Source: Pseudomonas sp. B33.4
GTDB lineage: Bacteria > Pseudomonadota > Gammaproteobacteria > Pseudomonadales > Pseudomonadaceae
Direction: 5' to 3'
DNA: 64,000 nucleotides
NCBI RefSeq assembly: GCF_034555375.1
Contig: NZ_CP140706.1
Span: forward strand, 4,641,001 to 4,705,000
The notes under the pieces were generated by a model. That model saw nothing but the letters and a program-made list of their open reading frames with translations, searched no databases and was not told the origin of the DNA. The translations under genes were made by a program, and so were the position numbers. How positions within the stretch are numbered: the stretch's first letter is position 1; every line of letters starts with the position of its first letter. Positions 1-64,000 of the stretch are shown piece by piece.

Positions 1-156
1 GTATTCCAGCCAGCTCGGATCAGCGGTGAACACGCAGCTTTGCTCGATCGCATCGCCGAACTCGAGAAAGCGGTAATCAGCCACTTCCAGCACGCGAATC
101 ACGCCGAACTCATCCTGTACTTCGGCGAGCAGATGCTCGACGCGCTCCTCAGTCAT
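1..156 (-). CDS. Spermidine synthase-like protein, N-terminal part only
   Basis: The first 52 codons of a gene that runs off the left edge. The start ATG lies at 154-156 on the minus strand. The N-terminus (MTEERVEHLLAEVQDEFG, then VIRVLEVADYRFLEFGD) resembles the SpeE-like aminopropyltransferase or methyltransferase proteins found across Pseudomonas, which have a short beta-rich N-terminal domain before a Rossmann fold. The catalytic part is outside the window, so neither the substrate nor activity can be judged. The identification rests on remembered similarity of the N-terminus alone. Confidence 0.6.
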   Translation of the reverse strand, partial: MTEERVEHLLAEVQDEFGVIRVLEVADYRFLEFGDAIEQSCVFTADPSWLEY

Positions 157-309
157 TTCGTCTCCTGATGGTCACCGGGCGCGGTGACGCGATGGCACCG
201 CTGTGGCGCCGTGGCAAAGCGGCGATTGTCGGTGATGGGGCGGGAGCAGGTCACGCACTAATTGCTGCTACCATGGGCTTCCCGTGCGTAGAACCAATTA
301 GAGACCGTG

Positions 310-1656
310 ATGAGCCAACCGTGGAGCCCTGACAGCTGGCGCGCCCTGCCGATCCAGCAGCAACCGCAATACCCCGACGCCGCGCACCTGAGCCAGGTCG
401 AGCAAACCCTGGCCAGCTATCCGCCACTGGTGTTTGCCGGCGAAGCACGCGAACTGCGCCGTCAGTTCGCCGAAGTCACCCAGGGCCGGGCCTTCCTGCT
501 GCAGGGCGGCGATTGCGCGGAAAGTTTCGCCGAGTTCTCCGCAGCGAAGATTCGCGACACCTTTAAAGTGTTGCTGCAAATGGCGATCGTCATGACCTTC
601 GCCGCCGGTTGCCCGGTGGTCAAGGTCGGGCGCATGGCCGGTCAGTTTGCCAAACCGCGCTCGGCCAACGACGAGACCATCGACGGCGTGACGTTGCCGG
701 CTTATCGCGGTGACATCGTCAACGGCATCGGTTTCGATGAGAAGAGCCGCGTACCGGATCCGGAGCGTCTGCTGCAGTCCTATCACCAGTCCACCGCGAC
801 GCTGAACCTGCTGCGCGCGTTTGCTCAGGGCGGTTTTGCCGACCTGCACCAAGTACACAAGTGGAACCTCGACTTCATCGCCAACTCGGCGCTGGCCGAA
901 AAGTACAGCCACCTCGCCGACCGCATCGATGAAACCCTGGCGTTCATGCGCGCCTGCGGCATGGACAGCTCGCCGCAACTGCGCGAAACCAGCTTCTTTA
1001 CCGCCCACGAAGCGCTGCTGCTGAACTACGAAGAAGCCTTCGTGCGTCGCGACAGCCTGACCAACGATTACTACGATTGCTCGGCGCACATGCTGTGGAT
1101 CGGCGACCGCACCCGCCAACTCGACGGCGCGCATGTCGAGTTCCTCCGTGGCGTGAACAACCCGATCGGCGTCAAGGTCGGCCCGAGCATGGACCCGGAT
1201 GATCTGATCCGTCTGATCGACGTGCTCAACCCGGACAACGATCCGGGGCGCCTGAACCTGATCGCACGGATGGGTGCGAACAAGGTCGGCGATCACTTGC
1301 CGGCGCTGATCCGCGCGGTGCAACGTGAAGGCAAGCAGGTGCTGTGGAGTTCCGACCCGATGCACGGCAACACCATTAAGGCCAGCAGCGGTTACAAGAC
1401 CCGCGACTTCGCGCAAATCCTCGGTGAGGTTAAACAGTTCTTCCAGGTGCACGAAGCCGAAGGCAGTTATGCCGGCGGCATTCACATCGAGATGACGGGG
1501 CAAAATGTCACCGAGTGCATTGGTGGCGCGCGGCCGATTACTGAAGATGGCTTGTCGGATCGCTATCACACCCATTGTGATCCGCGGATGAATGCCGATC
1601 AGTCGCTGGAGTTGGCGTTCTTGATCGCTGAAACCCTGAAGCAGGTTCGCCGCTAG
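310..1656 (+). CDS. Class II 3-deoxy-7-phosphoheptulonate (DAHP) synthase
   Basis: Condenses phosphoenolpyruvate and erythrose 4-phosphate to DAHP, the first step of the shikimate pathway, in the cytoplasm. The 448-residue length and the motifs fit the plant-like class II family: the N-terminal PDSWR block, [11 protein letters not shown] near residues 70-80, [18 protein letters not shown] near residue 350, and [12 protein letters not shown] near 395. ATG at 310 was preferred to the GTG three bases before it. The gene stands alone, divergent from the spermidine synthase-like gene. Class II enzymes are often tied to secondary aromatic products such as phenazines or to a differently regulated shikimate flux. 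A class I enzyme is also present at 14822-15898. Confidence 0.93.
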
Positions 1657-1673
1657 ACCGCGTCCCGCAAACT

Positions 1674-1760
1674 TGTAGGAGCTGCCGAAGGCTGCGATCT
1701 TTTGATCTTGTTTTTTATAAGATCAACATCAAAAGATCGCAGCCTTCGGCAGCTCCTACA
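1674..1760. repeat. Palindromic REP-like element, TAGGAGCTGCCGAAGG type
   Basis: Two long arms (TGTAGGAGCTGCCGAAGGCT and its complement) face each other around an AT-rich centre. The element lies between the convergent ends of the DAHP synthase gene and the YcaQ-type gene and could fold into a strong hairpin serving as a terminator for both. Copies of the same family lie at 28294-28376 and 32272-32351. Confidence 0.8.
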
Positions 1761-1764
1761 GGGA

Positions 1765-2985
1765 TCAGTCCAGTTGGGCCAATGCCACCCGCAACCGCGC
1801 CGCACTCTCACGCAGACAGTTGAGCTGCACCCGATCAAGCCCCAGCCAATCTGCCATCTGGCGCAAATTCACGGCCAGCGCCAACATCCCCTCCTCATCC
1901 AGCCCCGGCTCTTCCTCGTGCACCGCATGCACCGCCAACTGCCCTGCCGCCCGCTCGGCACGCAGATCAACCCGCGCTGCAATCCGCTCGTTGTGCAGAA
2001 ACGGCAACACGTAATAGCCGTAGACCCGCTTGTCCTGCGGCGTATAAATCTCCAGCCGATAGCGAAAATCGAACAAGCGCTCAGTCCGGCTGCGTTCCCA
2101 GATCAACGAATCGAAGGGCGACAACAACGCACTGGCCGCCCCCTTGCGCGGGACTTTCGGCTCCGGCAGGCAATAGGCGATTTGCCGCCAACCGGCGACT
2201 TCGCACATTTGCAACTGCCCTGCTTCGACCAGTTCTGCGAGACGCGGACGCGCATCCGCCGGGTTCAGGCGAAAGTAATCGCGCAGGTCTTTTTCAGTGC
2301 CGACGCCCAGTGCCTGCACCGCATGCAACAACAGCCCGCGCTGCGCTTCGGCTTCATCAGGCAACGCTTGTTGCAGAATCGATGCAGGAATCACCCGTTC
2401 CGGCAAATCGTACAAACGCTCAAAACCACGACGCCCCGCCACCGTGACTTCACCGGCGGCGAACAACCACTCCAGCGCATGCTTTTCCGCGCTCCAGTCC
2501 CACCATGGCCCGGCCTTGTCTTCGCGGGTCGACAGACTGCCGGCGCCCAATGCGCCCTGTTCTTCAACCGAACTCAACACCCGGCGAACCACGTCCTGCT
2601 GCTCGCGACCGAATTTCGCCAGTTGCTGATAGATATCCTCACCACGCCTGGCGCGCTGCATGCGCCACGCCATCAGCGGATACATCGACAGCGGCAGCAA
2701 CGACGCCTCATGGCCCCAATATTCAAACAACGTGCGACGTCGCCCCGAACTCCAGGCAGCCTGGTCGAGCAAATCAGAAGAGTAGGCACCGAGACGGGAA
2801 AACAGCGGCAGGTAGTGCGAGCGCACCACGGCGTTGACGGAGTCGATTTGCAGCAGCCCAAGCCGTTCGATCAGCCGGTTGACGTGAGCGGCTTTGACAG
2901 TCGGCGGCTGGCGCCCGTTGAACCCTTGGGCCGCCAGCGCCAGTCGTCGCGCCTGTTTAAGGGAAAAGGCCAGAGTCGCGGGCAT
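1765..2985 (-). CDS. YcaQ/AlkX-type winged-helix DNA glycosylase
   Basis: A 406-residue member of the HTH_42 (YcaQ/AlkZ) family, whose characterised members unhook interstrand DNA crosslinks and excise alkylated bases. The sequence shows the three winged-helix family layout, with LGLLQIDSVN near residue 40. This matches the catalytic Q-x-D motif of the YcaQ branch rather than the Q-x-Q of the AlkZ branch. The block RRTLFEYWGHEASLLP follows near residue 85. The ATG at 2985 was chosen because AAGGAG lies six bases upstream; earlier in-frame starts lack this. The gene is monocistronic and ends facing the DAHP synthase gene across a palindromic repeat. The family is certain, but the actual lesion specificity is inferred. 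Confidence 0.85.
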   Translation of the reverse strand: MPATLAFSLKQARRLALAAQGFNGRQPPTVKAAHVNRLIERLGLLQIDSVNAVVRSHYLPLFSRLGAYSSDLLDQAAWSSGRRRTLFEYWGHEASLLPLSMYPLMAWRMQRARRGEDIYQQLAKFGREQQDVVRRVLSSVEEQGALGAGSLSTREDKAGPWWDWSAEKHALEWLFAAGEVTVAGRRGFERLYDLPERVIPASILQQALPDEAEAQRGLLLHAVQALGVGTEKDLRDYFRLNPADARPRLAELVEAGQLQMCEVAGWRQIAYCLPEPKVPRKGAASALLSPFDSLIWERSRTERLFDFRYRLEIYTPQDKRVYGYYVLPFLHNERIAARVDLRAERAAGQLAVHAVHEEEPGLDEEGMLALAVNLRQMADWLGLDRVQLNCLRESAARLRVALAQLD

Positions 2986-3049
2986 GAGCATCTCCTTGTC
3001 TGCTCGCAACCTACCTCACTTGAAGTTGGTTTGTGTAGCGCTCCGCTCA

Positions 3050-3265
3050 TCATTTATGCATCGGATCATCCCAGAACGGCCGCACGGCTTCGTGCTCAAC
3101 GTCGGCACGACTGACCCCAATGTCCTTCAACGCTTCGTCGCTCAGACTGGCGAGCAGTTCTCGTTCACGGTGCAGTTCATACCAGCGGCTAAACTTGTGC
3201 AGCAGATCGGAAATAAGATGAACCGGCACGTTTTCATCATTTACATAAGCTTTTTGACCTTTCAT
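3050..3265 (-). CDS. DUF1127 domain small protein
   Basis: A 71-residue protein with the C-terminal DUF1127 signature: a helix WYELHRERELLASLSDEAL followed by KDIGVSRADVEHEAVRPFW. Such short arginine-rich proteins in Pseudomonas and alphaproteobacteria have been linked to RNA binding, phosphate or nitrogen status and stress. The ATG at 3265 has AAGGAGG nine bases upstream, which rules out the longer frame starting at 3349. It is divergent from a LysR gene whose start is about 100 bp away, an arrangement that suggests the regulator controls it. No catalytic function is visible. Confidence 0.85.
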   Translation of the reverse strand: MKGQKAYVNDENVPVHLISDLLHKFSRWYELHRERELLASLSDEALKDIGVSRADVEHEAVRPFWDDPMHK

Positions 3266-3362
3266 CGCATCGCCCTCCTTGTGGGATGGCTCAAGTCTCG
3301 CGCCAGCGCTAAGATCAATCCAACGAATGTTTCTGATGGCATGCATCACGGAGATTCATCAA

Positions 3363-4217
3363 TTGTCGGCCTACCCCAGTATCGATACCGATGTCCTGCG
3401 CACCTTTGTCGCCATCGCTGATCAGGGCGGTTTTACTCGTGCCGGCGAAATGGTCAACCGCACGCAATCGGCAGTAAGCATGCAGATGAAGCGTCTGGAA
3501 GAAGACGTGTTGCAGCGCCAGTTATTCGAGCGCGACGGCCGTCAGGTGCGCCTGACTGCTGAAGGCCAGGTACTGCTCGGCTACGCGCGGCGCATCCTCA
3601 AACTGCACAGCGAAGTGTTCAACACCCTGCGCGAGCCGCACATGGTCGGTACAGTGCGCATCGGTACGCCGGACGATTACGTGATGCGCTTTCTGCCGGG
3701 AATCCTGTCGCGGTTCGCGCAGTTCTATCCGCTGATCCAGATCGAAGTACATTGCGAATCGACCAAACAGCTGTTGCAGCGCACCGATCTCGACTTGTCG
3801 ATCGTTACCCGCGAGCCGGGCAACGAGATCGGCCAGTTGCTGCGCAAGGAGCGTTTCGTCTGGGCCGAAGCGCAGAATTTCAGTGCCCACGAACAAACGC
3901 CGCTGCCGCTGGCGATGTTCAACAGTGATTGTTTCTGCCGCTTGTGGGCGTGCAATGCGCTGGATGCGATGGGCCGCGATTACCGCATCGCTTACAACAG
4001 CACCAGTCTGTCGGCGCTGATGGCCGTGGTTAGCGCGGGTCTGGCGATCACCGCGCAACTGGAAAGCCTGATCACCCCGGACATGCGCATTCTTGGCGCC
4101 GCCGAAGATCTGCCGCTGTTGCCTGAGGCCAGCATCATGCTGATCCGCAACCTGAACAATCCGTCGCCGATCACCGAATGCCTGGCCGAGCACATCGTCG
4201 AAGGCTTCAAACTTTAA
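3363..4217 (+). CDS. LysR-family transcriptional regulator
   Basis: A 284-residue cytoplasmic DNA-binding regulator if translation starts at TTG 3363. An ATG at 3336 would add nine residues. TTG is favoured because ACGGAG lies eight bases upstream and no Shine-Dalgarno precedes the ATG. The N-terminal helix-turn-helix reads LRTFVAIADQGGFTRAGEMV then NRTQSAVSMQMKRLEED. The effector domain follows, with the usual TVRIGTPDDY opening near residue 92. It is divergent from the DUF1127 gene, its likely target, and its last 11 bp overlap the convergent TauE/SafE gene. The ligand is unknown. Confidence 0.9.
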   Translation: MSAYPSIDTDVLRTFVAIADQGGFTRAGEMVNRTQSAVSMQMKRLEEDVLQRQLFERDGRQVRLTAEGQVLLGYARRILKLHSEVFNTLREPHMVGTVRIGTPDDYVMRFLPGILSRFAQFYPLIQIEVHCESTKQLLQRTDLDLSIVTREPGNEIGQLLRKERFVWAEAQNFSAHEQTPLPLAMFNSDCFCRLWACNALDAMGRDYRIAYNSTSLSALMAVVSAGLAITAQLESLITPDMRILGAAEDLPLLPEASIMLIRNLNNPSPITECLAEHIVEGFKL

Positions 4218-4953
4218 ACGCGAGCATCACCGCACACAGCACCAGAAAACCGCAGAACAGCCCACGCAGGAGTTTTTCCGGCATGGCGTGGGCGACTTTC
4301 ACCCCCCAACTGATGCTTGCCAGACCGCCGATCGCCAGTGGCAGACCGATCATCCAGTCGACTTCGTGGTGTACCGCGTAAGTCACCAGAGTCACGCCGG
4401 TGCTTGGCAAGGCCAGCGCCAGCGACAAACCTTGAGCAACCACTTGCGTGGTGCCGAACAGGCTCGTCAGCACCGGCGTTGCCACCACCGCCCCGCCGAC
4501 ACCGAACAAGCCACCCATAGTCCCGGACGCCGCGCCGAGTACGCCGAGCCAAGGCCAGGAATAGCGCATTTCGGAAGTCGCAGCGGGTTGCTTGCCGAAC
4601 ATCTTCAACAGGTTGTAGGCCGAGAGCACCACCAGAAATGCGACAAAACCGATGCGCATGGTTTGCGCATCAATGCCCACCGCCCAGATCGAACCGATCC
4701 ACGCAAAGCAGAAACCCATCACCGCCAAGGGCAGCGCATGCCGTAGCTCGATGCGATTGCGCTGGTGATATCGCCACAGCGCCAGCATTACGTTCGGCAC
4801 CACCATGACCAGCGCCGTGCCTTGGGCGATCTGCTGATCAAGGCCAAACCACACGCCGAGCAACGGAATGGCGATCAAGCCGCCGCCGATGCCGAAAATG
4901 CCGCCCAGTGTGCCAAGGGCGGCGCCGAACAACAGGTACAACAAAAACTCCAT
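4207..4953 (-). CDS. TauE/SafE-family sulfite or organosulfur exporter-like permease
   Basis: A 248-residue inner-membrane protein with about eight hydrophobic segments and the two repeated glycine-rich half-family motifs GGIFGIGGGLIAIPLL (near residue 18) and MGGLFGVGGAVVATPVL (near 145), diagnostic of TauE/SafE (DUF81). Members export sulfite, sulfoacetate or related anions, but the substrate cannot be told here. The start is ATG 4953; a GTG directly before it has slightly better spacing to AGAGGA and is possible. It is divergent from the LysR gene at 5067, which may control it, and its 3' end overlaps that of the other LysR gene. Confidence 0.88.
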   Translation of the reverse strand: MEFLLYLLFGAALGTLGGIFGIGGGLIAIPLLGVWFGLDQQIAQGTALVMVVPNVMLALWRYHQRNRIELRHALPLAVMGFCFAWIGSIWAVGIDAQTMRIGFVAFLVVLSAYNLLKMFGKQPAATSEMRYSWPWLGVLGAASGTMGGLFGVGGAVVATPVLTSLFGTTQVVAQGLSLALALPSTGVTLVTYAVHHEVDWMIGLPLAIGGLASISWGVKVAHAMPEKLLRGLFCGFLVLCAVMLAFKV

Positions 4954-5066
4954 CACAGCCGAATTCCTCTCACGTCAGGCGAATCATCCTACGCAGTCGC
5001 GGCTGGCGGGGAAACGCACAGCAACGCACAATGGCTATGCCGATTTCGCACAGGCGTTTGCTGCCC

Positions 5067-6023
5067 ATGAATCCCAATCAATTGACCGACCAACTCGGGC
5101 TGTTTCTCGATGTACTGGAGAGTGGCAGTTTTTCCGCCGCTTCGCGTCGTCATCCACTGACACCTTCGGCCGTCGCCCGACGGATCGACAGCCTGGAAAG
5201 CGCCGTTGGCAGCCAGTTGTTCGTCCGCAGCACTCACGCTGTGCGCGCAACCCCAGCGGGTCTGGCGTTTGCCGAACGCGCGCGCCGGATTGTTGCCGAG
5301 TTGCAACTGGCCCGCGCGGAAGCGGTGTCCCTGAGCAGTGCGCCCGAGGGTTTGATCCGCATCGATGCGCCGGCCGCTTTCGGGCGCCGGCATCTGGCAC
5401 CCGTGATCGCAGACTTTCTCGTTCTGTATCCGGGCCTGGATGTGCAACTGCACCTGATCGACAGCTTCGTCGACATGGGAGGTTCGAACCTGGGCAAAGT
5501 CGATCTGGTGCTGCGCGCCGGACAAATGGCTGATACCCGATTGGTGGCCACACCATTGGCGAGCATGGTGCGTATTGCCTGCGCCAGTCCGGACTACCTC
5601 AAGCGCCGTGGCGTGCCTGGCAGTCCGGCGCAACTGAGCGAGCATGACGGCCTCGACTGGGACGGCCTCGCACCGCCGTTCGCCTGGCGCTTCGAGCAGG
5701 ACGGCCAGATGCAATTGCACCGCCCGGCGCGCATCCGCATGAGCGCCAACAATGCCGAGGCGCTGGTCTGCGGTGCCTTGGCTGGCTTGGGCATCGCGCA
5801 TCTGCCGACATGGCTGGCCAGCGAATACCTGCTGCGTGGCGAACTGCTGCCGTTGTTCTGCGAAAACGGCCTGCCAAGCCCGGAGTCCACCGGCATTTAC
5901 GCCTTGCGCATGGAACAACAAACCAATTCGCGCAGCCGCTTGTTGCTCGAATATCTCAAGACCCGCTTCAGTCCGGTGCCACCGTGGGATCTGGCGCTAC
6001 AGCGAGATCTGGGTCGGCACTAG
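5067..6023 (+). CDS. LysR-family transcriptional regulator
   Basis: A 318-residue regulator. The helix-turn-helix covers roughly residues 8-65 (LGLFLDVLESGSFSAASRR, HPLTPSAVARRIDSLE). The effector domain begins near GLIRIDAPAAFGRRHLAP, the pattern of the CrgA/DsdC-like LysR group whose members often repress a neighbouring gene. The ATG at 5067 gives a normal-length N-terminus; an in-frame extension upstream has no family similarity. It is divergent from the TauE/SafE permease with about 110 bp between, so that permease is the obvious candidate target. The effector is unknown. Confidence 0.9.
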   Translation: MNPNQLTDQLGLFLDVLESGSFSAASRRHPLTPSAVARRIDSLESAVGSQLFVRSTHAVRATPAGLAFAERARRIVAELQLARAEAVSLSSAPEGLIRIDAPAAFGRRHLAPVIADFLVLYPGLDVQLHLIDSFVDMGGSNLGKVDLVLRAGQMADTRLVATPLASMVRIACASPDYLKRRGVPGSPAQLSEHDGLDWDGLAPPFAWRFEQDGQMQLHRPARIRMSANNAEALVCGALAGLGIAHLPTWLASEYLLRGELLPLFCENGLPSPESTGIYALRMEQQTNSRSRLLLEYLKTRFSPVPPWDLALQRDLGRH

Positions 6024-6064
6024 CGCTGGAAAATTATCTGGCGCATTAAAGATTCGAGCGCTAG
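6020..6064. promoter_or_regulatory. Candidate OhrR operator upstream of ohrR
   Basis: Between the LysR gene and ohrR a perfect inverted pair CTAGCGCT (6020-6027) and AGCGCTAG (6057-6064) flanks an AT-rich stretch that also holds GGCGCATTAA. The AGCGC core recurs in front of ohr. OhrR regulators bind palindromes in their own promoter, so this is a plausible autoregulatory site, inferred from pattern only. Confidence 0.4.
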
Positions 6065-6096
6065 ATTCATGCCCATTACCGAACAAGGCGTTTGAC

Positions 6097-6552
6097 ATGA
6101 CTTCCGAATGCGACACCTGCGACGACCTGCTGCTGGATAACCAGGCGTGCTTCGCCCTGCATTCCACTTCACTGATGATGACCAAGGTCTACAAACCTCT
6201 GCTGCAAGCCTTGAATCTGACCTATCCGCAGTACCTGGCGATGATGGTGTTGTGGGAGAAGGACGGTTTGACCGTCGGAGAAATCAGCTCGCGGTTGCTG
6301 ACCGATCCCGGCTCGCTGACTCCGCTGCTCAAACGCCTCGAAGGCGAAGGGTTGCTCAGCCGCACACGCAGTCGTGAGGATGAGCGGGTGGTGATTGTTG
6401 AACTGACCGAACAGGGCCGTGCGCTACGTGACAAAGCGCAGACCATTCCGCAATGCATCCTCGGCGCCAGCGGCTTCACCCTGGAACGCCTGCAAAAGCT
6501 GCAATCAGAGTTGCAGGCGCTGCGCAGCCATCTGCAGAACAGCCTGAGCTAA
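6097..6552 (+). CDS. ohrR: OhrR, MarR-family organic peroxide-sensing repressor
   Basis: A 151-residue MarR protein. OhrR represses ohr until an organic hydroperoxide oxidises an N-terminal cysteine. Cysteines lie at the N-terminus (ECDTCDDLLLDNQACFALHS), with the family's reactive position matching the one in NQACFALHS. The recognition helix region reads LTVGEISSRLLTDPGSLTPL, followed by the wing motif TRSREDERVVIVELTEQG. Ohr follows 326 bp downstream in the same direction, which supports the assignment. The start at 6097 has no strong Shine-Dalgarno, but similarity begins at this Met. Confidence 0.92.
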   Translation: MTSECDTCDDLLLDNQACFALHSTSLMMTKVYKPLLQALNLTYPQYLAMMVLWEKDGLTVGEISSRLLTDPGSLTPLLKRLEGEGLLSRTRSREDERVVIVELTEQGRALRDKAQTIPQCILGASGFTLERLQKLQSELQALRSHLQNSLS

Positions 6553-6570
6553 AGCCAATACTGTCCTCCT

Positions 6571-6656
6571 GTTGGAGCGAGCCTGCTCGCGAATGCGGTC
6601 TGTCAGCCAACTGATTTGTTGCATGAGAAAAATTCGCGAGCAGGCTCGCTCCCACA
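6571..6656. repeat. Palindromic REP-like element, GGGAGCGAGCCTGCTCGCGA type
   Basis: Inverted arms GGAGCGAGCCTGCTCGCGAA and its complement are separated by about 40 bp in the ohrR-ohr gap. The arm itself contains the small palindrome GAGCCTGCTC, as in the fluorescent pseudomonad REP doublets (REPIN-like). It may terminate ohrR transcription. Confidence 0.8.
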
Positions 6657-6784
6657 TTGATTTCAATCCCCGGTAAAATATTTTCCAACCCCTGCCTCCC
6701 GCGCAATCCGCTCTAAATCAAGCCTTACAGCCCGCCTCCAATAACCATCTCTGCGTCGAAACGCAGCTTTTTCAAAAATTTATA

Positions 6785-6851
6785 TTGCGCACTAAATATT
6801 CACGCGATACATTCATCTCGCACTTACTTAGCGCGCAAACAATTAGCGCAC
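6785..6851 (+). promoter_or_regulatory. Candidate OhrR operator cluster upstream of ohr
   Basis: Three related sites precede ohr: TTGCGCACTAA (6785-6795), TTAGCGCGCAA (6828-6838, nearly the reverse complement of the first) and TTAGCGCAC (6843-6851). They end 27 bp before the ohr start codon. The shared TTAGCGC core also matches the AGCGC sites in front of ohrR. Operator function is inferred from symmetry and position. Confidence 0.45.
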
Positions 6852-6878
6852 ACAAACACACCCTATGAGGCTCGCACC

Positions 6879-7298
6879 ATGCAAACTCTCTACACCGCAA
6901 TCGCAACCTCCACCGGCGGCCGTGATGGTCGTGCGATCTCCAGCGACAACATCCTCGACGTCAAACTCGCTACGCCGAAAGAACTCGGCGGTGCCGGCGG
7001 CGCGGCGACCAACCCTGAGCAGTTGTTCGCTGCCGGCTACTCGGCCTGCTTCATCGGCGCACTGAAATTCGTCGCCAGCCAGACCAAACGCAAAATCCCT
7101 GACGACGCCTCGATCACCGCCCACGTCGGTATCGGCCAGATCCCCGGCGGTTTCGGTCTGGACATCGACCTGCACATCAGCCTGCCGGGCCTGGAACAAG
7201 CCGATGCACAATCGCTGGTCGAAGCGGCTCACCAGGTCTGCCCGTACTCCAATGCAACCCGTGGCAATGTTGATGTGCGTCTGCACACCTCCGTCTGA
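6879..7298 (+). CDS. ohr: Ohr, organic hydroperoxide resistance peroxidase
   Basis: A 139-residue thiol peroxidase of the Ohr/OsmC fold that reduces organic and fatty-acid hydroperoxides using lipoyl-dependent reductants. Both redox cysteines of the family are present: the peroxidatic one in AAGYSACFIGALKFVA (near residue 60) and the resolving one in VEAAHQVCPYSNATRGN (near 124). The full length matches the family. It lies downstream of ohrR with candidate operators and a REP element between them. Expression is expected to be induced by organic peroxides through OhrR. Confidence 0.96.
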   Translation: MQTLYTAIATSTGGRDGRAISSDNILDVKLATPKELGGAGGAATNPEQLFAAGYSACFIGALKFVASQTKRKIPDDASITAHVGIGQIPGGFGLDIDLHISLPGLEQADAQSLVEAAHQVCPYSNATRGNVDVRLHTSV

Positions 7299-7316
7299 AA
7301 CCCTACAAAATCCCCA

Positions 7317-7404
7317 GTGGGAGCGAGCCTGCTTGCGAAAGCGATCGATCAGTCAATGAGATGTCGACTGTACTGATGCCATCGCGAGCAGGCTCACTCC
7401 TACA
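7317..7404. repeat. Palindromic REP-like element, GGGAGCGAGCCTGCTCGCGA type
   Basis: Imperfect inverted arms (GTGGGAGCGAGCCTGCTTGC and ATCGCGAGCAGGCTCACTCC) around a spacer, placed between the ohr stop codon and the efp terminator. It is the second copy of the family seen at 6571. Confidence 0.75.
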
Positions 7405-7435
7405 AGGGTCTGCGGCGTGACACAAAACGCAGGCA

Positions 7436-7468
7436 CAAAAAAGCCCGACTCAATGGTCGGGCTTTTTC
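7436..7468. terminator. Bidirectional rho-independent terminator between ohr and efp
   Basis: The stem AAGCCCGAC / GTCGGGCTT (7441-7464) with loop TCAATG is flanked by an A-run on the left and a T-run on the right. It can therefore stop transcripts of ohr (plus) and of the earP-efp operon (minus). Confidence 0.88.
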
Positions 7469-7487
7469 TTTCCGCAAAAAGCAGTGC

Positions 7488-8057
7488 TTATTTCGCACGG
7501 CCTTTGTAGGAACCGCCTTCGCGGGTGTCGATTTCGATCTTGTCACCGATTTCGATGAAGTCAGCAACTTGCAGCTCAGTACCGTTGGCCAGCTTGGCTG
7601 GCTTCATGACTTTGCCGGAAGTGTCGCCACGAGCCGAACCTTCGGTGTAGTCAACTACGCGCACGATGGTGGTCGGCAGCTCTACGGAAACCAGACGCTC
7701 TTCGAAGAAGATCGCTTCGCAAACATCGGTCATGCCTTCTTCAACGAAAGGCAGAACGGCTTCGATGTCTTCAGCGTTCAGCTCGTACATGGTGTAGTCA
7801 GTGGTGTCCATGAACGTGTAGGTGTCGCCGCTGATGAAGGACAGGGTCGCTTCTTTGCGGTCGAGGATTACGTCGTCCAGTTTGTCGTCAGCGCTGTAAA
7901 CGATCTCGGTCTTGTAACCGGTCAGCAGGTTTTTCAGCTTGGTCTTCATGATCGCGCTGTTACGGCCCGACTTGGTGAATTCAGCTTTCTGAACCAGCCA
8001 AGGATCGTTCTCGAGACGGATCACGGTACCGGGTTTCAGTTCTTTACCAGTTTTCAT
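7488..8057 (-). CDS. efp: Elongation factor P, arginine-32 type
   Basis: A 189-residue translation factor that binds between the P and E sites of the ribosome and relieves stalling at polyproline. The loop motif is KSGRNSA with arginine at residue 32, the residue rhamnosylated by EarP in Pseudomonas, instead of the lysine modified by EpmA in E. coli. The three-barrel layout is complete. It is the second gene after earP, with a 48 bp gap, and ends at a strong terminator. Modification needs dTDP-L-rhamnose, the product of the Rml pathway partly encoded at 58.6-61.5 kb. Confidence 0.97.
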
Positions 8058-8105
8058 TGCGAATATCCGAATTTGGATGGGATTTACAAAAATCTAGGCC
8101 GCGTA

Positions 8106-9248
8106 TCATATCCAATTTAGGTAAAACTGTACCAGCGCTGCGGCAAGATCGGCCTGCAAGCCTTGTTCCAGACACCACGCTTCGGCGTTTTCCTGCAGTT
8201 CTGGCCAATGATTGCGGGCCGCGAGCCAGTGTTCGCCGATGGGCTGACCGGCACTCCAGGCCCGCCAGAGACCGTTCATCGCCTCGGCAGCAGCCGGCGA
8301 CAGGCTTTTCGTGTAGAGCGCAAGGAAGGCGTCGAGCTTGTCCAGATGAATATCTTCGTCCTGCTGATAGATGTGCCACAGCATCGGCCGCCCAGCCCAT
8401 TGCGCGCGAACGAACGAGTCTTCACCGCGCACGGCATTGAAATCACAGCACCAGAGCAAGTGGTCATATTGATCCTGACGGACGAACGGCAATACCTGCA
8501 CGGTCAGCGACTGGCGTTCATGTATCGCGCCGACCGCCAGTGTCTCCACGCCGAGCCAGCGTGCGACATCGCCAAGAATCCGCCCTTCCGGCACCAGCAG
8601 ATGGGTCGGCGCTGCATCGGCCGCCAGCACATCAAGCCAACTCGCCAGCCCGGCATTTTCGTAGGCAAACAGCGAAATCAGCTGCGCATCCGCTGCACGA
8701 TCGACCCCCAGACCTTGCAGAAACCGCTGCTGAGCCTCGGCATCCTGCTGAAACTGTCGACGCTGCTCGAGTAATCCGCGCTCACGCAACAGCCCGCCAG
8801 TACCCGGCTGAAAGCCTGGAAAGAAGAAGATTTTCTGCACGTTTTTGTATTTGACCGACGGCAACCCGTGACAGCCAATCACCCAGTCTTCAGCGCTGAG
8901 ATAGTCGAGGTTCATCCACAGCGGCGGCTGTTCGCGCGCGGCCATCGCCTCCATATAATCTGTGGGCAACTGACAGGCAAACGCGGCGATCACCACATCG
9001 GCGGCGTCGGTGTGCGACCACTCGACCGGCCAGTGGCGCACTTCGACAGCCTGCTGGCATTGCTGTGCCGCGTTGCTATCGATCTCGGGGCAAATACGCT
9101 CGAATGCGCGCAGATCATCGACCCACAGGCGCACTGCCAGACCATGTTCGGCCGCCAGTTGCCGGGCCAGGCGCCAGGTCACACCGATGTCACCAAAGTT
9201 GTCGACGACGGTGCAGAAAATATCCCACCGGGTTTTCAATTGCGGCAT
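8106..9248 (-). CDS. earP: EarP, EF-P arginine rhamnosyltransferase
   Basis: A 380-residue cytoplasmic glycosyltransferase (formerly DUF2331) with a GT-B fold that inverts dTDP-beta-L-rhamnose onto arginine 32 of EF-P. The N-terminal block TVVDNFGDIGVTWRLARQLA contains the two aspartates used by the family for catalysis (here D16 and D20). The C-terminal half carries RGEDSFVRAQWAGRPMLWHI, the nucleotide-sugar binding region. GGGAG lies six bases before the ATG at 9248. It is co-directional with efp, its only known substrate, so the pair forms a functional unit. Confidence 0.95.
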   Translation of the reverse strand: MPQLKTRWDIFCTVVDNFGDIGVTWRLARQLAAEHGLAVRLWVDDLRAFERICPEIDSNAAQQCQQAVEVRHWPVEWSHTDAADVVIAAFACQLPTDYMEAMAAREQPPLWMNLDYLSAEDWVIGCHGLPSVKYKNVQKIFFFPGFQPGTGGLLRERGLLEQRRQFQQDAEAQQRFLQGLGVDRAADAQLISLFAYENAGLASWLDVLAADAAPTHLLVPEGRILGDVARWLGVETLAVGAIHERQSLTVQVLPFVRQDQYDHLLWCCDFNAVRGEDSFVRAQWAGRPMLWHIYQQDEDIHLDKLDAFLALYTKSLSPAAAEAMNGLWRAWSAGQPIGEHWLAARNHWPELQENAEAWCLEQGLQADLAAALVQFYLNWI

Positions 9249-9372
9249 TCAAGACTCCCGTTGGCAAAAGCGTCGATTGTCCGCATAAATGACCTCGCGC
9301 AGAAGAGCCGACGGCGATTAATCTTCGTGCGACAATCGCCACTTGCCCGCAATCAACCGCCAGGAGGCAGCC

Positions 9373-9783
9373 ATGCCCTATCGCCCCAACCCGCGCCGCC
9401 CGTTGCCTGTACAGCTTAGCGCGCTGCATCTGACCGGCAGCATTGCCTTGGGTATGTGGCTGGGCTTCCTTGCCATTGCGCTGACCTGCTGGCTGCTGTC
9501 GCATTTTCTGTTCAAGGAACAGCTGGCCCCGGTTGCCCAAGCGGTGCAGCAACTGGCCAATCCGCCGGCGGCCGTTCAGGTCCAGGGGGATATTCCACCG
9601 CAGAGCCCGTTGTTCCAGCAATACGAGGAAAATCTGCGCAAGAACGAGCAGCAGGCACGGCTGGATCAGGCGCGTGGCAGCACGCGTAATCTGTCGAATC
9701 CGAAGTGTCAGTTCTGGCTGCAACAGGATCAAACCGCGCCGAGCGAAAAGAGCCGCGCCAACGTTCTGCAATTTTGCGATTGA
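9373..9783 (+). CDS. Hypothetical single-pass membrane protein
   Basis: A 136-residue protein with a basic proline-rich start (MPYRPNPRRPLPV), one strong transmembrane segment around residues 22-44 and a soluble C-terminal part of about 90 residues. The soluble part is rich in glutamine and contains two cysteines (PKCQFW and the penultimate residue of VLQFCD). AGGAGG lies seven bases before ATG 9373, which fixes the start. The next gene begins two bases after the stop codon, so the two are co-transcribed and may be translationally coupled. No known family was recognised. Confidence 0.75.
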   Translation: MPYRPNPRRPLPVQLSALHLTGSIALGMWLGFLAIALTCWLLSHFLFKEQLAPVAQAVQQLANPPAAVQVQGDIPPQSPLFQQYEENLRKNEQQARLDQARGSTRNLSNPKCQFWLQQDQTAPSEKSRANVLQFCD

Positions 9784-9785
9784 TC

Positions 9786-10268
9786 ATGAATAAACACACG
9801 GTTCACCAACTGATTCTCGACAAATTGCGTATCGACCTCGACATTGCCGAACGCGCTGCGCAAACCGCTTACGAAACCGCGACCCACGAAGAAAACATCG
9901 CCGAAAACAAGTACGACACGCTGGGTCTGGAAGCGTCGTATCTGGCAGCGGGTCAGGCAAAAAGGGTCGAGGAAATCCGTCAGTCACTGGCGCTGTGCCA
10001 GAATCTGACGCTGCGGGCCTATGACGAGAATCGCGGTATCGAAGTCGGCGCCCTGCTCGGCCTGGAAGACGAAAAGGGACGTGAGCAATGGCTGTTTCTG
10101 GCGCCGGATGCGGCAGGCCTGAAAGTCGATGTGGTCGGTCAGCCGATTACCGTCATCACCCCGCGCTCGCCGCTGGGCAAAGGTCTGCTGGGCAAGTGCG
10201 AAGGCGATGAGGTGGAGATTCTGGTGGCGGGCACCCGGCAACAGTTCGCTGTCACCGAGGTGCTCTGA
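9786..10268 (+). CDS. GreA/GreB-family transcription factor-like protein
   Basis: A 160-residue protein with a predicted N-terminal helical region (EENIAENKYDTLGLEASYLA, resembling the acidic tip motif of Gre factors) and a C-terminal FKBP-like domain. The ending GKGLLGKCEGDEVEIL matches the PLGRALLGKKVGD type C-terminus of GreA/GreB. Gre factors enter the RNA polymerase channel and stimulate transcript cleavage. A bona fide GreB is encoded at 22617, so this is a paralogue, possibly a competitor like Gfh1, Rnk or DksA. The start follows the upstream gene's stop by two bases. Confidence 0.8.
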   Translation: MNKHTVHQLILDKLRIDLDIAERAAQTAYETATHEENIAENKYDTLGLEASYLAAGQAKRVEEIRQSLALCQNLTLRAYDENRGIEVGALLGLEDEKGREQWLFLAPDAAGLKVDVVGQPITVITPRSPLGKGLLGKCEGDEVEILVAGTRQQFAVTEVL

Positions 10269-10277
10269 AACAACTGA

Positions 10278-11261
<984 letters not shown>

Positions 11262-11365
11262 TCAAAGCAGGTAGACGCCACGGGCATCAGCGACGGTATA
11301 TAACTATATTAATGGTTTGAATAATAAATCTAGAACTTTTTTATCAAAGCGCCATTATTCGTGCT

Positions 11366-11869
11366 TCAGCGATCCCCCCGTCGCCGCCGCTCTACTAGCG
11401 GCACCATGTAAACTGGCACTTTGGCCAACTGCAGGAGCCGCGCTGCCGTGCGCCCCAACGGCGTTTCCGCACCCACGCCGTGGCTGTGACTGCCTACGAT
11501 CAGCAGATCGACAGAGAGCTTCTGCACCTGGTCGAGAATCACCTGCGACGGATCACCCTGCAGCACACGCACGGCGCGGATGCGCTGCAGATCCTGCTCG
11601 CCTTCATCGCCGAGTTCTTCGCGAAAGCTGTCCAGCACCCGCTGCTCGATATTGGCAATGACAGTTTTCAGACCTTGACTGTGAAATTCGTTCAATGCCT
11701 GTTCGTCGAGGTAACTCTGCAACACCGATTCGGCAAACAGCCCCATCGGCTCCACCGCGTGCACCACGTACAGATCGGCATTGAACGTCCGCGCCAGCGC
11801 CAGGGCATGCTGCATCACTAACGGTGCGTACAGACCGAGGTCAGTGGCATACAGCATCGAACGAATCAT
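11366..11869 (-). CDS. Universal stress protein (UspA family)
   Basis: A 167-residue single-domain UspA protein. The start MIRSMLYATDLGLYAP gives the first beta strand with its conserved aspartate. The nucleotide-binding end reads DLLIVGSHSHGVGAETPLGR then TAARLLQLAKVPVYMVP, close to the G-2x-G-9x-G-S/T consensus of ATP-binding members, with some drift. The ATG at 11869 has GAGGAGG just upstream. It stands alone between cysB and the 5'-nucleotidase gene. The role in stress survival is inferred from the family. Confidence 0.88.
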   Translation of the reverse strand: MIRSMLYATDLGLYAPLVMQHALALARTFNADLYVVHAVEPMGLFAESVLQSYLDEQALNEFHSQGLKTVIANIEQRVLDSFREELGDEGEQDLQRIRAVRVLQGDPSQVILDQVQKLSVDLLIVGSHSHGVGAETPLGRTAARLLQLAKVPVYMVPLVERRRRGDR

Positions 11870-11968
11870 ATGACCTCCTCGCAAGCCAACAATGGCGGAG
11901 ATTTGATTCAGCTTAGCAGTGCCTTGGCGAGTACGACGTGCGACGCAACGTCTTGAAGCACGTAGGCT

Positions 11969-12874
11969 TTAGACCGACGGTTCGTTGCTGATTCCGTGAG
12001 GGACATGGCCGGTGGCAACGACTTCGCGGGCGAGTTCGCAGTGGCCGGCCTGATCGTCGAAAAACACGTCGGCAGCGAAGGCTTCAAGAAACGCCGATTT
12101 GGTCAGGCCGCCGAGGAACAGCGATTCGTCGAGACGAATATCCCACTCGCGCAAGGTACGGATTACCCGCTCATGGGCCGGCGCCGAACGCGCGGTGACC
12201 AGTGCCGTGCGGATCGGGCAGTCATCATCGGGAAACTCGCGCTGCAACAGATTGAGCGCCGCCAGAAAGCCCTTGAAAGGCCCTCCGCGCAGGGGCTCGC
12301 GTGCTGATTCGCGTTCCTTGGCCTGAAATGCTTCCAGCCCACCCGACTGATAAACGCGCTCCGACTCGTCGGAAAAAATCACCGCGTCACCGTCGAAAGC
12401 AATGCGCAATTCGTCGCTGGCCGCGCGACTGGCACCACCGGACAGAATCGTTGCTGCGGCGAAACCGGCGTCCAGCGCCGCGCGCACGTCTTCGGCATGC
12501 GTCGACAGAAACAGGTCGCAACCAAAAGCTTTCAGATACGGATACGGACTGCGCCCGCCGACAAACGCCGCGCGGGAAATCGCCAGACCATAATGATGAA
12601 TCGAGTTGAATACGCGCAATCCGGTGTCGGCGCTATTGCGCGAAACCAGAATGACCTCGACCCGCGCACGGCCGAGGCGGCTGTTCAGGCTGAGGAGTTT
12701 TTCCACCAACGGGAAGGCATCGCCGGGCGCAAGAATTTCGTCTTCGTGCTCGATCTGATATTGCCGGTAGGCTTCGACGCCACTCGACAGGTAAACCTTG
12801 TGGCTCTCACTCAGGTCGAACAAGGCGCGCGACGAAATCGCCAGCACCAGTTTGTCATCGATGTTTTTGGCCAT
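11969..12874 (-). CDS. Cytosolic 5'-nucleotidase I-like protein
   Basis: A 301-residue protein of the 5'-nucleotidase family PF06189, the bacterial relatives of animal cytosolic nucleotidase 1A, which dephosphorylate nucleoside monophosphates. Visible signatures are VLAISSRALFDLSESHKVYL near the N-terminus (DxD-like acid positions of the HAD fold are partly changed), RVEVILVSRNSADTGLRVFN, and FDGDAVIFSDESERVYQ near residue 160. The C-terminal FFDDQAGHCE looks like the last acidic HAD motif. GGGGGAAGG precedes the ATG. It lies 22 bp downstream of the panE-like gene, so probably in one operon with it. Confidence 0.85.
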   Translation of the reverse strand: MAKNIDDKLVLAISSRALFDLSESHKVYLSSGVEAYRQYQIEHEDEILAPGDAFPLVEKLLSLNSRLGRARVEVILVSRNSADTGLRVFNSIHHYGLAISRAAFVGGRSPYPYLKAFGCDLFLSTHAEDVRAALDAGFAAATILSGGASRAASDELRIAFDGDAVIFSDESERVYQSGGLEAFQAKERESAREPLRGGPFKGFLAALNLLQREFPDDDCPIRTALVTARSAPAHERVIRTLREWDIRLDESLFLGGLTKSAFLEAFAADVFFDDQAGHCELAREVVATGHVPHGISNEPSV

Positions 12875-12896
12875 GCCTTCCCCCAGAGCGACCGGC

Positions 12897-13853
12897 TTAA
12901 ACGTTGCGCCGGTCGATAAAACCTAAATTGCGATACAGCGCTTCGATGCGTGGCAACTCACAGCCCGCCGCTTTCGCTGCGGCCAATGGCCGAGCGTAGA
13001 TCGCCTCCAGCTCCAGCGGTCGCTTATGTAAAAAGTCGTGGTGCATGCTCGGCCAGTAGTCGGGCATTTTCTCGGTCATCATGAACAGATAGTCGGCGTA
13101 TCCCGGCGGCACGTCGTGGCCGCAGGCCTTAGCGCCCTGCACCACTTCGGCCATCAACGCCTGAATCAATGCGCGGCTGTCGGCATCGGCCATCAGCGGT
13201 GTGGTGCTCGCACCGAGCAACACCGAAAGTCCGTTGTAGGGAATATTCCACACCAGTTTCTGCCAGCGCGCCTGCTGCAGATTGGGCATGGCCTGGGAGT
13301 CGAGACCGGCAGCGCGGAACAGACCGGAGCCTTCCTCGACAATTGCCATGCGCGCGACATCATCAATGGCCGGGCCGCTGTGATAACCAACATTGACCGC
13401 GCCCAGAGCTTGATGGGTGACTTGTCCGGGGCCTTCGCGGTGTACGCAAATCAGGCACAAGCCGCCCAGCAAGTGCAAGGAGTCAGGGAGCAGCTCACGC
13501 AAGCTGTCTTCGACGTCGAGACCGTTTTGCAGGACCAGCACTTTCGCATCGGGCTTGGCCGCTTGGATGATCGACGGGGCCAGGCCGGCGTTGCTGGTGG
13601 TTTTGGCACCCACCAACAGCCAGTCGCATTTGGGCATGTCTTCGGCCGACGAATAGGCCTGCGCCGGATGCAACGTCAGCGGGCCATGCACCGCGCTGTT
13701 CACCTGCAAGCCGCGCTCAGCCACTGCCGAAAACTCGCTGCGCAGCAGAAAGTGCACATCGAAACCGGCACGCGCCAGCATCACCCCGTAAAAACCACCA
13801 ATCGCGCCGGTGCCGATAATCCCTACGACCGGTTTATTCACTGCCCCCATCAT
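12897..13853 (-). CDS. 2-dehydropantoate 2-reductase-like protein (PanE/ApbA family)
   Basis: A 318-residue NADP-dependent oxidoreductase related to ketopantoate reductase, an enzyme of pantothenate synthesis. The Rossmann motif is GIIGTGAIGGFYG at the N-terminus. The catalytic lysine region appears as ARWQKLVWNIPYNGLSVL near residue 180, and the family's C-terminal acid-serine motif as SMHHDFLHKRPLELEAIYA. ATG 13853 overlaps the stop of the thioredoxin-like gene (ATGA) and has GAGGAG five bases before it. Pseudomonads carry several PanE paralogues, so the substrate may be another 2-keto acid. Confidence 0.85.
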   Translation of the reverse strand: MMGAVNKPVVGIIGTGAIGGFYGVMLARAGFDVHFLLRSEFSAVAERGLQVNSAVHGPLTLHPAQAYSSAEDMPKCDWLLVGAKTTSNAGLAPSIIQAAKPDAKVLVLQNGLDVEDSLRELLPDSLHLLGGLCLICVHREGPGQVTHQALGAVNVGYHSGPAIDDVARMAIVEEGSGLFRAAGLDSQAMPNLQQARWQKLVWNIPYNGLSVLLGASTTPLMADADSRALIQALMAEVVQGAKACGHDVPPGYADYLFMMTEKMPDYWPSMHHDFLHKRPLELEAIYARPLAAAKAAGCELPRIEALYRNLGFIDRRNV

Positions 13854-14236
13854 GGCAACTCCTCTGCAATTCGACCCAGTGCCTGCGCCAGCGCTGCATT
13901 CAGCGCATCGGCTGTCAGGCGTGTGTGCAATGCCCCAAAGAACTCGCCGTCGCGCACCACAAACAGCGCCGGCAAATGAAAGACCTGATAACGCTCCACC
14001 AACCCGCCGTTGGCGCCGGCATCAATCCAGCACAGGCGATCGATGGCCAGTTCGAGCCCCGGCAACACCTCACGGGCATAACGGCAACTGGCGCAACCGA
14101 CACTGGTGAAAATCACCAGCGAAACGCCGCTCATCGCCAGCAGCCGTTGGTCGGCGTCGAAATCGGTCAGTTCGGATTCGACCACTATACTGGGGGAAAC
14201 AATGTCAAATGGCCGACACAGGGAGTCTGTGCTCAT
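13850..14236 (-). CDS. Thioredoxin-like protein with CxxC motif
   Basis: A 128-residue protein with a thioredoxin fold: LVIFTSVGCASCRYAREVLPG carries the redox pair C-A-S-C, and VFHLPALFVVRDGEFFG carries the cis-proline region. No signal peptide is evident, so it is probably cytoplasmic. An alternative ATG at 14248 would add four residues. The chosen start lies at a better distance from GAGGA. Its 3' end overlaps the panE-like gene by four bases, indicating translational coupling, and its 5' end overlaps the divergent PilZ gene. Confidence 0.83.
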   Translation of the reverse strand: MSTDSLCRPFDIVSPSIVVESELTDFDADQRLLAMSGVSLVIFTSVGCASCRYAREVLPGLELAIDRLCWIDAGANGGLVERYQVFHLPALFVVRDGEFFGALHTRLTADALNAALAQALGRIAEELP

Positions 14237-14678
14237 GGGACGTTTCATTCCTCATCCGGACGAGGTGCCGGTTGAATTAACCTTGCTCAAGCCTGAGTGT
14301 ATTTCCAGGCAACAGCTGCACACTATCAGCCTCGGCGGCATTGCTTGCAATTACCACCGTGCCTGGCGCCATGGCACCGCCCTGCAAGTACGCATGCCGA
14401 CACTCAATGCCGACATCTGTTATCCGGGCTATGTCGCGTGGTGCCTGCGACGCAAAAAAGGCTATCTGGTGGGCATCGCGTTTACCGATGAGCAGACGCT
14501 GTTCAGCGCGCGAATGGGTGAGCAGGTGTGTCAGATCGAGCGCTACTGCCGCATGCACGACAGCCACGAAGACTTGCAGGATATTCAGGCGCTGGCCCTG
14601 CAATGGGTCGAGCAACACGCCGACGAGTTCTCCCACGACAGCATGCGCAAGGCTTTCGCCCAGCCAGTGCTGGACTGA
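14202..14678 (+). CDS. PilZ-domain protein, degenerate c-di-GMP motifs
   Basis: A 158-residue protein (or 147 if the second ATG at 14235 is used; both have a purine-rich site upstream). The PilZ barrel covers about residues 15-95. The second c-di-GMP motif, normally D/N-x-S-x-x-G, appears as TISLGGI, and no clear R-x-x-x-R is visible before it, so c-di-GMP binding is doubtful. The C-terminal 60 residues are helical (QDIQALALQWVEQHADEFS). The 5' end overlaps the divergent thioredoxin-like gene, so each promoter must lie in the other's coding region. Confidence 0.75.
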   Translation: MSNGRHRESVLMGRFIPHPDEVPVELTLLKPECISRQQLHTISLGGIACNYHRAWRHGTALQVRMPTLNADICYPGYVAWCLRRKKGYLVGIAFTDEQTLFSARMGEQVCQIERYCRMHDSHEDLQDIQALALQWVEQHADEFSHDSMRKAFAQPVLD

Positions 14679-14821
14679 CCGTCTTCTCCAAACAGTTACA
14701 TGCCCATTGTCGAGCAGGCGCTTTACGCGCTAAGGTTCCGCTCCCCGACGCGCTTAAATCTGCTGTGCTCCGCCGCGCGGGGATCGCTGGCGGCCGGCAC
14801 CCGTGACCTGACGAGTAAACG

Positions 14822-15898
14822 ATGGCTGATTTACCGATCAACGACCTAAACGTCGCCTCTAACGAGACCCTGATCACTCCTGATCAGCTCAAGCGTGATA
14901 TCCCTCTGAGCGACGCCGCCCTGCGCACCGTCACCAAGGGCCGCGAAGTCATTCGCAACATTCTTGATGGCACCGACCACCGTCTGTTCGTAGTGATCGG
15001 CCCGTGCTCGATCCACGACATCAAGGCTGCCCACGAATATGCCGATCGCCTGAAGGTGCTGGCGGAGGAAGTCTCCGACACCCTGTATCTGGTCATGCGC
15101 GTGTATTTCGAGAAGCCGCGCACCACCGTCGGCTGGAAAGGCCTGATCAACGATCCGTACCTGGACGACTCGTTCAAGATTCAGGACGGCCTGCACATCG
15201 GTCGCCAGTTGCTGCTGGATCTGGCTGAAAAAGGCCTGCCAACCGCCACCGAAGCCCTCGACCCGATCTCCCCGCAGTATCTGCAGGACCTGATCAGCTG
15301 GTCGGCGATCGGCGCGCGTACCACCGAATCGCAGACGCACCGGGAAATGGCTTCCGGCCTGTCCTCGGCGGTCGGCTTCAAGAACGGCACTGACGGCGGC
15401 CTGACGGTGGCGATCAACGCCTTGCAGTCAGTCTCCAGCCCGCATCGCTTCCTCGGCATCAACCAGGAAGGTGGCGTGTCGATCGTCACTACCAAAGGCA
15501 ACGCCTACGGTCACGTGGTGCTGCGCGGTGGTAATGGCAAGCCGAACTACGATTCGGTCAGCGTTGCCCTGTGCGAGCAGGCGCTGAACAAAGCGAAGAT
15601 CAAGCCGAACATCATGGTCGATTGCAGCCACGCCAACTCCAACAAAGACCCGGCCCTGCAACCGCTGGTGATGGAGAACGTTGCCAACCAGATCCTCGAA
15701 GGCAACCAGTCGATCATCGGCCTGATGGTCGAGAGTCATTTGAACTGGGGTTGCCAGGCGATTCCCAAAGACCTCGCCGACCTGCAATACGGCGTGTCGA
15801 TCACCGATGCCTGCATCGACTGGTCTGCCACCGAGAACACCCTGCGCAGCATGCACGCCAAGCTCAAGGATGTTCTGCCGAAACGCCAGCGCGACTGA
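14822..15898 (+). CDS. Class I DAHP synthase (3-deoxy-7-phosphoheptulonate synthase)
   Basis: A 358-residue enzyme of the AroF/AroG/AroH family, catalysing the first shikimate pathway step. Hallmarks are VVIGPCSIHD near residue 60 (phosphoenolpyruvate and metal-binding cysteine), MRVYFEKPRTTVGWKGLIND near 95, and IMVDCSHANSNKD near 265 (metal-binding residues). The length and N-terminal extension suggest feedback regulation by an aromatic amino acid; which one cannot be decided from sequence by eye. A terminator follows. It is the second DAHP synthase of the window, unrelated in sequence to the class II enzyme at 310. Confidence 0.95.
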   Translation: MADLPINDLNVASNETLITPDQLKRDIPLSDAALRTVTKGREVIRNILDGTDHRLFVVIGPCSIHDIKAAHEYADRLKVLAEEVSDTLYLVMRVYFEKPRTTVGWKGLINDPYLDDSFKIQDGLHIGRQLLLDLAEKGLPTATEALDPISPQYLQDLISWSAIGARTTESQTHREMASGLSSAVGFKNGTDGGLTVAINALQSVSSPHRFLGINQEGGVSIVTTKGNAYGHVVLRGGNGKPNYDSVSVALCEQALNKAKIKPNIMVDCSHANSNKDPALQPLVMENVANQILEGNQSIIGLMVESHLNWGCQAIPKDLADLQYGVSITDACIDWSATENTLRSMHAKLKDVLPKRQRD

Positions 15899-15917
15899 CA
15901 GGCGTTTTGCAGGCATA

Positions 15918-15949
15918 AAAAAACGCCGGGCATTGCCCGGCGTTTTTGT
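15918..15949 (+). terminator. Rho-independent terminator after the class I DAHP synthase gene
   Basis: The stem AACGCCGGGCA / TGCCCGGCGTT (15922-15944) is followed by a T-run. A-residues on the left side allow it to act also on the convergent acetyltransferase gene. Confidence 0.9.
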
Positions 15950-15958
15950 GTGTGCGGT

Positions 15959-16240
15959 TCAGATCTTGGCGGCGCGGCGCTGATGACGTTCCATGTAGCG
16001 CTCGACGTAGGAGCACGACGGAATCACCGTGTAGCCCATTTCTTCGGCGTACTGCAACGCGCTCTCGGTCAGCGCTGCAGCAATGCCACGGCCACGCAGG
16101 GCGTTGGGCACGAACGTGCGATAGATATCCAGGGTCTGTTTCCCCAGATCCATATAGGTCAGGTAGGCACGATGACCGTCCACATTGGTCTCGAACTGAT
16201 GACCAGCCTGGTCATGGTGGATGGACAACGCCTCGCTCAT
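15959..16240 (-). CDS. Small GNAT-family N-acetyltransferase (YjdJ-like)
   Basis: A 93-residue protein of the short GNAT subgroup. The acetyl-CoA binding stretch is TFVPNALRGRGIAAAL, followed by the helix and strand ESALQYAEEMGYTVIPSCSYVERYM, typical of this group. The acceptor is unknown; members of this short group are thought to act on small metabolites or protein termini. ATG 16240 has GAGGAG upstream, which excludes the longer frame to 16306. It is convergent with the class I DAHP synthase gene and shares its terminator. Confidence 0.88.
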   Translation of the reverse strand: MSEALSIHHDQAGHQFETNVDGHRAYLTYMDLGKQTLDIYRTFVPNALRGRGIAAALTESALQYAEEMGYTVIPSCSYVERYMERHQRRAAKI

Positions 16241-16277
16241 CACTACTCCTCGCGGGTCTTGGATTCTGACCCCTACC

Positions 16278-16493
16278 TTACCGATGTTTTTCCGGCGAAG
16301 GAACAACTACGCCACCCCGTGCCTGATGGACACCGAGAAGAGCCACACCGATCTCGCGCAACCTGGCACCTGATAAATAGTAGGCACCATTGGCAAAAAT
16401 GCTCAAGGTGCGCTCGTCATCAAGCGAGTAGGCGGGAGGTAGCTCCGATGGACGCAGGGTGAGCTTGCGAGAGGTTCTTCGCGGTCCGCTCAC
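16278..16493 (-). CDS. Hypothetical short protein
   Basis: A possible 71-residue protein starting at GTG 16493 (MSGPRRTSRKLTLRPSEL onward). The internal segment LSIFANGAYYLSGARLREIG looks like a folded helix-strand unit, and codon use resembles the neighbours. No family was recognised and the start codon has only a weak ribosome site. It is co-directional with the acetyltransferase gene, 37 bp upstream of it. It may be real but could be a chance frame. Confidence 0.35.
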   Translation of the reverse strand: MSGPRRTSRKLTLRPSELPPAYSLDDERTLSIFANGAYYLSGARLREIGVALLGVHQARGGVVVPSPEKHR

Positions 16494-16880
16494 CTGAACA
16501 TTGCCGGATGTTGAGACTTAAGACGTGCGGCCTTTTTTAAAGTCACCTCAACATGGACAAAGATAAGCGAAGCAGCGCGCAAAATCAGAACAAAAGTGTG
16601 GACGAATTCATCTAGAAAGACTTTAGCCAAGACCGCAAAAACAGCACGCCGTAACGGGAACTTTTTCTCAATAACTCGCTCTGCACGGGGCTTGCAGCTG
16701 GGTATTTTTTATACAGCGCAGTTAAAAGTTGCTCGAAAAAGAATCAGCGCCTACAATTTTTTTTGCTTCTTGCCTTACGTCAGTTTACTTACTACAAGTA
16801 ATGGGTAGTATGTACGCCGGCTATTTCCTCAATCGTGAGGAGACAGCCACTTAATTTGAAAGTCCTTGAAGGGGAACACG
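16494..16880 (+). promoter_or_regulatory. Upstream region of oprI
   Basis: A 387 bp stretch without a convincing gene. It is much richer in A and T than the surroundings in its last 250 bp (for example the CCTACAATTTTTTTTGCTTC area near 16750), as expected for the strong constitutive promoter and UP-like sequences of the major lipoprotein gene. No specific -10/-35 pair is asserted. GGGGAACACG directly precedes the oprI ATG. Confidence 0.4.
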
Positions 16881-17132
16881 ATGAACAACGTTCTGAAATT
16901 CTCTGCTCTGGCTCTGGCCGCAGTTCTGGCTACCGGTTGCAGCAGCGCATCGAAAGAAACCGAAGCACGTCTGACCGCTACTGAAGACGCAGCTGCTCGC
17001 TCCCAGGCTCGTGCAGACGAAGCTTACCGTAAAGCTGATGAAGCTCTGGCTGCTGCTCAAAAAGCACAACAGACTGCTGACGAAGCTAACGAGCGTGCTC
17101 TGCGCATGCTGGACAAAGCTAGCCGCAAGTAA
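16881..17132 (+). CDS. oprI: OprI, major outer-membrane lipoprotein (Lpp homologue)
   Basis: An 83-residue lipoprotein. The signal peptide ends in the lipobox ATGCSSASK, giving lipidated Cys20. The mature part is a heptad-rich alpha-helical coiled coil ([19 protein letters not shown] and following) that trimerises, and the C-terminus is RK, with a final lysine suited to attachment to peptidoglycan. The codon use is strongly biased (CTG, GCT, CGT), which fits one of the most abundant proteins of the cell. A strong terminator follows, and an L,D-transpeptidase gene lies convergent downstream. Confidence 0.97.
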
Positions 17133-17153
17133 TAATCCCTCGGGATTGTTATC

Positions 17154-17188
17154 GAGCCGACCCGATTTATCGGGTCGGCTTTTTTATT
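17154..17188 (+). terminator. Rho-independent terminator of oprI
   Basis: The stem AGCCGACCCGAT / ATCGGGTCGGCT (17155-17180) with a very short loop is followed by TTTTTTATTG. A smaller hairpin AATCCC-TC-GGGATT lies just after the stop codon (17134-17147). Confidence 0.92.
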
Positions 17189-17211
17189 GCCCATCGTTTT
17201 GTTCAGGCAAT

Positions 17212-17246
17212 AAAAAACCCGCCGACGCTTCACGCATCGACGGGTT
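17212..17246 (-). terminator. Rho-independent terminator of the L,D-transpeptidase gene
   Basis: On the minus strand AACCCGTCGATGCG pairs with CGTCGGCGGGTT (17216-17246) and is followed by a T-run (the A-run at 17212-17217). Confidence 0.85.
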
Positions 17247-17258
17247 CCGGGGTACGAC

Positions 17259-18230
17259 TTACTGCTGCAGGTCGATCGGTGTATTGGCAACAATCGGTGC
17301 CGAAGTATTCGGTGTACCGATTTCCGTAGGCAAGCCATCTTCCGCCGCGACCACATCCCGCACCACATCCCAGTTCACACGCAGGTTACTGGTGACATCT
17401 TCACGCTTGAGCATCGCGTTGATCACTGCGGTGTGCTTGTCGACCACCGACGGGTTGCCCTTGTCGTCGATCGGCGTGTGCGCTTCCAGATAAACCTTGC
17501 CGCCACTGCTGCCGAACTTGTAGGCATCGTTGAGAATGCGCACCGACGTTCCTACCGGAACCATGCTGGCCATTTCCAGCACATTGTTGTTGAACATGCG
17601 GAAGCAGCCGTGGCTGGTGCGCATGCCGATCCCGAACTTCTTGTTCGAACCGTGGATCAGGTAGCCCGGCGTGCCCAGAGTGAACTTGAACGGGCCCAAC
17701 GGATTGTCAGGGCCGGCCGGCACTACGTTTGGCAGTGGATCGCCATCAGCAGCGTGCTCAGCCTTGATCGACGCTGGAGGCGTCCAGGTCGGGTTTGGTG
17801 TCTTGGCGGTGATCGAGGTGTGCGCGATTGGCGAACCCCAACCCTCACGCCCGATACCCAGCGGGAACGTGTAAACCACGTTCTTGCCTTTCGGGAAGTA
17901 ATAGAGGCGGTATTCGGCGAGGTTGATAACAATGCCTTCACGCGGACCCGGCGGCAGAATGAATCGGGTCGGCAAGACGATTTCGGTGCCGGCGCCCGGC
18001 AACCAGGCATCGACGCCCGGGTTGGCTGCAACCATCTCCGAGTAGCCAAGATCGTACTTCGTGCCCAGATCGGCGAAGGTGTCTTCGTACTTGGCTTTGA
18101 TCACCTGGACCTGGCCGATGATGTCTTCACCGGGTGGTGGCAGGGGAAACTCCAATGCAGCAACGGGACCGGCCACACACAGGGCGGCAAGTGACAGGCA
18201 GCGGGTGACGGCAGGAAAGCGCGGCAACAT
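17259..18230 (-). CDS. L,D-transpeptidase (YkuD family), periplasmic
   Basis: A 323-residue exported enzyme. The signal peptide is about residues 1-24 (MLPRFPAVTRCLSLAALCVA). A LysM-like region follows (KYDLGYSEMVAANPGVDAWL), then the YkuD catalytic domain with IHGSNKKFGIGMRTSHGCFR (near residues 200-220), holding the catalytic histidine and cysteine. ATG 18230 has AAGGA eight bases upstream; ATG 18248 is an alternative. Such enzymes form 3-3 crosslinks or attach Braun-type lipoprotein to peptidoglycan. The gene sits tail to tail with oprI, which suggests, but does not prove, that OprI is a substrate. Confidence 0.92.
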   Translation of the reverse strand: MLPRFPAVTRCLSLAALCVAGPVAALEFPLPPPGEDIIGQVQVIKAKYEDTFADLGTKYDLGYSEMVAANPGVDAWLPGAGTEIVLPTRFILPPGPREGIVINLAEYRLYYFPKGKNVVYTFPLGIGREGWGSPIAHTSITAKTPNPTWTPPASIKAEHAADGDPLPNVVPAGPDNPLGPFKFTLGTPGYLIHGSNKKFGIGMRTSHGCFRMFNNNVLEMASMVPVGTSVRILNDAYKFGSSGGKVYLEAHTPIDDKGNPSVVDKHTAVINAMLKREDVTSNLRVNWDVVRDVVAAEDGLPTEIGTPNTSAPIVANTPIDLQQ

Positions 18231-18335
18231 CCGGAAAATCCTTCGCATGATCAACAAGGGTATAAGAGCGCGATTGTACACCGCACTTTGAATATTCGGG
18301 GAGATCACCCCATTGCAGGCGACAAGGTGTTCCAG

Positions 18336-18424
18336 GTGGGAGCGAGCTTGCTCGCGAAAGCGGTGGGTCAGTCGCCAAAAATGTTACTGACATGGCCTTT
18401 TCGCGAGCAAGCTCGGCTCCCACA
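18336..18424. repeat. Palindromic REP-like element, GGGAGCGAGCTTGCTCGCGA type
   Basis: Arms GTGGGAGCGAGCTTGCTCGC and GCGAGCAAGCTCGGCTCCCA face each other between the L,D-transpeptidase gene and the next gene on the same strand. One extra G interrupts the right arm. Confidence 0.78.
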
Positions 18425-18427
18425 GAA

Positions 18428-18721
18428 TCAGAGCTCGAACCGCAACTCCGGCCAGATCGGCGAAGTCCCGCGCTTCTGCGACTCCAGAATCGCCCGGCAC
18501 AGCGAACACAGGCGCTGATCCTGAAACACCCGGCGATCGACGCTCGACCAGCGTGGTTGCGCCGGCAACAGGCTGCCGCACAGGGTGCGATCGGCCGAAC
18601 CACCGAGTTCGAGTTGACGGGTCACCAGATGCACCCGCACTTCCTGGCAGGCGAACAGATCCAGCTGCTCGTCAGGCTCGATCAGTTGGTAGGCAAACAG
18701 GGACCAGGCAGAACGCGACAT
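18428..18721 (-). CDS. Conserved hypothetical protein with a CxxC motif
   Basis: A 97-residue protein (MSRSAWSLFAYQLIEPDEQL at its start). Four cysteines are visible: one in DLFACQEV, one in RTLCGSLLP, and a pair in RLCSLCRAI. Together they could bind zinc. GGAG lies near the ATG at 18721. It sits between tesA and the L,D-transpeptidase gene, on the same strand as both. No function is known to me, though the position beside tesA seems conserved in Pseudomonas. Confidence 0.7.
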   Translation of the reverse strand: MSRSAWSLFAYQLIEPDEQLDLFACQEVRVHLVTRQLELGGSADRTLCGSLLPAQPRWSSVDRRVFQDQRLCSLCRAILESQKRGTSPIWPELRFEL

Positions 18722-18778
18722 CGGGGGCTCCAAATAAGGGGGCGCCACATTAGCCGAAAGCCTGCCCTTAGAAAAGCC

Positions 18779-19384
18779 TCATAACAGCGGTTTTAGCGTC
18801 GGCCAGACATTTTCCAGCAACTTGCCCTGAGCGCCGGCCGCCGGGTGCAGACCATCGGCCTGCATCAAGTCTGGATGACCGCCCACGCCGTCGAGAAAAA
18901 ACGGCACCAGCGGGATCTTTTTATCGTCAGCGAGCTTGCCGTAGACCTCGGCAAAAGCATCGGTGTAGCGCTTGCCGTAGTTGGGCGGCAATTGCATGCC
19001 GAGCAACAGCACCTTGGCACCGCTCTGGCGGGAGCTGTCGATCATCGAGGCAAGATTTTGTTGCAATTGAGTTGGCGGCATTCCGCGCAAGCCATCGTTG
19101 CCGCCCAGTTCGAGGATCACCAGTTCCGGCTTATGCTCTGCAAGCAGCGCCGGCAGCCGCGCCTGGCCTCCGGCACTGGTGTCGCCGCTGATCGAGGCAT
19201 TGATCACTTTGTCGTCGAAACCCTCCTGTTTGAGCCGTTGTTCGAGCAACGACACCCACCCCAAGCGGGTATCCAGTCCGAAACCGGCGCTGATACTATC
19301 GCCAACGATCAGGACAGTACCCGCCGCTGCGTTCTGGGCCATGCACATAACGGCCAGGCCAGTACTCAAAAACCACACACGCAT
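18779..19384 (-). CDS. tesA: TesA, GDSL-family arylesterase/thioesterase/lysophospholipase
   Basis: A 201-residue exported SGNH hydrolase. After a signal peptide (MRVWFLSTGLAVMCMAQNAA) come the family blocks: block I GDSISAGFG with the nucleophilic serine, block II SISGDTSAGG with the oxyanion glycine, block III ELGGNDGLRG with the asparagine, and block V ADGLHP with the catalytic aspartate and histidine. TesA is periplasmic and hydrolyses acyl esters and thioesters. The start at 19384 fits the signal peptide. It is divergent from an ABC transporter operon only 10 bp away, the common tesA-ybbAP arrangement. Confidence 0.95.
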   Translation of the reverse strand: MRVWFLSTGLAVMCMAQNAAAGTVLIVGDSISAGFGLDTRLGWVSLLEQRLKQEGFDDKVINASISGDTSAGGQARLPALLAEHKPELVILELGGNDGLRGMPPTQLQQNLASMIDSSRQSGAKVLLLGMQLPPNYGKRYTDAFAEVYGKLADDKKIPLVPFFLDGVGGHPDLMQADGLHPAAGAQGKLLENVWPTLKPLL

Positions 19385-19394
19385 CGGATTCTCC

Positions 19395-20078
19395 ATGGGC
19401 GCAAGCATTCTCACCGCGAAGAACCTCAGCAAAGTGGTTCCCAGCGCGGAAGGTGAACTGACTATCCTGCACGAACTCAGCCTGGAACTGAACAAGGGCG
19501 ACAGCCTGGCCATCGTCGGCGCGTCCGGTTCCGGCAAATCCACCCTCCTCGGCCTGCTCGCCGGCCTCGACCTGCCAAGCAGCGGCGAGGTCATCCTCGC
19601 CGGCCAAGGCTTGAGCAATCTCGATGAAGACCAGCGTGCACGCATTCGTGCCGAGCATGTCGGTTTCGTCTTTCAGTCGTTCCAGCTGCTCGACAGTCTC
19701 AATGCGCTGGAAAACGTCATGCTGCCGCTGGAGCTCGACGGCCGCAAAGATGCGCGTGAGCGTGCGACCGAACTGCTCCAGCGCGTCGGCCTCGGCCAGC
19801 GCCTGACCCATTCGCCGCGCCAGCTCTCGGGTGGCGAACAACAGCGCGTGGCAATTGCCCGAGCGTTTGCTGCCGAGCCTGACGTGCTGTTTGCCGATGA
19901 ACCCACCGGCAACCTCGACAGCCATACCGGTGAGCGCATCAGCGATTTGCTCTTCGAATTGAACAAGGAGCGCGGCACCACCCTGGTGCTGGTGACCCAC
20001 GACGAACGTCTGGCCCATCGTTGCCGGCGCCTGATCCGTCTTGAAGCCGGGCTGCTGGTCGCCCCTCTGGAGCCTTGA
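19395..20078 (+). CDS. ABC transporter ATP-binding protein (YbbA/LolD-like)
   Basis: A 227-residue ATPase of the MacB/LolD/YbbA branch. The Walker A motif is GASGSGKST near residue 42, the Q-loop FVFQSFQLL, the signature LSGGEQQRVAIARAF near 145, Walker B VLFADEPTGNLD, and the H-loop VLVTHDE. Its stop overlaps the start of the permease gene by one base (TGATG), so the two are co-translated. The pair, divergent from tesA, is thought to handle lipids or lipoproteins in the envelope, but the substrate is unproven. Confidence 0.93.
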   Translation: MGASILTAKNLSKVVPSAEGELTILHELSLELNKGDSLAIVGASGSGKSTLLGLLAGLDLPSSGEVILAGQGLSNLDEDQRARIRAEHVGFVFQSFQLLDSLNALENVMLPLELDGRKDARERATELLQRVGLGQRLTHSPRQLSGGEQQRVAIARAFAAEPDVLFADEPTGNLDSHTGERISDLLFELNKERGTTLVLVTHDERLAHRCRRLIRLEAGLLVAPLEP

Positions 20079-22582
20079 TGGCACGTTTGCCGCTGTTGCG
20101 TCTGTTCAGTCTCGCTATACGTCAACTCCTGCGCGATGCCCGCGCCGGCGAATTGCGCGTGTTGTTTTTCGCCTTGGTCGTTGCGGTAGCGGCGAGTACC
20201 GCCATCGGTTACTTCGGCGCTCGCCTGAACGGCGCGATGATGCTGCGCGCGACTGAATTTCTCGGCGCTGATCTGGTTCTCGAAGGCAGTTCCCCGGCCC
20301 GTGAAGAACAGATCAGGAGTGGTACTGAGCTGCGCCTGAATCATGCGCAAGTGGTGGAGTTCTCCAGCGTCATCGCTACAGACAATGGTATTCAGTTGTC
20401 GAGCATCAAAGCCGTCGACCGCGCCTATCCATTGCGCGGTGAACTGAAGAGCGCACCTGCCCCGTTCGCCACCGAAGAAACCGGCGGCGAACCGCAACCG
20501 GGTGAAGCCTGGGTCGAGGCACGCCTGCTGACCGCACTGGATCTGAAGATCGGCGACAGCATCGATGTCGGCATGAAGACCTTGAAGCTGGCCCGTGTGC
20601 TGACCTATGAACCGGATCGCGCCGGCAATTTCTACAGCCTCACGCCGCGCGTCATGATCAACCTCGACGACCTCGCCGCCACCGGTGTGGTGCAACCCGG
20701 CAGCCGCGTGAGTTACCGCGAACTGTGGCGCGGTGAACCGCAGGCGCTGGAAACCTATCGGCAACTGATCAAACCCGGGCTCGCCGCCAACCAGCGGATT
20801 CAGGATGCCCGCGATGGCAACCGGCAGATTGGCGGTGCGCTGGGCAAGGCCGAACGCTATCTGAACATGGCCAGTCTGGTCGCCGTCCTGTTGGCCGGCG
20901 TGGCAGTGGCGTTGTCGGCGAACCGTTTTGCCAGCCGCCGCTTCGATGCCAGTGCGTTGTTGCGTTGCCTCGGTCTTTCGCGCCGGGAAACCATGCTGCT
21001 GTTCAGTTTGCAGTTGACCGTGCTCGGCCTGCTCGCCGCACTCAGCGGAGCGCTGCTCGGCTGGCTGGCACAACTGGGCTTGTTCGCGCTGCTGCATGAT
21101 TTGTTGCCTAGCGATGTGCCACCGGGCGGTTTGTTTCCAGCCATCGCCGGGATCGGCACCGGGCTGGTCGCATTGGCCGGTTTCGCCTTGCCGCCGCTCG
21201 CTGCGCTGGGTCGCGTGCCGCCGCTGCGCGTGCTGCGCCGCGACATGCTGCCGATTCCGTCGAGTACCTGGATGGTTTACGGCGCAGCACTCGGAGCGCT
21301 GGGCCTGATCATGTGGCGCCTGAGTCTGGATCTGCTGCTGACCTTTGCCTTGCTCGGCGGTGGCGTGGTCGCCGCACTGGTACTGGGCGGCTTGCTGTTG
21401 TTGCTACTGCAAAGCCTGCGGCGGATGCTCGCCCGCGCTTCGCTGCCATGGCGCCTGGGTCTGGGCCAGTTGCTGCGTCATCCGTTGGCAGCGGCCGGTC
21501 AGTCGCTGGCATTCGGCCTGATTCTGCTGTCGATGGCTTTGATCGCCCTGCTGCGTGGCGAACTGCTCGACACCTGGCAGAACCAGTTGCCGAAAAACGC
21601 GCCGAACTACTTTGCCCTGAATATTCTGCCGGCAGACAAACAGGCCTTCACCGATCACCTGATCAAGGTCTCCGCACAAGCGGCGCCACTGTATCCGGTA
21701 GTGCCCGGCCGACTGATCAGCATCAACGGCGAAGCGGTGCAGCAAATCGTCAGCAAGGATTCGGCGGGCGACCGCGCGGTTCAAAGAGATTTGAGTTTGA
21801 CCTGGGCTGCTGACTTACCGGCGGGCAACAAGCTCACGGCGGGTGAATGGTGGAAGGATCAGCCAACCGACGGTGTTCCCGGTGTCTCGGTGGAAGGCAA
21901 AGTCGCCGAAAGCCTCAAGCTCAAACTCGGCGATCACATGGTGTTCAGTGTCGGCGGAGTCAATCGTGAAGCGAAGGTCACCAGCCTGCGCGAAATCAAC
22001 TGGGACAACTTCCAGCCGAATTTTTTCATGATTTTCCAGCCCGGTACGTTAAAGGATCTACCGGCGACGTATCTGACCAGCTTCTATCTGGCGCCGGGTC
22101 ATGATCAGCAGATCGTCGAACTGTCGCGGACCTTCCCGGCGGTGACCATTCTTCAGGTCGAAGCACTGCTTGAACAACTGCGCAGCATCCTCGCCCAGGT
22201 CACCCTGGCGGTGGAATACGTGTTGTTGTTTGTTTTGGCAGCGGGCATGGCCGTGCTGTTCTCCGGTTTGCAGTCGACGCTGGATGAACGTATCCGCCAA
22301 GGTGCGCTGTTGCGTGCGCTGGGGGCGGAGCGGCAGTTGCTGATCAAGGCACGGCGCATCGAGTTCGGTTTGCTCGGTGCCGTCAGCGGCCTGCTTGCGG
22401 CGATCGGTTCGGAAGTGGTGAGTCTGGTGTTGTATCGCTACGCGTTCGATCTGCCGTGGCACCCGCATCCGTGGTTGCTGGTGCTGCCGTTGATTGGCGC
22501 GGCGCTGATTGGTGGTGCCGGCGTGTTCGGTACGCGTCGGGCGCTCAACGCAAGTCCACTGACAGTGTTGCGTGAGGGTTGA
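20078..22582 (+). CDS. ABC transporter permease, FtsX/YbbP family
   Basis: An 834-residue inner-membrane protein with an N-terminal transmembrane helix (RVLFFALVVAVAASTAIGYF), a large periplasmic domain, a central block of several helices (about residues 265-500), a second periplasmic domain (about 520-700), and C-terminal helices ending in GGAGVFGTRRALNASPL. Two FtsX core domains are present, as in YbbP. These proteins act as mechanotransmitters or lipid and lipoprotein handling machines rather than classical importers. It is coupled to the ATPase gene upstream. Confidence 0.92.
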   Translation: MARLPLLRLFSLAIRQLLRDARAGELRVLFFALVVAVAASTAIGYFGARLNGAMMLRATEFLGADLVLEGSSPAREEQIRSGTELRLNHAQVVEFSSVIATDNGIQLSSIKAVDRAYPLRGELKSAPAPFATEETGGEPQPGEAWVEARLLTALDLKIGDSIDVGMKTLKLARVLTYEPDRAGNFYSLTPRVMINLDDLAATGVVQPGSRVSYRELWRGEPQALETYRQLIKPGLAANQRIQDARDGNRQIGGALGKAERYLNMASLVAVLLAGVAVALSANRFASRRFDASALLRCLGLSRRETMLLFSLQLTVLGLLAALSGALLGWLAQLGLFALLHDLLPSDVPPGGLFPAIAGIGTGLVALAGFALPPLAALGRVPPLRVLRRDMLPIPSSTWMVYGAALGALGLIMWRLSLDLLLTFALLGGGVVAALVLGGLLLLLLQSLRRMLARASLPWRLGLGQLLRHPLAAAGQSLAFGLILLSMALIALLRGELLDTWQNQLPKNAPNYFALNILPADKQAFTDHLIKVSAQAAPLYPVVPGRLISINGEAVQQIVSKDSAGDRAVQRDLSLTWAADLPAGNKLTAGEWWKDQPTDGVPGVSVEGKVAESLKLKLGDHMVFSVGGVNREAKVTSLREINWDNFQPNFFMIFQPGTLKDLPATYLTSFYLAPGHDQQIVELSRTFPAVTILQVEALLEQLRSILAQVTLAVEYVLLFVLAAGMAVLFSGLQSTLDERIRQGALLRALGAERQLLIKARRIEFGLLGAVSGLLAAIGSEVVSLVLYRYAFDLPWHPHPWLLVLPLIGAALIGGAGVFGTRRALNASPLTVLREG

Positions 22583-22616
22583 TAGACTCAAGCGGTCTTA
22601 ATCACAAGAAGTTGCC

Positions 22617-23114
22617 ATGAGCCGTTATCGCCCTCCACGCCCCGCCGGCACCGCGCTGATCACCCCCGAAGGTGAAGCGCGGATGCGCGCCGAATTTCAT
22701 GAGCTGTGGCATGTGCGCCGCCCGCAGGTGACGCAATCGGTCAGCGAAGCGGCGGCTCAGGGCGATCGTTCGGAGAACGCCGAGTACACCTACGGCAAGA
22801 AAATGCTGCGCGAGATCGACAGTCGCGTGCGCTTTCTCACCAAACGCCTGGAAGCGTTGAAAGTCGTCAGTGAAAAACCCAGTGATCCGAACAAGGTCTA
22901 CTTCGGTGCCTGGGTGACCATCGAAGACGAAGACGGCAAGCAATCGCGCTACCGCATCGTCGGCCCGGATGAACTGGATCTGAAACTGGGTTTGATCAGC
23001 ATCGACTCCCCCCTGGCCCGCGCGTTGATCGGCAAGGCGCTGGATGCAGAGGTGCGGGTGCAGACTCCGACTGGTGAACAGTTCGTTTACATCGTCGCCA
23101 TCGACTATCCGTAA
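22617..23114 (+). CDS. greB: GreB, transcript cleavage factor
   Basis: A 165-residue factor that inserts its coiled coil into the RNA polymerase secondary channel and rescues backtracked complexes. The diagnostic tip is [18 protein letters not shown] (near residue 45), with acidic residues for metal binding. The C-terminal domain ends in [20 protein letters not shown]. It begins 34 bp after the permease gene, on the same strand. Confidence 0.95.
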
Positions 23115-23120
23115 AGCCTA

Positions 23121-23429
23121 TCAGCGACGGGTGATCAAGCCCTGCCGCGCAACGCGGACCAGTTGCTTGATCATCTCTGGCGCATCTTCCGCGCTTGGCG
23201 CTTGAATAACTGCCAGATCAAAACTGTCACTGACAAAACGCGCCAGCGACTCGCCGTCTTCGACAAACTGGATCAGGAACGCGGCAGGACCGCCGCTGCG
23301 ACGTGGCCAGCCATCGAGATAACGCAACAGCGTCGGCTGATGTTTGCCGCCAAGGAGAATTTTCGGGTTGCGTTGAGTGATATGCGCAGTGATCGGCGCG
23401 GGACGTGCTGGAGGGCGTAGTGCATTCAT
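23121..23429 (-). CDS. Conserved hypothetical protein
   Basis: A 102-residue protein (MNALRPPARPAPITAHITQR at its start) with an alpha/beta pattern in its second half: AAFLIQFVEDGESLARFVSD then SFDLAVIQAPSAEDAPEMIK. No known domain was recognised. The Met at 23429 was taken because the frame upstream lacks hydrophobic or conserved character. It is convergent with greB, six bases from its stop, and no terminator hairpin separates them. Confidence 0.55.
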   Translation of the reverse strand: MNALRPPARPAPITAHITQRNPKILLGGKHQPTLLRYLDGWPRRSGGPAAFLIQFVEDGESLARFVSDSFDLAVIQAPSAEDAPEMIKQLVRVARQGLITRR

Positions 23430-23635
23430 CGTGTCGTGTCTCTGCCTCAAAAGTCTGCATGGCAGGTGAGAGGCAACACCGAACCAGCGCTTTAGCGGTA
23501 TTTCGAAGCCCTGTTCCGGCTTCTGACGGCAACTGTTGAAAGTCACCTGGCGCCCCGCAAGTAGCTGTTTAAATCGGCGCATGGGCAACATCCTAGAGAA
23601 CGTGACCGATCAGTGTCAAGAATCAGCGGCAACAA

Positions 23636-23662
23636 AAAAGGCCCGCACAATGCGGGCCTATT
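23636..23662 (-). terminator. Rho-independent terminator of the doxX-like gene
   Basis: The stem AGGCCCGCA / TGCGGGCCT (23639-23659) has an A-run on its left side, which is a T-run for minus-strand transcripts. Confidence 0.88.
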
Positions 23663-23678
23663 CCTTGAGCCAGAGCGG

Positions 23679-24113
23679 TTAACCGGCGATGGCGCGGTCC
23701 ACCGAGAGCTTGCCGGCACCTTCGATCAGTACGGCAAGGCTGCCACCGAGCAGGGCCAGAGCGAACTCGTAACCGTTGTTGGCCATAAACAAACCGTTGC
23801 TGATGTGTACGGTGAAGATCGCCACCAGCGACAGAAAGGTCAGACCCAACGCCGCCGGACGCACCAGCAGGCCGATGATCAAGGCCAGGCCGGCGAAGAA
23901 CTCAGTGCCGCCAGCCAGGGTCGCCATCAGGTAGCCTGGGTGCAGACCAATGCTGTCCATGTACTGCGCCGTGCCCGCCAGACCATAACCACCGAACAGA
24001 CCGAAAAGCTTTTGCGAACCGTGCGCAGCGAAGATTACGCCGACCGCAATGCGCAGGATGGTCAGACCGTAGCCAGCGCGGGTGAACAGTACTTTGTTGA
24101 TCAGAGAGCTCAT
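23679..24113 (-). CDS. DoxX-family membrane protein
   Basis: A 144-residue protein with four hydrophobic segments. The family motif GLTILRIAVGVIFAAHGSQK near residue 15 is followed by TLAGGTEFFAGLALIIGLLV. DoxX relatives accompany quinone or redox functions and respond to oxidative stress. Catalytic activity is not established for this group. AAGGA lies at a good distance from ATG 24113. A terminator follows, and the upstream gap (24114-24222) holds only an AT-rich promoter-like stretch. Confidence 0.88.
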   Translation of the reverse strand: MSSLINKVLFTRAGYGLTILRIAVGVIFAAHGSQKLFGLFGGYGLAGTAQYMDSIGLHPGYLMATLAGGTEFFAGLALIIGLLVRPAALGLTFLSLVAIFTVHISNGLFMANNGYEFALALLGGSLAVLIEGAGKLSVDRAIAG

Positions 24114-24222
24114 GGGGCGTTCCTTGTTTTGCGAGAAGTTGTGTGTTGGTTGGCCGCTATATTAATCAGTAAATTTCATGTTAAAAGCGCAAATATTTCG
24201 CCATAACAATCAATTTATTAGA

Positions 24223-25644
24223 TCATTTCCGTGAGACGACTTTTTGCGCCCCGGGCTCCAACGACTCCCGCTCGCGGTCGAACGCCAAGTAATACTTGTT
24301 CACGCTATTAACATAGCTGACAGGCCCCATTCCTACCTGCTCCATGGCAATACGCTCGACCTGGAAGAACCACTGGTTGGGATTCAGCCCACGCCGCCGG
24401 GCCTCGGCGCGCATGCCCTGCACGCGTTCGGGGCCAATGTTGTAGGCCGCCAGCGTGAAGGCCATGCGCTCGCGTTCATTGAGCTTGGGGCTGTTGAAGA
24501 ACTTGCGGCGAATCATCGCCAGGTACTTGGCTCCGGCCTGCACGTTTGCATCGAGATTCTGAATATTGCTCACGCCGACACGCTGGGCGGCGGACGGCGT
24601 GATCTGCATCAGCCCGGTCGGGCCACTGCCGCTGCGCGCGTTGGGTTGCAGGCGTGATTCCTTGAACGCCAGTGCGGCCAGATTCAGCCAATCCATGTTC
24701 TGCGCCTGGGCATGCTTCTGCAGGGTCGGGCGCAGTTTTTCCAGACGCTGGCGATCAGCCTTGGCCAATGGATAGTGGACTTGATAGAGACGCCGATAGA
24801 TGCGCAGAAACGCGGCATCTTCGTTGGACGGTTTCTTGTAACCACCGAGGAAGCGATCAATGCTCGCGCGCAACATCGCAGCATCGCGGCGTACAAACCA
24901 GTATTCCTCGCCCGGCTCGCTGATCATCAGTTGCCGGTCAAAGCGCAGCTTCGGCAGGATCTTGCCCCAGCGTTCGGCAATCGGCTGCTCAACGATGGTC
25001 AGGTGAAAAATCCCGCCCTGAACCATCTCCAGCACATCCTCGACCGCCAGGGTCGGATCGACCCATTCGATCTTGATCGGCGCCAGTTTGTGCAACGCCA
25101 GTTTCTGATTGAGCTGACTGACCGCCTCCCCCGCCGCACTGCCGGTCGGCAACGCCAGGGTTTTGCCGGAGAGCTGCTCGACTTTGGTGTAGCGCCGCTC
25201 ACCTTTGATCCCGACCAGCACCAGCGGTATGTTGCTGGCGATCGGTTCGCTGCTGGCCACGGCATAACCAGGTTGCAGATCGAGCAATTCACCCGGTGCG
25301 ACCAGATCACCTTCGCCACGCTGCAAGGCGCCGAGCAGTTGATCCTTGGCTTTGGGAATGATTTTGAGGGTAAGTTGCTGGCCGTCGCGGGCATGGCCGT
25401 TGAGGTATTGCTCGAAGGCGCGCAGACGATGGTATTCGACGCCGATGGCCTGACCCTGAACTTCGCCGGAGCTGTTGCGGCTCTGATTGACCAGTACGCG
25501 CAACACGCGACTGCTGCGAATCTCGGACAAGTCTCGCACCTTGGCCGCCGGCACGGCTTGCAGCGGCCCGGGCAGGCGCGCAACCGCCGTCATCGGCAGC
25601 AGCAACGATCCACACAACAGCAGCAAAACCGAGGGACGAACCAT
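24223..25644 (-). CDS. mltF2: MltF-like membrane-associated lytic murein transglycosylase
   Basis: A 473-residue exported protein. After the signal peptide (residues 1-23, without a lipobox) comes a family 3 solute-binding-like domain (about 35-270), then a lysozyme-like SLT domain (about 295-440) with ALAFKESRLQPNARSGSGPT, whose glutamate is catalytic, and GLMQITPSAAQ and AYNIGPERVQ. It cleaves glycan strands with formation of 1,6-anhydro-MurNAc. GGAGAG precedes ATG 25644; a longer start at 25677 is less likely. This architecture equals the second MltF paralogue of pseudomonads. The gene is divergent from tatD. Confidence 0.92.
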   Translation of the reverse strand: MVRPSVLLLLCGSLLLPMTAVARLPGPLQAVPAAKVRDLSEIRSSRVLRVLVNQSRNSSGEVQGQAIGVEYHRLRAFEQYLNGHARDGQQLTLKIIPKAKDQLLGALQRGEGDLVAPGELLDLQPGYAVASSEPIASNIPLVLVGIKGERRYTKVEQLSGKTLALPTGSAAGEAVSQLNQKLALHKLAPIKIEWVDPTLAVEDVLEMVQGGIFHLTIVEQPIAERWGKILPKLRFDRQLMISEPGEEYWFVRRDAAMLRASIDRFLGGYKKPSNEDAAFLRIYRRLYQVHYPLAKADRQRLEKLRPTLQKHAQAQNMDWLNLAALAFKESRLQPNARSGSGPTGLMQITPSAAQRVGVSNIQNLDANVQAGAKYLAMIRRKFFNSPKLNERERMAFTLAAYNIGPERVQGMRAEARRRGLNPNQWFFQVERIAMEQVGMGPVSYVNSVNKYYLAFDRERESLEPGAQKVVSRK

Positions 25645-25741
25645 CCACTCTCCGAAAAGAATACGGGGCGATTTCATCTCTACGAAGTCGAAATCACCGA
25701 CGAAAACAGAGCGCCTGGAGCGCTGGCAAAGTGCGAGAGAC

Positions 25742-25757
25742 TGGCACAGTAATGGCA
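25742..25757 (+). promoter_or_regulatory. Sigma-54-like promoter motif upstream of tatD
   Basis: TGGCACAGTAATGGCA has GG and GC separated by ten bases, as in the -24/-12 promoter class, though the -12 element TGGCA departs from TTGCA. The same string, with small changes, lies in front of the chemotaxis receptor gene at 26758. Position relative to tatD leaves about 120 bp of leader, so its link to that gene is weak. Confidence 0.25.
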
Positions 25758-25880
25758 CCTCTGCCAAACCGGGCTGCGTCGCGGCATCAAGAGACAGCTA
25801 TAACTCGTTGTAGTTCTTGGCTTTTCTTATGAATCTACAGCTCTGGTATGCTTTCCGGCCTTCGGTCCGAGGTAGCAACC

Positions 25881-26687
25881 ATGCAACTCATCGATATCGG
25901 CGTCAACCTGACCAACCCAAGTTTCGCCGACAAACACCAGGCCGTGCTTGATCGCGCCTATGCCGCCGGGGTCTGCCAACTGGTGCTGACCGGCACCAGC
26001 GTCGAGGGCAGCGAGCAAGCCCTGGAGCTGTGCCAGCAACTCGATGACAGTGGCCAGCGGCTGTTCGCCACCGCCGGTATTCACCCGCATTCGGCCAGTG
26101 ACTGGAACGCTGACAGTGCGCGTCGTTTGCGCAGCCTGCTGCAAGAGAAAAGCGTCGTCGCCGTGGGTGAATGCGGGCTGGATTTCAACCGTGATTTCTC
26201 GCCGCGCCCACAGCAGGAAAAAGTCCTCGAAGAACATCTGGCCCTGGCCGTTGAACTGCAATTGCCGGTGTTCCTGCATGAACGTGATGCCAGCCCGCGC
26301 CTTTTGGAAATCCTCAAGGATTTCCGTGATCAACTGCCCGCCGCCGTGGTGCACTGCTTTACCGGCGAGCAAAAGGCGTTATTCAGCTACCTTGATCTGG
26401 ACCTGCACATCGGCATTACTGGCTGGATCTGCGATGAGCGCCGTGGCACGCATTTGCATCCACTGGTCAAAGAGATCAAGCGCGGACGCTTGATGCTGGA
26501 AAGCGATGCACCTTATTTGCTGCCGCGCACTCTTCGACCGAAGCCGAAGAACGGCCGCAATGAGCCGGCGTATCTGACTGAAGTGCTGCGTGAAGTGGCG
26601 TTGCATCGTGGCGAAACCGAGGAAGATCTGGCGGCGCATACCACCGCGTGTGCCCGGGCGTTCTACAACCTCCCCACCCTCTCCTGA
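25881..26687 (+). CDS. TatD-family metal-dependent deoxyribonuclease
   Basis: A 268-residue TIM-barrel hydrolase. Metal ligands are visible in [15 protein letters not shown] at the start, [13 protein letters not shown] near residue 65, [15 protein letters not shown] near 95 with the bridging glutamate, FLHERDA near 130, VHCFTG near 155 and [12 protein letters not shown] near 210. TatD enzymes are 3'-5' exonucleases taking part in DNA repair and apoptosis-like degradation. ATG 25881 was chosen because GAGGT lies upstream. No twin-arginine secretion genes are close by. Confidence 0.93.
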
Positions 26688-26757
26688 CACACCCCCAATT
26701 TCCTTGTGGGAGCAATGTGTTCTTTTGATGTGTATCAAGATCCGCAGACCTGCATAG

Positions 26758-26773
26758 CGGCACAATAATGGCA
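26758..26773 (+). promoter_or_regulatory. Sigma-54-like promoter motif of the chemotaxis receptor gene
   Basis: CGGCACAATAATGGCA keeps GG-N10-GC spacing of RpoN promoters, with the -12 part TGGCA instead of TTGCA. The start codon is 39 bp downstream of the motif, a natural leader length. Motility genes of Pseudomonas often use RpoN with FleQ, which makes this plausible, but the match is imperfect. Confidence 0.35.
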
Positions 26774-26811
26774 CCTTGCCAAAACTGTTTCCGCTATCAG
26801 AGAAGACCTCC

Positions 26812-28293
26812 ATGGGTGCCTGGCTTAGCAATATCTCGCTGAAATACAAATTCTGGGCGGTCAACGCGGTCGCCTTCGTCACCACCCTGCTGTTGGTGCT
26901 GTACGCCGTGCAACTGGAACAACAGGCGCGCAGTCACGCATCACAGGCCTCGGCGCAAGCCCAGGCACAACTGCTCAAAGCCTGGCCGGTCGGTCAGCCA
27001 TTGCCCAAAGCCAATCAGGTGTTGACCTTCAAACGCGGCGAAGCACCGCGCCTGAATGATCAACCCTTGCTGGAAATCACTGACAGCAACGGCTGGAACG
27101 AGATCAATCACCTGCCGCTGTTCGGCGACAATCCGTTGATGGGTGCTGAGGTGTTTGGCCGCGCCGATGGTCAGCAGGTCGCGGTGATTGCCTATGGTCC
27201 GAGCCTGAGCCAAGTGTTCAGCGAACGTTTCGCCAACTATGCGGTGGCGGTGTTCATTCTGATGTTCGCCATGCTGTGTGCCTCGCAACTGCTGATCCGT
27301 TTCCTGCTCAGCCAGCTCAACACCTTGAAAGACGTGATGCTGCACGTTGAAAAAAGCGGCGATCTATCGGCCCGCGTGCCACTGGCCGGCAAAGATGAAG
27401 TCGGGCAGATGGCCAATGCGTTCAACGCGATGCAGGCCGGTTACCAGCGCGTTGTAACGACCGTCGCCAACACCGCACGGCAACTGGATGTCGGCGCGGC
27501 GCGGCTGGCGTCGAGCATGAACGAAGTGCGCCACGGCATGCTCGGTCAACAGAGCGAAACCGATCAGGCCGCCACCGCGATCAACGAAATGACCGCCACG
27601 GTCTATCACATCGCCCAGCACGCCGGCGCCACCCGCGACTTATCGCAGACCGCCGATGGCCTCGCCGGCAGTGGTCAGCAAGTGGTCGCGCGGGTGCAGC
27701 ACTCGATTGCCGGGCTGTCCAGCGGCGTGCAGCAGACGGCCGAGATGATTCAACGGCTGGCCGAGGACAGTCAGAAGATCAACGGCGTGGTCAGCGTGAT
27801 TCACAGCATTGCCGAGCAGACCAACTTGCTCGCCTTGAACGCCGCCATCGAAGCGGCTCGCGCCGGTGAAATGGGCCGGGGGTTTGCCGTGGTCGCCGAT
27901 GAGGTGCGCAATCTGGCCAAACGCGTGCAGACCTCGACCGACGAGATCACCACGATGGTTTCGGCGTTGCAGGCTGGCACCCGCGACGCGGTGGATTTCA
28001 TGCAGGAGAGTTCGTACAAGGCCGACGATTGCGTGCAGCAGGCGCAGGAGGCTGGCGCGGCGCTGGCGGAAATCACCGGGGCGGTGGCGCAGATGCGTGA
28101 AAGCAATACGCAGATTGCCGTGGCGGCGGAGCAGCAAAGCCAGGTCGCCGAAGAGATGAACCGGGCGGTGGTGAGTATTCGTGATGTGACCGAGAACACC
28201 GTGCAGCAGACGGTGGATTCGGCGACGACCAGTAATGAGCTGGCGACGTTGGCTGGGGAGTTGAGCAAGGCGATCGGTCAGTTGAAGCTCTGA
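26812..28293 (+). CDS. Methyl-accepting chemotaxis protein
   Basis: A 493-residue receptor. One transmembrane helix spans residues 15-32 ([19 protein letters not shown]). A short periplasmic domain of about 110 residues follows, then a second helix ([19 protein letters not shown], about 143-165), a HAMP domain (about 165-220), and a cytoplasmic signalling domain whose tip is [21 protein letters not shown] (here [19 protein letters not shown], near residue 342). The small sensing domain matches none of the common types (four-helix bundle or dCache) by eye, so the ligand is unknown. No che genes are adjacent. Confidence 0.93.
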
Positions 28294-28376
28294 AGATCAA
28301 AAGATCGCAGCCTTCGGCAGCTCCTACAGGTGTACGCATTTCAATGTAGGAGCTGCCGAAGGCTGCGATCTTTTTT
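28294..28376. repeat. Palindromic REP-like element, TAGGAGCTGCCGAAGG type
   Basis: Starting at the base after the stop codon of the chemotaxis receptor gene, AAGATCGCAGCCTTCGGCAG CTCCTACA faces TGTAGGAGCTGCCGAAGGCT and then CTTTTTT. The right end with its T-run could terminate the receptor transcript. Confidence 0.8.
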
Positions 28377-28480
28377 GTCCATCATTACTATGATGCCAAT
28401 AGCCAACCTTGATTCGCCGCCCTCCACGCCCGGGCCTATTCTTCAACCATGAGTTCAACATGGATCGAGGAGTAGAAAAC

Positions 28481-28846
28481 ATGGGCAAACGTCACCCCAA
28501 CCTTCCCGCGTGGCAATGGCGCGCGTACCCGGGCAATCATCAGCACCCGACCAATCTGGTGTTGCACCTGATCGCCGTGCCGCTGTTCATCGTCGCGTTT
28601 CTGCTGATTGTCTCCGGGGTGTTCAGCCTGAGTCTGGCCAGCGTCGCCATCGGCGTGATCGGTATCGTTGCGGCGCTGGGTTTGCAGCGCCATGGCCACA
28701 GCCTTGAGGCGCAAGCCTCCGAGCCGTTCAGTGATCGTAAAGATGCTGTGTCGCGCTTATTGGTCGAGCAGTTTCTGACCTTTCCGCGCTTCTTTCTCAG
28801 TGGCGGCTGGTGGCGCGCCTGGCGTGAGCGCCACCGTCGGCACTGA
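28481..28846 (+). CDS. Mpo1-like (DUF962) membrane protein
   Basis: A 121-residue protein with two to three hydrophobic segments. The conserved histidines of the Mpo1/DUF962 family are present in PGNHQHPTNLVLHLIAVPLF and in QRHGHSLEAQ; in yeast Mpo1 these bind the iron used for alpha-oxidation of 2-hydroxy fatty acids. Whether this bacterial member has that activity is unknown. GAGGAG lies eight bases before ATG 28481, which rules out the Met at 28460. It is convergent with the thioesterase gene, with one base between. Confidence 0.82.
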   Translation: MGKRHPNLPAWQWRAYPGNHQHPTNLVLHLIAVPLFIVAFLLIVSGVFSLSLASVAIGVIGIVAALGLQRHGHSLEAQASEPFSDRKDAVSRLLVEQFLTFPRFFLSGGWWRAWRERHRRH

Positions 28847-28847
28847 T

Positions 28848-29642
28848 TCAGGCGAAGATCGTGACGGTCTGGCGACTCATCGCAATCAACTCCCCTTGCG
28901 CGCTCCACAGCTTGGCGGCGACATGGCCGTAGCCGTCAGCGGCGTACTCGATGTCGGCCAAGTATTGGCACCAGTCCAGCGTGCTCAAATCGTGTAGCGG
29001 CTGAACGAATTCGATGGTCCAGGTCAGCGTGCTACCCGGTGCCGGCTTCTTCAGATATGGCAACAGCGCGGGCGGCCACGCGTCCACCAGGGCCAGCAGA
29101 TGCGCCTCGTTGACCGGTTCTTCTTTGACATCCCCACGCAAGCGCACCCAGCCGCCCATCAGCCGCGATTGCGTGCCGGTGAACGGCATCCCACCGACAC
29201 TCCAGCGCATTGCCAGATGACGCATGAATTCCGGGGTCACGCCTTTGATATAAGGCAACTCCTGGCATTCGTCCCAGTGTTTCATTGACGGCGCCGGATA
29301 CGCCTCGACTGCCACCTCCGATGGCCGCGAAGCGCCAAAACTGCCTTGGACGATTGTCACCACCTGGCCATTCTGCATCGCCCGGCCCATGACCTGGCTG
29401 ACGGCTTTGCCTTCACGCAACACATCCACTTCGAAACTCACCGGGACTTCAGGTTCGACAGGGCCGACAAAGGTGATCGCCAGCGAACGCACCGGGCGAT
29501 CCGCCGGGACTTTCGCGCGCATGGCCTCGTATTGCAGCGCGGCAACCAGGCCACCGAAACTGGCACGGCCCTGGCCCCATTCGGCAGGAATGGTCAGTTC
29601 CGGTTGGCGGCGGACCGCATCGAGCAGATCGCTAAAGCGCAT
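28848..29642 (-). CDS. Thioesterase-family protein (TesB-like acyl-CoA thioesterase)
   Basis: A 264-residue protein with two hotdog halves: the N-terminal half with WGQGRASFGGLVAALQYEAM and VRSLAITFVGPVEPEVPVSF, and the C-terminal half with GSTLTWTIEFVQPLHDLST and LWSAQGELIAMSRQTVTIF. The double-hotdog layout and the final SRQ motif match TesB-type acyl-CoA thioesterases. The chain-length preference is not evident. GAGGT precedes the ATG. It stands alone, divergent from nothing obvious, and a REP element lies upstream. Confidence 0.87.
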   Translation of the reverse strand: MRFSDLLDAVRRQPELTIPAEWGQGRASFGGLVAALQYEAMRAKVPADRPVRSLAITFVGPVEPEVPVSFEVDVLREGKAVSQVMGRAMQNGQVVTIVQGSFGASRPSEVAVEAYPAPSMKHWDECQELPYIKGVTPEFMRHLAMRWSVGGMPFTGTQSRLMGGWVRLRGDVKEEPVNEAHLLALVDAWPPALLPYLKKPAPGSTLTWTIEFVQPLHDLSTLDWCQYLADIEYAADGYGHVAAKLWSAQGELIAMSRQTVTIFA

Positions 29643-29771
29643 GGCAACCTCAGAAAACGAGAAAGGAATGCAGCGATCTTAACCAGACCTGCACAGCGTC
29701 GCAGCGTCTATACCGGTCAAAGAGACTGACAGAAAGGCCTTAAACCTATATCCGCCACATTGAAGATCCCT

Positions 29772-29861
29772 TGTAGGAGTGAGCCTGCTCGCGATAGCGG
29801 TCTGACAGCCAACACATTTGTTGAATGTCTGACCGCTATCGCGAGCAGGCTCACTCCTACA
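29772..29861. repeat. Palindromic REP-like element, GGAGTGAGCCTGCTCGCGA type
   Basis: Arms TGTAGGAGTGAGCCTGCTCG and CGAGCAGGCTCACTCCTACA are nearly perfect, with further pairing of ATAGCGGTCTGACAG and TGTCTGACCGCTAT inside, making one of the longest hairpins of the window. Confidence 0.82.
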
Positions 29862-29883
29862 GGGGATTGGTGGTGATTCAGGA

Positions 29884-30639
29884 TTATTTGAAGCAGGCTG
29901 AACTGAGTTTTTCCAGTACTCGATCAGCCTTGGTTTCGGCTTTGATCATGGTCGCCTGCCAAGTGGCGACACAGGGCTGCAGATCCGTCTCAAGCTCAGC
30001 CTTCGCCAGCCACTGCCAGCAATCGTGCCAGTCGCCCAACGCGCCTTGGGCCGACTTCAACCGCGCCAGCGCCGCCTCGGGCAAGCGGTCGAGTTCGGGA
30101 TAGGCTTCGATGCCGTAGCGCACGCGTTTGATCAGCAAGCGCAAGCGATGACGGTCGTGAGCGGGATCGTGCAGCGCCTCGTCAAGTTTCTGCCATTGCT
30201 TGCCAAGGCGTTTTTCGATGCGTTTGGCCAAGCCCTTGAGCAAGCCCTGACGCTGGGAAGCACGCAGGAAACGCGGGAAAGCGTCGAGAATCATCAGCAG
30301 CGAAGCCACCTCGGCACTCGCCGCCAGCGCCGGATAGGCCTCTGCCATCTGCGCCATGCGCCGCTGCGCGGCTTCAGGCTGATCATGCTGAAGCAAGTAC
30401 GCCGCCAACACTTCGCGATCGCGCCATGGCGTGGTCAATTGGCCGACTGCCGAAGCGGCGTCTTCCAGTTGCTCGACACCGGGCAAGCCACGCAATGGCC
30501 GCAACAGGCTGCGCAAGCGCCGCACCGTAGTGCGCAGATCGTGCAGCGCCTCGGGGTCGGTACGTGCCGTCAATCGCGCCTGACAGGCTAACAGCCGCAC
30601 CTCCAGACTCAGGACATGAGCCACCAACCGGTCAATCAT
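29884..30639 (-). CDS. CHAD-domain protein
   Basis: A 251-residue, all-helical, basic protein. The conserved histidines of the CHAD family appear in EALHDLRTTVRRLRSLLRPL near residue 30, and in ALHDPAHDRHRLRLLIKRVR and LGDWHDCWQWL toward the end. CHAD proteins bind polyphosphate and localise to polyphosphate granules. CGGAG precedes ATG 30639. No CYTH domain or polyphosphate kinase lies next to it. Confidence 0.88.
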   Translation of the reverse strand: MIDRLVAHVLSLEVRLLACQARLTARTDPEALHDLRTTVRRLRSLLRPLRGLPGVEQLEDAASAVGQLTTPWRDREVLAAYLLQHDQPEAAQRRMAQMAEAYPALAASAEVASLLMILDAFPRFLRASQRQGLLKGLAKRIEKRLGKQWQKLDEALHDPAHDRHRLRLLIKRVRYGIEAYPELDRLPEAALARLKSAQGALGDWHDCWQWLAKAELETDLQPCVATWQATMIKAETKADRVLEKLSSACFK

Positions 30640-30659
30640 GGGTTTACTCCGTAAACAGT

Positions 30660-30718
30660 TAGAAGCTGCAAGCTGCAAGCTCCAAGTGTGAGCGCCTACT
30701 ACTTGTAGCTTGTAGCTG
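30660..30718. repeat. Inverted repeat of AGCTGCAAGCT type
   Basis: AGAAGCTGCAAGCTGCAAGC opposes CTTGTAGCTTGTAGCT around a short spacer, between the small lipoprotein gene and the CHAD gene (both on the minus strand). It is a separate repeat family from the two REP types and may fold into a hairpin that terminates the lipoprotein transcript. Confidence 0.6.
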
Positions 30719-30735
30719 AAATCTTGCCGCTGCTT

Positions 30736-31014
30736 TTATCGGCCAGCGCGGGATTCGCGAATGTAGAAGCGCGCCTTCTCGGCTTTGTTGCTGCAACCTT
30801 CAAAGCCCTCGAATTGCTGCTGAGTCTTGGCAGCGGTCAGCAACGACAGGGCTTTGGAATAACTGACCGTGCCGGCAAAGCCTTCGGCCTTGGCCAGATC
30901 GAGCTCATGCCAGGCCGCGTCGAGCTGGCTGCCGCAGCTGTCGCGGTAAGCGGTTTTACCGGCGCAACCGGCCAATGCCAGAGCCATCAACGGCACACAG
31001 ATCCAGGCTTTCAT
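30736..31014 (-). CDS. Small lipoprotein
   Basis: A 92-residue protein with a signal peptide and lipobox (MKAWICVPLMALALAGCAGK, with cysteine 17 as the lipidation site). The mature part has two more cysteines (RDSCGSQLD and FEGCSNK) that could form a disulfide, and a helical pattern. It appears widespread in Pseudomonas but has no known function. The ATG at 31014 was taken rather than the GTG one codon before. Confidence 0.82.
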   Translation of the reverse strand: MKAWICVPLMALALAGCAGKTAYRDSCGSQLDAAWHELDLAKAEGFAGTVSYSKALSLLTAAKTQQQFEGFEGCSNKAEKARFYIRESRAGR

Positions 31015-31230
31015 CACTCACACCTCAAAATAGGTCAACAGTCGTGCAGGTAAGACGGTAAGGCTGCGAAAAAGTGCCTTGCCGGCGGGTGAAACCGAGC
31101 AACTGAGAAGGATAGCGCCGAAGAGTCATGCAGTATCGAAAAAACGACGTCACCGGCGCACTCAACGACCTCGACGATTGAGCCAGCCCGGCGATGGGTG
31201 CATTGTGCAACCTTGTCGGGAGGACTCTGG

Positions 31231-32271
31231 ATGAAAAAACGTGTCGCGCTGGTACTGGGCTCCGGTGGCGCCCGGGGCTATGCCCATATCGGGGTCATCG
31301 AAGAGATCGAGAAACGCGGTTACGAAATCGCCTGCATCGCCGGGTGTTCGATGGGCGCGGTGGTCGGCGGGATCTATGCCGCCGGCAAACTCGACGTATA
31401 CAAGAACTGGATCGAAAGTCTCGACTATCTGGATGTGCTGCGGCTGGTCGACGTGAGTTTTCGTCTCGGCGCGATTCGCGGCGAAAAGGTCTTCGGGCAG
31501 ATTCGCAAGATCGTCGGCGAGGTCAACATCGAAGACTTGCGCATCCCCTACACCGCCGTCGCCGCCGACCTCACCAATCAACAGGAAATCTGGTTTCAGG
31601 AAGGCTGCCTGCATCAGGCGATGCGCGCCTCGGCGGCGATTCCCAGCCTGTTCACCCCGGTGATGCAAGGCAATCGCATGCTGGTCGACGGCGGTATTCT
31701 CAACCCGCTGCCGATCGTGCCGGTGGTGTCGAGCCACTGTGATCTGATCATTGCGGTCAATCTCAACTCGACCAACCAGCGCCATTACAAACTGCCGGTG
31801 ATTCAGCGCCCGCCGGCGTTCCGCTCACGCTTCGACAGCCTGATCAATTCGTTGGGGTCGAAGATGCCGTTCCGCCGCAAACAGGCTGAGCAGCTGTTGA
31901 AGCTGGAACAGGAAGCACTGCGCGCCGAAGCGGCGGATATCAACCCATGGCTGGAAGGCGCTGAGCCGGAAAGCCAGCAACCGGCCGCCGCGCCTGAGCG
32001 TGAAGGCGCGCCGAAATCAGCGACCGGATCGTTCATCATCGATAACGTCGGGCCGGCGTCGCTGCTGGACTTGATCAACCAGAGTTTCGAGGTGATGCAG
32101 ACCTCGTTGGCGCAGTACAAGATTGCCGGGTATCCGCCGGATATCCTGATCAACGTGCCGAAGCGGGTGTGCAGGTTTTTCGAGTTCTACAAGGCGCCGG
32201 AGTTGATCGCGTTGGGACGCGAGATTGCGCGGGATACGCTGGATCGGTATGACAGTGAGCAGCAGCAATAA
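31231..32271 (+). CDS. Patatin-like phospholipase (RssA-like)
   Basis: A 346-residue serine hydrolase. The patatin signatures are the oxyanion loop LGSGGARGYAHIG at residue 9, the nucleophile elbow IAGCSMGAVVGG near 40 (G-x-S-x-G), and the catalytic aspartate in LVDGGILNPLPI near 160. The C-terminal extension (residues 230-346) resembles that of the RssA/YchK group. The protein lacks a signal peptide, so it acts in the cytoplasm or at the inner membrane. GGGAGG precedes the ATG at 31231. Confidence 0.92.
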   Translation: MKKRVALVLGSGGARGYAHIGVIEEIEKRGYEIACIAGCSMGAVVGGIYAAGKLDVYKNWIESLDYLDVLRLVDVSFRLGAIRGEKVFGQIRKIVGEVNIEDLRIPYTAVAADLTNQQEIWFQEGCLHQAMRASAAIPSLFTPVMQGNRMLVDGGILNPLPIVPVVSSHCDLIIAVNLNSTNQRHYKLPVIQRPPAFRSRFDSLINSLGSKMPFRRKQAEQLLKLEQEALRAEAADINPWLEGAEPESQQPAAAPEREGAPKSATGSFIIDNVGPASLLDLINQSFEVMQTSLAQYKIAGYPPDILINVPKRVCRFFEFYKAPELIALGREIARDTLDRYDSEQQQ

Positions 32272-32351
32272 AGATCAAAAGATCGCAGCCTTCGGCAGCT
32301 CCTACAGGGGAACGCATTCCAATGTAGGAGCTGCCGAAGGCTGCGATCTTT
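32272..32351. repeat. Palindromic REP-like element, TAGGAGCTGCCGAAGG type
   Basis: It begins directly after the patatin gene stop codon and ends just before the kdpE stop codon. The arms are AAGATCGCAGCCTTCGGCAG and its complement. Like the other two members it separates convergent or neighbouring genes. Confidence 0.8.
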
Positions 32352-32354
32352 CAG

Positions 32355-33050
32355 CTATCCCGCAGATTCCAACAGCCGATAACCGACCCCGGCTTCAGTG
32401 ACAATAAACCGCGGCCGCGTCGGATCATCCGCCAGTTTCTGCCGCAAATGCCCCACCACAATCCGCAAATAATGGCTGTCCTCGGTGTGCGTCGGCCCCC
32501 AGATATCCTTGAGCAATTGCTGCTGGGTAATCACCCGCCCGGGATGCCTCGCCAGTTGCGCCAGCACTGCGTATTCCTTACGGGTCAGCGCCACTTCGAC
32601 GCCGTCGAGCAACACTCGCCGATAGGCCAGATCCACCGTCAACGGACCGAAACTCAATGCGGCTTGCTGGGCCTCCCCCGCCGGTGCCTGACGCAACAAG
32701 GCGCGAACCCGCGCGAGAAATTCCTGAATACCGAACGGCTTGGTCACGTAGTCATTGGCGCCGCCATCCAGCGCCTCGACCTTCTGCCCCTCGCTGGCGC
32801 GCACCGACAGCACCAGTACCGGCGCCGTGGCCCATTCGCGAAACTCGCGCAGCACTTGCTGGCCGTCCATGTCCGGCAAGCCGAGGTCGAGCACCAGCAA
32901 GTCCGGTTTGTTCAGCGCCGCCTGCGCCAGCCCTTCGGCACCGGTGCCGGCTTCAAGTACTTTGTAGCCTTGAGATGCGAGGCTGATGCGCAGGAACTTG
33001 CGGATCTGCGGTTCGTCGTCGATGACCAAAATGGTCGCGGTCTGGCTCAT
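32355..33050 (-). CDS. kdpE: KdpE, response regulator of potassium uptake
   Basis: A 231-residue OmpR-type regulator. The receiver domain (1-120) has the phosphorylated aspartate in DLLVLDLGLPDMDG near residue 55, the acidic pair in VIDDEPQIR, and the lysine in YVTKPFG near 108. The C-terminal winged helix (about 130-228) shows ALTRKEYAVLAQLARHPGRV and HYLRIVVGHLRQKL. It activates the kdpFABC genes when potassium is low. It is the last gene of the operon, 48 bp after kdpD. Confidence 0.96.
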   Translation of the reverse strand: MSQTATILVIDDEPQIRKFLRISLASQGYKVLEAGTGAEGLAQAALNKPDLLVLDLGLPDMDGQQVLREFREWATAPVLVLSVRASEGQKVEALDGGANDYVTKPFGIQEFLARVRALLRQAPAGEAQQAALSFGPLTVDLAYRRVLLDGVEVALTRKEYAVLAQLARHPGRVITQQQLLKDIWGPTHTEDSHYLRIVVGHLRQKLADDPTRPRFIVTEAGVGYRLLESAG

Positions 33051-33098
33051 GAATTCACATCAACACAAAGAAGTGGCAAGAGAGTAGCGCAGTCGCCA

Positions 33099-35750
33099 TC
33101 AGGCTTCATCGTCCATCCCCGGTTGCGTCTGCAAGGGCAAGTGCAAGGTGATGCAGGTGCCGCGTCCGTCGATGCCGTCGGCGACGCTGATGCGACCGCC
33201 GTGCGCGCCGACCATGCCCTGACAGATTGCCAGCCCGAGGCCGGTGCCCTGACCGCCGCGATCACCCCGGGCAGCGGTGTAGAACATGTCGAAAATCTTC
33301 GCCCGCTCGTCCTCGGGAATCCCTGGCCCCTCGTCGCTGACCGAGAAGAAAATCTCTTGGTCATCGGCGCCAGCGCGCAATTCCAGACGACCGTGAGGCG
33401 GCGAGAACCGTGCGGCGTTTTCCATCACGTTGACCAGCGCCTGCTCGATCAGCGCGGCATGCACGAACAACAGCGGTAACTCCGCCGGTACGTCGGTGCT
33501 GACTTGCAGTGGCGCCAGCACTGCGCGCAGACGATTGAGCGAACTGCCGACGATGTCGGCGGGCGACACCCAGTCCCGCGCCAGCTTCAGCGCGCCATGG
33601 CCGAGGCGGGTCATGTCGAGCAGATTCTGGATGTAGCGGTCGAGGCGTTCGGCTTCATCGCGAGTGCCTTCGAGCAGTTCGCGACGGTCTTCCAGCGGGA
33701 TCGCTTCGCCGAGGGCCAACAGGCTGTCGATGCTGCCGCGCATCGCGGTCAGCGGCGTACGCAAGTCGTGGGACACCGAGGCCAGCAACGCACTGCGCAG
33801 TTGTTCGGTTTCGCCATGCAGACGCGCGGCTTCGAGATCGTCAGCCAGTTGCGCGCGGGCCAGCGCTTGGGCGAGCGGCTGACTCAATGCGGTGAGCAAG
33901 CGGCGACGCTGGCCACTCAAGGTCTGGCCTTCTTTGGCGCAGACACCGAGCAGCGCCAGCGGCCCGTCTTCGACTGACAGCGGCCACCACCACCAACGCC
34001 CGAACGGCAACGTGCCGGTGCCCATGCCCGCCGGTTGATCGTGTTGCCAGGCCCAATCGGCCGCGGCGCGCTCGGACTCGCTGAATTGCAACGGCCCGCC
34101 GGTCTCGACTTTCCAGCCGCCCTGGCCGTCGCGATTGAGCAGGCACAGTTGCAGATCGCTCCAGCCATTGAGGTGTTGCGCGGCGGCGCTGACCACGGCC
34201 TGGCGGTCGGTGGCGGCGGTGAGTTTGCGTGACAGGTCGAGCAGCTCGCTGGTCTCTTGCTGGGTGTCGCGCAACGCCTGCAATTGCCGACGCTGACGCG
34301 CCGCGAGGTTGCCGGTGAGTGCCGCCATCAACAGGAAAAACAGCAGGGTCAGCACGTCTTCTTCGCGCTGAATGCTGAAAGAGAAATTCGGCGGAATGAA
34401 CAGAAAGTCATAGGTCAGAAACGACAGCGCCGCACAGGCCAGCGCCGGGCCGAGACTGCTGCGCACGGCCACCAGCAACACCGCCGCGAGAAACACCAGC
34501 GAGATATTCGGCAGCGGCAACACACTCGACACTGCCCACGCCAGAGCACTGGCCAACACCGTGGCGACCAGCGCCAGCGCATAGTCGAACCACACCAGTG
34601 TCAGCGGGTTGCGCGGCCGCGATTGCGGGCGTTCATGATCATTGTCGAGGACGTTGATTTCCAGGCCATGGGCCTGACGCAACAGACGCGCGGCCAAGCC
34701 ACCACCGAACAGTCGACGCCGCCAACTCGGCCGGGACTGGCCGACCAGCACCAGACTCGCACGGCGCTCGGCAGCATGCTGGACCAAGGTTTTCGCCACT
34801 TCACCGGCGCGCAATAAAACCACTTCACCACCGAGGCGCTCCGCCAGTTGCTGAGCACTTTGCAGACGCAGACGTGATTGCTCGTCGCGCACCGCGCCGT
34901 TATCGACGTGCACCAGACTCCACGGCAGATGCCGGCGCTGAGCGACACGACTGGCATGCCGAACCAGGCGTTCGGACTGCGCATCGCCATCAACGCCGAC
35001 CAGCAATCGGCCACGCACCGCCGGCGCGGCCTGACCGAGTTGGCGATAGCCCTGGGCGAGATCGTTATCGACCTGCGCGGCGGCGGTTTGCATCGCCAGT
35101 TCGCGCAATGCAGTGAGGTTGGTCTGGGTGAAAAACGCATCGATGGCCGCGCGCGCCTGCTCCGGGACGTAGACCTTGCCTTCGCGCAGACGCTCAAGCA
35201 ATTCACGCGGCGGCAGGTCGATCAGCAGCAGTTCATAGGCTTCTTGCAACACCCAGTCCGGCAGGGTTTCGCGGACCTGCACACCGGTGATGCCGCGCAC
35301 TTGGTCATTGAGACTTTCGAGGTGCTGGACGTTGACCGTGGTGAACACATCGATACCGGCGGCGAGCAGTTCCTGAATGTCTTGCCAGCGTTTCGCGTGG
35401 CGGCTGCCGGGCGCGTTGCTGTGGGCCAGTTCATCGACAAGCACAAGCTTCGGTTTGGCCGTGAGAATGCCGTCGAGGTCCATTTCTTCAAGCATCACGC
35501 CACGGTATTCCGAGCGCACCAGCGCTTGCTGCGGCAAGCCACCGAGCAGCGCTTCGGTTTCGGCGCGACCGTGGGTTTCGACCACGCCGGCGAGGACTTT
35601 CACGCCTTGGCGAAGCTGCGTGTGGGCGGCCTGGAGCATGGCGTAGGTTTTGCCGACACCGGGGGCGGCGCCGAGGAAAACCTTCAGGCGGCCACGGCCG
35701 TCACGGGGCAGGTCTGCTAACAGCGCGTCGGCGCGGCCGGAGTCGCTCAT
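33099..35750 (-). CDS. kdpD: KdpD, potassium-sensing histidine kinase
   Basis: An 883-residue membrane kinase. In order: KdpD domain with Walker A GAAPGVGKT (about residues 29-37), a universal-stress-like domain (about 250-370), four transmembrane helices (about 400-500), a GAF-like domain, the phosphorylated histidine in SVSHDLRTPLTAMRGSID near residue 665, and the ATPase domain with VMENAARFSPP and QGTGLGLAICQG. ATG 35750 is favoured over 35822, as it begins the conserved N-terminus. A REP element and a gap lie between it and kdpC. Confidence 0.96.
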   Translation of the reverse strand: MSDSGRADALLADLPRDGRGRLKVFLGAAPGVGKTYAMLQAAHTQLRQGVKVLAGVVETHGRAETEALLGGLPQQALVRSEYRGVMLEEMDLDGILTAKPKLVLVDELAHSNAPGSRHAKRWQDIQELLAAGIDVFTTVNVQHLESLNDQVRGITGVQVRETLPDWVLQEAYELLLIDLPPRELLERLREGKVYVPEQARAAIDAFFTQTNLTALRELAMQTAAAQVDNDLAQGYRQLGQAAPAVRGRLLVGVDGDAQSERLVRHASRVAQRRHLPWSLVHVDNGAVRDEQSRLRLQSAQQLAERLGGEVVLLRAGEVAKTLVQHAAERRASLVLVGQSRPSWRRRLFGGGLAARLLRQAHGLEINVLDNDHERPQSRPRNPLTLVWFDYALALVATVLASALAWAVSSVLPLPNISLVFLAAVLLVAVRSSLGPALACAALSFLTYDFLFIPPNFSFSIQREEDVLTLLFFLLMAALTGNLAARQRRQLQALRDTQQETSELLDLSRKLTAATDRQAVVSAAAQHLNGWSDLQLCLLNRDGQGGWKVETGGPLQFSESERAAADWAWQHDQPAGMGTGTLPFGRWWWWPLSVEDGPLALLGVCAKEGQTLSGQRRRLLTALSQPLAQALARAQLADDLEAARLHGETEQLRSALLASVSHDLRTPLTAMRGSIDSLLALGEAIPLEDRRELLEGTRDEAERLDRYIQNLLDMTRLGHGALKLARDWVSPADIVGSSLNRLRAVLAPLQVSTDVPAELPLLFVHAALIEQALVNVMENAARFSPPHGRLELRAGADDQEIFFSVSDEGPGIPEDERAKIFDMFYTAARGDRGGQGTGLGLAICQGMVGAHGGRISVADGIDGRGTCITLHLPLQTQPGMDDEA

Positions 35751-35799
35751 GCTTGATGTTCTCTCTTGCTGATAGTTATGCGGTGTTCTTTCGGCCCTC

Positions 35800-35864
35800 T
35801 TCGCGAGCAGGCTCGCTCCCACATTTGGAACGCATATCCCTGTGGGAGCGAGCCTGCTCGCGAA
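35800..35864. repeat. Palindromic REP-like element inside the kdp operon
   Basis: TCGCGAGCAGGCTCGCTCCC and GGGAGCGAGCCTGCTCGCGA stand back to back between kdpC and kdpD, the reverse order of arms compared with most other copies. It could reduce transcription of kdpDE relative to kdpFABC. Confidence 0.75.
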
Positions 35865-35880
35865 TGGCCGCGCCGCCGAT

Positions 35881-36426
35881 CTACAATTTTTCCAATGCCA
35901 TGTTCAGCGCCAGCACATTCACCACCGGCGGCCCCACCAGCGGCTGTTCGATGTGCGCATCGAGCAATTGCTTTACAGTCGATACCGGCAGATTTCGCGC
36001 CGCTGCGACACGCGCCAGTTGATAGGCAATTGCTGCCGGTGGCAAGTGTGGATCGAGGCCGCTGCCGGAGGTGGTCAGCAAGGCCAATGGCACCGGACCT
36101 TGCCCCGGAACCTGCAACTTGTTGGCGTCATCGATCACCCGCGTGGCGAGTGCCGGATTACTCGGCGCGAGGTTGCTGGCGCTGCTGGAAACCGTCGCAA
36201 ACGCACCGGCGGATGGCCGTGGATGGAACCACGCATCGCCGACGAAATCCTGAGCGATCAGCGACGAGCCACGGACTTTGCCGTCGGCATCGTGCACCAG
36301 GCTGCCGTTGGCCTGAGCGGGGAACGCGACTTGCGCGACACCGGTCACCACCAGTGGATAGGCGACGCCGGTGACCAGGGTCATCAGCACCAGCAGGCTG
36401 AGGGCGGGACGTATCATTGTGGACAT
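35881..36426 (-). CDS. kdpC: KdpC, potassium-transporting ATPase subunit
   Basis: A 181-residue subunit with one N-terminal transmembrane helix ([20 protein letters not shown]) and a periplasmic domain. The family motif GSSLIAQDF and [10 protein letters not shown] are present near residues 52-72, and [20 protein letters not shown] follows near 125. It stabilises the KdpFABC complex and couples KdpA with KdpB. It lies downstream of kdpB with an unusual 230 bp gap holding an inverted repeat. Confidence 0.95.
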
Positions 36427-36481
36427 TTCATAATCCTCGAATTCGTTGGGCCAACTTTGGTGGGGCGTCAGAGAGATCTTT

Positions 36482-36646
36482 TCCCCCTCACCCCAGCCCT
36501 CTCCCCCAAAGGGGCGAGGGGGAAAGGGAGCCGATTTGTATGCTTTTCAAGATCTGAGTTCGGCTCGATATCTCAGGTCGATGCACCTCTCGTAAACACC
36601 TCGGTCAGTCCCCTCTCCCTCCGGGAGAGGGCTAGGGTGAGGGGCT
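36482..36646. repeat. Long inverted repeat between kdpB and kdpC
   Basis: CCCTCACCCCAGCCCTCTCC near 36486 and CCGGGAGAGGGCTAGGGTGA near 36621 are complementary arms, each with a smaller local palindrome. This family (CCCTCACCCTAGCCCTCTCC) is common in pseudomonad intergenic DNA. Here it sits inside an operon. Confidence 0.72.
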
Positions 36647-36658
36647 GCGATGTCAGCC

Positions 36659-38722
36659 TCACACCAGATGCAGCGCCGTGAGCAACATGTCGATCGCCTT
36701 GATCCCCACAAACGGCACCAGAATCCCACCCAGTCCGTAGATCAACAAATTGCGCCGCAACAACGCCGCCGCACTCGCTGCTTGCACGCGCACACCGCGC
36801 AGCGCCAGCGGAATCAGCACAACGATGATCAAGGCGTTGAAGACGATGGCCGAGAGAATCGCACTCTGCGGACTGGTCAGTTGCATGATGTTGAGGACGC
36901 CCAGTTGCGGATAAATCGAGGCAAACAGCGCCGGCAGAATCGCGAAGTACTTGGCCACGTCGTTGGCAATGGAAAAAGTCGTCAGCGCACCACGGGTCAC
37001 CAGCAATTCCTTGCCGATCTGCACAACGTCCAACAGCTTGGTCGGGTCGCTGTCGAGGTCGACCATGTTCGCCGCTTCGCGTGCTGCTTGCGTGCCGTCG
37101 TTCATCGCCATGCCAACGTCAGCCTGGGCCAGCGCCGGGGCATCGTTGGCGCCGTCGCCGCACATTGCGACCAGACGACCGTCGTTCTGCTCGTGACGAA
37201 TACGCGCGAGTTTTTTCTCCGGCGTAGCCTCGGCGAGGACATCATCGACACCCGCTTCAGCGGCGATGGCAGCAGCGGTCAGCGGGTTGTCGCCAGTGAC
37301 CATCACAGTACGAATGCCGAGTTTGCGCAGTTCGGCGAAACGTTCGCGAATGCCCGGTTTGACCACGTCCTTGAGGTGAATCGCGCCGAGCAATTTGCCG
37401 TCGGCACAGACCAGCAATGGCGTACCGCCGCTCTGCGCGATCTTGTCGATTTCCCGCGACAGCGCCGGGGCCAGGTCCGAGCGTTTCTGGCCGAGAAAAC
37501 TCAGCAGCGAATCCACCGCGCCTTTGCGGTAGACACGGCCCTGATAGTCGACGCCGGACAAACGGGTTTCAGCGCTGAACGGCACAGCGGTCAGGGTTTC
37601 CAGCGCCGGCTCAGGCTGCGGATGCAGACCGCGCAAGTACTCAACGATGGATTTACCTTCAGCGGTTTCGTCGGCCAGCGAGGCGAACAGCGCGCCCTCA
37701 GCCAGCTCGCGCCCCGTCACACCTGGCGCGGCATACACCGCACTGCAGCGACGGTTACCGAAAGTGATGGTGCCAGTCTTGTCGAGCAGCAACACATGCA
37801 CGTCGCCCGCCGCTTCCACGGCGCGACCGGATTTGGCGATCACATTCAGACGCACCAGACGATCCATCCCGGCGATACCGATCGCCGACAACAGACCGCC
37901 AATGGTGGTCGGAATCAGCGTGACCAGCAGTGCCACCAGAAACACCAGCGGCAGGCTGCCGTTGGCGAAATGCGCGAACGGTTGCAGCGTCACGACGACC
38001 AGCAGGAAGATCAGGGTCAGGCCGATCAGCAGAATGTCCAGCGCCACTTCGTTCGGGGTTTTCTGCCGCTTGGCGCCTTCGACCAGTGCGATCATGCGGT
38101 CAAGGGTCGACTCGCCCGGGTTGGCGGTGATCTGCACCAGCAACCAGTCGGAGACCAGTCGCGTGTTGCCGGTGACGGCCGAACGGTCGCCGCCGGATTC
38201 GCGAATCACCGGCGCCGATTCACCGGTGATCGCCGCCTCGTTGACTGCCGCGATACCTTCGATGACTTCGCCGTCGCCGGGGATCATCTCCCCCGCTTCG
38301 ACGCGCACCACATCGCCCTTGCGCAGACTCGCTGCCGGTACCACCTGAAAGCCGCCGTTGGCCAGTTTGCGCCGGGCGCTGAGGCCTTCGCTGCCAGCCT
38401 TGAGGCTGTCGGCACGGGCCTTGCCGCGACCTTCGGCCAGGGCTTCGGCGAAGTTGGCGAACAGCACGGTGAACCACAGCCACAGAGCGATTTGCGCAGC
38501 CACGAAGGTCGGCACATCCGCGTCAGGAATGAAGCACAGCACGGTGGTGAAAATCGCGGTCAGTTCGACCACCAGCATCACCGGCGAGCGCTTCAGTTGC
38601 CGAGGGTCGAGCTTGACGAAGGCTTGCACCAGCGCCGGCCGCCACAGGGCCGAGATCGCGGTTTTCGGTGCTTCTGCCGACTTGGTCGGCTCTGCAGGTT
38701 TTGCAGGAACGTGCATATTCAT
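36659..38722 (-). CDS. kdpB: KdpB, P-type ATPase catalytic subunit
   Basis: A 687-residue P-type ATPase of inner membrane. The phosphorylated aspartate is in [12 protein letters not shown] near residue 310, the dephosphorylation motif in [11 protein letters not shown] near 160, the hinge motif in [10 protein letters not shown], and the Mg-binding motif in [17 protein letters not shown] near 515. It powers high-affinity K+ uptake through KdpA. The gene begins ten bases after the kdpA stop codon. Confidence 0.97.
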
Positions 38723-38732
38723 GATGGATTCC

Positions 38733-40427
38733 TTAGAAGCCCATACTTAAATGTTCGGCAATTGGGCCGAGCGCCAGAGTCGGCAGAAAGGTCAGGCCGC
38801 CCACCAGCAAAATGGTCACGGTCAACAGGGTCACGAACAGCGGGCCATGAGTCGGGAAGCTGTTCTGGCCGATCGGTGCGGTTTTCTTCATCGCCAGACT
38901 GCCAGCCAGCGCCAGCACGGGAAGGATGTAACCGAAGCGGCCGATCAACATGCCCAGGCCGAGCATCAGGTTATGAAACGGCGTGTTCGCGCTCAGGCCA
39001 CCGAACGCCGAGCCGTTGTTGGCGCTTGCCGAGGTGTAGGCATAAAGCAACTGACTGAAACCGTGCGGTCCGGGGTTGCTGATGGTCGCCGCAGCACTGG
39101 GAACCGCTGCGGCAATCGCACCGAGCACCAGCACGCCAACCGGCATCACCAACAGAGTGACGACCAGCAATTGCACTTCGCGCGCCTGGAGTTTCTTGCC
39201 GAGGTATTCCGGTGTACGTCCGATCATCAAACCGGCAAGGAACACCGCGATCAGCACGTTGAGCAACATGCCGTAGAGCCCGGCACCGACGCCGCCGAAG
39301 ATCACTTCGCCGACCATCATGTTGACCAGCGCGACCATGCCGCTGAGCGGGTTGAGGCTATCGTGCATGCCGTTGACCGAGCCGTTCGAAGCCGCCGTCG
39401 TCGTCACCGACCACAGCACCGTGGCGGTGGTGCCAAAGCGCGCTTCTTTACCTTCCAGCGGTGCGGTCTGTTCGACGGCACCGTTGCTCAGCGTCGGGTT
39501 CGGTTGATACTCCGCCCACAGCGAGGTCGCGCCGCCGATCAGGAACAGCGCCAGCATGCAGGCGATGATCGCGCGGCTCTGACGCAGGTCCTTGACGTAA
39601 TGGCCGAAGGTGAACACCAGCGCCACCGGGATCAGAATGATCGAAGCGACTTCGAACAAGTTGCTCCACGCGGTCGGGTTCTCGAATGGATGCGCCGAGT
39701 TGACGCCGAAGAACCCGCCACCGTTGGTGCCCAGTTGCTTGATCGCAATTTGGCTGGCGGCCGGGCCGAGCGGGATCACTTGATCGACACCCTGCATCGT
39801 CACCGCATTCACATACTGCGCGAAGGTTTGCGGCACGCCCTGCCAGACCAGATACAACGCCAGCAACAGGCACAGTGGCAACAAGCCGTAGAGGGTGGCG
39901 CGGGTCATGTCGACCCAGAAGTTGCCGAGAGTCTTGGTCGACTTGCGACCGATGCCACGGCACAGCGCAACCAGCACGGCCAGGCCGGTGGCGGCGCTGA
40001 CGAAGTTCTGTACGGTGAGACCGACCATCTGGCTCAGATAGCTGAGGGTCGCCTCGCCGCTGTAGGACTGCCAGTTGGTGTTGGTCATGAAACTGACGGC
40101 GGTGTTGAACGCTTGCGTCCACTCCTGGCCCGGCAGGTTCTGCGGGTTCAGCGGCAGGTGATCCTGGAACAACAGGATCGCAAACAACAGCAGAAAACCG
40201 GCAAGGTTGAACGCCAGCAGAGCCAGCGTGTATTTCTGCCAGCTCTGTTCAGTCTGCGGATCGACCCCGGCGATACGGTAGCAACCGCGCTCGACCGGGC
40301 CGAGAACCGGCGTCAGCCAGGTGCGCTGGCCTTCCATTACTTTGTAGTAGAAGCGCCCGAGGAACGGCGCCGGCAGCAAGACCAACGCAAAGAACGCGAG
40401 GATCAGCCAATAGTCATAACTGTGCAT
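38733..40427 (-). CDS. kdpA: KdpA, potassium channel-like subunit
   Basis: A 564-residue inner-membrane protein with about ten transmembrane segments and four pore-loop repeats, recognised in [53 protein letters not shown] and [19 protein letters not shown]. These loops form the K+ selectivity filter. The start at ATG 40427 follows kdpF by eight bases; upstream in-frame sequence has no KdpA similarity. Confidence 0.97.
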
Positions 40428-40435
40428 AGCCGCTC

Positions 40436-40525
40436 CTAGTTCCGATCCGCGCGCAACAGCGCAACCAACAGATAAATGAACAGCCCCACTGCCAACAGCA
40501 GTGACACCCCGTCCAGAACGCTCAT
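40436..40525 (-). CDS. kdpF: KdpF, small subunit of the Kdp complex
   Basis: A 29-residue single-helix membrane peptide (MSVLDGVSLLLAVGLFIYLL and a basic end ADRN), first gene of the kdp operon. Such KdpF subunits stabilise the KdpABC complex. CGGAG lies eight bases before the ATG. The gene is short enough to be missed by automatic calling. Confidence 0.9.
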   Translation of the reverse strand: MSVLDGVSLLLAVGLFIYLLVALLRADRN

Positions 40526-40924
40526 GGAAGATCTCCGTGTTACGGCGTATTGCCGTGTGTGCAGGCATTGTCGGAAAGGAGGCTGTAAAGGAACGAGAGC
40601 GAGGGGATTGGCTGGCCATAAAGAAAGCGTAAAGAGTGGGTTTATGCGGGCGTTACAGCTGAGCTTTGTGGTGTTTGGGCTGGCGCCTTCGCGAGCAAGC
40701 TCGCTCCCACAGGGGAATGCATTTCAAAATGTGGGAGCGAGCCTGCTCGCGAAGACGGCATAACAAGCAACATCGCACCCAACTGGCGCACAAAAAGCAG
40801 CTATCCCCCGGCGAACATCCCCGATACGACAGCTTTCAACTCATTACGACTTGTTTCAGCGCAATGGCACGCGCACTGCAAACGCCCTCCCCTGAGCTTT
40901 CCAAACCGTTCAGGGAGCAAACGC
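40526..40924. promoter_or_regulatory. Divergent promoter region of kdp and the permease gene
   Basis: Contains a REP-like element (40687-40754) and, on the kdp side, T-rich sequence on the minus strand: CTTTACGCTTTCTTTATGG at 40616-40634 and CTTTACAG near 40583. These resemble the T-rich sites bound by KdpE, but no firm consensus match is claimed. GGGAG lies before the permease start at 40925. Confidence 0.35.
40687..40754. repeat. Palindromic REP-like element, GGGAGCGAGCCTGCTCGCGA type
   Basis: CTTCGCGAGCAAGCTCGCTC and GGGAGCGAGCCTGCTCGCGA (back to back, as in the copy at 35800) in the kdpF / permease gap. Confidence 0.78.
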
Positions 40925-42289
40925 ATGAACACACAACTCAAACCCACGCTGGGCACCTTGCACCTGTGGGGCATCGCCGTGGGGCTGGTGATTTCCGGGG
41001 AATACTTCGGCTGGAGTTATGGCTGGGGCGTGGCTGGGACGCTGGGGTTTCTGGTGACCTCGTTCATGGTCGCGACCATGTACACCTGCTTTATCTTCAG
41101 TTTCACCGAACTGACCACCGCGATTCCCCATGCGGGCGGGCCGTTTGCCTACAGCCGACGCGCCTTCGGTGAAAAAGGAGGATTGATTGCTGGCCTGGCG
41201 ACGCTGATCGAGTTTGTCTTCGCGCCACCGGCCATTGCCCTGGCCATCGGCGCTTACCTGAATGTGCAGTTTCCGGCACTCGATCCGAAACACGCAGCGG
41301 TCGGCGCCTATATCGTCTTTATGGGTTTGAATATTCTGGGCGTGAAGCTTGCGGCGACTTTCGAATTGATCGTCTGCGTACTGGCCGTCGCCGAATTGCT
41401 GGTGTTCATGGGGGTGGTCGCGCCGGCGTTCAGTTTCAGCAACTTCGCGCTCAATGGCTGGGCGGGGTCGGATGTATTTGGTGCGCCAGCGATTGCCGGG
41501 ATGTTCGCGGCCATTCCGTTTGCGATCTGGTTCTTCCTCGCCATCGAAGGCGCCGCCATGGCCGCCGAAGAAGCCAAGGACCCGAAACGCACGATCCCCA
41601 AGGCTTACATCAGCGGCATTCTGACTCTGGTGCTGCTGGCGATGGGTGTGATGTTCTTTGCCGGCGGTGTCGGTGACTGGCGCACCTTGGCCAACATCAA
41701 TGACCCATTGCCGCAGGCGATGAAAACCGTGGTCGGCGACAACTCTGGCTGGCTGCACATGCTGGTATGGATCGGTCTGTTCGGTCTGGTCGCCAGTTTC
41801 CACGGGATCATCCTCGGCTACTCGCGGCAGTTCTTCGCCCTCGCCCGCGCCGGGTATCTCCCAGCTTCGCTGGCGAAACTCTCGCGTTTCCAGACCCCGC
41901 ACCGCGCAATCATTGTCGGCGGCATCATCGGCATCGCGGCGATTTACAGCGACGGCTTGATCAATCTCGGCGGCATGACCCTGACCGCCGCGATGATCAC
42001 CATGGCCGTGTTCGGCGCGATCGTGATGTACATCATGAGCATGCTCAGCCTGTTCAAACTGCGTAAATCGGAACCGAATCTGGAACGCACTTTCCGCGCG
42101 CCGTGCTATCCGTTGATTCCAATGATTGCATTGGTGCTGGCGGTGGTTTGTCTGGTGGCGATGGCCTGGTTCAACGCGTTGATCGGCTTGATCTTCCTTG
42201 GCTTCATGGCGGTCGGTTTCGGCTACTTCCTGCTGACCGGACAACTGCGTGCCGACGCACCGGCCGATGCAATGCTGACGGGCAATTGA
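40925..42289 (+). CDS. eat: Ethanolamine permease (amino acid-polyamine-organocation family)
   Basis: A 454-residue protein with 12 predicted hydrophobic segments. The start GTLHLWGIAVGLVISGEYFG and SYGWGVAGTLGFLVTS, and the segment FSFTELTTAIPHAGGPFAYS near residue 62, match the Eat-type ethanolamine permeases of pseudomonads. It would import ethanolamine for carbon and nitrogen use through EutBC, but eutBC is not in the window, so the pathway link is inferred. GGGAG precedes the ATG. Confidence 0.87.
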   Translation: MNTQLKPTLGTLHLWGIAVGLVISGEYFGWSYGWGVAGTLGFLVTSFMVATMYTCFIFSFTELTTAIPHAGGPFAYSRRAFGEKGGLIAGLATLIEFVFAPPAIALAIGAYLNVQFPALDPKHAAVGAYIVFMGLNILGVKLAATFELIVCVLAVAELLVFMGVVAPAFSFSNFALNGWAGSDVFGAPAIAGMFAAIPFAIWFFLAIEGAAMAAEEAKDPKRTIPKAYISGILTLVLLAMGVMFFAGGVGDWRTLANINDPLPQAMKTVVGDNSGWLHMLVWIGLFGLVASFHGIILGYSRQFFALARAGYLPASLAKLSRFQTPHRAIIVGGIIGIAAIYSDGLINLGGMTLTAAMITMAVFGAIVMYIMSMLSLFKLRKSEPNLERTFRAPCYPLIPMIALVLAVVCLVAMAWFNALIGLIFLGFMAVGFGYFLLTGQLRADAPADAMLTGN

Positions 42290-42418
42290 GGGATTTCGGG
42301 TGTACCGGGTACAAGCGGCCTAGAATGGAACCACTGCGAGTTCACTTCGCTCAAAAGTGGTATGCAGCGTTGCACGGCGAACTCCTCGTCCGTCGACCTG
42401 CCATTAAGGAGAGCCGTT

Positions 42419-42586
42419 ATGCCTTGGTATGCCTGGTTGATTCTGGTCGTTGCAATCGGCTCGATCGTAGGGGGATTGATGATGTTGCGCGACACCGCCA
42501 ACAAGGTCGATCTGACCGATGAAGAACGCAAGCGCGTTGCCCAACGCAATGCCGAAGCGGACGCCAAAGACGCCCAAGACCGCTGA
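42419..42586 (+). CDS. DUF2897-family small membrane protein
   Basis: A 55-residue protein with one transmembrane helix (WYAWLILVVAIGSIVGGLMM) and a highly charged tail (DEERKRVAQRNAEADAKDAQ). AAGGAGA lies at the best distance before ATG 42419. Function is unknown. A terminator follows at once. Confidence 0.85.
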   Translation: MPWYAWLILVVAIGSIVGGLMMLRDTANKVDLTDEERKRVAQRNAEADAKDAQDR

Positions 42587-42590
42587 ACAC

Positions 42591-42625
42591 AACCCCGCCA
42601 GATCGGCGGGGTTTGTGCTTTTTAT
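42591..42625 (+). terminator. Rho-independent terminator after the DUF2897 gene
   Basis: The stem AACCCCGCC / GGCGGGGTT (42591-42612) is followed by TGTGCTTTTT. Confidence 0.85.
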
Positions 42626-42723
42626 AGCCATTGGACCTATCCGCACGCTTTTAAGAAGTAGAAGTACAGTCACCATCTAATTTTCCTTGGTTAAGATGGG
42701 GACATTGTTGCGGAGAGTTCCAG

Positions 42724-43278
42724 ATGCGTTATTCGCATGACCATAAAGCCCAGACCCATCAGCGCATCATCAAGGAGGCTTCGGCACGCTTTCGCAAGGA
42801 CGGAATCGGCGCTACAGGTCTGCAGCCCCTGATGAAGGCGCTGGGTTTGACCCATGGCGGTTTCTATTCACATTTCAAATCCAAGGACGAGTTGGTCGAG
42901 AAGGCCTTGCAAGAGGCCGGCAACCAGGTCGACGGGTTATGTGCCGAGATTTTTTCCAAGGACAACCCGCTTGATGCCTTTATCGAGACGTACCTGTCCG
43001 AATGGCATCAAACGTCGCCCCATGAAGGCTGCCCGTTGCTGACCATTTCTTCGGAGCTGGGCCTGCGTGGCCAGCCGAGTCCCACCAGTGACGTGGTCCT
43101 CAACGCACGGCTGGAGCAGATCGAAAACAGCCTCGAAGGCGAAAACAGCGCTGACCGCGCCATCGTCATCATGTCGACCCTGGTCGGTGCACTGCTGCTG
43201 TCGCGCAGTGTCGCGGATGCCGGGTTTGCGCAACGCATCCTCGATGTCACCCGCGATCACCTCAAGAACCGCGACTAA
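42724..43278 (+). CDS. TetR-family transcriptional regulator
   Basis: A 184-residue regulator. The N-terminal DNA-binding domain shows RIIKEASARFRKDGIGATGL, then QPLMKALGLTHGGFYSHFKS (recognition helix). The ligand-binding region is of the AcuR/NemR-like subgroup type, with HEGCPLLTISSELG near residue 100, where the cysteine may sense electrophiles. It is convergent with the ketosynthase gene, with a four-base overlap, and regulates itself or nearby genes (possibly the ketosynthase and dehydrogenase pair). Confidence 0.9.
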   Translation: MRYSHDHKAQTHQRIIKEASARFRKDGIGATGLQPLMKALGLTHGGFYSHFKSKDELVEKALQEAGNQVDGLCAEIFSKDNPLDAFIETYLSEWHQTSPHEGCPLLTISSELGLRGQPSPTSDVVLNARLEQIENSLEGENSADRAIVIMSTLVGALLLSRSVADAGFAQRILDVTRDHLKNRD

Positions 43279-44549
43279 GCCTGCCAGCGCTTGAACAGCA
43301 CGCTGGCATTGACCCCGCCAAACCCGAAACCATTGGACAGTGCATATTCGATCGACATCGGCCGCGCCTGGCCATGGACGATGTCCACCCCTGCGCTCGC
43401 CGGATCGGGATTGTCGAAATTCAGCGTCGGCGGTACCACCTGATCACGAATTGCCAGCAGCGTGAAGATCGCTTCAAGCCCGCCGGCAGCGCCGAGCAAA
43501 TGACCGGTGGCTGACTTGGTCGACGTCACGGCGATTTTATTCTGCGTGCCGAACAACGCTTTGATCGCGGCCAACTCACCCAGATCGCCCACTGGCGTCG
43601 AGGTCGCATGCGCATTGAGATGCTGCACCTGATCCGGCTCGATACCCGCCTGCGCCAGTGCCAGCGTCATCGCCCGCCGAGCCCCACTGCCATCTTCAGG
43701 CCCGGCCGTCAGGTGATAGGCGTCGGCGCTGGTGCCATAGCCGACCAGCTCCGCCAGCGGCGTCGCGCCACGCGCCAACGCATGCTCGAGGGATTCGATC
43801 ACCAAAAGCCCGGCGCCCTCGCCCATCACGAAACCGTCGCGCCCGCTGTCGAACGGCCGCGAGGCGCGCTGCGGGGTGTCGTTGTAACCGCTCGACAGTG
43901 CCCGCGCTGCCGCGAAACCGGCCAGACTGACGCGGTCGATGCAGGCTTCCGCACCGCCACACACGGCAATATCCGCTTCGCCGGCGCGGATCAAGCGCGC
44001 CGCATCGCCAATCGCTTGAACACCCGCAGCGCACGCCGTCACCGGCGCACCCAAAGGCCCCTTGAGGCCGTGTTGAATGGACACGTGACCTGCCGCGAGA
44101 TTGACCAGAAACGACGGAATGGTAAACGGTGACAAACGCCGAGGACCGCGACTGTCGGTGGTGCGCACGGCGTCGGCAATCGCGCCGAAACCACCGACAC
44201 CGGAACCGATGATCGTTGCGCTACGCTCCTGGCTTTTGCTTTCTGAAGGATGCCAGTCAGCCTGTTCCAGCGCCTGACGGGCAGCCTCCATGGCGAACAG
44301 AATGAAGCGGTCCATCTTCTTCTGCTCCTTCGGTGGCGTAGCGCGATCCGGATCGAAACCTGCTTCAGCGTCCTCTTCCAGCGTCGGCACCGCGCCGCCG
44401 ACTCGCGTGGGTAAATCAGCGACCGTTGCCTCAGGCAAGTTACGCAAACCAGAACGCCCTGCCAGCAAACGCTGCCATACGACTTCAAGATCGCTGCCCA
44501 AGGGTGAAACCAGGCCCATGCCCGTGACGACTATTCGACGCGAATCCAT
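43275..44549 (-). CDS. Beta-ketoacyl-ACP synthase II-like enzyme (FabF family)
   Basis: A 424-residue condensing enzyme. The catalytic triad is visible: cysteine in APVTACAAGVQAIGDAARLI (near residue 180), histidine in LNAHATSTPVGDLGE (near 320), and histidine in SATGHLLGAAGGLEA (near 355). It elongates acyl-ACP with malonyl-ACP. It stands apart from the fab operon, beside a short-chain dehydrogenase 22 bp upstream, so it may serve a specialised lipid rather than bulk fatty acid synthesis. The start at 44549 (MDSRRIVVTGMGLVSPLG) fits the family. Confidence 0.91.
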   Translation of the reverse strand: MDSRRIVVTGMGLVSPLGSDLEVVWQRLLAGRSGLRNLPEATVADLPTRVGGAVPTLEEDAEAGFDPDRATPPKEQKKMDRFILFAMEAARQALEQADWHPSESKSQERSATIIGSGVGGFGAIADAVRTTDSRGPRRLSPFTIPSFLVNLAAGHVSIQHGLKGPLGAPVTACAAGVQAIGDAARLIRAGEADIAVCGGAEACIDRVSLAGFAAARALSSGYNDTPQRASRPFDSGRDGFVMGEGAGLLVIESLEHALARGATPLAELVGYGTSADAYHLTAGPEDGSGARRAMTLALAQAGIEPDQVQHLNAHATSTPVGDLGELAAIKALFGTQNKIAVTSTKSATGHLLGAAGGLEAIFTLLAIRDQVVPPTLNFDNPDPASAGVDIVHGQARPMSIEYALSNGFGFGGVNASVLFKRWQA

Positions 44550-44571
44550 ACTGTGGTGACCTCTGATCAAT

Positions 44572-45375
44572 TCAATTGCCGGACTTGTAGCGTTGGGCTG
44601 CGACACTGCGAGAAAGGTTCGGCGCCATGACATGACGAGCCGCAACAAATGCGTGCCATTCGCCTGCATCAGGCAGTGAAGGAATGGTGATCAACTCGCC
44701 CTGATCCAGACCGGCCAGCGCCGCATCGACCATCTCGCCCGCGTCCATGACCATTTCTGCCGGAATGCCACTGGCATCGATACCGGAGCGCTCCCAGATT
44801 TCGGTGCGGGTTACGCCGGGCAGCACAGCCTGGATCTGCGCGCCGGTGCCTTCAAGTTCAGTGTTCAACGACTGGGTCAGGCTCAGTACATAAGCTTTGC
44901 TGGCGCTGTAGGTAGCGTTGAAGCGTTCCGGGAACAACGCCACCACCGAGGCGATATTAATGATCGTGCCACGACCGGCCTTGGCGAAACTGGCGGCTGC
45001 CGCCGAGGCCAGACGCGTGACGGCGGTGATGTTCAACTGGATCAGTCGCTCCAACCGGTCCATATCGGCATTGGCCAGCAATCCGTCCGCCGCCACACCG
45101 GCGTTATTGACCAGCAAGCTTATGCTGGAATCGCTGCGCAGGCGTTGTTCGAGTTTGAGCACGTCATCCTTCTGTGTCAGATCGGCCTTGAGCACTTCAA
45201 CCTGAACGCCATGGGCTTCACGCAACTGGCTAGCAGCACTTTCCAGACGGTCCTTGTCACGGGCTACCAACAGCAGATCAAAACCACGCGCCGCCAGGCG
45301 CTGAGCATAAATCGCACCGATACCCGACGATGCGCCGGTGACGAGAGCAGTACCTTGGGAGTGTGCGGAATTCAT
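44572..45375 (-). CDS. Short-chain dehydrogenase/reductase
   Basis: A 267-residue NAD(P)-dependent oxidoreductase. The Rossmann motif TGASSGIGAIYA is near residue 14, NNAG is at NNAGVAADGL near 90, and the catalytic Ser-Tyr-Lys is in NIASVVALFPERFNATYSAS and ASKAYVLS. The substrate is unknown. AGGAG precedes the ATG at 45375. It lies upstream of the FabF-like gene in the same operon, which suggests reduction of a keto-acyl product, though this is only inferred from position. Confidence 0.9.
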   Translation of the reverse strand: MNSAHSQGTALVTGASSGIGAIYAQRLAARGFDLLLVARDKDRLESAASQLREAHGVQVEVLKADLTQKDDVLKLEQRLRSDSSISLLVNNAGVAADGLLANADMDRLERLIQLNITAVTRLASAAAASFAKAGRGTIINIASVVALFPERFNATYSASKAYVLSLTQSLNTELEGTGAQIQAVLPGVTRTEIWERSGIDASGIPAEMVMDAGEMVDAALAGLDQGELITIPSLPDAGEWHAFVAARHVMAPNLSRSVAAQRYKSGN

Positions 45376-45440
45376 GAGAGTGCTCCTGGAATACTTGATG
45401 AAGGAAGTTGCCGATGAGACGTGTCGGCTCGACGCCCCGG

Positions 45441-45490
45441 CAAATTATTATAGGCATAATCTAAAGGCAATATGATAGCCATAATTTTAA
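45441..45490 (-). promoter_or_regulatory. Promoter and direct repeat upstream of the dehydrogenase gene
   Basis: An AT-rich stretch has the direct repeats TAGGCATAAT (45451-45460) and TAGCCATAAT (45476-45485), 25 bp apart. On the minus strand TATAAT (45447-45452) forms a perfect -10 hexamer, without a good -35 partner. The spacing is near two and a half helix turns, which could suit a dimer-bound regulator such as the nearby TetR protein. Confidence 0.4.
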
Positions 45491-45546
45491 ATCGTCCGAC
45501 GGGTGCCCTCTCCACCGCTACCAGCGGCCATGCACTGCGCAAGTAA

Positions 45547-45573
45547 AAAAGGCCGGTCAATGACCGGCCTCTT
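45547..45573 (-). terminator. Rho-independent terminator of comEA
   Basis: The stem AGGCCGGTCA / TGACCGGCCT (45550-45570) has an A-run at its left side, a T-run for the minus strand. Confidence 0.88.
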
Positions 45574-45590
45574 GGCTTTGAACACTCAGC

Positions 45591-45926
45591 TTAGTTGACT
45601 TCCAGCTTGTCGCGATTGCGATCCAGGATCGCCTTGCCAATCCCCTTCACTTCCAGCAACTCATCCACCGATGAAAACGGCCCGTTTGTTTCACGATACG
45701 CAACAATCGCTTTCGCTTTGGCCTCACCTACCCCAGCCAGTTCCTTTTGCAGCGTCGCCGCGTCGGCATCGTTGAGATCGACTTTTGCACTTTGGGAAGC
45801 TGCCGCTGTATCCATCACCAACGGCGCTTTGGGTGACTCCACTGGGGCAACAGGTGCAGCAATAGCGGCGATCGAGGCGCTGGTGAGGAAAGCAAAAATC
45901 AGAGAACAGAAGTAACCGGTACGCAT
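45591..45926 (-). CDS. comEA: ComEA-like helix-hairpin-helix DNA-binding protein
   Basis: A 111-residue exported protein. After a signal peptide (MRTGYFCSLIFAFLTSASIA) come two helix-hairpin-helix motifs: KVDLNDADAATLQKELAGVG and VDELLEVKGIGKAILDRNRD. ComEA proteins bind DNA in the periplasm and help natural transformation, but in Pseudomonas this copy lies next to the lipopolysaccharide locus as a conserved neighbour of wbpM. Its role there is unknown. ATG 45926 has GGAG nine bases upstream. Confidence 0.9.
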   Translation of the reverse strand: MRTGYFCSLIFAFLTSASIAAIAAPVAPVESPKAPLVMDTAAASQSAKVDLNDADAATLQKELAGVGEAKAKAIVAYRETNGPFSSVDELLEVKGIGKAILDRNRDKLEVN

Positions 45927-46036
45927 TTTTGACGCTCCATCATCGTTTGAGAAAGCAGCTTTTCCGAAGCTGCTCTCCAAACGTAGGTCATGATGGGTGT
46001 ATGTCAAAAATGCGAGCGTTACAGAATGTGAAACAA

Positions 46037-48031
46037 TCAGGGCTCGAGACGGCGTTGCTGATAGATCCAGTCGACAATTTCGCCATCGGGGGTGTAGCCG
46101 GAGACGGTGTCTCGCAGCAACTGGCGAACGCGCGAATAATCATCTTCCTCGACGGCAGCCAGCAAATCCGCCAAACGAAGCTTGAGCAAGTCCCATGGCA
46201 AATGATCTTCGCTAGCACTCATGATCATCGGGTGTTCAGTCGCCAATACGTTATCGCCAATCAACAACTCTTCATAAAGCTTCTCGCCGGGGCGTAATCC
46301 GGTGAATTCGATCGAAATGTCACCTTGCAGATTTTTCTCCGAACGCACGCTCAAACCGGACAAATGAATCATCTTCTTCGCCAGTTCGACAATTCTTACC
46401 GGTTCCCCCATATCGAGTACGAACACATCGCCCCCCTGCCCCATGGAACCGGCCTGAATCACTAGTTGCGCGGCTTCAGGGATAGTCATGAAGTAACGGG
46501 TAATCTTGGGGTGGGTCACCGTCAATGGCCCACCTGATTTGATCTGACTGTGGAACAAGGGAATAACCGAACCGGAAGAACCCAGCACATTGCCGAAGCG
46601 GACCATCGTAAAACGAGTCTTGTTGACTCGAGACACATTGGATTTGTCGCCGAACAGAACAGGGGCGATTTCTCGACTCAAGGCCTGAAGCGTCAACTCG
46701 GCAAGACGCTTGGTACTGCCCATCACGTTAGTAGGGCGAACCGCCTTGTCTGTGGAAATCAATACGAAGTTGGACACCCCCGATTGCAAGGCAGCCTGGG
46801 CAGTATTAAGCGTCCCGATGACGTTATTGAGCACCCCTTCTGCAATGTTGTGTTCAACCATGGGCACGTGCTTATACGCGGCCGCATGGTAAACAGTTTC
46901 AACGTCCCAGGTATTCATGACATCCAGCAGTTTATGCGGATGTCGGATGGATCCGAGTATCGGCAAGAGCTTGACCGAAGTCGACTCCCGGGTTCCCCTT
47001 TGCTCCAACTCCGAAAGTATGCTGTAAAGGTTGAACTCGCTGTGGTCAAACAACAATAGCCTGGTGGGGCCAAGCGAGTAGATCTGTCGGCAAAGCTCAG
47101 AGCCAATGGAACCGCCAGCGCCAGTAACCATCACCGTCTTGCCCTTGATACAGCGCTCAAGCAGATCCGGTTGTGCAGGCACCGAATCACGCCCCAACAG
47201 ATCAGCGATATCCACTTCCTGAATATCCTCGACCTTGACTCGGCCACTGGCAAGGTCAGTGAAATTTGGAACGCTGCGGATATGTAGCGGAAAACTCTCC
47301 AGAAGCGTGAGAATCTCCCGGCGACGTGCACGTGTCGACGACGGCAGCGCTAAAAGAATTTCCTGCGCACCTGTTTCATCGATCATCTGTTGAATGTGCT
47401 TGGGTTTGTAAACCTGCAGCCCGGCAATTACCCGATCAGCAATGCTCGGGTCGTCATCAATAAATGCCACCGGGCGCATGGTTCGGCCCATGCGTAATGC
47501 GGCAACCAATTGATTACCCGCGACTCCAGCCCCATAGACTGCAACTTTGATAAGGCTATCGTCACGGCTGGAAAAGGGTACGTGCTGAGCGCCAGCGAAC
47601 CAGTCCCCCATGAAATACTGACGCATGCACAACCGCAAGCCGCCGATGATGACAAGGCTCAGCCACCAATAGTTGAAGACAATCGAACGCGGGACTACCG
47701 CCTCGTGGTTGCTATACCAATAGACAACCAGCGCCAGAATCAATGCGGACAGACTGACCGCTTTGATAATAGCGACCAGCGCATCGTTGCCAAAATAGCG
47801 CATTACCGCACGGTACATGCCAAAACGAATGAACAAGGGAATCGCGACAACAGGCGCGCATACGAAAAGCCAGAAATGCACCTTGAAAGGGTTGTACATA
47901 TCGTCCAGACCCAGGCGAACGATAAAGGCCAGCCACAAAGCGGCCCAGACGAGCACGATGTCTGTGGCAACCTGAAGCAGTCTCTTGCGGCGCCGGGGAA
48001 GGCCTAACAGGTACTCTCTGATTTTATCCAT
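46037..48031 (-). CDS. wbpM: WbpM-type UDP-GlcNAc 4,6-dehydratase, membrane-bound
   Basis: A 664-residue protein. The N-terminus has four transmembrane segments (about residues 15-125), then an NAD-binding-like domain (AVYGAGVAGNQLVAALRMGR near 150), then the dehydratase domain starting at VMVTGAGGSIGSELCRQIYS near 300 with the YxxxK-like active site changed as in WbpM (STDKAVRPTNVMGSTKR near 415). It converts UDP-GlcNAc to UDP-4-keto-6-deoxy-GlcNAc, the precursor for QuiNAc and FucNAc in B-band O-antigen. It is the last wbp gene before comEA. Confidence 0.95.
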   Translation of the reverse strand: MDKIREYLLGLPRRRKRLLQVATDIVLVWAALWLAFIVRLGLDDMYNPFKVHFWLFVCAPVVAIPLFIRFGMYRAVMRYFGNDALVAIIKAVSLSALILALVVYWYSNHEAVVPRSIVFNYWWLSLVIIGGLRLCMRQYFMGDWFAGAQHVPFSSRDDSLIKVAVYGAGVAGNQLVAALRMGRTMRPVAFIDDDPSIADRVIAGLQVYKPKHIQQMIDETGAQEILLALPSSTRARRREILTLLESFPLHIRSVPNFTDLASGRVKVEDIQEVDIADLLGRDSVPAQPDLLERCIKGKTVMVTGAGGSIGSELCRQIYSLGPTRLLLFDHSEFNLYSILSELEQRGTRESTSVKLLPILGSIRHPHKLLDVMNTWDVETVYHAAAYKHVPMVEHNIAEGVLNNVIGTLNTAQAALQSGVSNFVLISTDKAVRPTNVMGSTKRLAELTLQALSREIAPVLFGDKSNVSRVNKTRFTMVRFGNVLGSSGSVIPLFHSQIKSGGPLTVTHPKITRYFMTIPEAAQLVIQAGSMGQGGDVFVLDMGEPVRIVELAKKMIHLSGLSVRSEKNLQGDISIEFTGLRPGEKLYEELLIGDNVLATEHPMIMSASEDHLPWDLLKLRLADLLAAVEEDDYSRVRQLLRDTVSGYTPDGEIVDWIYQQRRLEP

Positions 48032-48137
48032 AAACCCTTCAATTACCTTGATCACTCCTTTGAGCAGCACTCGCCATCGTGCCGGCTCAATGGCGTTTCG
48101 TGATCACTCTAAACCTAAATGACCTGGCAATTACTGC

Positions 48138-49166
48138 TTAGTTCTTGACCACCGGAATCTCGAGATCTCCGGCGTGAAACTTTATTGCCAGTACGATCAA
48201 TGGAATGTAAGCCAAAAGCACACCCAAAGCACCGTCCAAACCGAGGCGCGTGACACAAAAGGCAATGGGCAACAGCCAGAACAGATTGATCACGCCGACC
48301 GCAACAGTGACCGGCAAGTGTTTGCCAAAGCGACGTGAAGCGAACTGATAGGCATGACTACGGTGTGCTTCATAGATCTTTTCTCCTCTCAGCATGCGAT
48401 GAAACAGCGTGTACGTAGCGTCGACAATGAACACACCAAGCAAAATCATCCAGGCCCAGAGCATCGGTGCGCTCACCCAGGCAGCCTGCAGAGACAATCC
48501 GCCAAGGACGATGCCCAGAAATCCACTGCCAGCGTCGCCCATGAATATCCGTGCCGGTGGGAAGTTCCAATATAGAAAACCGCCAACGGCAGCAGCGAGC
48601 AACAAAGGCGCCCAGATCAGATTCTCCAATCCCGACAACCAGTAAAGCAGACAAGCACCGACGCAGGCACAAATCGCTTCTACACTGGCGATTCCGTCAA
48701 TGCCGTCCATGAAGTTGTAAAGATTGAGTAGCCACACAAGATAAAAAGCGCCCAGCACAAAACCCAGCCAACCCAGTTCGATCGAAGTACCGAACAACTC
48801 AACGGGTGGTATGCCCCCCATCCAGCCCAATAACCACAAAGCTGAAGCAAAATGACCCAACAATCGCCATCGCGCGGCGATATGCCCGTGATCATCCATG
48901 AATCCAATCAAGGCAATGGCACCACCGCCCCCTGCCATCGCGACAAAAAACCGGACGGAAATCAAATCCGTGAAAAACAGAAAGCCCAGGGACAAGATAA
49001 ATGCCGCAACAATCGCTATGCCGCCACCGCGTGGCGTAGCCACAACATGAGAGCTGCGTGCATTAGGAACATCCATCAGACTTCGAGATATCGCATACCG
49101 GCGCAAAACAGCAGTCAGCAAAAAAGCAATTCCGAAAACCAATGGAATGAAATATCCGTAACTCAT
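48138..49166 (-). CDS. wbpL: WbpL/WecA-type initiating glycosyl-1-phosphate transferase
   Basis: A 342-residue polytopic inner-membrane protein with about ten helices. Family motifs include DVPNARSSHVVATPRGGGIA near residue 32, NLYNFMDGIDGIASVEAICA near 150, and IFMGDAGSGFLGIVLGG near 205, which hold the catalytic aspartates. It transfers a sugar 1-phosphate (probably QuiNAc or FucNAc) to undecaprenyl phosphate, starting O-antigen synthesis. It overlaps the upstream epimerase gene by four bases. Confidence 0.93.
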   Translation of the reverse strand: MSYGYFIPLVFGIAFLLTAVLRRYAISRSLMDVPNARSSHVVATPRGGGIAIVAAFILSLGFLFFTDLISVRFFVAMAGGGGAIALIGFMDDHGHIAARWRLLGHFASALWLLGWMGGIPPVELFGTSIELGWLGFVLGAFYLVWLLNLYNFMDGIDGIASVEAICACVGACLLYWLSGLENLIWAPLLLAAAVGGFLYWNFPPARIFMGDAGSGFLGIVLGGLSLQAAWVSAPMLWAWMILLGVFIVDATYTLFHRMLRGEKIYEAHRSHAYQFASRRFGKHLPVTVAVGVINLFWLLPIAFCVTRLGLDGALGVLLAYIPLIVLAIKFHAGDLEIPVVKN

Positions 49167-50131
49167 CTTTTGCGAGACTCCAGAAAATGCTCAGCCGTCG
49201 CCTTCAAGCCCTCATCCAGGGTGAAGGGCGGACGCCAGCCTAACAACTCTCGATTCTTCTTGATATCGACCTGTAGCGAGCCGAAAAGCCGCTGAGCGAC
49301 TGCACCTCGCCCCACCAGGCGAGCGAAGAACTTCAGTAGCGAAACAGGAACGGGGACGAGCCAGGTTTTTCTACCCAAAAAAATCAGAAGACGTTGCATC
49401 AATTGGGTTGTAGAAACATCTTCATCATCACTGACCAGAAACACCTGGTTTGCGGCACGAGGATGATCGACACACGTACTGACCAAATCAACGACGTTAT
49501 CCAGTGAAACGAGACTTCGCAGGTTGTGAACAGATCCGAAAGGCATTGGAATGCCCTTCGTGAGCCAGTGCATCATTTGACGAAAGTTCGCACCTACACC
49601 TGGACCATAAATTAGTACCGGGCGGATGATTACAACTTCTATTGCGCCTGTCTGGGCAAGCTGCATTAGTTGTTGCTCTGCTTCGTATTTGGAGATCCCA
49701 TAAGCATCAGACGGGAGCGGAGTGTCGCTGGCACTAAAGGCATGGCCGAGCAGAGTAGCTTCGCCATTAACCTTGATAGAACTTATATAAATGAACCTTT
49801 TGGCACCGGCCGCAACGGCCTGCCGTGCCAGACAAAGTGTTCCTTTGACATTAACCGCGCGAAACTCTTCAATGGATTTTGCCGAGTCTTCTTGCATGAC
49901 ATGCACTCGCGCCGCAGCATGTACAACAACATCCACACCAGTTAAAGACTCGCGCCAGTCGGTATCTTCATTAATATCCGATATACGAGTTACAGTCATT
50001 TCCTCTGGTAACTTCCCTCGTACACTCCGTAATGGGGCCACGACGGAATTATCTGGAAAATTGCAAAAATGCTGAACCAAGGACCTTCCAAGAAATCCTG
50101 TCGCACCGGTGACAAGTATTTTTTTTGGCAT
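49163..50131 (-). CDS. WbpV-like UDP-sugar 4-ketoreductase/epimerase
   Basis: A 322-residue SDR enzyme of the extended family. Rossmann motif VTGATGFLGRSLVQ is near residue 6, and the active site is in IYISSIKVNGE near 120 and SDAYGISKYEAEQQL (tyrosine and lysine near 145). Within this locus it would reduce or epimerise the 4-keto product of WbpM to UDP-QuiNAc or a similar sugar for WbpL. The exact stereochemistry cannot be decided from the sequence. Four-base overlap couples it to wbpL. Confidence 0.85.
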   Translation of the reverse strand: MPKKILVTGATGFLGRSLVQHFCNFPDNSVVAPLRSVRGKLPEEMTVTRISDINEDTDWRESLTGVDVVVHAAARVHVMQEDSAKSIEEFRAVNVKGTLCLARQAVAAGAKRFIYISSIKVNGEATLLGHAFSASDTPLPSDAYGISKYEAEQQLMQLAQTGAIEVVIIRPVLIYGPGVGANFRQMMHWLTKGIPMPFGSVHNLRSLVSLDNVVDLVSTCVDHPRAANQVFLVSDDEDVSTTQLMQRLLIFLGRKTWLVPVPVSLLKFFARLVGRGAVAQRLFGSLQVDIKKNRELLGWRPPFTLDEGLKATAEHFLESRKR

Positions 50132-50336
50132 TTTAACCGATTCGGAGAGAGCAGGGGCTCAATTTATCACGAAAAGCGTGCAGGAGAAATTACTGAGCAA
50201 TCTCTCAGAACATTCTCGCAACCCGATACGGTAGACCCTGATTTGGATTTTCCGGAGTTGCGAAGATGCAAAAAAACGAGTAAGTCTACAACTCGAACCT
50301 CATCGAAATATACCCCCGAAAAGTGTACCAGCCAGC

Positions 50337-51536
50337 TTAGCGCGGCCCTTTTAAATGAAAATAGCGCAAAAATTTATTAAGAACTCTGGAAAAGGTCAAC
50401 TTGAAACCGCCCTCATACATGGAAATTTCAACCAACAACCAGTAATGGGACAAGCGCCTGACGAATCCGCCCCAGGTGGAAATACGAACAGGCTGTATCG
50501 TACTGCTATTCATTAACCTTCCGCCCACTTGAAAAAGAGCGGTCCATTGCGCCGCTACAGTGGCGATATCAAACCGGCGAAGCACATCATTGTATGCGTT
50601 GTCAGCAATGGTAGCCCTGCTCACCTCATCATCTAAATAACGTTCAATAGCAGCGATCCAGCATGCAGCAGTGTTAGATTCCATCAACAACCCAGTTACA
50701 CCATCAACTACAGAACCTACATAACTTTCAGATTGTGTATAAATTCCAGCACATCGAAATGCAGCGTACTCACGATATTTGTTGTTCGTTTTATACTTAT
50801 TAGAATTTTTGTTATCAAGTGGCGCGAGACCTATTTTCCAACCGCGCTGTACTTGAAAGGCTATATATTCAGCATAGCTATTCATATGCCCGAAAAACCT
50901 TACTCTGGCCCCCTGCTCCAACCAGCTGGGCATGCAGCCGATAAATTCAAAAACAACATTGCTTCTTTTCGCGAGTATATGAGGAATCACGTCCTTGAGA
51001 ATATCCAGATCCGCATCACGCGATGGGCTGCCGGCAAATCCGATACGGTATTCCGAGTCTGTACTTACTTCGCACCCAGAAAGTAATGAAAAATCAAAAA
51101 AAGCAGGCAACAGCACCGTATTGCGATTTTTCGGAAGTATGTACTCTCTAAGAGCTACCGAATTGGTAATAACAGTATGCGCTTTCTCCACCGCATACTT
51201 TAGAGAGCGCCGAATAATCGGATGTTTATAGTACTTCGCTAAAGCAGTCTCCCCTTCAATCAACCAAAAATTGTCATCAATATAATAAAAATATGGAATA
51301 TTACTGCGTTTCAACGACTCCATCCAGAAAATCGCAACAGGATCTGCAGTCCGAACAAACAATGGAAGTTCTGAGTTCGATAGAAGCTGCTCATCTATCT
51401 GGGAAAGATATACTTTTTTATATGTAACACCGAGACCAGAACATTCCGAAAGCAACTGCTCAGTCAACTGAGTTGTCGCGATATCCGCCTCGACAATCAA
51501 TAATATATTAACGCTTAAACCTAAATCACTCATCAT
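50337..51536 (-). CDS. Putative glycosyltransferase, sharing a module with the 857-residue protein
   Basis: A 399-residue protein with GT-B-like character. Visible blocks are NIPYFYYIDDNFWLIEGETA (about 98-117), YRIGFAGSPSRDADLDILKD (about 180), and KYKTNNKYREYAAFRCAGIY (about 270), where a nucleotide-sugar binding E/R motif would lie. The same blocks occur in the middle of the 857-residue protein at 52780-55353. No signal peptide or membrane helix is present. Its ATG overlaps the end of the methyltransferase gene by 11 bp. The sugar donor is not identifiable. Confidence 0.72.
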   Translation of the reverse strand: MMSDLGLSVNILLIVEADIATTQLTEQLLSECSGLGVTYKKVYLSQIDEQLLSNSELPLFVRTADPVAIFWMESLKRSNIPYFYYIDDNFWLIEGETALAKYYKHPIIRRSLKYAVEKAHTVITNSVALREYILPKNRNTVLLPAFFDFSLLSGCEVSTDSEYRIGFAGSPSRDADLDILKDVIPHILAKRSNVVFEFIGCMPSWLEQGARVRFFGHMNSYAEYIAFQVQRGWKIGLAPLDNKNSNKYKTNNKYREYAAFRCAGIYTQSESYVGSVVDGVTGLLMESNTAACWIAAIERYLDDEVSRATIADNAYNDVLRRFDIATVAAQWTALFQVGGRLMNSSTIQPVRISTWGGFVRRLSHYWLLVEISMYEGGFKLTFSRVLNKFLRYFHLKGPR

Positions 51537-52770
51537 ATGAAAAATATGCGCACGGAACTAGTTTATTGGGACGCAAAGGCCAACGCGATACCATCGAACA
51601 CTCTACAATTTTGACGCAAGCACCAGATTCTCGACCAAAGAAACGAATGAATGCCACTTCTTCTTGCTGTAGCAAATTTCCGAGAGAGAAACGGACGAGC
51701 CCGATGGTATCAACGCCAGACAATACCGTCGTCGAATTCCATATAATGTCACTACTTTTACCAACCAACTCTATGCCAAGTTGCGCGCCTTTGGTATCAG
51801 CAGACAGGTACACATATACAAAAATAGAATTGCACGGACCGGAGCCTTGAATTTGATATTCAATATACCCTTCGATCGGCACCTCTTTGCTAAGCCGATA
51901 ATCCCTTGGTTTACGAGAACGATAATTTGCCTCAAAATAATCGTCCATGCGTTTCAGGTCTACATCAGGCAGATCAGGACCCACGGTTAGCAATCCAATC
52001 AGCCTTTCATGTCTAAGCAGTTTTGCTTCGCACTCTGCAACATAGTCACGTTGCTCTTTTAGTCGCTTACCTAACAACTCCTCTGCGTATGACACAGTGG
52101 AGAAACCTTCTGCGCTATAAGCTTTGGCCGCGGCTCTGGACTCTTGCAACGCGGGAGTATCCAGAAATGGGTAACCATCCAAATTCTTTGCCAGCTCCAA
52201 GTAACCATTCTCATCATCTTCTTTCCAAACAACGAGATGATAAACAATTTGATGGCAAACATCGGTTAAATGTTGACGCAACTCTCTTTGACAGGAAGGA
52301 TCAATTCGATTGAATTTCGGAAAATAAAAAAACTCCATCCGTAGCAATCGAATTTCCAATCCTGGGTTTGAGTTATCGGATTGCGACAAGCCCCAGCTAA
52401 CTGCATGAGGATGGTAGTACTCTCTTTTGTCAATAGGTGCCCAAGAACAACTCGACCAGAACCTTGGCGTATGTTCGTTAAACACTTGAAGATGGTATGG
52501 ATTGGCTAAGTTTAGTTTCTGCTCGTAATAAGGTACGACAATACAAATCTGAGCTTTATGCTTACAAACTCGATAAAGCTCTTTCATTGTAAATATCAGA
52601 TCGGACACATGCTCCAGGCTGTGAGATGCATGAACAAGCTCAACGGAACTCTCTCCAAAAGGTAGCGGCCTGTCAAGATCCGCTACCACTTGGACACCTG
52701 GCAATGGAAATCGGTCGACACCAATAAATCCAGGAAGACACTTAGGTCCACAACCGATGTCCAGTTTCAT
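51526..52770 (-). CDS. SAM-dependent methyltransferase with a novel C-terminal module
   Basis: A 414-residue protein. The N-terminal class I methyltransferase fold has motif I in LDIGCGPKCLPGFIGVD (about 3-18), the acidic ADLDRPLPF, and VELVHASHSLEHVSDLIF (about 45-62). A helical middle (residues about 230-290, AEELLGKRLKEQRDYVAECE) may be a coiled coil. A C-terminal beta-rich module (about 310-400, GYIEYQIQ, GIELVG, IIWNSTTVLSGVD) is shared with the neighbouring protein. In ABC-exported O-antigens, methyltransferases often cap the chain, so that role is plausible here. ATG 52770 has TAGGTG upstream. Confidence 0.78.
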   Translation of the reverse strand: MKLDIGCGPKCLPGFIGVDRFPLPGVQVVADLDRPLPFGESSVELVHASHSLEHVSDLIFTMKELYRVCKHKAQICIVVPYYEQKLNLANPYHLQVFNEHTPRFWSSCSWAPIDKREYYHPHAVSWGLSQSDNSNPGLEIRLLRMEFFYFPKFNRIDPSCQRELRQHLTDVCHQIVYHLVVWKEDDENGYLELAKNLDGYPFLDTPALQESRAAAKAYSAEGFSTVSYAEELLGKRLKEQRDYVAECEAKLLRHERLIGLLTVGPDLPDVDLKRMDDYFEANYRSRKPRDYRLSKEVPIEGYIEYQIQGSGPCNSIFVYVYLSADTKGAQLGIELVGKSSDIIWNSTTVLSGVDTIGLVRFSLGNLLQQEEVAFIRFFGRESGACVKIVECSMVSRWPLRPNKLVPCAYFSYDE

Positions 52771-52779
52771 AGCCAACAC

Positions 52780-55353
52780 CTATATAGCTAATACTTCCGC
52801 AAAAGGAGATACAGGGATACGTTTCAAACCCGCATAACGATACTTAACAAACTCAAACATGTATACAGGGTGAGCCGCCCGTGCAAACACACGAAGCCTG
52901 TATACCGTTGAAGAGGAAGCTAGGACGTGATCCACAGCAAACTCGACCGGCAAAGACAAGTCCACTCCGTTCAACGCTACAACCCTATTAAGAATAATAG
53001 ACCCGGATGGCCCAATAAGTTCGATACCAACCAGTCCGTCCTGGAGACCGTCCGTAGTAAATGCAATCAAAAAAGATCTGATATTAGTCGCAATGCTCAA
53101 CTCATATTCGATATATGGTACATCATGTAGCGATTTGGATAATTCTAAAACAGCACCAACATTATTACGCTTGACGTCTAGTAAAAACTCTTTCATGCGG
53201 CCGAACTGTGGCATTAAGCTGTCCCACAAATCGTGCTTACGAGACATGAAGCCTAAACGCTTGGAATTCGAGGTTGCCTGTCGTAACCGGGCCAGTTCCG
53301 CCAGACTTTCAATCAGTTTTTGCGGATTTTTTATTGAATCATTACCCGCAACAGCGATATTTCCACCATTACTTCGAGAAATAAGCTTAAGCCTACTTTC
53401 AACGGTAGTAAATCCATTAAAGGTAGTAGAACTGGATATCGAGCGCAACACATCACAACTGATTACGCCGGAGAACTTCTCTTCACAGTACGCTCTATTG
53501 TTCTTTTTAAACATAGAGAACTTAGAAAAATCCAAACTCTCCAACATATCAGACCAAGAACGAGCACTAAACGGTGAAGAGACAACATAACCAACTTCCA
53601 ACTGTTTTAATTCGGAATATGGAAAGTAATCAGGAACCACCAACACTGCGTTCAGTACATTCGCAGACATAGCTACGTTTGTAGTCTTGTACAAATTATT
53701 GATCGACTCACTTGGCGCGTGTATAAGAATATCCGGGCTATATTTAGAAATTTGCAAAAGTGCAGTTTCCCAATTTAGCTCAAACGGCATCGTTATCAAC
53801 TCTAGTCGATCATGCTGCTTAAAGTCTTCAAAAAACTCTGTATTAGCGCCTCCAACAACAAGTTGAATACTTCTACCTGACTCAACATATTTGAGAAATG
53901 CTGGTAGCATGACATCCAGTAGCGCAGACAATCGATGACTACCACCTGCAAACGCGATAACCAACTGTTCGCGCGCAGTAGAAACTTCATCAGTACTTAT
54001 TTTCATGTCTCGAAATGTCGGCGGAAACCACTCAACGTTCGAGTGAAGCAAATGCTCTTTGAAATACTCGAGCAAAGGTAAAGTGCTCGTAAGAACACCA
54101 GAAAAATCTTTGAGTTTATGTCTCAGCGTCTTTTTACTGAAATCCTCGAAACCACTCATTTCCTTGGTTTCTTGAAGAAGTGTCAAGTTGTCATCGGTAA
54201 AGTAATAGCAGGGAATTTGCAGCTTATGTGCCGCATCAATCCACTCAAAAAATGGATCCAACTGCCTGACAAAAATAACACAACTCGCATGTGCAATTTC
54301 TGACAATGGCCAATGCCCTGGGACAATTACGCGTACCCGGCTTTTCCACTCTTCAGGCAAAAAGTCAAATGTAACGGTCGTGCTAGCGCTCGGGTGCGCA
54401 GTCAAGACCAATATTTTTCTTTTTTCATCGGAGTCGATTAATGAACTGGCGATATCAAAATTATTTCTGCTACGAGCATGGGCGAACGCCATCTCTTTAG
54501 CTGCAACGACAGTGCAATGGGTTGTTGTCTGCGGCAGACTGAAAACGTCATATTCTTCAAAGTTTGAAGGCCTGAGAGAAATATCACGCTCCTGCCTGAT
54601 TCTTTCTTCCGAGGCCCAACTATCTAATGCGTATGTTTTACCGAGACTGTCATTGGTCGCAGGGCCGCCAACCTCGCCAACAGAAATATCTACGTAGCGG
54701 AGAATATACTTACGTGAAATCCTTCGCCATAAGTCCCAATCACACACACGGGTCATGAGGATGTGTGGATCGTACAGGCCGATGTCTTCAAGAATAAAAC
54801 GCGGGACCAGCACCGAGTTATTTGCGATGTAGTTCCCGGAATTTATATTGTTATTTGATAAGCTTGCACCTAGGTGCACGACTTGCTCGCCACCGGATCC
54901 AAACTCGACAACTCTCATTTCAACAGAGCCGTAAATCAACTGATCAGGCGTCTTCTGCGCTTCGGTGTATAGATCATGCAATGCATCAGGAAAGAACACG
55001 TCATCATCAAACGCAAACGCTATGTAGCGACCGCGAGACTTGGAATATGCCTCATATTCAGAAACCGCAGGAAGGCCGATGTTTTTCGGATGTCGAAGGC
55101 AGCTCACCCGGCCGTCTTTCTCCATGAACTCCGCAATAATATCAGCACTGCCGTCGGTACTTGCGTCGTCGACAATTATCAGTTCAAGCTCGGTTAGAGT
55201 CTGGCTCAGAACTGATTCGATTGCCTTACGAAACTTACCACTCTTTGCCCGCCTAAAAGTAGGCAGCAAAACGGACACTATCGGAAGTGAACCGTTGCCA
55301 TAGGAACTGCCAGGCAACCATAGAGTTTCGCGAATGAGATCTTTGACTTTCAT
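52780..55353 (-). CDS. Large multi-domain glycosyltransferase
   Basis: An 857-residue protein with three parts. Residues about 23-230 are a GT2 (GT-A) domain: VSVLLPTFRRAKSGKFRKAI, IIVDDASTDGSAD, AFAFDDDVFFPDAL (DxD-like) and VCDWDLWRR. Residues about 310-620 form a second GT-like domain (QIPCYYFTDDNLTLLQETKE; LVIAFAGGSHRLSALLDVML; NNLYKTTNVAMSANV). Residues about 745-850 form the C-terminal module (YIEYELS, GIELIGPSGSIILNRVVALN, GVD). It probably adds more than one sugar, acting as a bifunctional polymer enzyme. Its codon use and AT content differ from core genes. Confidence 0.78.
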   Translation of the reverse strand: MKVKDLIRETLWLPGSSYGNGSLPIVSVLLPTFRRAKSGKFRKAIESVLSQTLTELELIIVDDASTDGSADIIAEFMEKDGRVSCLRHPKNIGLPAVSEYEAYSKSRGRYIAFAFDDDVFFPDALHDLYTEAQKTPDQLIYGSVEMRVVEFGSGGEQVVHLGASLSNNNINSGNYIANNSVLVPRFILEDIGLYDPHILMTRVCDWDLWRRISRKYILRYVDISVGEVGGPATNDSLGKTYALDSWASEERIRQERDISLRPSNFEEYDVFSLPQTTTHCTVVAAKEMAFAHARSRNNFDIASSLIDSDEKRKILVLTAHPSASTTVTFDFLPEEWKSRVRVIVPGHWPLSEIAHASCVIFVRQLDPFFEWIDAAHKLQIPCYYFTDDNLTLLQETKEMSGFEDFSKKTLRHKLKDFSGVLTSTLPLLEYFKEHLLHSNVEWFPPTFRDMKISTDEVSTAREQLVIAFAGGSHRLSALLDVMLPAFLKYVESGRSIQLVVGGANTEFFEDFKQHDRLELITMPFELNWETALLQISKYSPDILIHAPSESINNLYKTTNVAMSANVLNAVLVVPDYFPYSELKQLEVGYVVSSPFSARSWSDMLESLDFSKFSMFKKNNRAYCEEKFSGVISCDVLRSISSSTTFNGFTTVESRLKLISRSNGGNIAVAGNDSIKNPQKLIESLAELARLRQATSNSKRLGFMSRKHDLWDSLMPQFGRMKEFLLDVKRNNVGAVLELSKSLHDVPYIEYELSIATNIRSFLIAFTTDGLQDGLVGIELIGPSGSIILNRVVALNGVDLSLPVEFAVDHVLASSSTVYRLRVFARAAHPVYMFEFVKYRYAGLKRIPVSPFAEVLAI

Positions 55354-55363
55354 GTTCTAGGCC

Positions 55364-56113
55364 TTAGACACTTGCCGAATAATTTTCTGAGTACGCCTTT
55401 AACACTTGGTCTGTTTTGCCATCCATACGGATTTTTCCTTTTTCAAGCCAAATTGTGCGCTCACAGAAATCACTTACCAAATCTGGTGAGTGACTCGAGA
55501 AGACCAGTATCTTCCCTTGAGTCATAAATTTTTTCATACGTTCCTGAGCTTTGTGAGCGAAATTTATGTCCCCCGCCCCCATAACCTCATCTAACAAAAG
55601 AACTTCAGGATTTATCGCGGTAGATACAGAGAATGCCAAGCGAATGAACATACCGGCAGAATAAGTCCGCACAGGATAATTCAAGAATTCACCCAGTTCC
55701 GAAAACTCCGCGATCTCCTGCATTTTGTCTTTAATCTCTCGCGGCTTCAGCCCCAACAAGAGCGCACGAATCTTTATGTTATCCCAACCCGACTGATTCA
55801 TTTCGAAACCTGTCGCAAACTCAAACATAGGACAGACATGCCCAGATGTTTGCGCGCTACCGGAAGTCGTAGGATAAATGCGAGCCATAACTTTCAGTAG
55901 AGTACTTTTACCAGCGCCGTTCAACCCGATCAGGCCGACTCGCTCGCCCCGAGTAATTGAAAGATTAACATTGGAAAGCGCGTTAATTGTGTATTCTTGA
56001 GTATTAGTCGCAGCTGGGCGGCGTAGAATAGTATTCCTTATTCTGCCTACCAAGTCAGTTCGCCCGGTAAATACGACGCTAGCATCTCGTAAAACTACAG
56101 AAATATCGCTCAT
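55364..56113 (-). CDS. wzt: Wzt-type ABC transporter ATP-binding protein, short form
   Basis: A 249-residue ATPase of the polysaccharide-export family. Walker A is GLNGAGKST near residue 62, the signature is VRTYSAGMFIRLAFSVS (the degenerate YSAGM of Wzt/TagH types), Walker B is VLLLDEVMGAGD, and the H-loop FSSHSPD. The protein ends shortly after the nucleotide-binding domain, so the C-terminal carbohydrate-binding domain of the longer Wzt proteins (E. coli O8/O9a type) is absent. Overlaps wzm by four bases. Confidence 0.92.
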   Translation of the reverse strand: MSDISVVLRDASVVFTGRTDLVGRIRNTILRRPAATNTQEYTINALSNVNLSITRGERVGLIGLNGAGKSTLLKVMARIYPTTSGSAQTSGHVCPMFEFATGFEMNQSGWDNIKIRALLLGLKPREIKDKMQEIAEFSELGEFLNYPVRTYSAGMFIRLAFSVSTAINPEVLLLDEVMGAGDINFAHKAQERMKKFMTQGKILVFSSHSPDLVSDFCERTIWLEKGKIRMDGKTDQVLKAYSENYSASV

Positions 56114-56907
56114 AGCATATAAACCACTTTCTTATCCATTTTAGATGCAAGCACCAAGCAAACAAGCCACAGAACTGATAGATAAACAGCGCAAAACATA
56201 TAATCCTGTTTCACTGCAAATGTCCCTTCCAGAATCGGAAATCTAATTACATCTACCAGGTAATACAATGGATTATATTTATAGACAAAGTCCAGACCAC
56301 GATCCTTGAGCATCGTAACGGGGAACATGATAGGCGTTACAAAAAACAGTACCTGGAAAATTCCCGTCAAGGCATGGGGCAAATCTCTAAAACGAGCAGA
56401 GAGATATGCGCTAAGTGTGATGTGCCCCAATCCAGCTATAAGAAGTATTCCAACTCCGGGCAATGCGTACAGCCACCCCATGGGATTAAAGCGATCAAAG
56501 AACAACAAAGTCCCTGCCAAAGCTACAACACCAACCAACATTACTGCAAACAGAGAAACCAGCACCCGAAACAGATATATTTGCTTCGGGAAAGAAAATT
56601 GTTTGATGTAACCTTCGGAACCTACAAACGCATATCCGCCTTCGACGAAGGAGGAAACCAAGAATCCCCAAACTATCAAGCCGCACGTGAGATAGGGAAG
56701 AAACTCTGCCATCGGTTGCTTAAGCAGTACTCCATAAACCACCCCTGCGCCTAAAACCATCATTGCAAGGTTTATAAGTATCCATAGTGGTCCGATAGCA
56801 GACCTGCGGAAGCGAGCTTTGACGTCCTGCAGCCCTAGGTATAGCCATACACGCCACTCAAGAAGCGACTTTAATGCATTGGGTAAAAAACTATTCTGAC
56901 TGATCAT
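56110..56907 (-). CDS. wzm: Wzm-type ABC transporter permease for polysaccharide export
   Basis: A 265-residue inner-membrane protein of the ABC-2 family with six hydrophobic segments (for example LWILINLAMMVLGAGVVYGV and VLVSLFAVMLVGVVALAGTL) and the conserved cytoplasmic amphipathic start SLLEWRVWLYLGLQDVKARF. With Wzt it flips the finished undecaprenyl-linked O-polysaccharide. It directly follows the acetyltransferase gene, with no gap, and its last bases overlap wzt. Confidence 0.92.
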   Translation of the reverse strand: MISQNSFLPNALKSLLEWRVWLYLGLQDVKARFRRSAIGPLWILINLAMMVLGAGVVYGVLLKQPMAEFLPYLTCGLIVWGFLVSSFVEGGYAFVGSEGYIKQFSFPKQIYLFRVLVSLFAVMLVGVVALAGTLLFFDRFNPMGWLYALPGVGILLIAGLGHITLSAYLSARFRDLPHALTGIFQVLFFVTPIMFPVTMLKDRGLDFVYKYNPLYYLVDVIRFPILEGTFAVKQDYMFCAVYLSVLWLVCLVLASKMDKKVVYML

Positions 56908-57402
56908 CTAAAGCCTATTTAGCTCAAGCACTATTAATTTACCGTTACGGGAAACTTCGTTGAAGCCCAGCTTTTCGTATAACTTAATCGCCCTGACGTT
57001 TTCTTCCAGAACTTCTAGAAATACGCTCTCAAGCGCAAGCTGCTGCCAACACGTTTCAATCAACAGTTGGCAGCCTCGCTTGATATAACCTTTACCCGCG
57101 TTGTCTGGCGCTGCAAGAAAGCGCCCGACTTCGGCGCGCTTTCTCTGCAGATCCACGCCATAAACAGCGCATTGCCCAACCAACTCACCATCTGCCGCGA
57201 TGACGAACACAAAATCATCAGACTTTTTTGAATAGGACTCGAACCACTTTACGTGACTGTCCCATTCAATGATGTTTGAGTTAATAAACCACCGGCGGTT
57301 TTCGTCTCGGTTTCGCCAGTCCAGGGTCGACTGTAAATCAGCCACCTCCAGTAGACGGATCTCGACGACTTCATCAGATGTTGAGTGGAGGGTAGGTTTC
57401 AT
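56908..57402 (-). CDS. GNAT-family N-acetyltransferase for an amino sugar
   Basis: A 164-residue acetyltransferase of the RimJ/PseH-like GNAT group. The acetyl-CoA loop is seen in GRFLAAPDNAGKGYIKRGCQ near residue 93, and NVRAIKLYEKLGFNEV near 135 is the typical end. Its start overlaps the aminotransferase stop by four bases. This coupling suggests that it acetylates the amino sugar made by that enzyme, as in dTDP-Fuc4NAc or Qui4NAc synthesis. The exact sugar is unknown. Confidence 0.85.
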   Translation of the reverse strand: MKPTLHSTSDEVVEIRLLEVADLQSTLDWRNRDENRRWFINSNIIEWDSHVKWFESYSKKSDDFVFVIAADGELVGQCAVYGVDLQRKRAEVGRFLAAPDNAGKGYIKRGCQLLIETCWQQLALESVFLEVLEENVRAIKLYEKLGFNEVSRNGKLIVLELNRL

Positions 57403-58526
57403 TTTGCGTACTTGGCTACCAATTGAGATACGGTGTCTACATCGGCCTTACTGAGGCCCATGTGTACCGGGAGCGAGATAATTTCCTGGGATGCCAATGC
57501 TGCCTTAGGGCAGGTGCCATTACCATGCGCATACATACGATACTCCGTGTTATCACGGTAATGTACGCCTGGGTATACCTGGTGTTCATTGAGGGCCAGC
57601 ATCAGCTCTTCACGGTTTTTGACACGAATTTGCACAAGGTGAGTCGACGACTCACATTCTGGATTAATTTCAATAAAGCGTACTTTATCGTTACCTTCCA
57701 GGTTTTCGCGATACCACTTGGCGAGCTGGCGACGGTAAGCGTTATCACGATCCAGGTACTTCAATGCAACCAGGCCCATGACAGCCATGATCGAGTTGCC
57801 GTGGTATTTGAAGCCGACTTCTTCAACATCGTACATCCACTTGTACGCGCCCTGAGCGGCAGTACGAGCGTAAGTATCCTTGTTGATACCTAACCAGCTC
57901 ATCTTGCGTACGCGCTCGTCATCTTCCGCATTTTTGAAGCAGATCATGCCCGAATCGGCTGTTGCCAGGTTTTTTACAGCCTGGAAGCTGAACACCACTA
58001 CGTCCGCTTCTGGGCATACATGACGCCCATTGATGCGAGTACCCGACATGTGGGCAGCGTCTAGAATCAAAGCAATGTTACGTGCTTTGCAAATTTCCAG
58101 GATTTTCGAGTATTGACCGACGTTGCCACCAATACCTACGAAAATCAGCGCCTTGGTCTTGTCGGTGATGCGCTGCTCTACGCTGACAGGGTCCAGACAC
58201 AGCGACTCGTCAACATCTGCGAATACTGGTGTCAGGCCTGCGCAGAGAATGGCGTGGTTGGTCGATACGAAAGTCAGTGGAGTCGTAATGACTTCTGCAT
58301 CATCGCCCCATCCATTTTTTGTCTTGAGCAAGCGGAAAGCCAGTTCCAGACCTACGGTGTTCGACGAAAGAAAATGTGCGTGCGGCAGCCCGGTATAGGA
58401 CTTCCATGCTTCTTCCATCTCAACAGTTTTAAAACCTAACCCAGTCCAGCCTTTCTCAAGACATTCACGAATACCTTCAAGGCATTCGTCGACACGAAAT
58501 TTAGGTACAAACAGTTGAATTGACAT
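57399..58526 (-). CDS. DegT/DnrJ/EryC1/StrS-family sugar aminotransferase
   Basis: A 375-residue PLP enzyme. The lysine forming the internal aldimine is in VVVFSFQAVKNLATADSG near residue 185; the cofactor-binding aspartate is in LILDAAHMSGT near 155. The N-terminal region has FLSSNTVGLELAFRLL near 52. It transaminates a keto-sugar nucleotide, most likely the 4-keto-6-deoxyhexose made by RmlB, but a 3-keto sugar is possible. It follows rmlA by about 100 bp, and the linked acetyltransferase supports an N-acetylated product. Confidence 0.9.
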   Translation of the reverse strand: MSIQLFVPKFRVDECLEGIRECLEKGWTGLGFKTVEMEEAWKSYTGLPHAHFLSSNTVGLELAFRLLKTKNGWGDDAEVITTPLTFVSTNHAILCAGLTPVFADVDESLCLDPVSVEQRITDKTKALIFVGIGGNVGQYSKILEICKARNIALILDAAHMSGTRINGRHVCPEADVVVFSFQAVKNLATADSGMICFKNAEDDERVRKMSWLGINKDTYARTAAQGAYKWMYDVEEVGFKYHGNSIMAVMGLVALKYLDRDNAYRRQLAKWYRENLEGNDKVRFIEINPECESSTHLVQIRVKNREELMLALNEHQVYPGVHYRDNTEYRMYAHGNGTCPKAALASQEIISLPVHMGLSKADVDTVSQLVAKYAK

Positions 58527-58630
58527 GTATTTAGCCTCGAATCACAAGTGCTGTGCGGTTTAAATTTTTATCCAATTACATCTTTTTTTGCAGAAAGGCC
58601 CGGAGTTAACCTGGCCAACTGCGGGCAAAA

Positions 58631-59518
58631 TCAATGACTCTCGTGTTCCAAGAGGCGCTTGAGATACTTTCCGTAGCCGTTTTTGATTAATGGCATGGCT
58701 AACGCGAGCAACTGCTCGTCCGATATCCATCCCTTTCGCCATGCCAACTCTTCAGGGCATGCGACCTTAAGGCCTTGCCGGTTTTCCAGGGTCGCAATGA
58801 AATGACTCGCCTCTAGCAGAGACTCATGAGTCCCTGTATCCAGCCAGGCATATCCCCTTCCCATGATTTCTACCGAGAGGTTGTTACGCTCCAGATAGAC
58901 TCGGTTCACATCCGTGATTTCCAACTCGCCACGCTCAGAGGGTTTGATACTTTTGGCAATTTCGACGACATTTGCATCGTAAAAATAAAGGCCGGTCACG
59001 GCGTAGCTGGATTTAGGCTCTGCCGGTTTTTCTTCCAGACTGATAGCTTTGCCCGACTTGTCAAACTCAACCACGCCATAGCGCTCAGGGTCATTCACGT
59101 GATATGCAAAGACACTTGCACCGCTGTCACGCTGCATGGCATTTGCCAAAAGTTCCTGGAAGTCGTGTCCATGATAGATGTTGTCGCCCAGCACCAAAGC
59201 ACACGCATTACCGTCGAGAAATTCCTCGCCAATAATAAATGCCTGGGCTAAGCCATCCGGTGACGGCTGAACCGCATAACTCAGATTGATTCCCCACTTG
59301 GCACCGTCACCCAAAAGCTGCTCGAAGCGAGGGGTATCCTGTGGCGTGGAGATAATCAATATATCTCTGATCCCTGCCAGCATTAATGTGCTGAGAGGAT
59401 AATAAATCATCGGCTTATCAAAAACCGGAAGCAACTGCTTCGATATTGCGAGTGTTGCTGGATGCAGACGCGTACCAGAACCACCCGCTAGAATTATACC
59501 TTTACGATACATAATCAT
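58631..59518 (-). CDS. rmlA: RmlA, glucose-1-phosphate thymidylyltransferase
   Basis: A 295-residue nucleotidyltransferase making dTDP-glucose from dTTP and glucose 1-phosphate. The signature is [20 protein letters not shown] at the N-terminus, followed by [20 protein letters not shown] and [13 protein letters not shown] near 110. Start 59518 (ATGATTATG) overlaps the rmlD stop by four bases. It is the feedback-regulated first enzyme of the dTDP-6-deoxyhexose pathway. Confidence 0.96.
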
Positions 59519-60414
59519 CCCTGCCTGGCCATATCAGAAAGCGTTCTTTTTACATAAGTCTTCCAATCCGGAATATTTATATTGAACGCATTTTGAATTT
59601 TACTATTGTCCAGTCTTGAGCTTTTCGGCCGGACTGCTTTCGTAGGATACTCAGAACCACTCACAGCACGTATATCGTGCTCTGTACAGTTAAGAGGAAT
59701 CCCTAGATTTAATGCCTCTGAAACCAAATAGCGGGCATACTCATACCAGCTCGCATACCCCGAAGAAACCAAATGGTACGTACCACTAAGAGCCTCGGCC
59801 CCCGTACCATTCAGAATTCGATATAGGCAAAGCACGGTAGCATCCGCAACGAGCGAAGCACTCGTCGGCGCACCGGCTTGATCATCCACGACCGAGAATT
59901 CTGACTTGGTTGCCGCGAGGTTCAATATTGTTTTTGCAAAATTTCGCCCCCGCGTGGAATAAACCCAGCTGGTTCTAAGTAAAAGATGATTGCAGCCACT
60001 ACTAACAACCGCACCCTCGCCCAATGCTTTGGACCTACCATATGCATTCAACGGATCAGGGGCATCAGTCTCTCTGTAGGGAAGTTCGGAGGCGCCGTTA
60101 AAAACATAATCGGTTGAATAATGTACAAGCCACGCATTATTCTCCGCCGCGTAGTCAGCCAGCACTTTCACCAAATGAAAGTTAATTGCCTGCGCGTCAT
60201 CTTCGCAGGTCTCTGCCAGCTCAACGGCGTTATAGGCAGCCGCATTGACAATAACGTCGGGGCGTTCTTGACGAAGATAGTCCGACACAGCATCTAAATC
60301 AGCCAGGTCAAGTTTACTTCGATCGCTAGCCACAACGTTCCCAAGCAAAGGCAGGGAACGCTGCAACTCCCAGCCTACTTGTCCGTAACTTCCAAATAAA
60401 ACAATTTTCTTCAT
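59515..60414 (-). CDS. rmlD: RmlD, dTDP-4-dehydrorhamnose reductase
   Basis: A 299-residue SDR reductase. NAD(P) binding is in [20 protein letters not shown] at the N-terminus, and the active-site tyrosine-lysine is in [12 protein letters not shown] near 128 after [10 protein letters not shown] near 105. It produces dTDP-L-rhamnose from the keto intermediate, which needs the RmlC epimerase, whose gene is not found in this window. It is coupled to rmlB and rmlA by four-base overlaps. Confidence 0.93.
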
Positions 60415-61469
60415 GTGTACTGCCTGCTTACCCAATCACGATAAGCTCCGCTAGTGACATTACCTACCCACACCTGATTATCGAGATACCACTCGACAGT
60501 CTTCCGGATACCGGTCTCGAATGTTTCCGCCGGTTTCCAACCCAACTCACGCTCAAGTTTCCGAGCATCAATGGCATAACGACGATCGTGACCCGGGCGA
60601 TCGGTAACATAAGCGATCTGCTGGTGGTAAGGTTGGCCATCATCGCGGGGGCGCAACTCGTCGAGCAAACCGCAAACGGTGTGAACGATGTCGAGATTAG
60701 GCTTCTCGTTCCAGCCGCCTACGTTGTAGGTCTCTCCGAGCAAACCAGCTTCAAGTACGCGGCGAATAGCACTGCAGTGGTCTTTGACGTAGAGCCAATC
60801 GCGAATTTGCTGGCCGTCGCCATATACCGGCAGAGACTTACCGGCAAGGGCGTTGACGATGATCAACGGAATAAGCTTTTCCGGAAAATGGTACGGACCG
60901 TAGTTGTTCGAGCAGTTGGTCGTCAGAACAGGCAAGCCATAGGTGTGGTGGTAAGCACGCACCAAGTGGTCACTTGCAGCCTTGCTCGCCGAATAGGGAC
61001 TGTTCGGTTCGTACTGATGGGTCTCGGTGAACGCGGGATCATCTTTTGCCAGCGACCCATAAACCTCATCGGTGGAAACATGCAGGAAGCGGAACGCCTC
61101 TTTGGCGCCCTGTTCGAGCCCCCCCCAATAAGCGCGCACTGCTTCCAATAGTCGGAACGTCCCGACAATATTGGTTTCGATGAAATCTTCCGGACCGTGA
61201 ATTGACCGGTCGACGTGGGATTCAGCGGCGAAATTGAGGATCGCACGAGGCTGGTGCTCATTTAGCAAGCGTGTTACCAGCGCACTATCACCGATATCGC
61301 CCTGCACAAATACATGCCGCGCATCCCCGTCCAGACTTGCCAGGCTTTCCAGGTTCCCGGCGTAGGTCAGCTTGTCCAGGTTGATTACCTGTTCATCCGA
61401 CTGCGCCAGCCAGTCCAGTACAAAGTTCGCCCCGATAAAACCGGCACCGCCGGTGACTAAGATGGTCAT
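60411..61469 (-). CDS. rmlB: RmlB, dTDP-glucose 4,6-dehydratase
   Basis: A 352-residue SDR dehydratase converting dTDP-glucose to dTDP-4-keto-6-deoxyglucose. Visible are [20 protein letters not shown] at the start, [20 protein letters not shown] near 130, and [20 protein letters not shown] with the active tyrosine and lysine near 165. The keto product can feed both RmlD (through RmlC) and the aminotransferase downstream. The gene starts the rmlBDA group, five bases after the glycosyltransferase gene. Confidence 0.96.
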
Positions 61470-61473
61470 AAAT

Positions 61474-62454
61474 TTAGATCTTTTTCAGTAGAACCACGAG
61501 AATAAGCCCCAGGTTTCCAAAAAACGTCTGCCGGTATATACCGGCCCGCTGAAAACCCAGGATTCTTGAAAAGAGTTTCTGAGTACGTGCTTTTTTGAAT
61601 TGAGTAAGAGTCACCTGATGCTCAGGACTCAAGCGATGATACATCGCTTCTAGCGCATTGATGATCTGATCATTCCACCTGCAGAATAGGCCTTGAAAAA
61701 TCAGTGGCAAACGCTTGAGGCGCGCAGACCAACCTGAGTTCCCACCAATCAGGTTTTCCTCATGCTGGCGATAAAGGAGCATGGGCTCAGGATCGTAATG
61801 AACCTCGCCACCCGCTCCGGAAACAAGAAGGTAAGCCCACCAATCGTGGCATGGAACATCGACGCGATCACCCGCCTCTAGCAACAGGTCGCGCGCAGCC
61901 CGGTTAAAGACCATGGTGTTGCCGCCACCAATACTCTGAACCAGCGCATTTGAGAAATGGGGAGGAAGACTAAAACGTGGTGAATACCCGCACGAGACAC
62001 CCGACTCGCCAATCAGCTCGGTACGACCACAGTAGAGAGCCGGGACCTGATCGGGTACTCCCTGTAACCACGCAAGCGCCTTCTCGAGCTTTGCATCCTT
62101 CCATATATCGTCCTGATCCGACCAGGCAAAAAAATCTGCCTCGATATCAGCTCGACTGGCCAAGGACAGGAAATTGGCTACAAACCCTCTCTTGGGACCT
62201 TTCGATACCTGGACGCGATCCGCCCCCATTTCAGTACGAAATGTTTCCAAAATTTCTAGAGTTTGGTCTTGAGAGCCGTCGTCGGAAACATAAAGCGTCC
62301 AGTTGCGATAAGTTTGACGTTCAAGTGAGTCGAGTTGCTCAGCAAGAAATGATGCACCGTTGTATGTACACATAAGAATTGCGACATTCGCAATGTGCTC
62401 GCCAGCTACCTGGACGGCATTATCTGTACCAAAACACTGGCTGGAAACCGTCAC
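61474..62454 (-). CDS. Glycosyltransferase family 2, rhamnosyltransferase-like
   Basis: A 326-residue GT-A enzyme. Motifs are [20 protein letters not shown] near residue 24, [14 protein letters not shown] near 55, and [20 protein letters not shown] near 110, with DxD in [26 protein letters not shown] lies near 200. This pattern is seen in transferases adding L-rhamnose to O-antigen units. The C-terminus ends in a hydrophobic stretch ([13 protein letters not shown]) that may touch the membrane. It is placed just upstream of rmlB, which agrees with a rhamnose or deoxy-sugar donor. Confidence 0.87.
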
Positions 62455-62932
62455 AAAATCCCTCTTTGCACGAACCGTCGCCCCAAGAAGGCGCCCATCA
62501 CTAATAAAAAAAACACCAGATCTTTGCTTTTGCTCTTACCGTCCGATTGCGCATTCTACATCAATTGACGCGCCTCACACCCAAAAAAGCGACGACAGCC
62601 ACGGCTGCTCTAGCCTGTCGCCGAGCTAGGCATAACTGCATCCAAGAGATGTAAAACGGAAGATGGAGACATGATGACAGCGCAGGATTCCCCAGGTGAA
62701 GAAACGGGTTATCTGCGAGAAAAAGACACCCCATAGATGCCATATAGCCATCATCAAGGAAAACAGAGCTACTGGCACGATGAGCACAAACGACTACCGA
62801 GTAGCTAAAACCGCGTCATCACTGCGCCCTTTGAAAAGCCCTAAAACAGAAGAGCCCACACCTGCACAAATGTGCTGCACAAGGCAAAATAGAACAGGCC
62901 CCGATCGTCAACAGCAATGATAGAACAAACTA
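62455..62932. other. Intergenic region in the O-antigen locus
   Basis: A 478 bp stretch with no convincing gene. It holds a hairpin (62583-62622) and, on the minus strand, AATTGATGTAGAATGCG near 62550, a possible extended -10 promoter for the glycosyltransferase-rmlBDA genes. Several short open frames are present but have no known-protein character. Confidence 0.45.
62583..62622 (-). terminator. Candidate rho-independent terminator or attenuator
   Basis: On the minus strand GGCGACAG pairs imperfectly with CTGTCGTCGC across a loop and is followed by TTTTTTGGG (A-run at 62583-62588). It lies between two glycosyltransferase genes on the same strand and would separate their transcripts. Confidence 0.6.
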
Positions 62933-63853
62933 TCAGGCTTTACTCATCACCAACATCATTACCCAACAAACAATGAAAAATAACACTTTATCGCGAACAC
63001 GACGTCGACAATGCCACGCACTAAAAGAAAGCTTAAACAATTGCGAGCGGCTCAACGAAAACCAACTTGATACAAAGGGACTAGCATCGCGCCCAATTAA
63101 CCGGGCGATTAACTGCACTTGACCAAACCACCAGCCATTATTAATAGTTTTATAACGAACCACCAAAGAGCGCAATCCGGTATTGGCGCCTACCTGATTA
63201 CTATCATGTTGACGATAATCCATGGAAGGTATCGGATCAATGAACCATCGATATCCATGACTACGCGCATACGCGTAGAAAAACCAATCATGCAGACTTA
63301 CGCCTTGCAAGGCATCCCAATTGGTCAGTACCGACAGCTTAATCGATTCTAACAATCGACGGGTCAAAACATAAGTACAACCCGGGCCAGCCGCTTCAAA
63401 CAGATAATCCCATGCAACTTGGGGTTGCGCCTTATCCAGCAACCTTGTCTTACCATCCAGCCAGAAGGCCGTGACATTACTGGAGTATGCATCAGACCGC
63501 TGCTGCTCAAGCAGAGACACCGCACGCTGAAGCTTATCCGCGTACCAGATATCATCCTGATCAGCGAAAGCAAAAAACTCAAAATTGCCGACATCAACAT
63601 CGCGTATCAATCGAAAGAAATTGCGAGATGCACCACCAAATCGCCCTACGGACGGCAACAGGATGACATTAGATAGGTTAGTTGCAAGCCTCGCACACCA
63701 TGCTTCAGTTCCGTCTGTCGAGGTATCCACACTGATATATATAGTAACTTCAACCCCAGACTGCTCAAGAATCGAAGCCACCTGATCCTCGATCCACCGC
63801 ATTCCATTATAAGCTGCTAGCAAAACCGCAACTTTTGGTAATTTCACAGTCAT
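62933..63853 (-). CDS. Glycosyltransferase family 2, rhamnosyltransferase-like
   Basis: A 306-residue GT-A enzyme similar in layout to the one at 61474: VAVLLAAYNGMRWIEDQVAS near residue 8, YISVDTSTDGTEAW near 39, FFAFADQDDIWYADKLQRAV near 95 and LHDWFFYAYARSHGYRWFID near 188. Two glycosyltransferases of the same subgroup suggest two linkages of the same sugar class. The C-terminus is basic and hydrophobic (RDKVLFFIVCWVMMLVMSKA), perhaps membrane-associated. It is the last complete gene; upstream the locus continues outside the window. Confidence 0.86.
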   Translation of the reverse strand: MTVKLPKVAVLLAAYNGMRWIEDQVASILEQSGVEVTIYISVDTSTDGTEAWCARLATNLSNVILLPSVGRFGGASRNFFRLIRDVDVGNFEFFAFADQDDIWYADKLQRAVSLLEQQRSDAYSSNVTAFWLDGKTRLLDKAQPQVAWDYLFEAAGPGCTYVLTRRLLESIKLSVLTNWDALQGVSLHDWFFYAYARSHGYRWFIDPIPSMDYRQHDSNQVGANTGLRSLVVRYKTINNGWWFGQVQLIARLIGRDASPFVSSWFSLSRSQLFKLSFSAWHCRRRVRDKVLFFIVCWVMMLVMSKA

Positions 63854-64000
63854 GCCATCCCACTTGTAGCGTTCAGCTCGGAAACCAAAAAAATTAAACT
63901 GCAGTCAACCGAGAGGACCTACAGCCTGCCTGCCTTAACCCGCCAGAAACGGCCCGTTTAGATCGAGTGACACAGCTCTACAAATGAAATGCTTTAACTC
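63854..64000. other. End of window, no gene seen
   Basis: 147 bp upstream of the last glycosyltransferase gene. Nothing recognisable as a gene. It may hold the promoter for that gene, with an AT-rich stretch near 63885-63900. Confidence 0.3.

Follow-up and report, generated by a model that had tools for sequence, protein, structure and literature searches.

The methyltransferase (MT) and the large glycosyltransferase (GT) of an O-antigen locus in Pseudomonas sp. B33.4 end in a common module. Their last ~120–150 residues are homologous, and both tails are predicted to fold as a β-sandwich. The module is an unnamed end domain, predicted to be a β-sandwich, that belongs to a terminator-like O-antigen architecture and is also carried by the large GT of the locus. 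The window, i.e. the whole stretch of DNA analysed, covers 64 000 nucleotides of a 6.6 Mb single-contig genome. A search of this genome with the module profile gave matches in two places only, the ends of the GT and the MT.

The locus is encoded on the minus strand and runs downwards from rmlB, rmlD and rmlA through a DegT-family sugar aminotransferase (positions 57399–58526; DegT_DnrJ_EryC1, E = 6.7e-77), a GNAT acetyltransferase (56908–57402; Acetyltransf_3, E = 3.8e-18; PseH 79.5 bits, below the cut-off of 93.1), the ABC transporter permease Wzm (56110–56907) and Wzt (55364–56113) to the GT (52780–55353), the MT (51526–52779), a GT4-like glycosyltransferase of 399 residues without the module (50337–51536; Glyco_trans_1_4, E = 3.4e-7) and an NAD-dependent epimerase. 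The best NCBIfam models for Wzm (galactan Wzm/RfbD, 162.4 bits) and Wzt (galactan Wzt/RfbE, 246.8 bits) scored below their cut-offs of 380 and 400, respectively. Wzt (249 residues) matches ABC_tran and has no Wzt_C domain (PF14524) at E values up to 1. The G+C content is 43–45% from the 399-residue glycosyltransferase to Wzm, compared with 60% over the first 43 kb of the window.

The MT and GT reading frames proposed in the sequence-only reading were both confirmed on the minus strand. For the MT, an in-frame GTG at 52779 (417 residues) lies upstream of an ATG at 52770 (414 residues); the ATG, which that reading had preferred, is the better start because three close relatives of 414 residues begin there. 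MT residue numbers are nevertheless counted from the GTG. The MT matches Methyltransf_11 in Pfam (residues 31–79, E = 1.1e-5), and a linker of 51 residues leads from this domain towards the module (residues ~293–417; 51529–51903), ahead of which lies a helical stretch (residues ~256–285; 51925–52014). The GT (857 residues) consists of a GT2 domain (Glycos_transf_2, residues 27–151, E = 1.5e-22), a GT4-like middle part, of which residues 360–559 align with the 399-residue glycosyltransferase (26% identity, E = 7.7e-10), and the module (residues ~735–857; 52783–53151). The helices ahead of the GT module (residues ~697–732; 53158–53265) contain an LWxSxxPxF..K motif that recurs in the tails of the rod-type MTs described below. 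The catalytic parts of the two proteins belong to unrelated Pfam families (Methyltransf_11 and Glycos_transf_2), in agreement with the earlier reading.

The local BLOSUM62 score between the GT and MT tails is 99, compared with a mean of 26.8 (s.d. 4.6, maximum 58) for 5000 shuffles of the GT tail. The profile comparison of the two tails, which had been named beforehand as a check, was significant: hhalign aligned 19 GT tails with four MT tails at a probability of 96.2% and an E value of 2.3e-9 over 62 columns. Profiles of the whole proteins likewise aligned best tail to tail (GT residues 700–826 against MT residues 261–384, E = 5.9e-7), and the similarity thus begins in the helical stretch ahead of the β domain. 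The two tails are only ~25% identical, and six of the 155 columns in the tail alignment are invariant (G, E, R, F, V and E, including a charged set). The motifs YIEY, GIEL(I/V)G some 30 residues later, L(S/N)GVD and VxF are shared as first reported; a further one had been misquoted as S-x-I-I-x-N, the MT having S-S-D-I-I-W-N and the GT S-G-S-I-I-L-N, for which the common pattern is S-x-x-I-I-x-N.

Structure prediction gave helices followed by 11 strands for the GT tail (mean pLDDT 87.6, pTM 0.82, alignment of 34 sequences) and helices followed by ten strands for the MT tail (mean pLDDT 84.5, pTM 0.81, alignment of 33 sequences). The sequences P0008, P0029 and P0030 were omitted from the alignments (A4), as was P0007 in A5. 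In the GT model the helices span residues 3–36 and the strands residues 41–162; in the MT model the helices span residues 2–12 and 18–31, with low confidence for the first 14 residues, and the strands residues 39–160. The two predicted folds agree, and the β-sandwich that had been suspected from the strand-rich pattern is thus predicted for both tails. Fold searches returned carbohydrate-binding modules (CBMs) of families 6, 15, 35 and 36, as well as phage and capsid proteins, from which we read the predicted fold as a jelly roll. To judge from where the strands begin and end, the R and the last E of the invariant set would face each other in one hairpin in both models. Wzt_C structures and WbdD are not among the fold matches listed, which excludes neither.

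No named family in the Pfam, NCBIfam or PDB searches covers the module, which bears out the initial statement that it had no known name. Pfam assigned no CBM family to the 14 members searched, the single match being DUF4876 in one of them (E = 0.24), and the tail profile had zero matches among PDB sequences at E values up to 10. The titles and abstract beginnings of the open-access literature searched do not describe the module, which could carry a name elsewhere or under other terms.

Homologues of the GT tail were found in 18 clusters among 642 candidates, all of 856–858 residues, and homologues of the short MT in three of 58 candidates, all of 414 residues. A profile search of the genus matched two of 398 genomes, the window's own and G297. 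In G297 the module ends a 647-residue protein with a long linker, whose MT domain corresponds to that of the window MT (53% identity over 198 residues); it is the single module match in that genome. The GT next to it (1076 residues) contains an additional GT4 domain towards its end. With the G297 tail as query, 14 homologues of 591–790 residues were obtained among 801 candidates (weakest E = 5.5e-25), one of them being its own record. All 14 of these rod-type relatives have a precomputed Methyltransf_11 match and a linker of 224–425 residues between the MT domain and the module. When species genomes were scanned with the MT alignment, 21 loci were obtained, 18 of which (Paenibacillus and close kin) have open frames of 226–473 residues with no tail discernible by eye; of the rest, L022 yielded no frame and L011 reaches a contig end. 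The remaining locus, in a metagenome-assembled genome of Candidatus Aquidulcis (Chloroflexota), encodes a 1552-residue protein in which the MT is followed by at least eleven 14-residue repeats and, at the end, by the module, which is the one match in that genome to profile A6, itself built with this tail included. Independently of any profile, the window GT tail matched the Chloroflexota protein with 60.8 bits (29% over 140 residues) in tblastn, and that of G297 with 55.8 bits (30% over 151 residues). Besides the GT/MT pair of the window, the module thus also ends the Chloroflexota protein and 14 homologues of the window MT that exceed it in length.

Profile A2 was built from eight of 19 GT tails and three of four short-MT tails, and profile A6 from four GT tails, three short-MT tails, six of 14 rod-type tails and L030 (Chloroflexota); the class profiles used the same A6 rows. 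A2 matched one of 398 phylum genomes, the source genome; in a set of 144 relatives of G297, the one A6 match was in G297. Among 274 class genomes, A6 found the source genome and G1048, which was rejected (E = 4.2e-4) as its position, read without a profile run, appears to encode a cation-efflux transporter. The match in G051 (E = 1.2e-4) was likewise rejected, with two stops inside and no fitting gene in a reading made without a profile run. The survey counts are lower bounds, since only some candidates were scored per genome (ten in the genus and phylum searches and three in one survey). As to GT and MT tails occurring together outside the window, there is one hint: for clusters P0006 (GT) and P0020 (MT) alike, the longest contig listed measures 15,728 bases.

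The linkers were examined for coiled-coil character using a heptad score with simple custom weights, which was run on seven of the 14 rod-type proteins and on L030. All seven rod-type linkers scored as coiled-coil-like. The Chloroflexota linker, with its at least eleven 14-residue repeats, scored weakly (z = 1.5, 11 of 200 shuffles as high) and the 51-residue linker of the window MT gave z = 1.9 (eight of 200 shuffles as high), while four control stretches from other domains gave z values of −2.5 to 1.0. Hydrophobic periodicity at 3.5 residues, assessed by a Fourier test, mostly fell short of significance in the 15 proteins with a long-enough linker (3–76 of 100 shuffles as high). The window MT does not carry a long coiled-coil ruler and has almost no rod.

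The sequence-only reading had also proposed that the module was duplicated or recruited. Common ancestry of the tails is supported; duplication within the locus is not demonstrated, since the GT tails match the rod-type tails (E = 3.8e-20, 143 columns) better than they match the adjoining short-MT tails (E = 3.8e-9, 91 columns), the short-MT and rod-type tails matching each other at E = 1.3e-8 over 139 columns. In a 33-row tree, from which P0007, P0008, P0028, P0029 and P0030 were omitted, the GT tails form one group (99/98) adjoining the Chloroflexota tail (94/96), and the short-MT tails form another on a branch of 5.3 changes per column. Sequence similarity favours a rod-type MT tail as the source of the GT copy, although the long short-MT branch could mislead. 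Such a branch is also what weak constraint might produce, and together with the common fold and the few conserved positions (six invariant of 155) it would suit a structural cap that stabilizes the protein ends or oligomers and binds no ligand. A mere cap nevertheless appears improbable, as the module is retained across phyla on homologous MTs and is also present on an unrelated enzyme of the same locus.

The gene neighbourhood is conserved. Relatives of the DegT, GNAT, Wzm, Wzt and MT proteins lie together in G297 (79, 52, 52, 62 and 53% identity, respectively) and in the Chloroflexota locus (63, 41, 43, 53 and 54%), in which Wzt is ~9 kb from the MT protein. In Paenibacillus (L012) the DegT, GNAT and MT genes are adjacent (64, 34 and 51%), and the MT there has neither rod nor module. 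From these associations, the MT may belong to a pathway that makes an amino sugar both methylated and N-acetylated, and loci linked to an exporter may be distinguished by the rod and module. The locus Wzt is without Wzt_C in all three module-bearing loci examined (window, G297 and Chloroflexota). A more distant MT in G352 (283 residues, 40% identity over 192 residues) has no module match, and the G352 Wzt (250 residues) is without Wzt_C as judged by length alone. The same contig of G297 encodes a second Wzt ~13 kb away from the locus copy, and this one does carry Wzt_C; the window's genome likewise has a Wzt with Wzt_C elsewhere, at 6.56 Mb. The module-less G352 with its short Wzt and the second Wzt of G297 argue against a causal link between the module and the missing Wzt_C.

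The absence of Wzt_C from these three transporters, and the fact that both domains are β-rich and occur in the same kind of pathway, would fit a diverged Wzt_C that was relocated from the transporter to the enzymes. None of the 14 members matches PF14524 in Pfam at E values up to 1, however, and in profile comparison with 17 Wzt_C stretches the E value was 0.05 when all tails were taken together and 0.58–0.83 when each of the three classes was compared separately. These stretches were taken from 19 matches (L048 and L049 were unused; L037 is out of frame). In the control the two halves of the set matched at 2.2e-30, while four of ten properly cut single stretches were not recovered with the opposite half (E = 0.002–0.23); the comparison would therefore overlook a Wzt_C that has diverged strongly. 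We regard this origin as very improbable.

The reading that we prefer, at somewhat less than an even chance, is that the module binds glycan and holds the GT and MT on the same lipid-linked chain. In its favour are the CBM-like fold matches, the polymer that the two enzymes share and the lack of Wzt_C. The position of the module beyond the rod and its presence on two partners lean instead towards docking, in which it would be a protein–protein interface that brings together the GT and MT, or a set of MTs, at the end of a complex that lies near the membrane. Docking is a close rival that we consider quite possible, if short of probable. It would agree with the rod-type layout, in which the module follows the rod where WbdD has a polymerase-recruiting, membrane-associated region (excerpts of PMC11231755 and PMC3482155), with the module being on both adjoining proteins and with the few invariant residues, whose charged set includes the R and last E that are presumably opposed in the hairpin. 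The low identity of the two tails counts against docking, as does the GT's lack of a module to pair with in the two rod-type loci read.

On the preferred glycan-binding reading, the module is a jelly-roll-like domain at the end of O-polysaccharide enzymes from one type of ABC-exporter locus. Among the homologues seen beyond the GT/MT pair type of the window, most carry it at the end of a terminator-like protein made up of a methyltransferase, a coiled-coil rod and the module; in the window lineage the MT is nearly rodless and the large GT bears an additional copy. By binding glycan, the module would keep both enzymes on one lipid-linked chain, and extension by the GT and termination by methyl capping through the MT, the roles that we infer for them, would act on one polymer. 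In this way the module might take on, at the enzymes, part of the recognition for which other systems rely on the C-terminal domain of Wzt. It is a bolder and rather doubtful proposal that the module represents a new family of enzyme-borne glycan-recognition modules, with recognition built into the terminator, and here also into the chain-extending GT, rather than into the transporter Wzt_C, such that a ruler-less methyltransferase still finds the right polymer.

In several ABC-exporter systems, the length and export of the O-polysaccharide are explained by a ruler-bearing terminator plus a cap-reading transporter. Here, an unnamed end domain is common to rod-type and rod-less terminator-like proteins and can occur on a large GT, and the locus transporter is without the reader. 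Glycan binding by the module would mean that the enzymes can themselves recognize the polymer; a docking role would make it a natural, movable interface for such complexes.

Comparison was made with the WbdD-type terminators of Escherichia coli O8/O9a and Klebsiella pneumoniae O3/O5, as these are described in excerpts of PMC3482155 and PMC11231755. In WbdD systems, chain length is set by the rod, the cap is read by a Wzt domain, and the part of the protein C-terminal to the rod associates with the membrane and recruits the polymerase. The window MT resembles these proteins in its N-terminal methyltransferase and exporter locus, and the 14 rod-type relatives share the layout of a long linker (coiled-coil-like where tested) followed by a C-terminal end domain; the module occupies the position of the polymerase-recruiting region. 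Unlike WbdD, the window MT is nearly rodless and has a β module at its end. The kinase domain of the WbdD type was not matched in the window MT in the Pfam search, and no WbdD chain is among its three PDB matches at E values up to 1, a comparison of sequence only. The Wzt proteins of the window, G297 and Chloroflexota loci lack the Wzt_C domain that, by the same excerpts, WbdD systems use.

The ORF6-O7 protein of K. pneumoniae O7 combines a methyltransferase, a coiled coil and a predicted β-type CBM, and PMC11231755 states that no other terminator had been found to contain a CBM. As described there, its predicted CBM is immunoglobulin-like and precedes a coiled coil leading to GT2 modules, unlike the module reported here, from which it is set apart by this description. 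The jelly rolls of CBM6, CBM15, CBM35 and CBM36 are 5–16% identical to the tail in the fold-match rows and, by the titles of these matches, mostly belong to polysaccharide-degrading enzymes, unlike the O-antigen enzymes of the window. Wzt_C (PF14524) is, like the module, a β-rich end domain of ABC-exporter O-antigen loci; it is fused to the transporter ATPase, whereas the module is fused to the MT and the GT, next to a locus Wzt of 249 residues.

The 399-residue glycosyltransferase of the window (50337-51536) was matched to the middle of the 857-residue glycosyltransferase (52780-55353) at 26% over 214 residues, with an E value of 7.7e-10; from this alignment, the two regions are judged to be distant relatives. 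The genes rmlA, rmlD and rmlB lie within 58631-61469, and rmlC was not seen among the ORFs listed for the window locus.

A near relative of the window methyltransferase (58% over 189 residues) is encoded in a Bryobacteraceae MAG (L011:3898-8334). There it follows glycosyltransferase-like sequence in one fusion protein, whose reading frame reaches the contig end right where a rod or module could begin. In the Candidatus Aquidulcis MAG (Chloroflexota), the ORF L030:5145-9803 carries at least eleven near-perfect 14-residue repeats, each of two heptads, between the methyltransferase and the module; this linker may act as an extendable ruler. Pyruvyltransferase, GT2 and sulfotransferase domains are also present within this ORF.

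The Pseudomonas genome G297 has a second ABC exporter on one contig with the rod-type methyltransferase. Its Wzt (the exporter ATPase), which bears the C-terminal domain Wzt_C (G297:C149:39813-41189, equivalent to L010:11913-13289), is located about 13 kb from the Wzt without Wzt_C.

The DegT aminotransferase and GNAT acetyltransferase of the window (56908-58526) have their counterpart in Paenibacillus (L012:6123-8681), where DegT, GNAT and methyltransferase adjoin one another. Relatives of all three were found together in Pseudomonas and in one Chloroflexota MAG, and the window DegT shares 63-64% identity with the DegT proteins of these other phyla (Paenibacillus and the Chloroflexota MAG).
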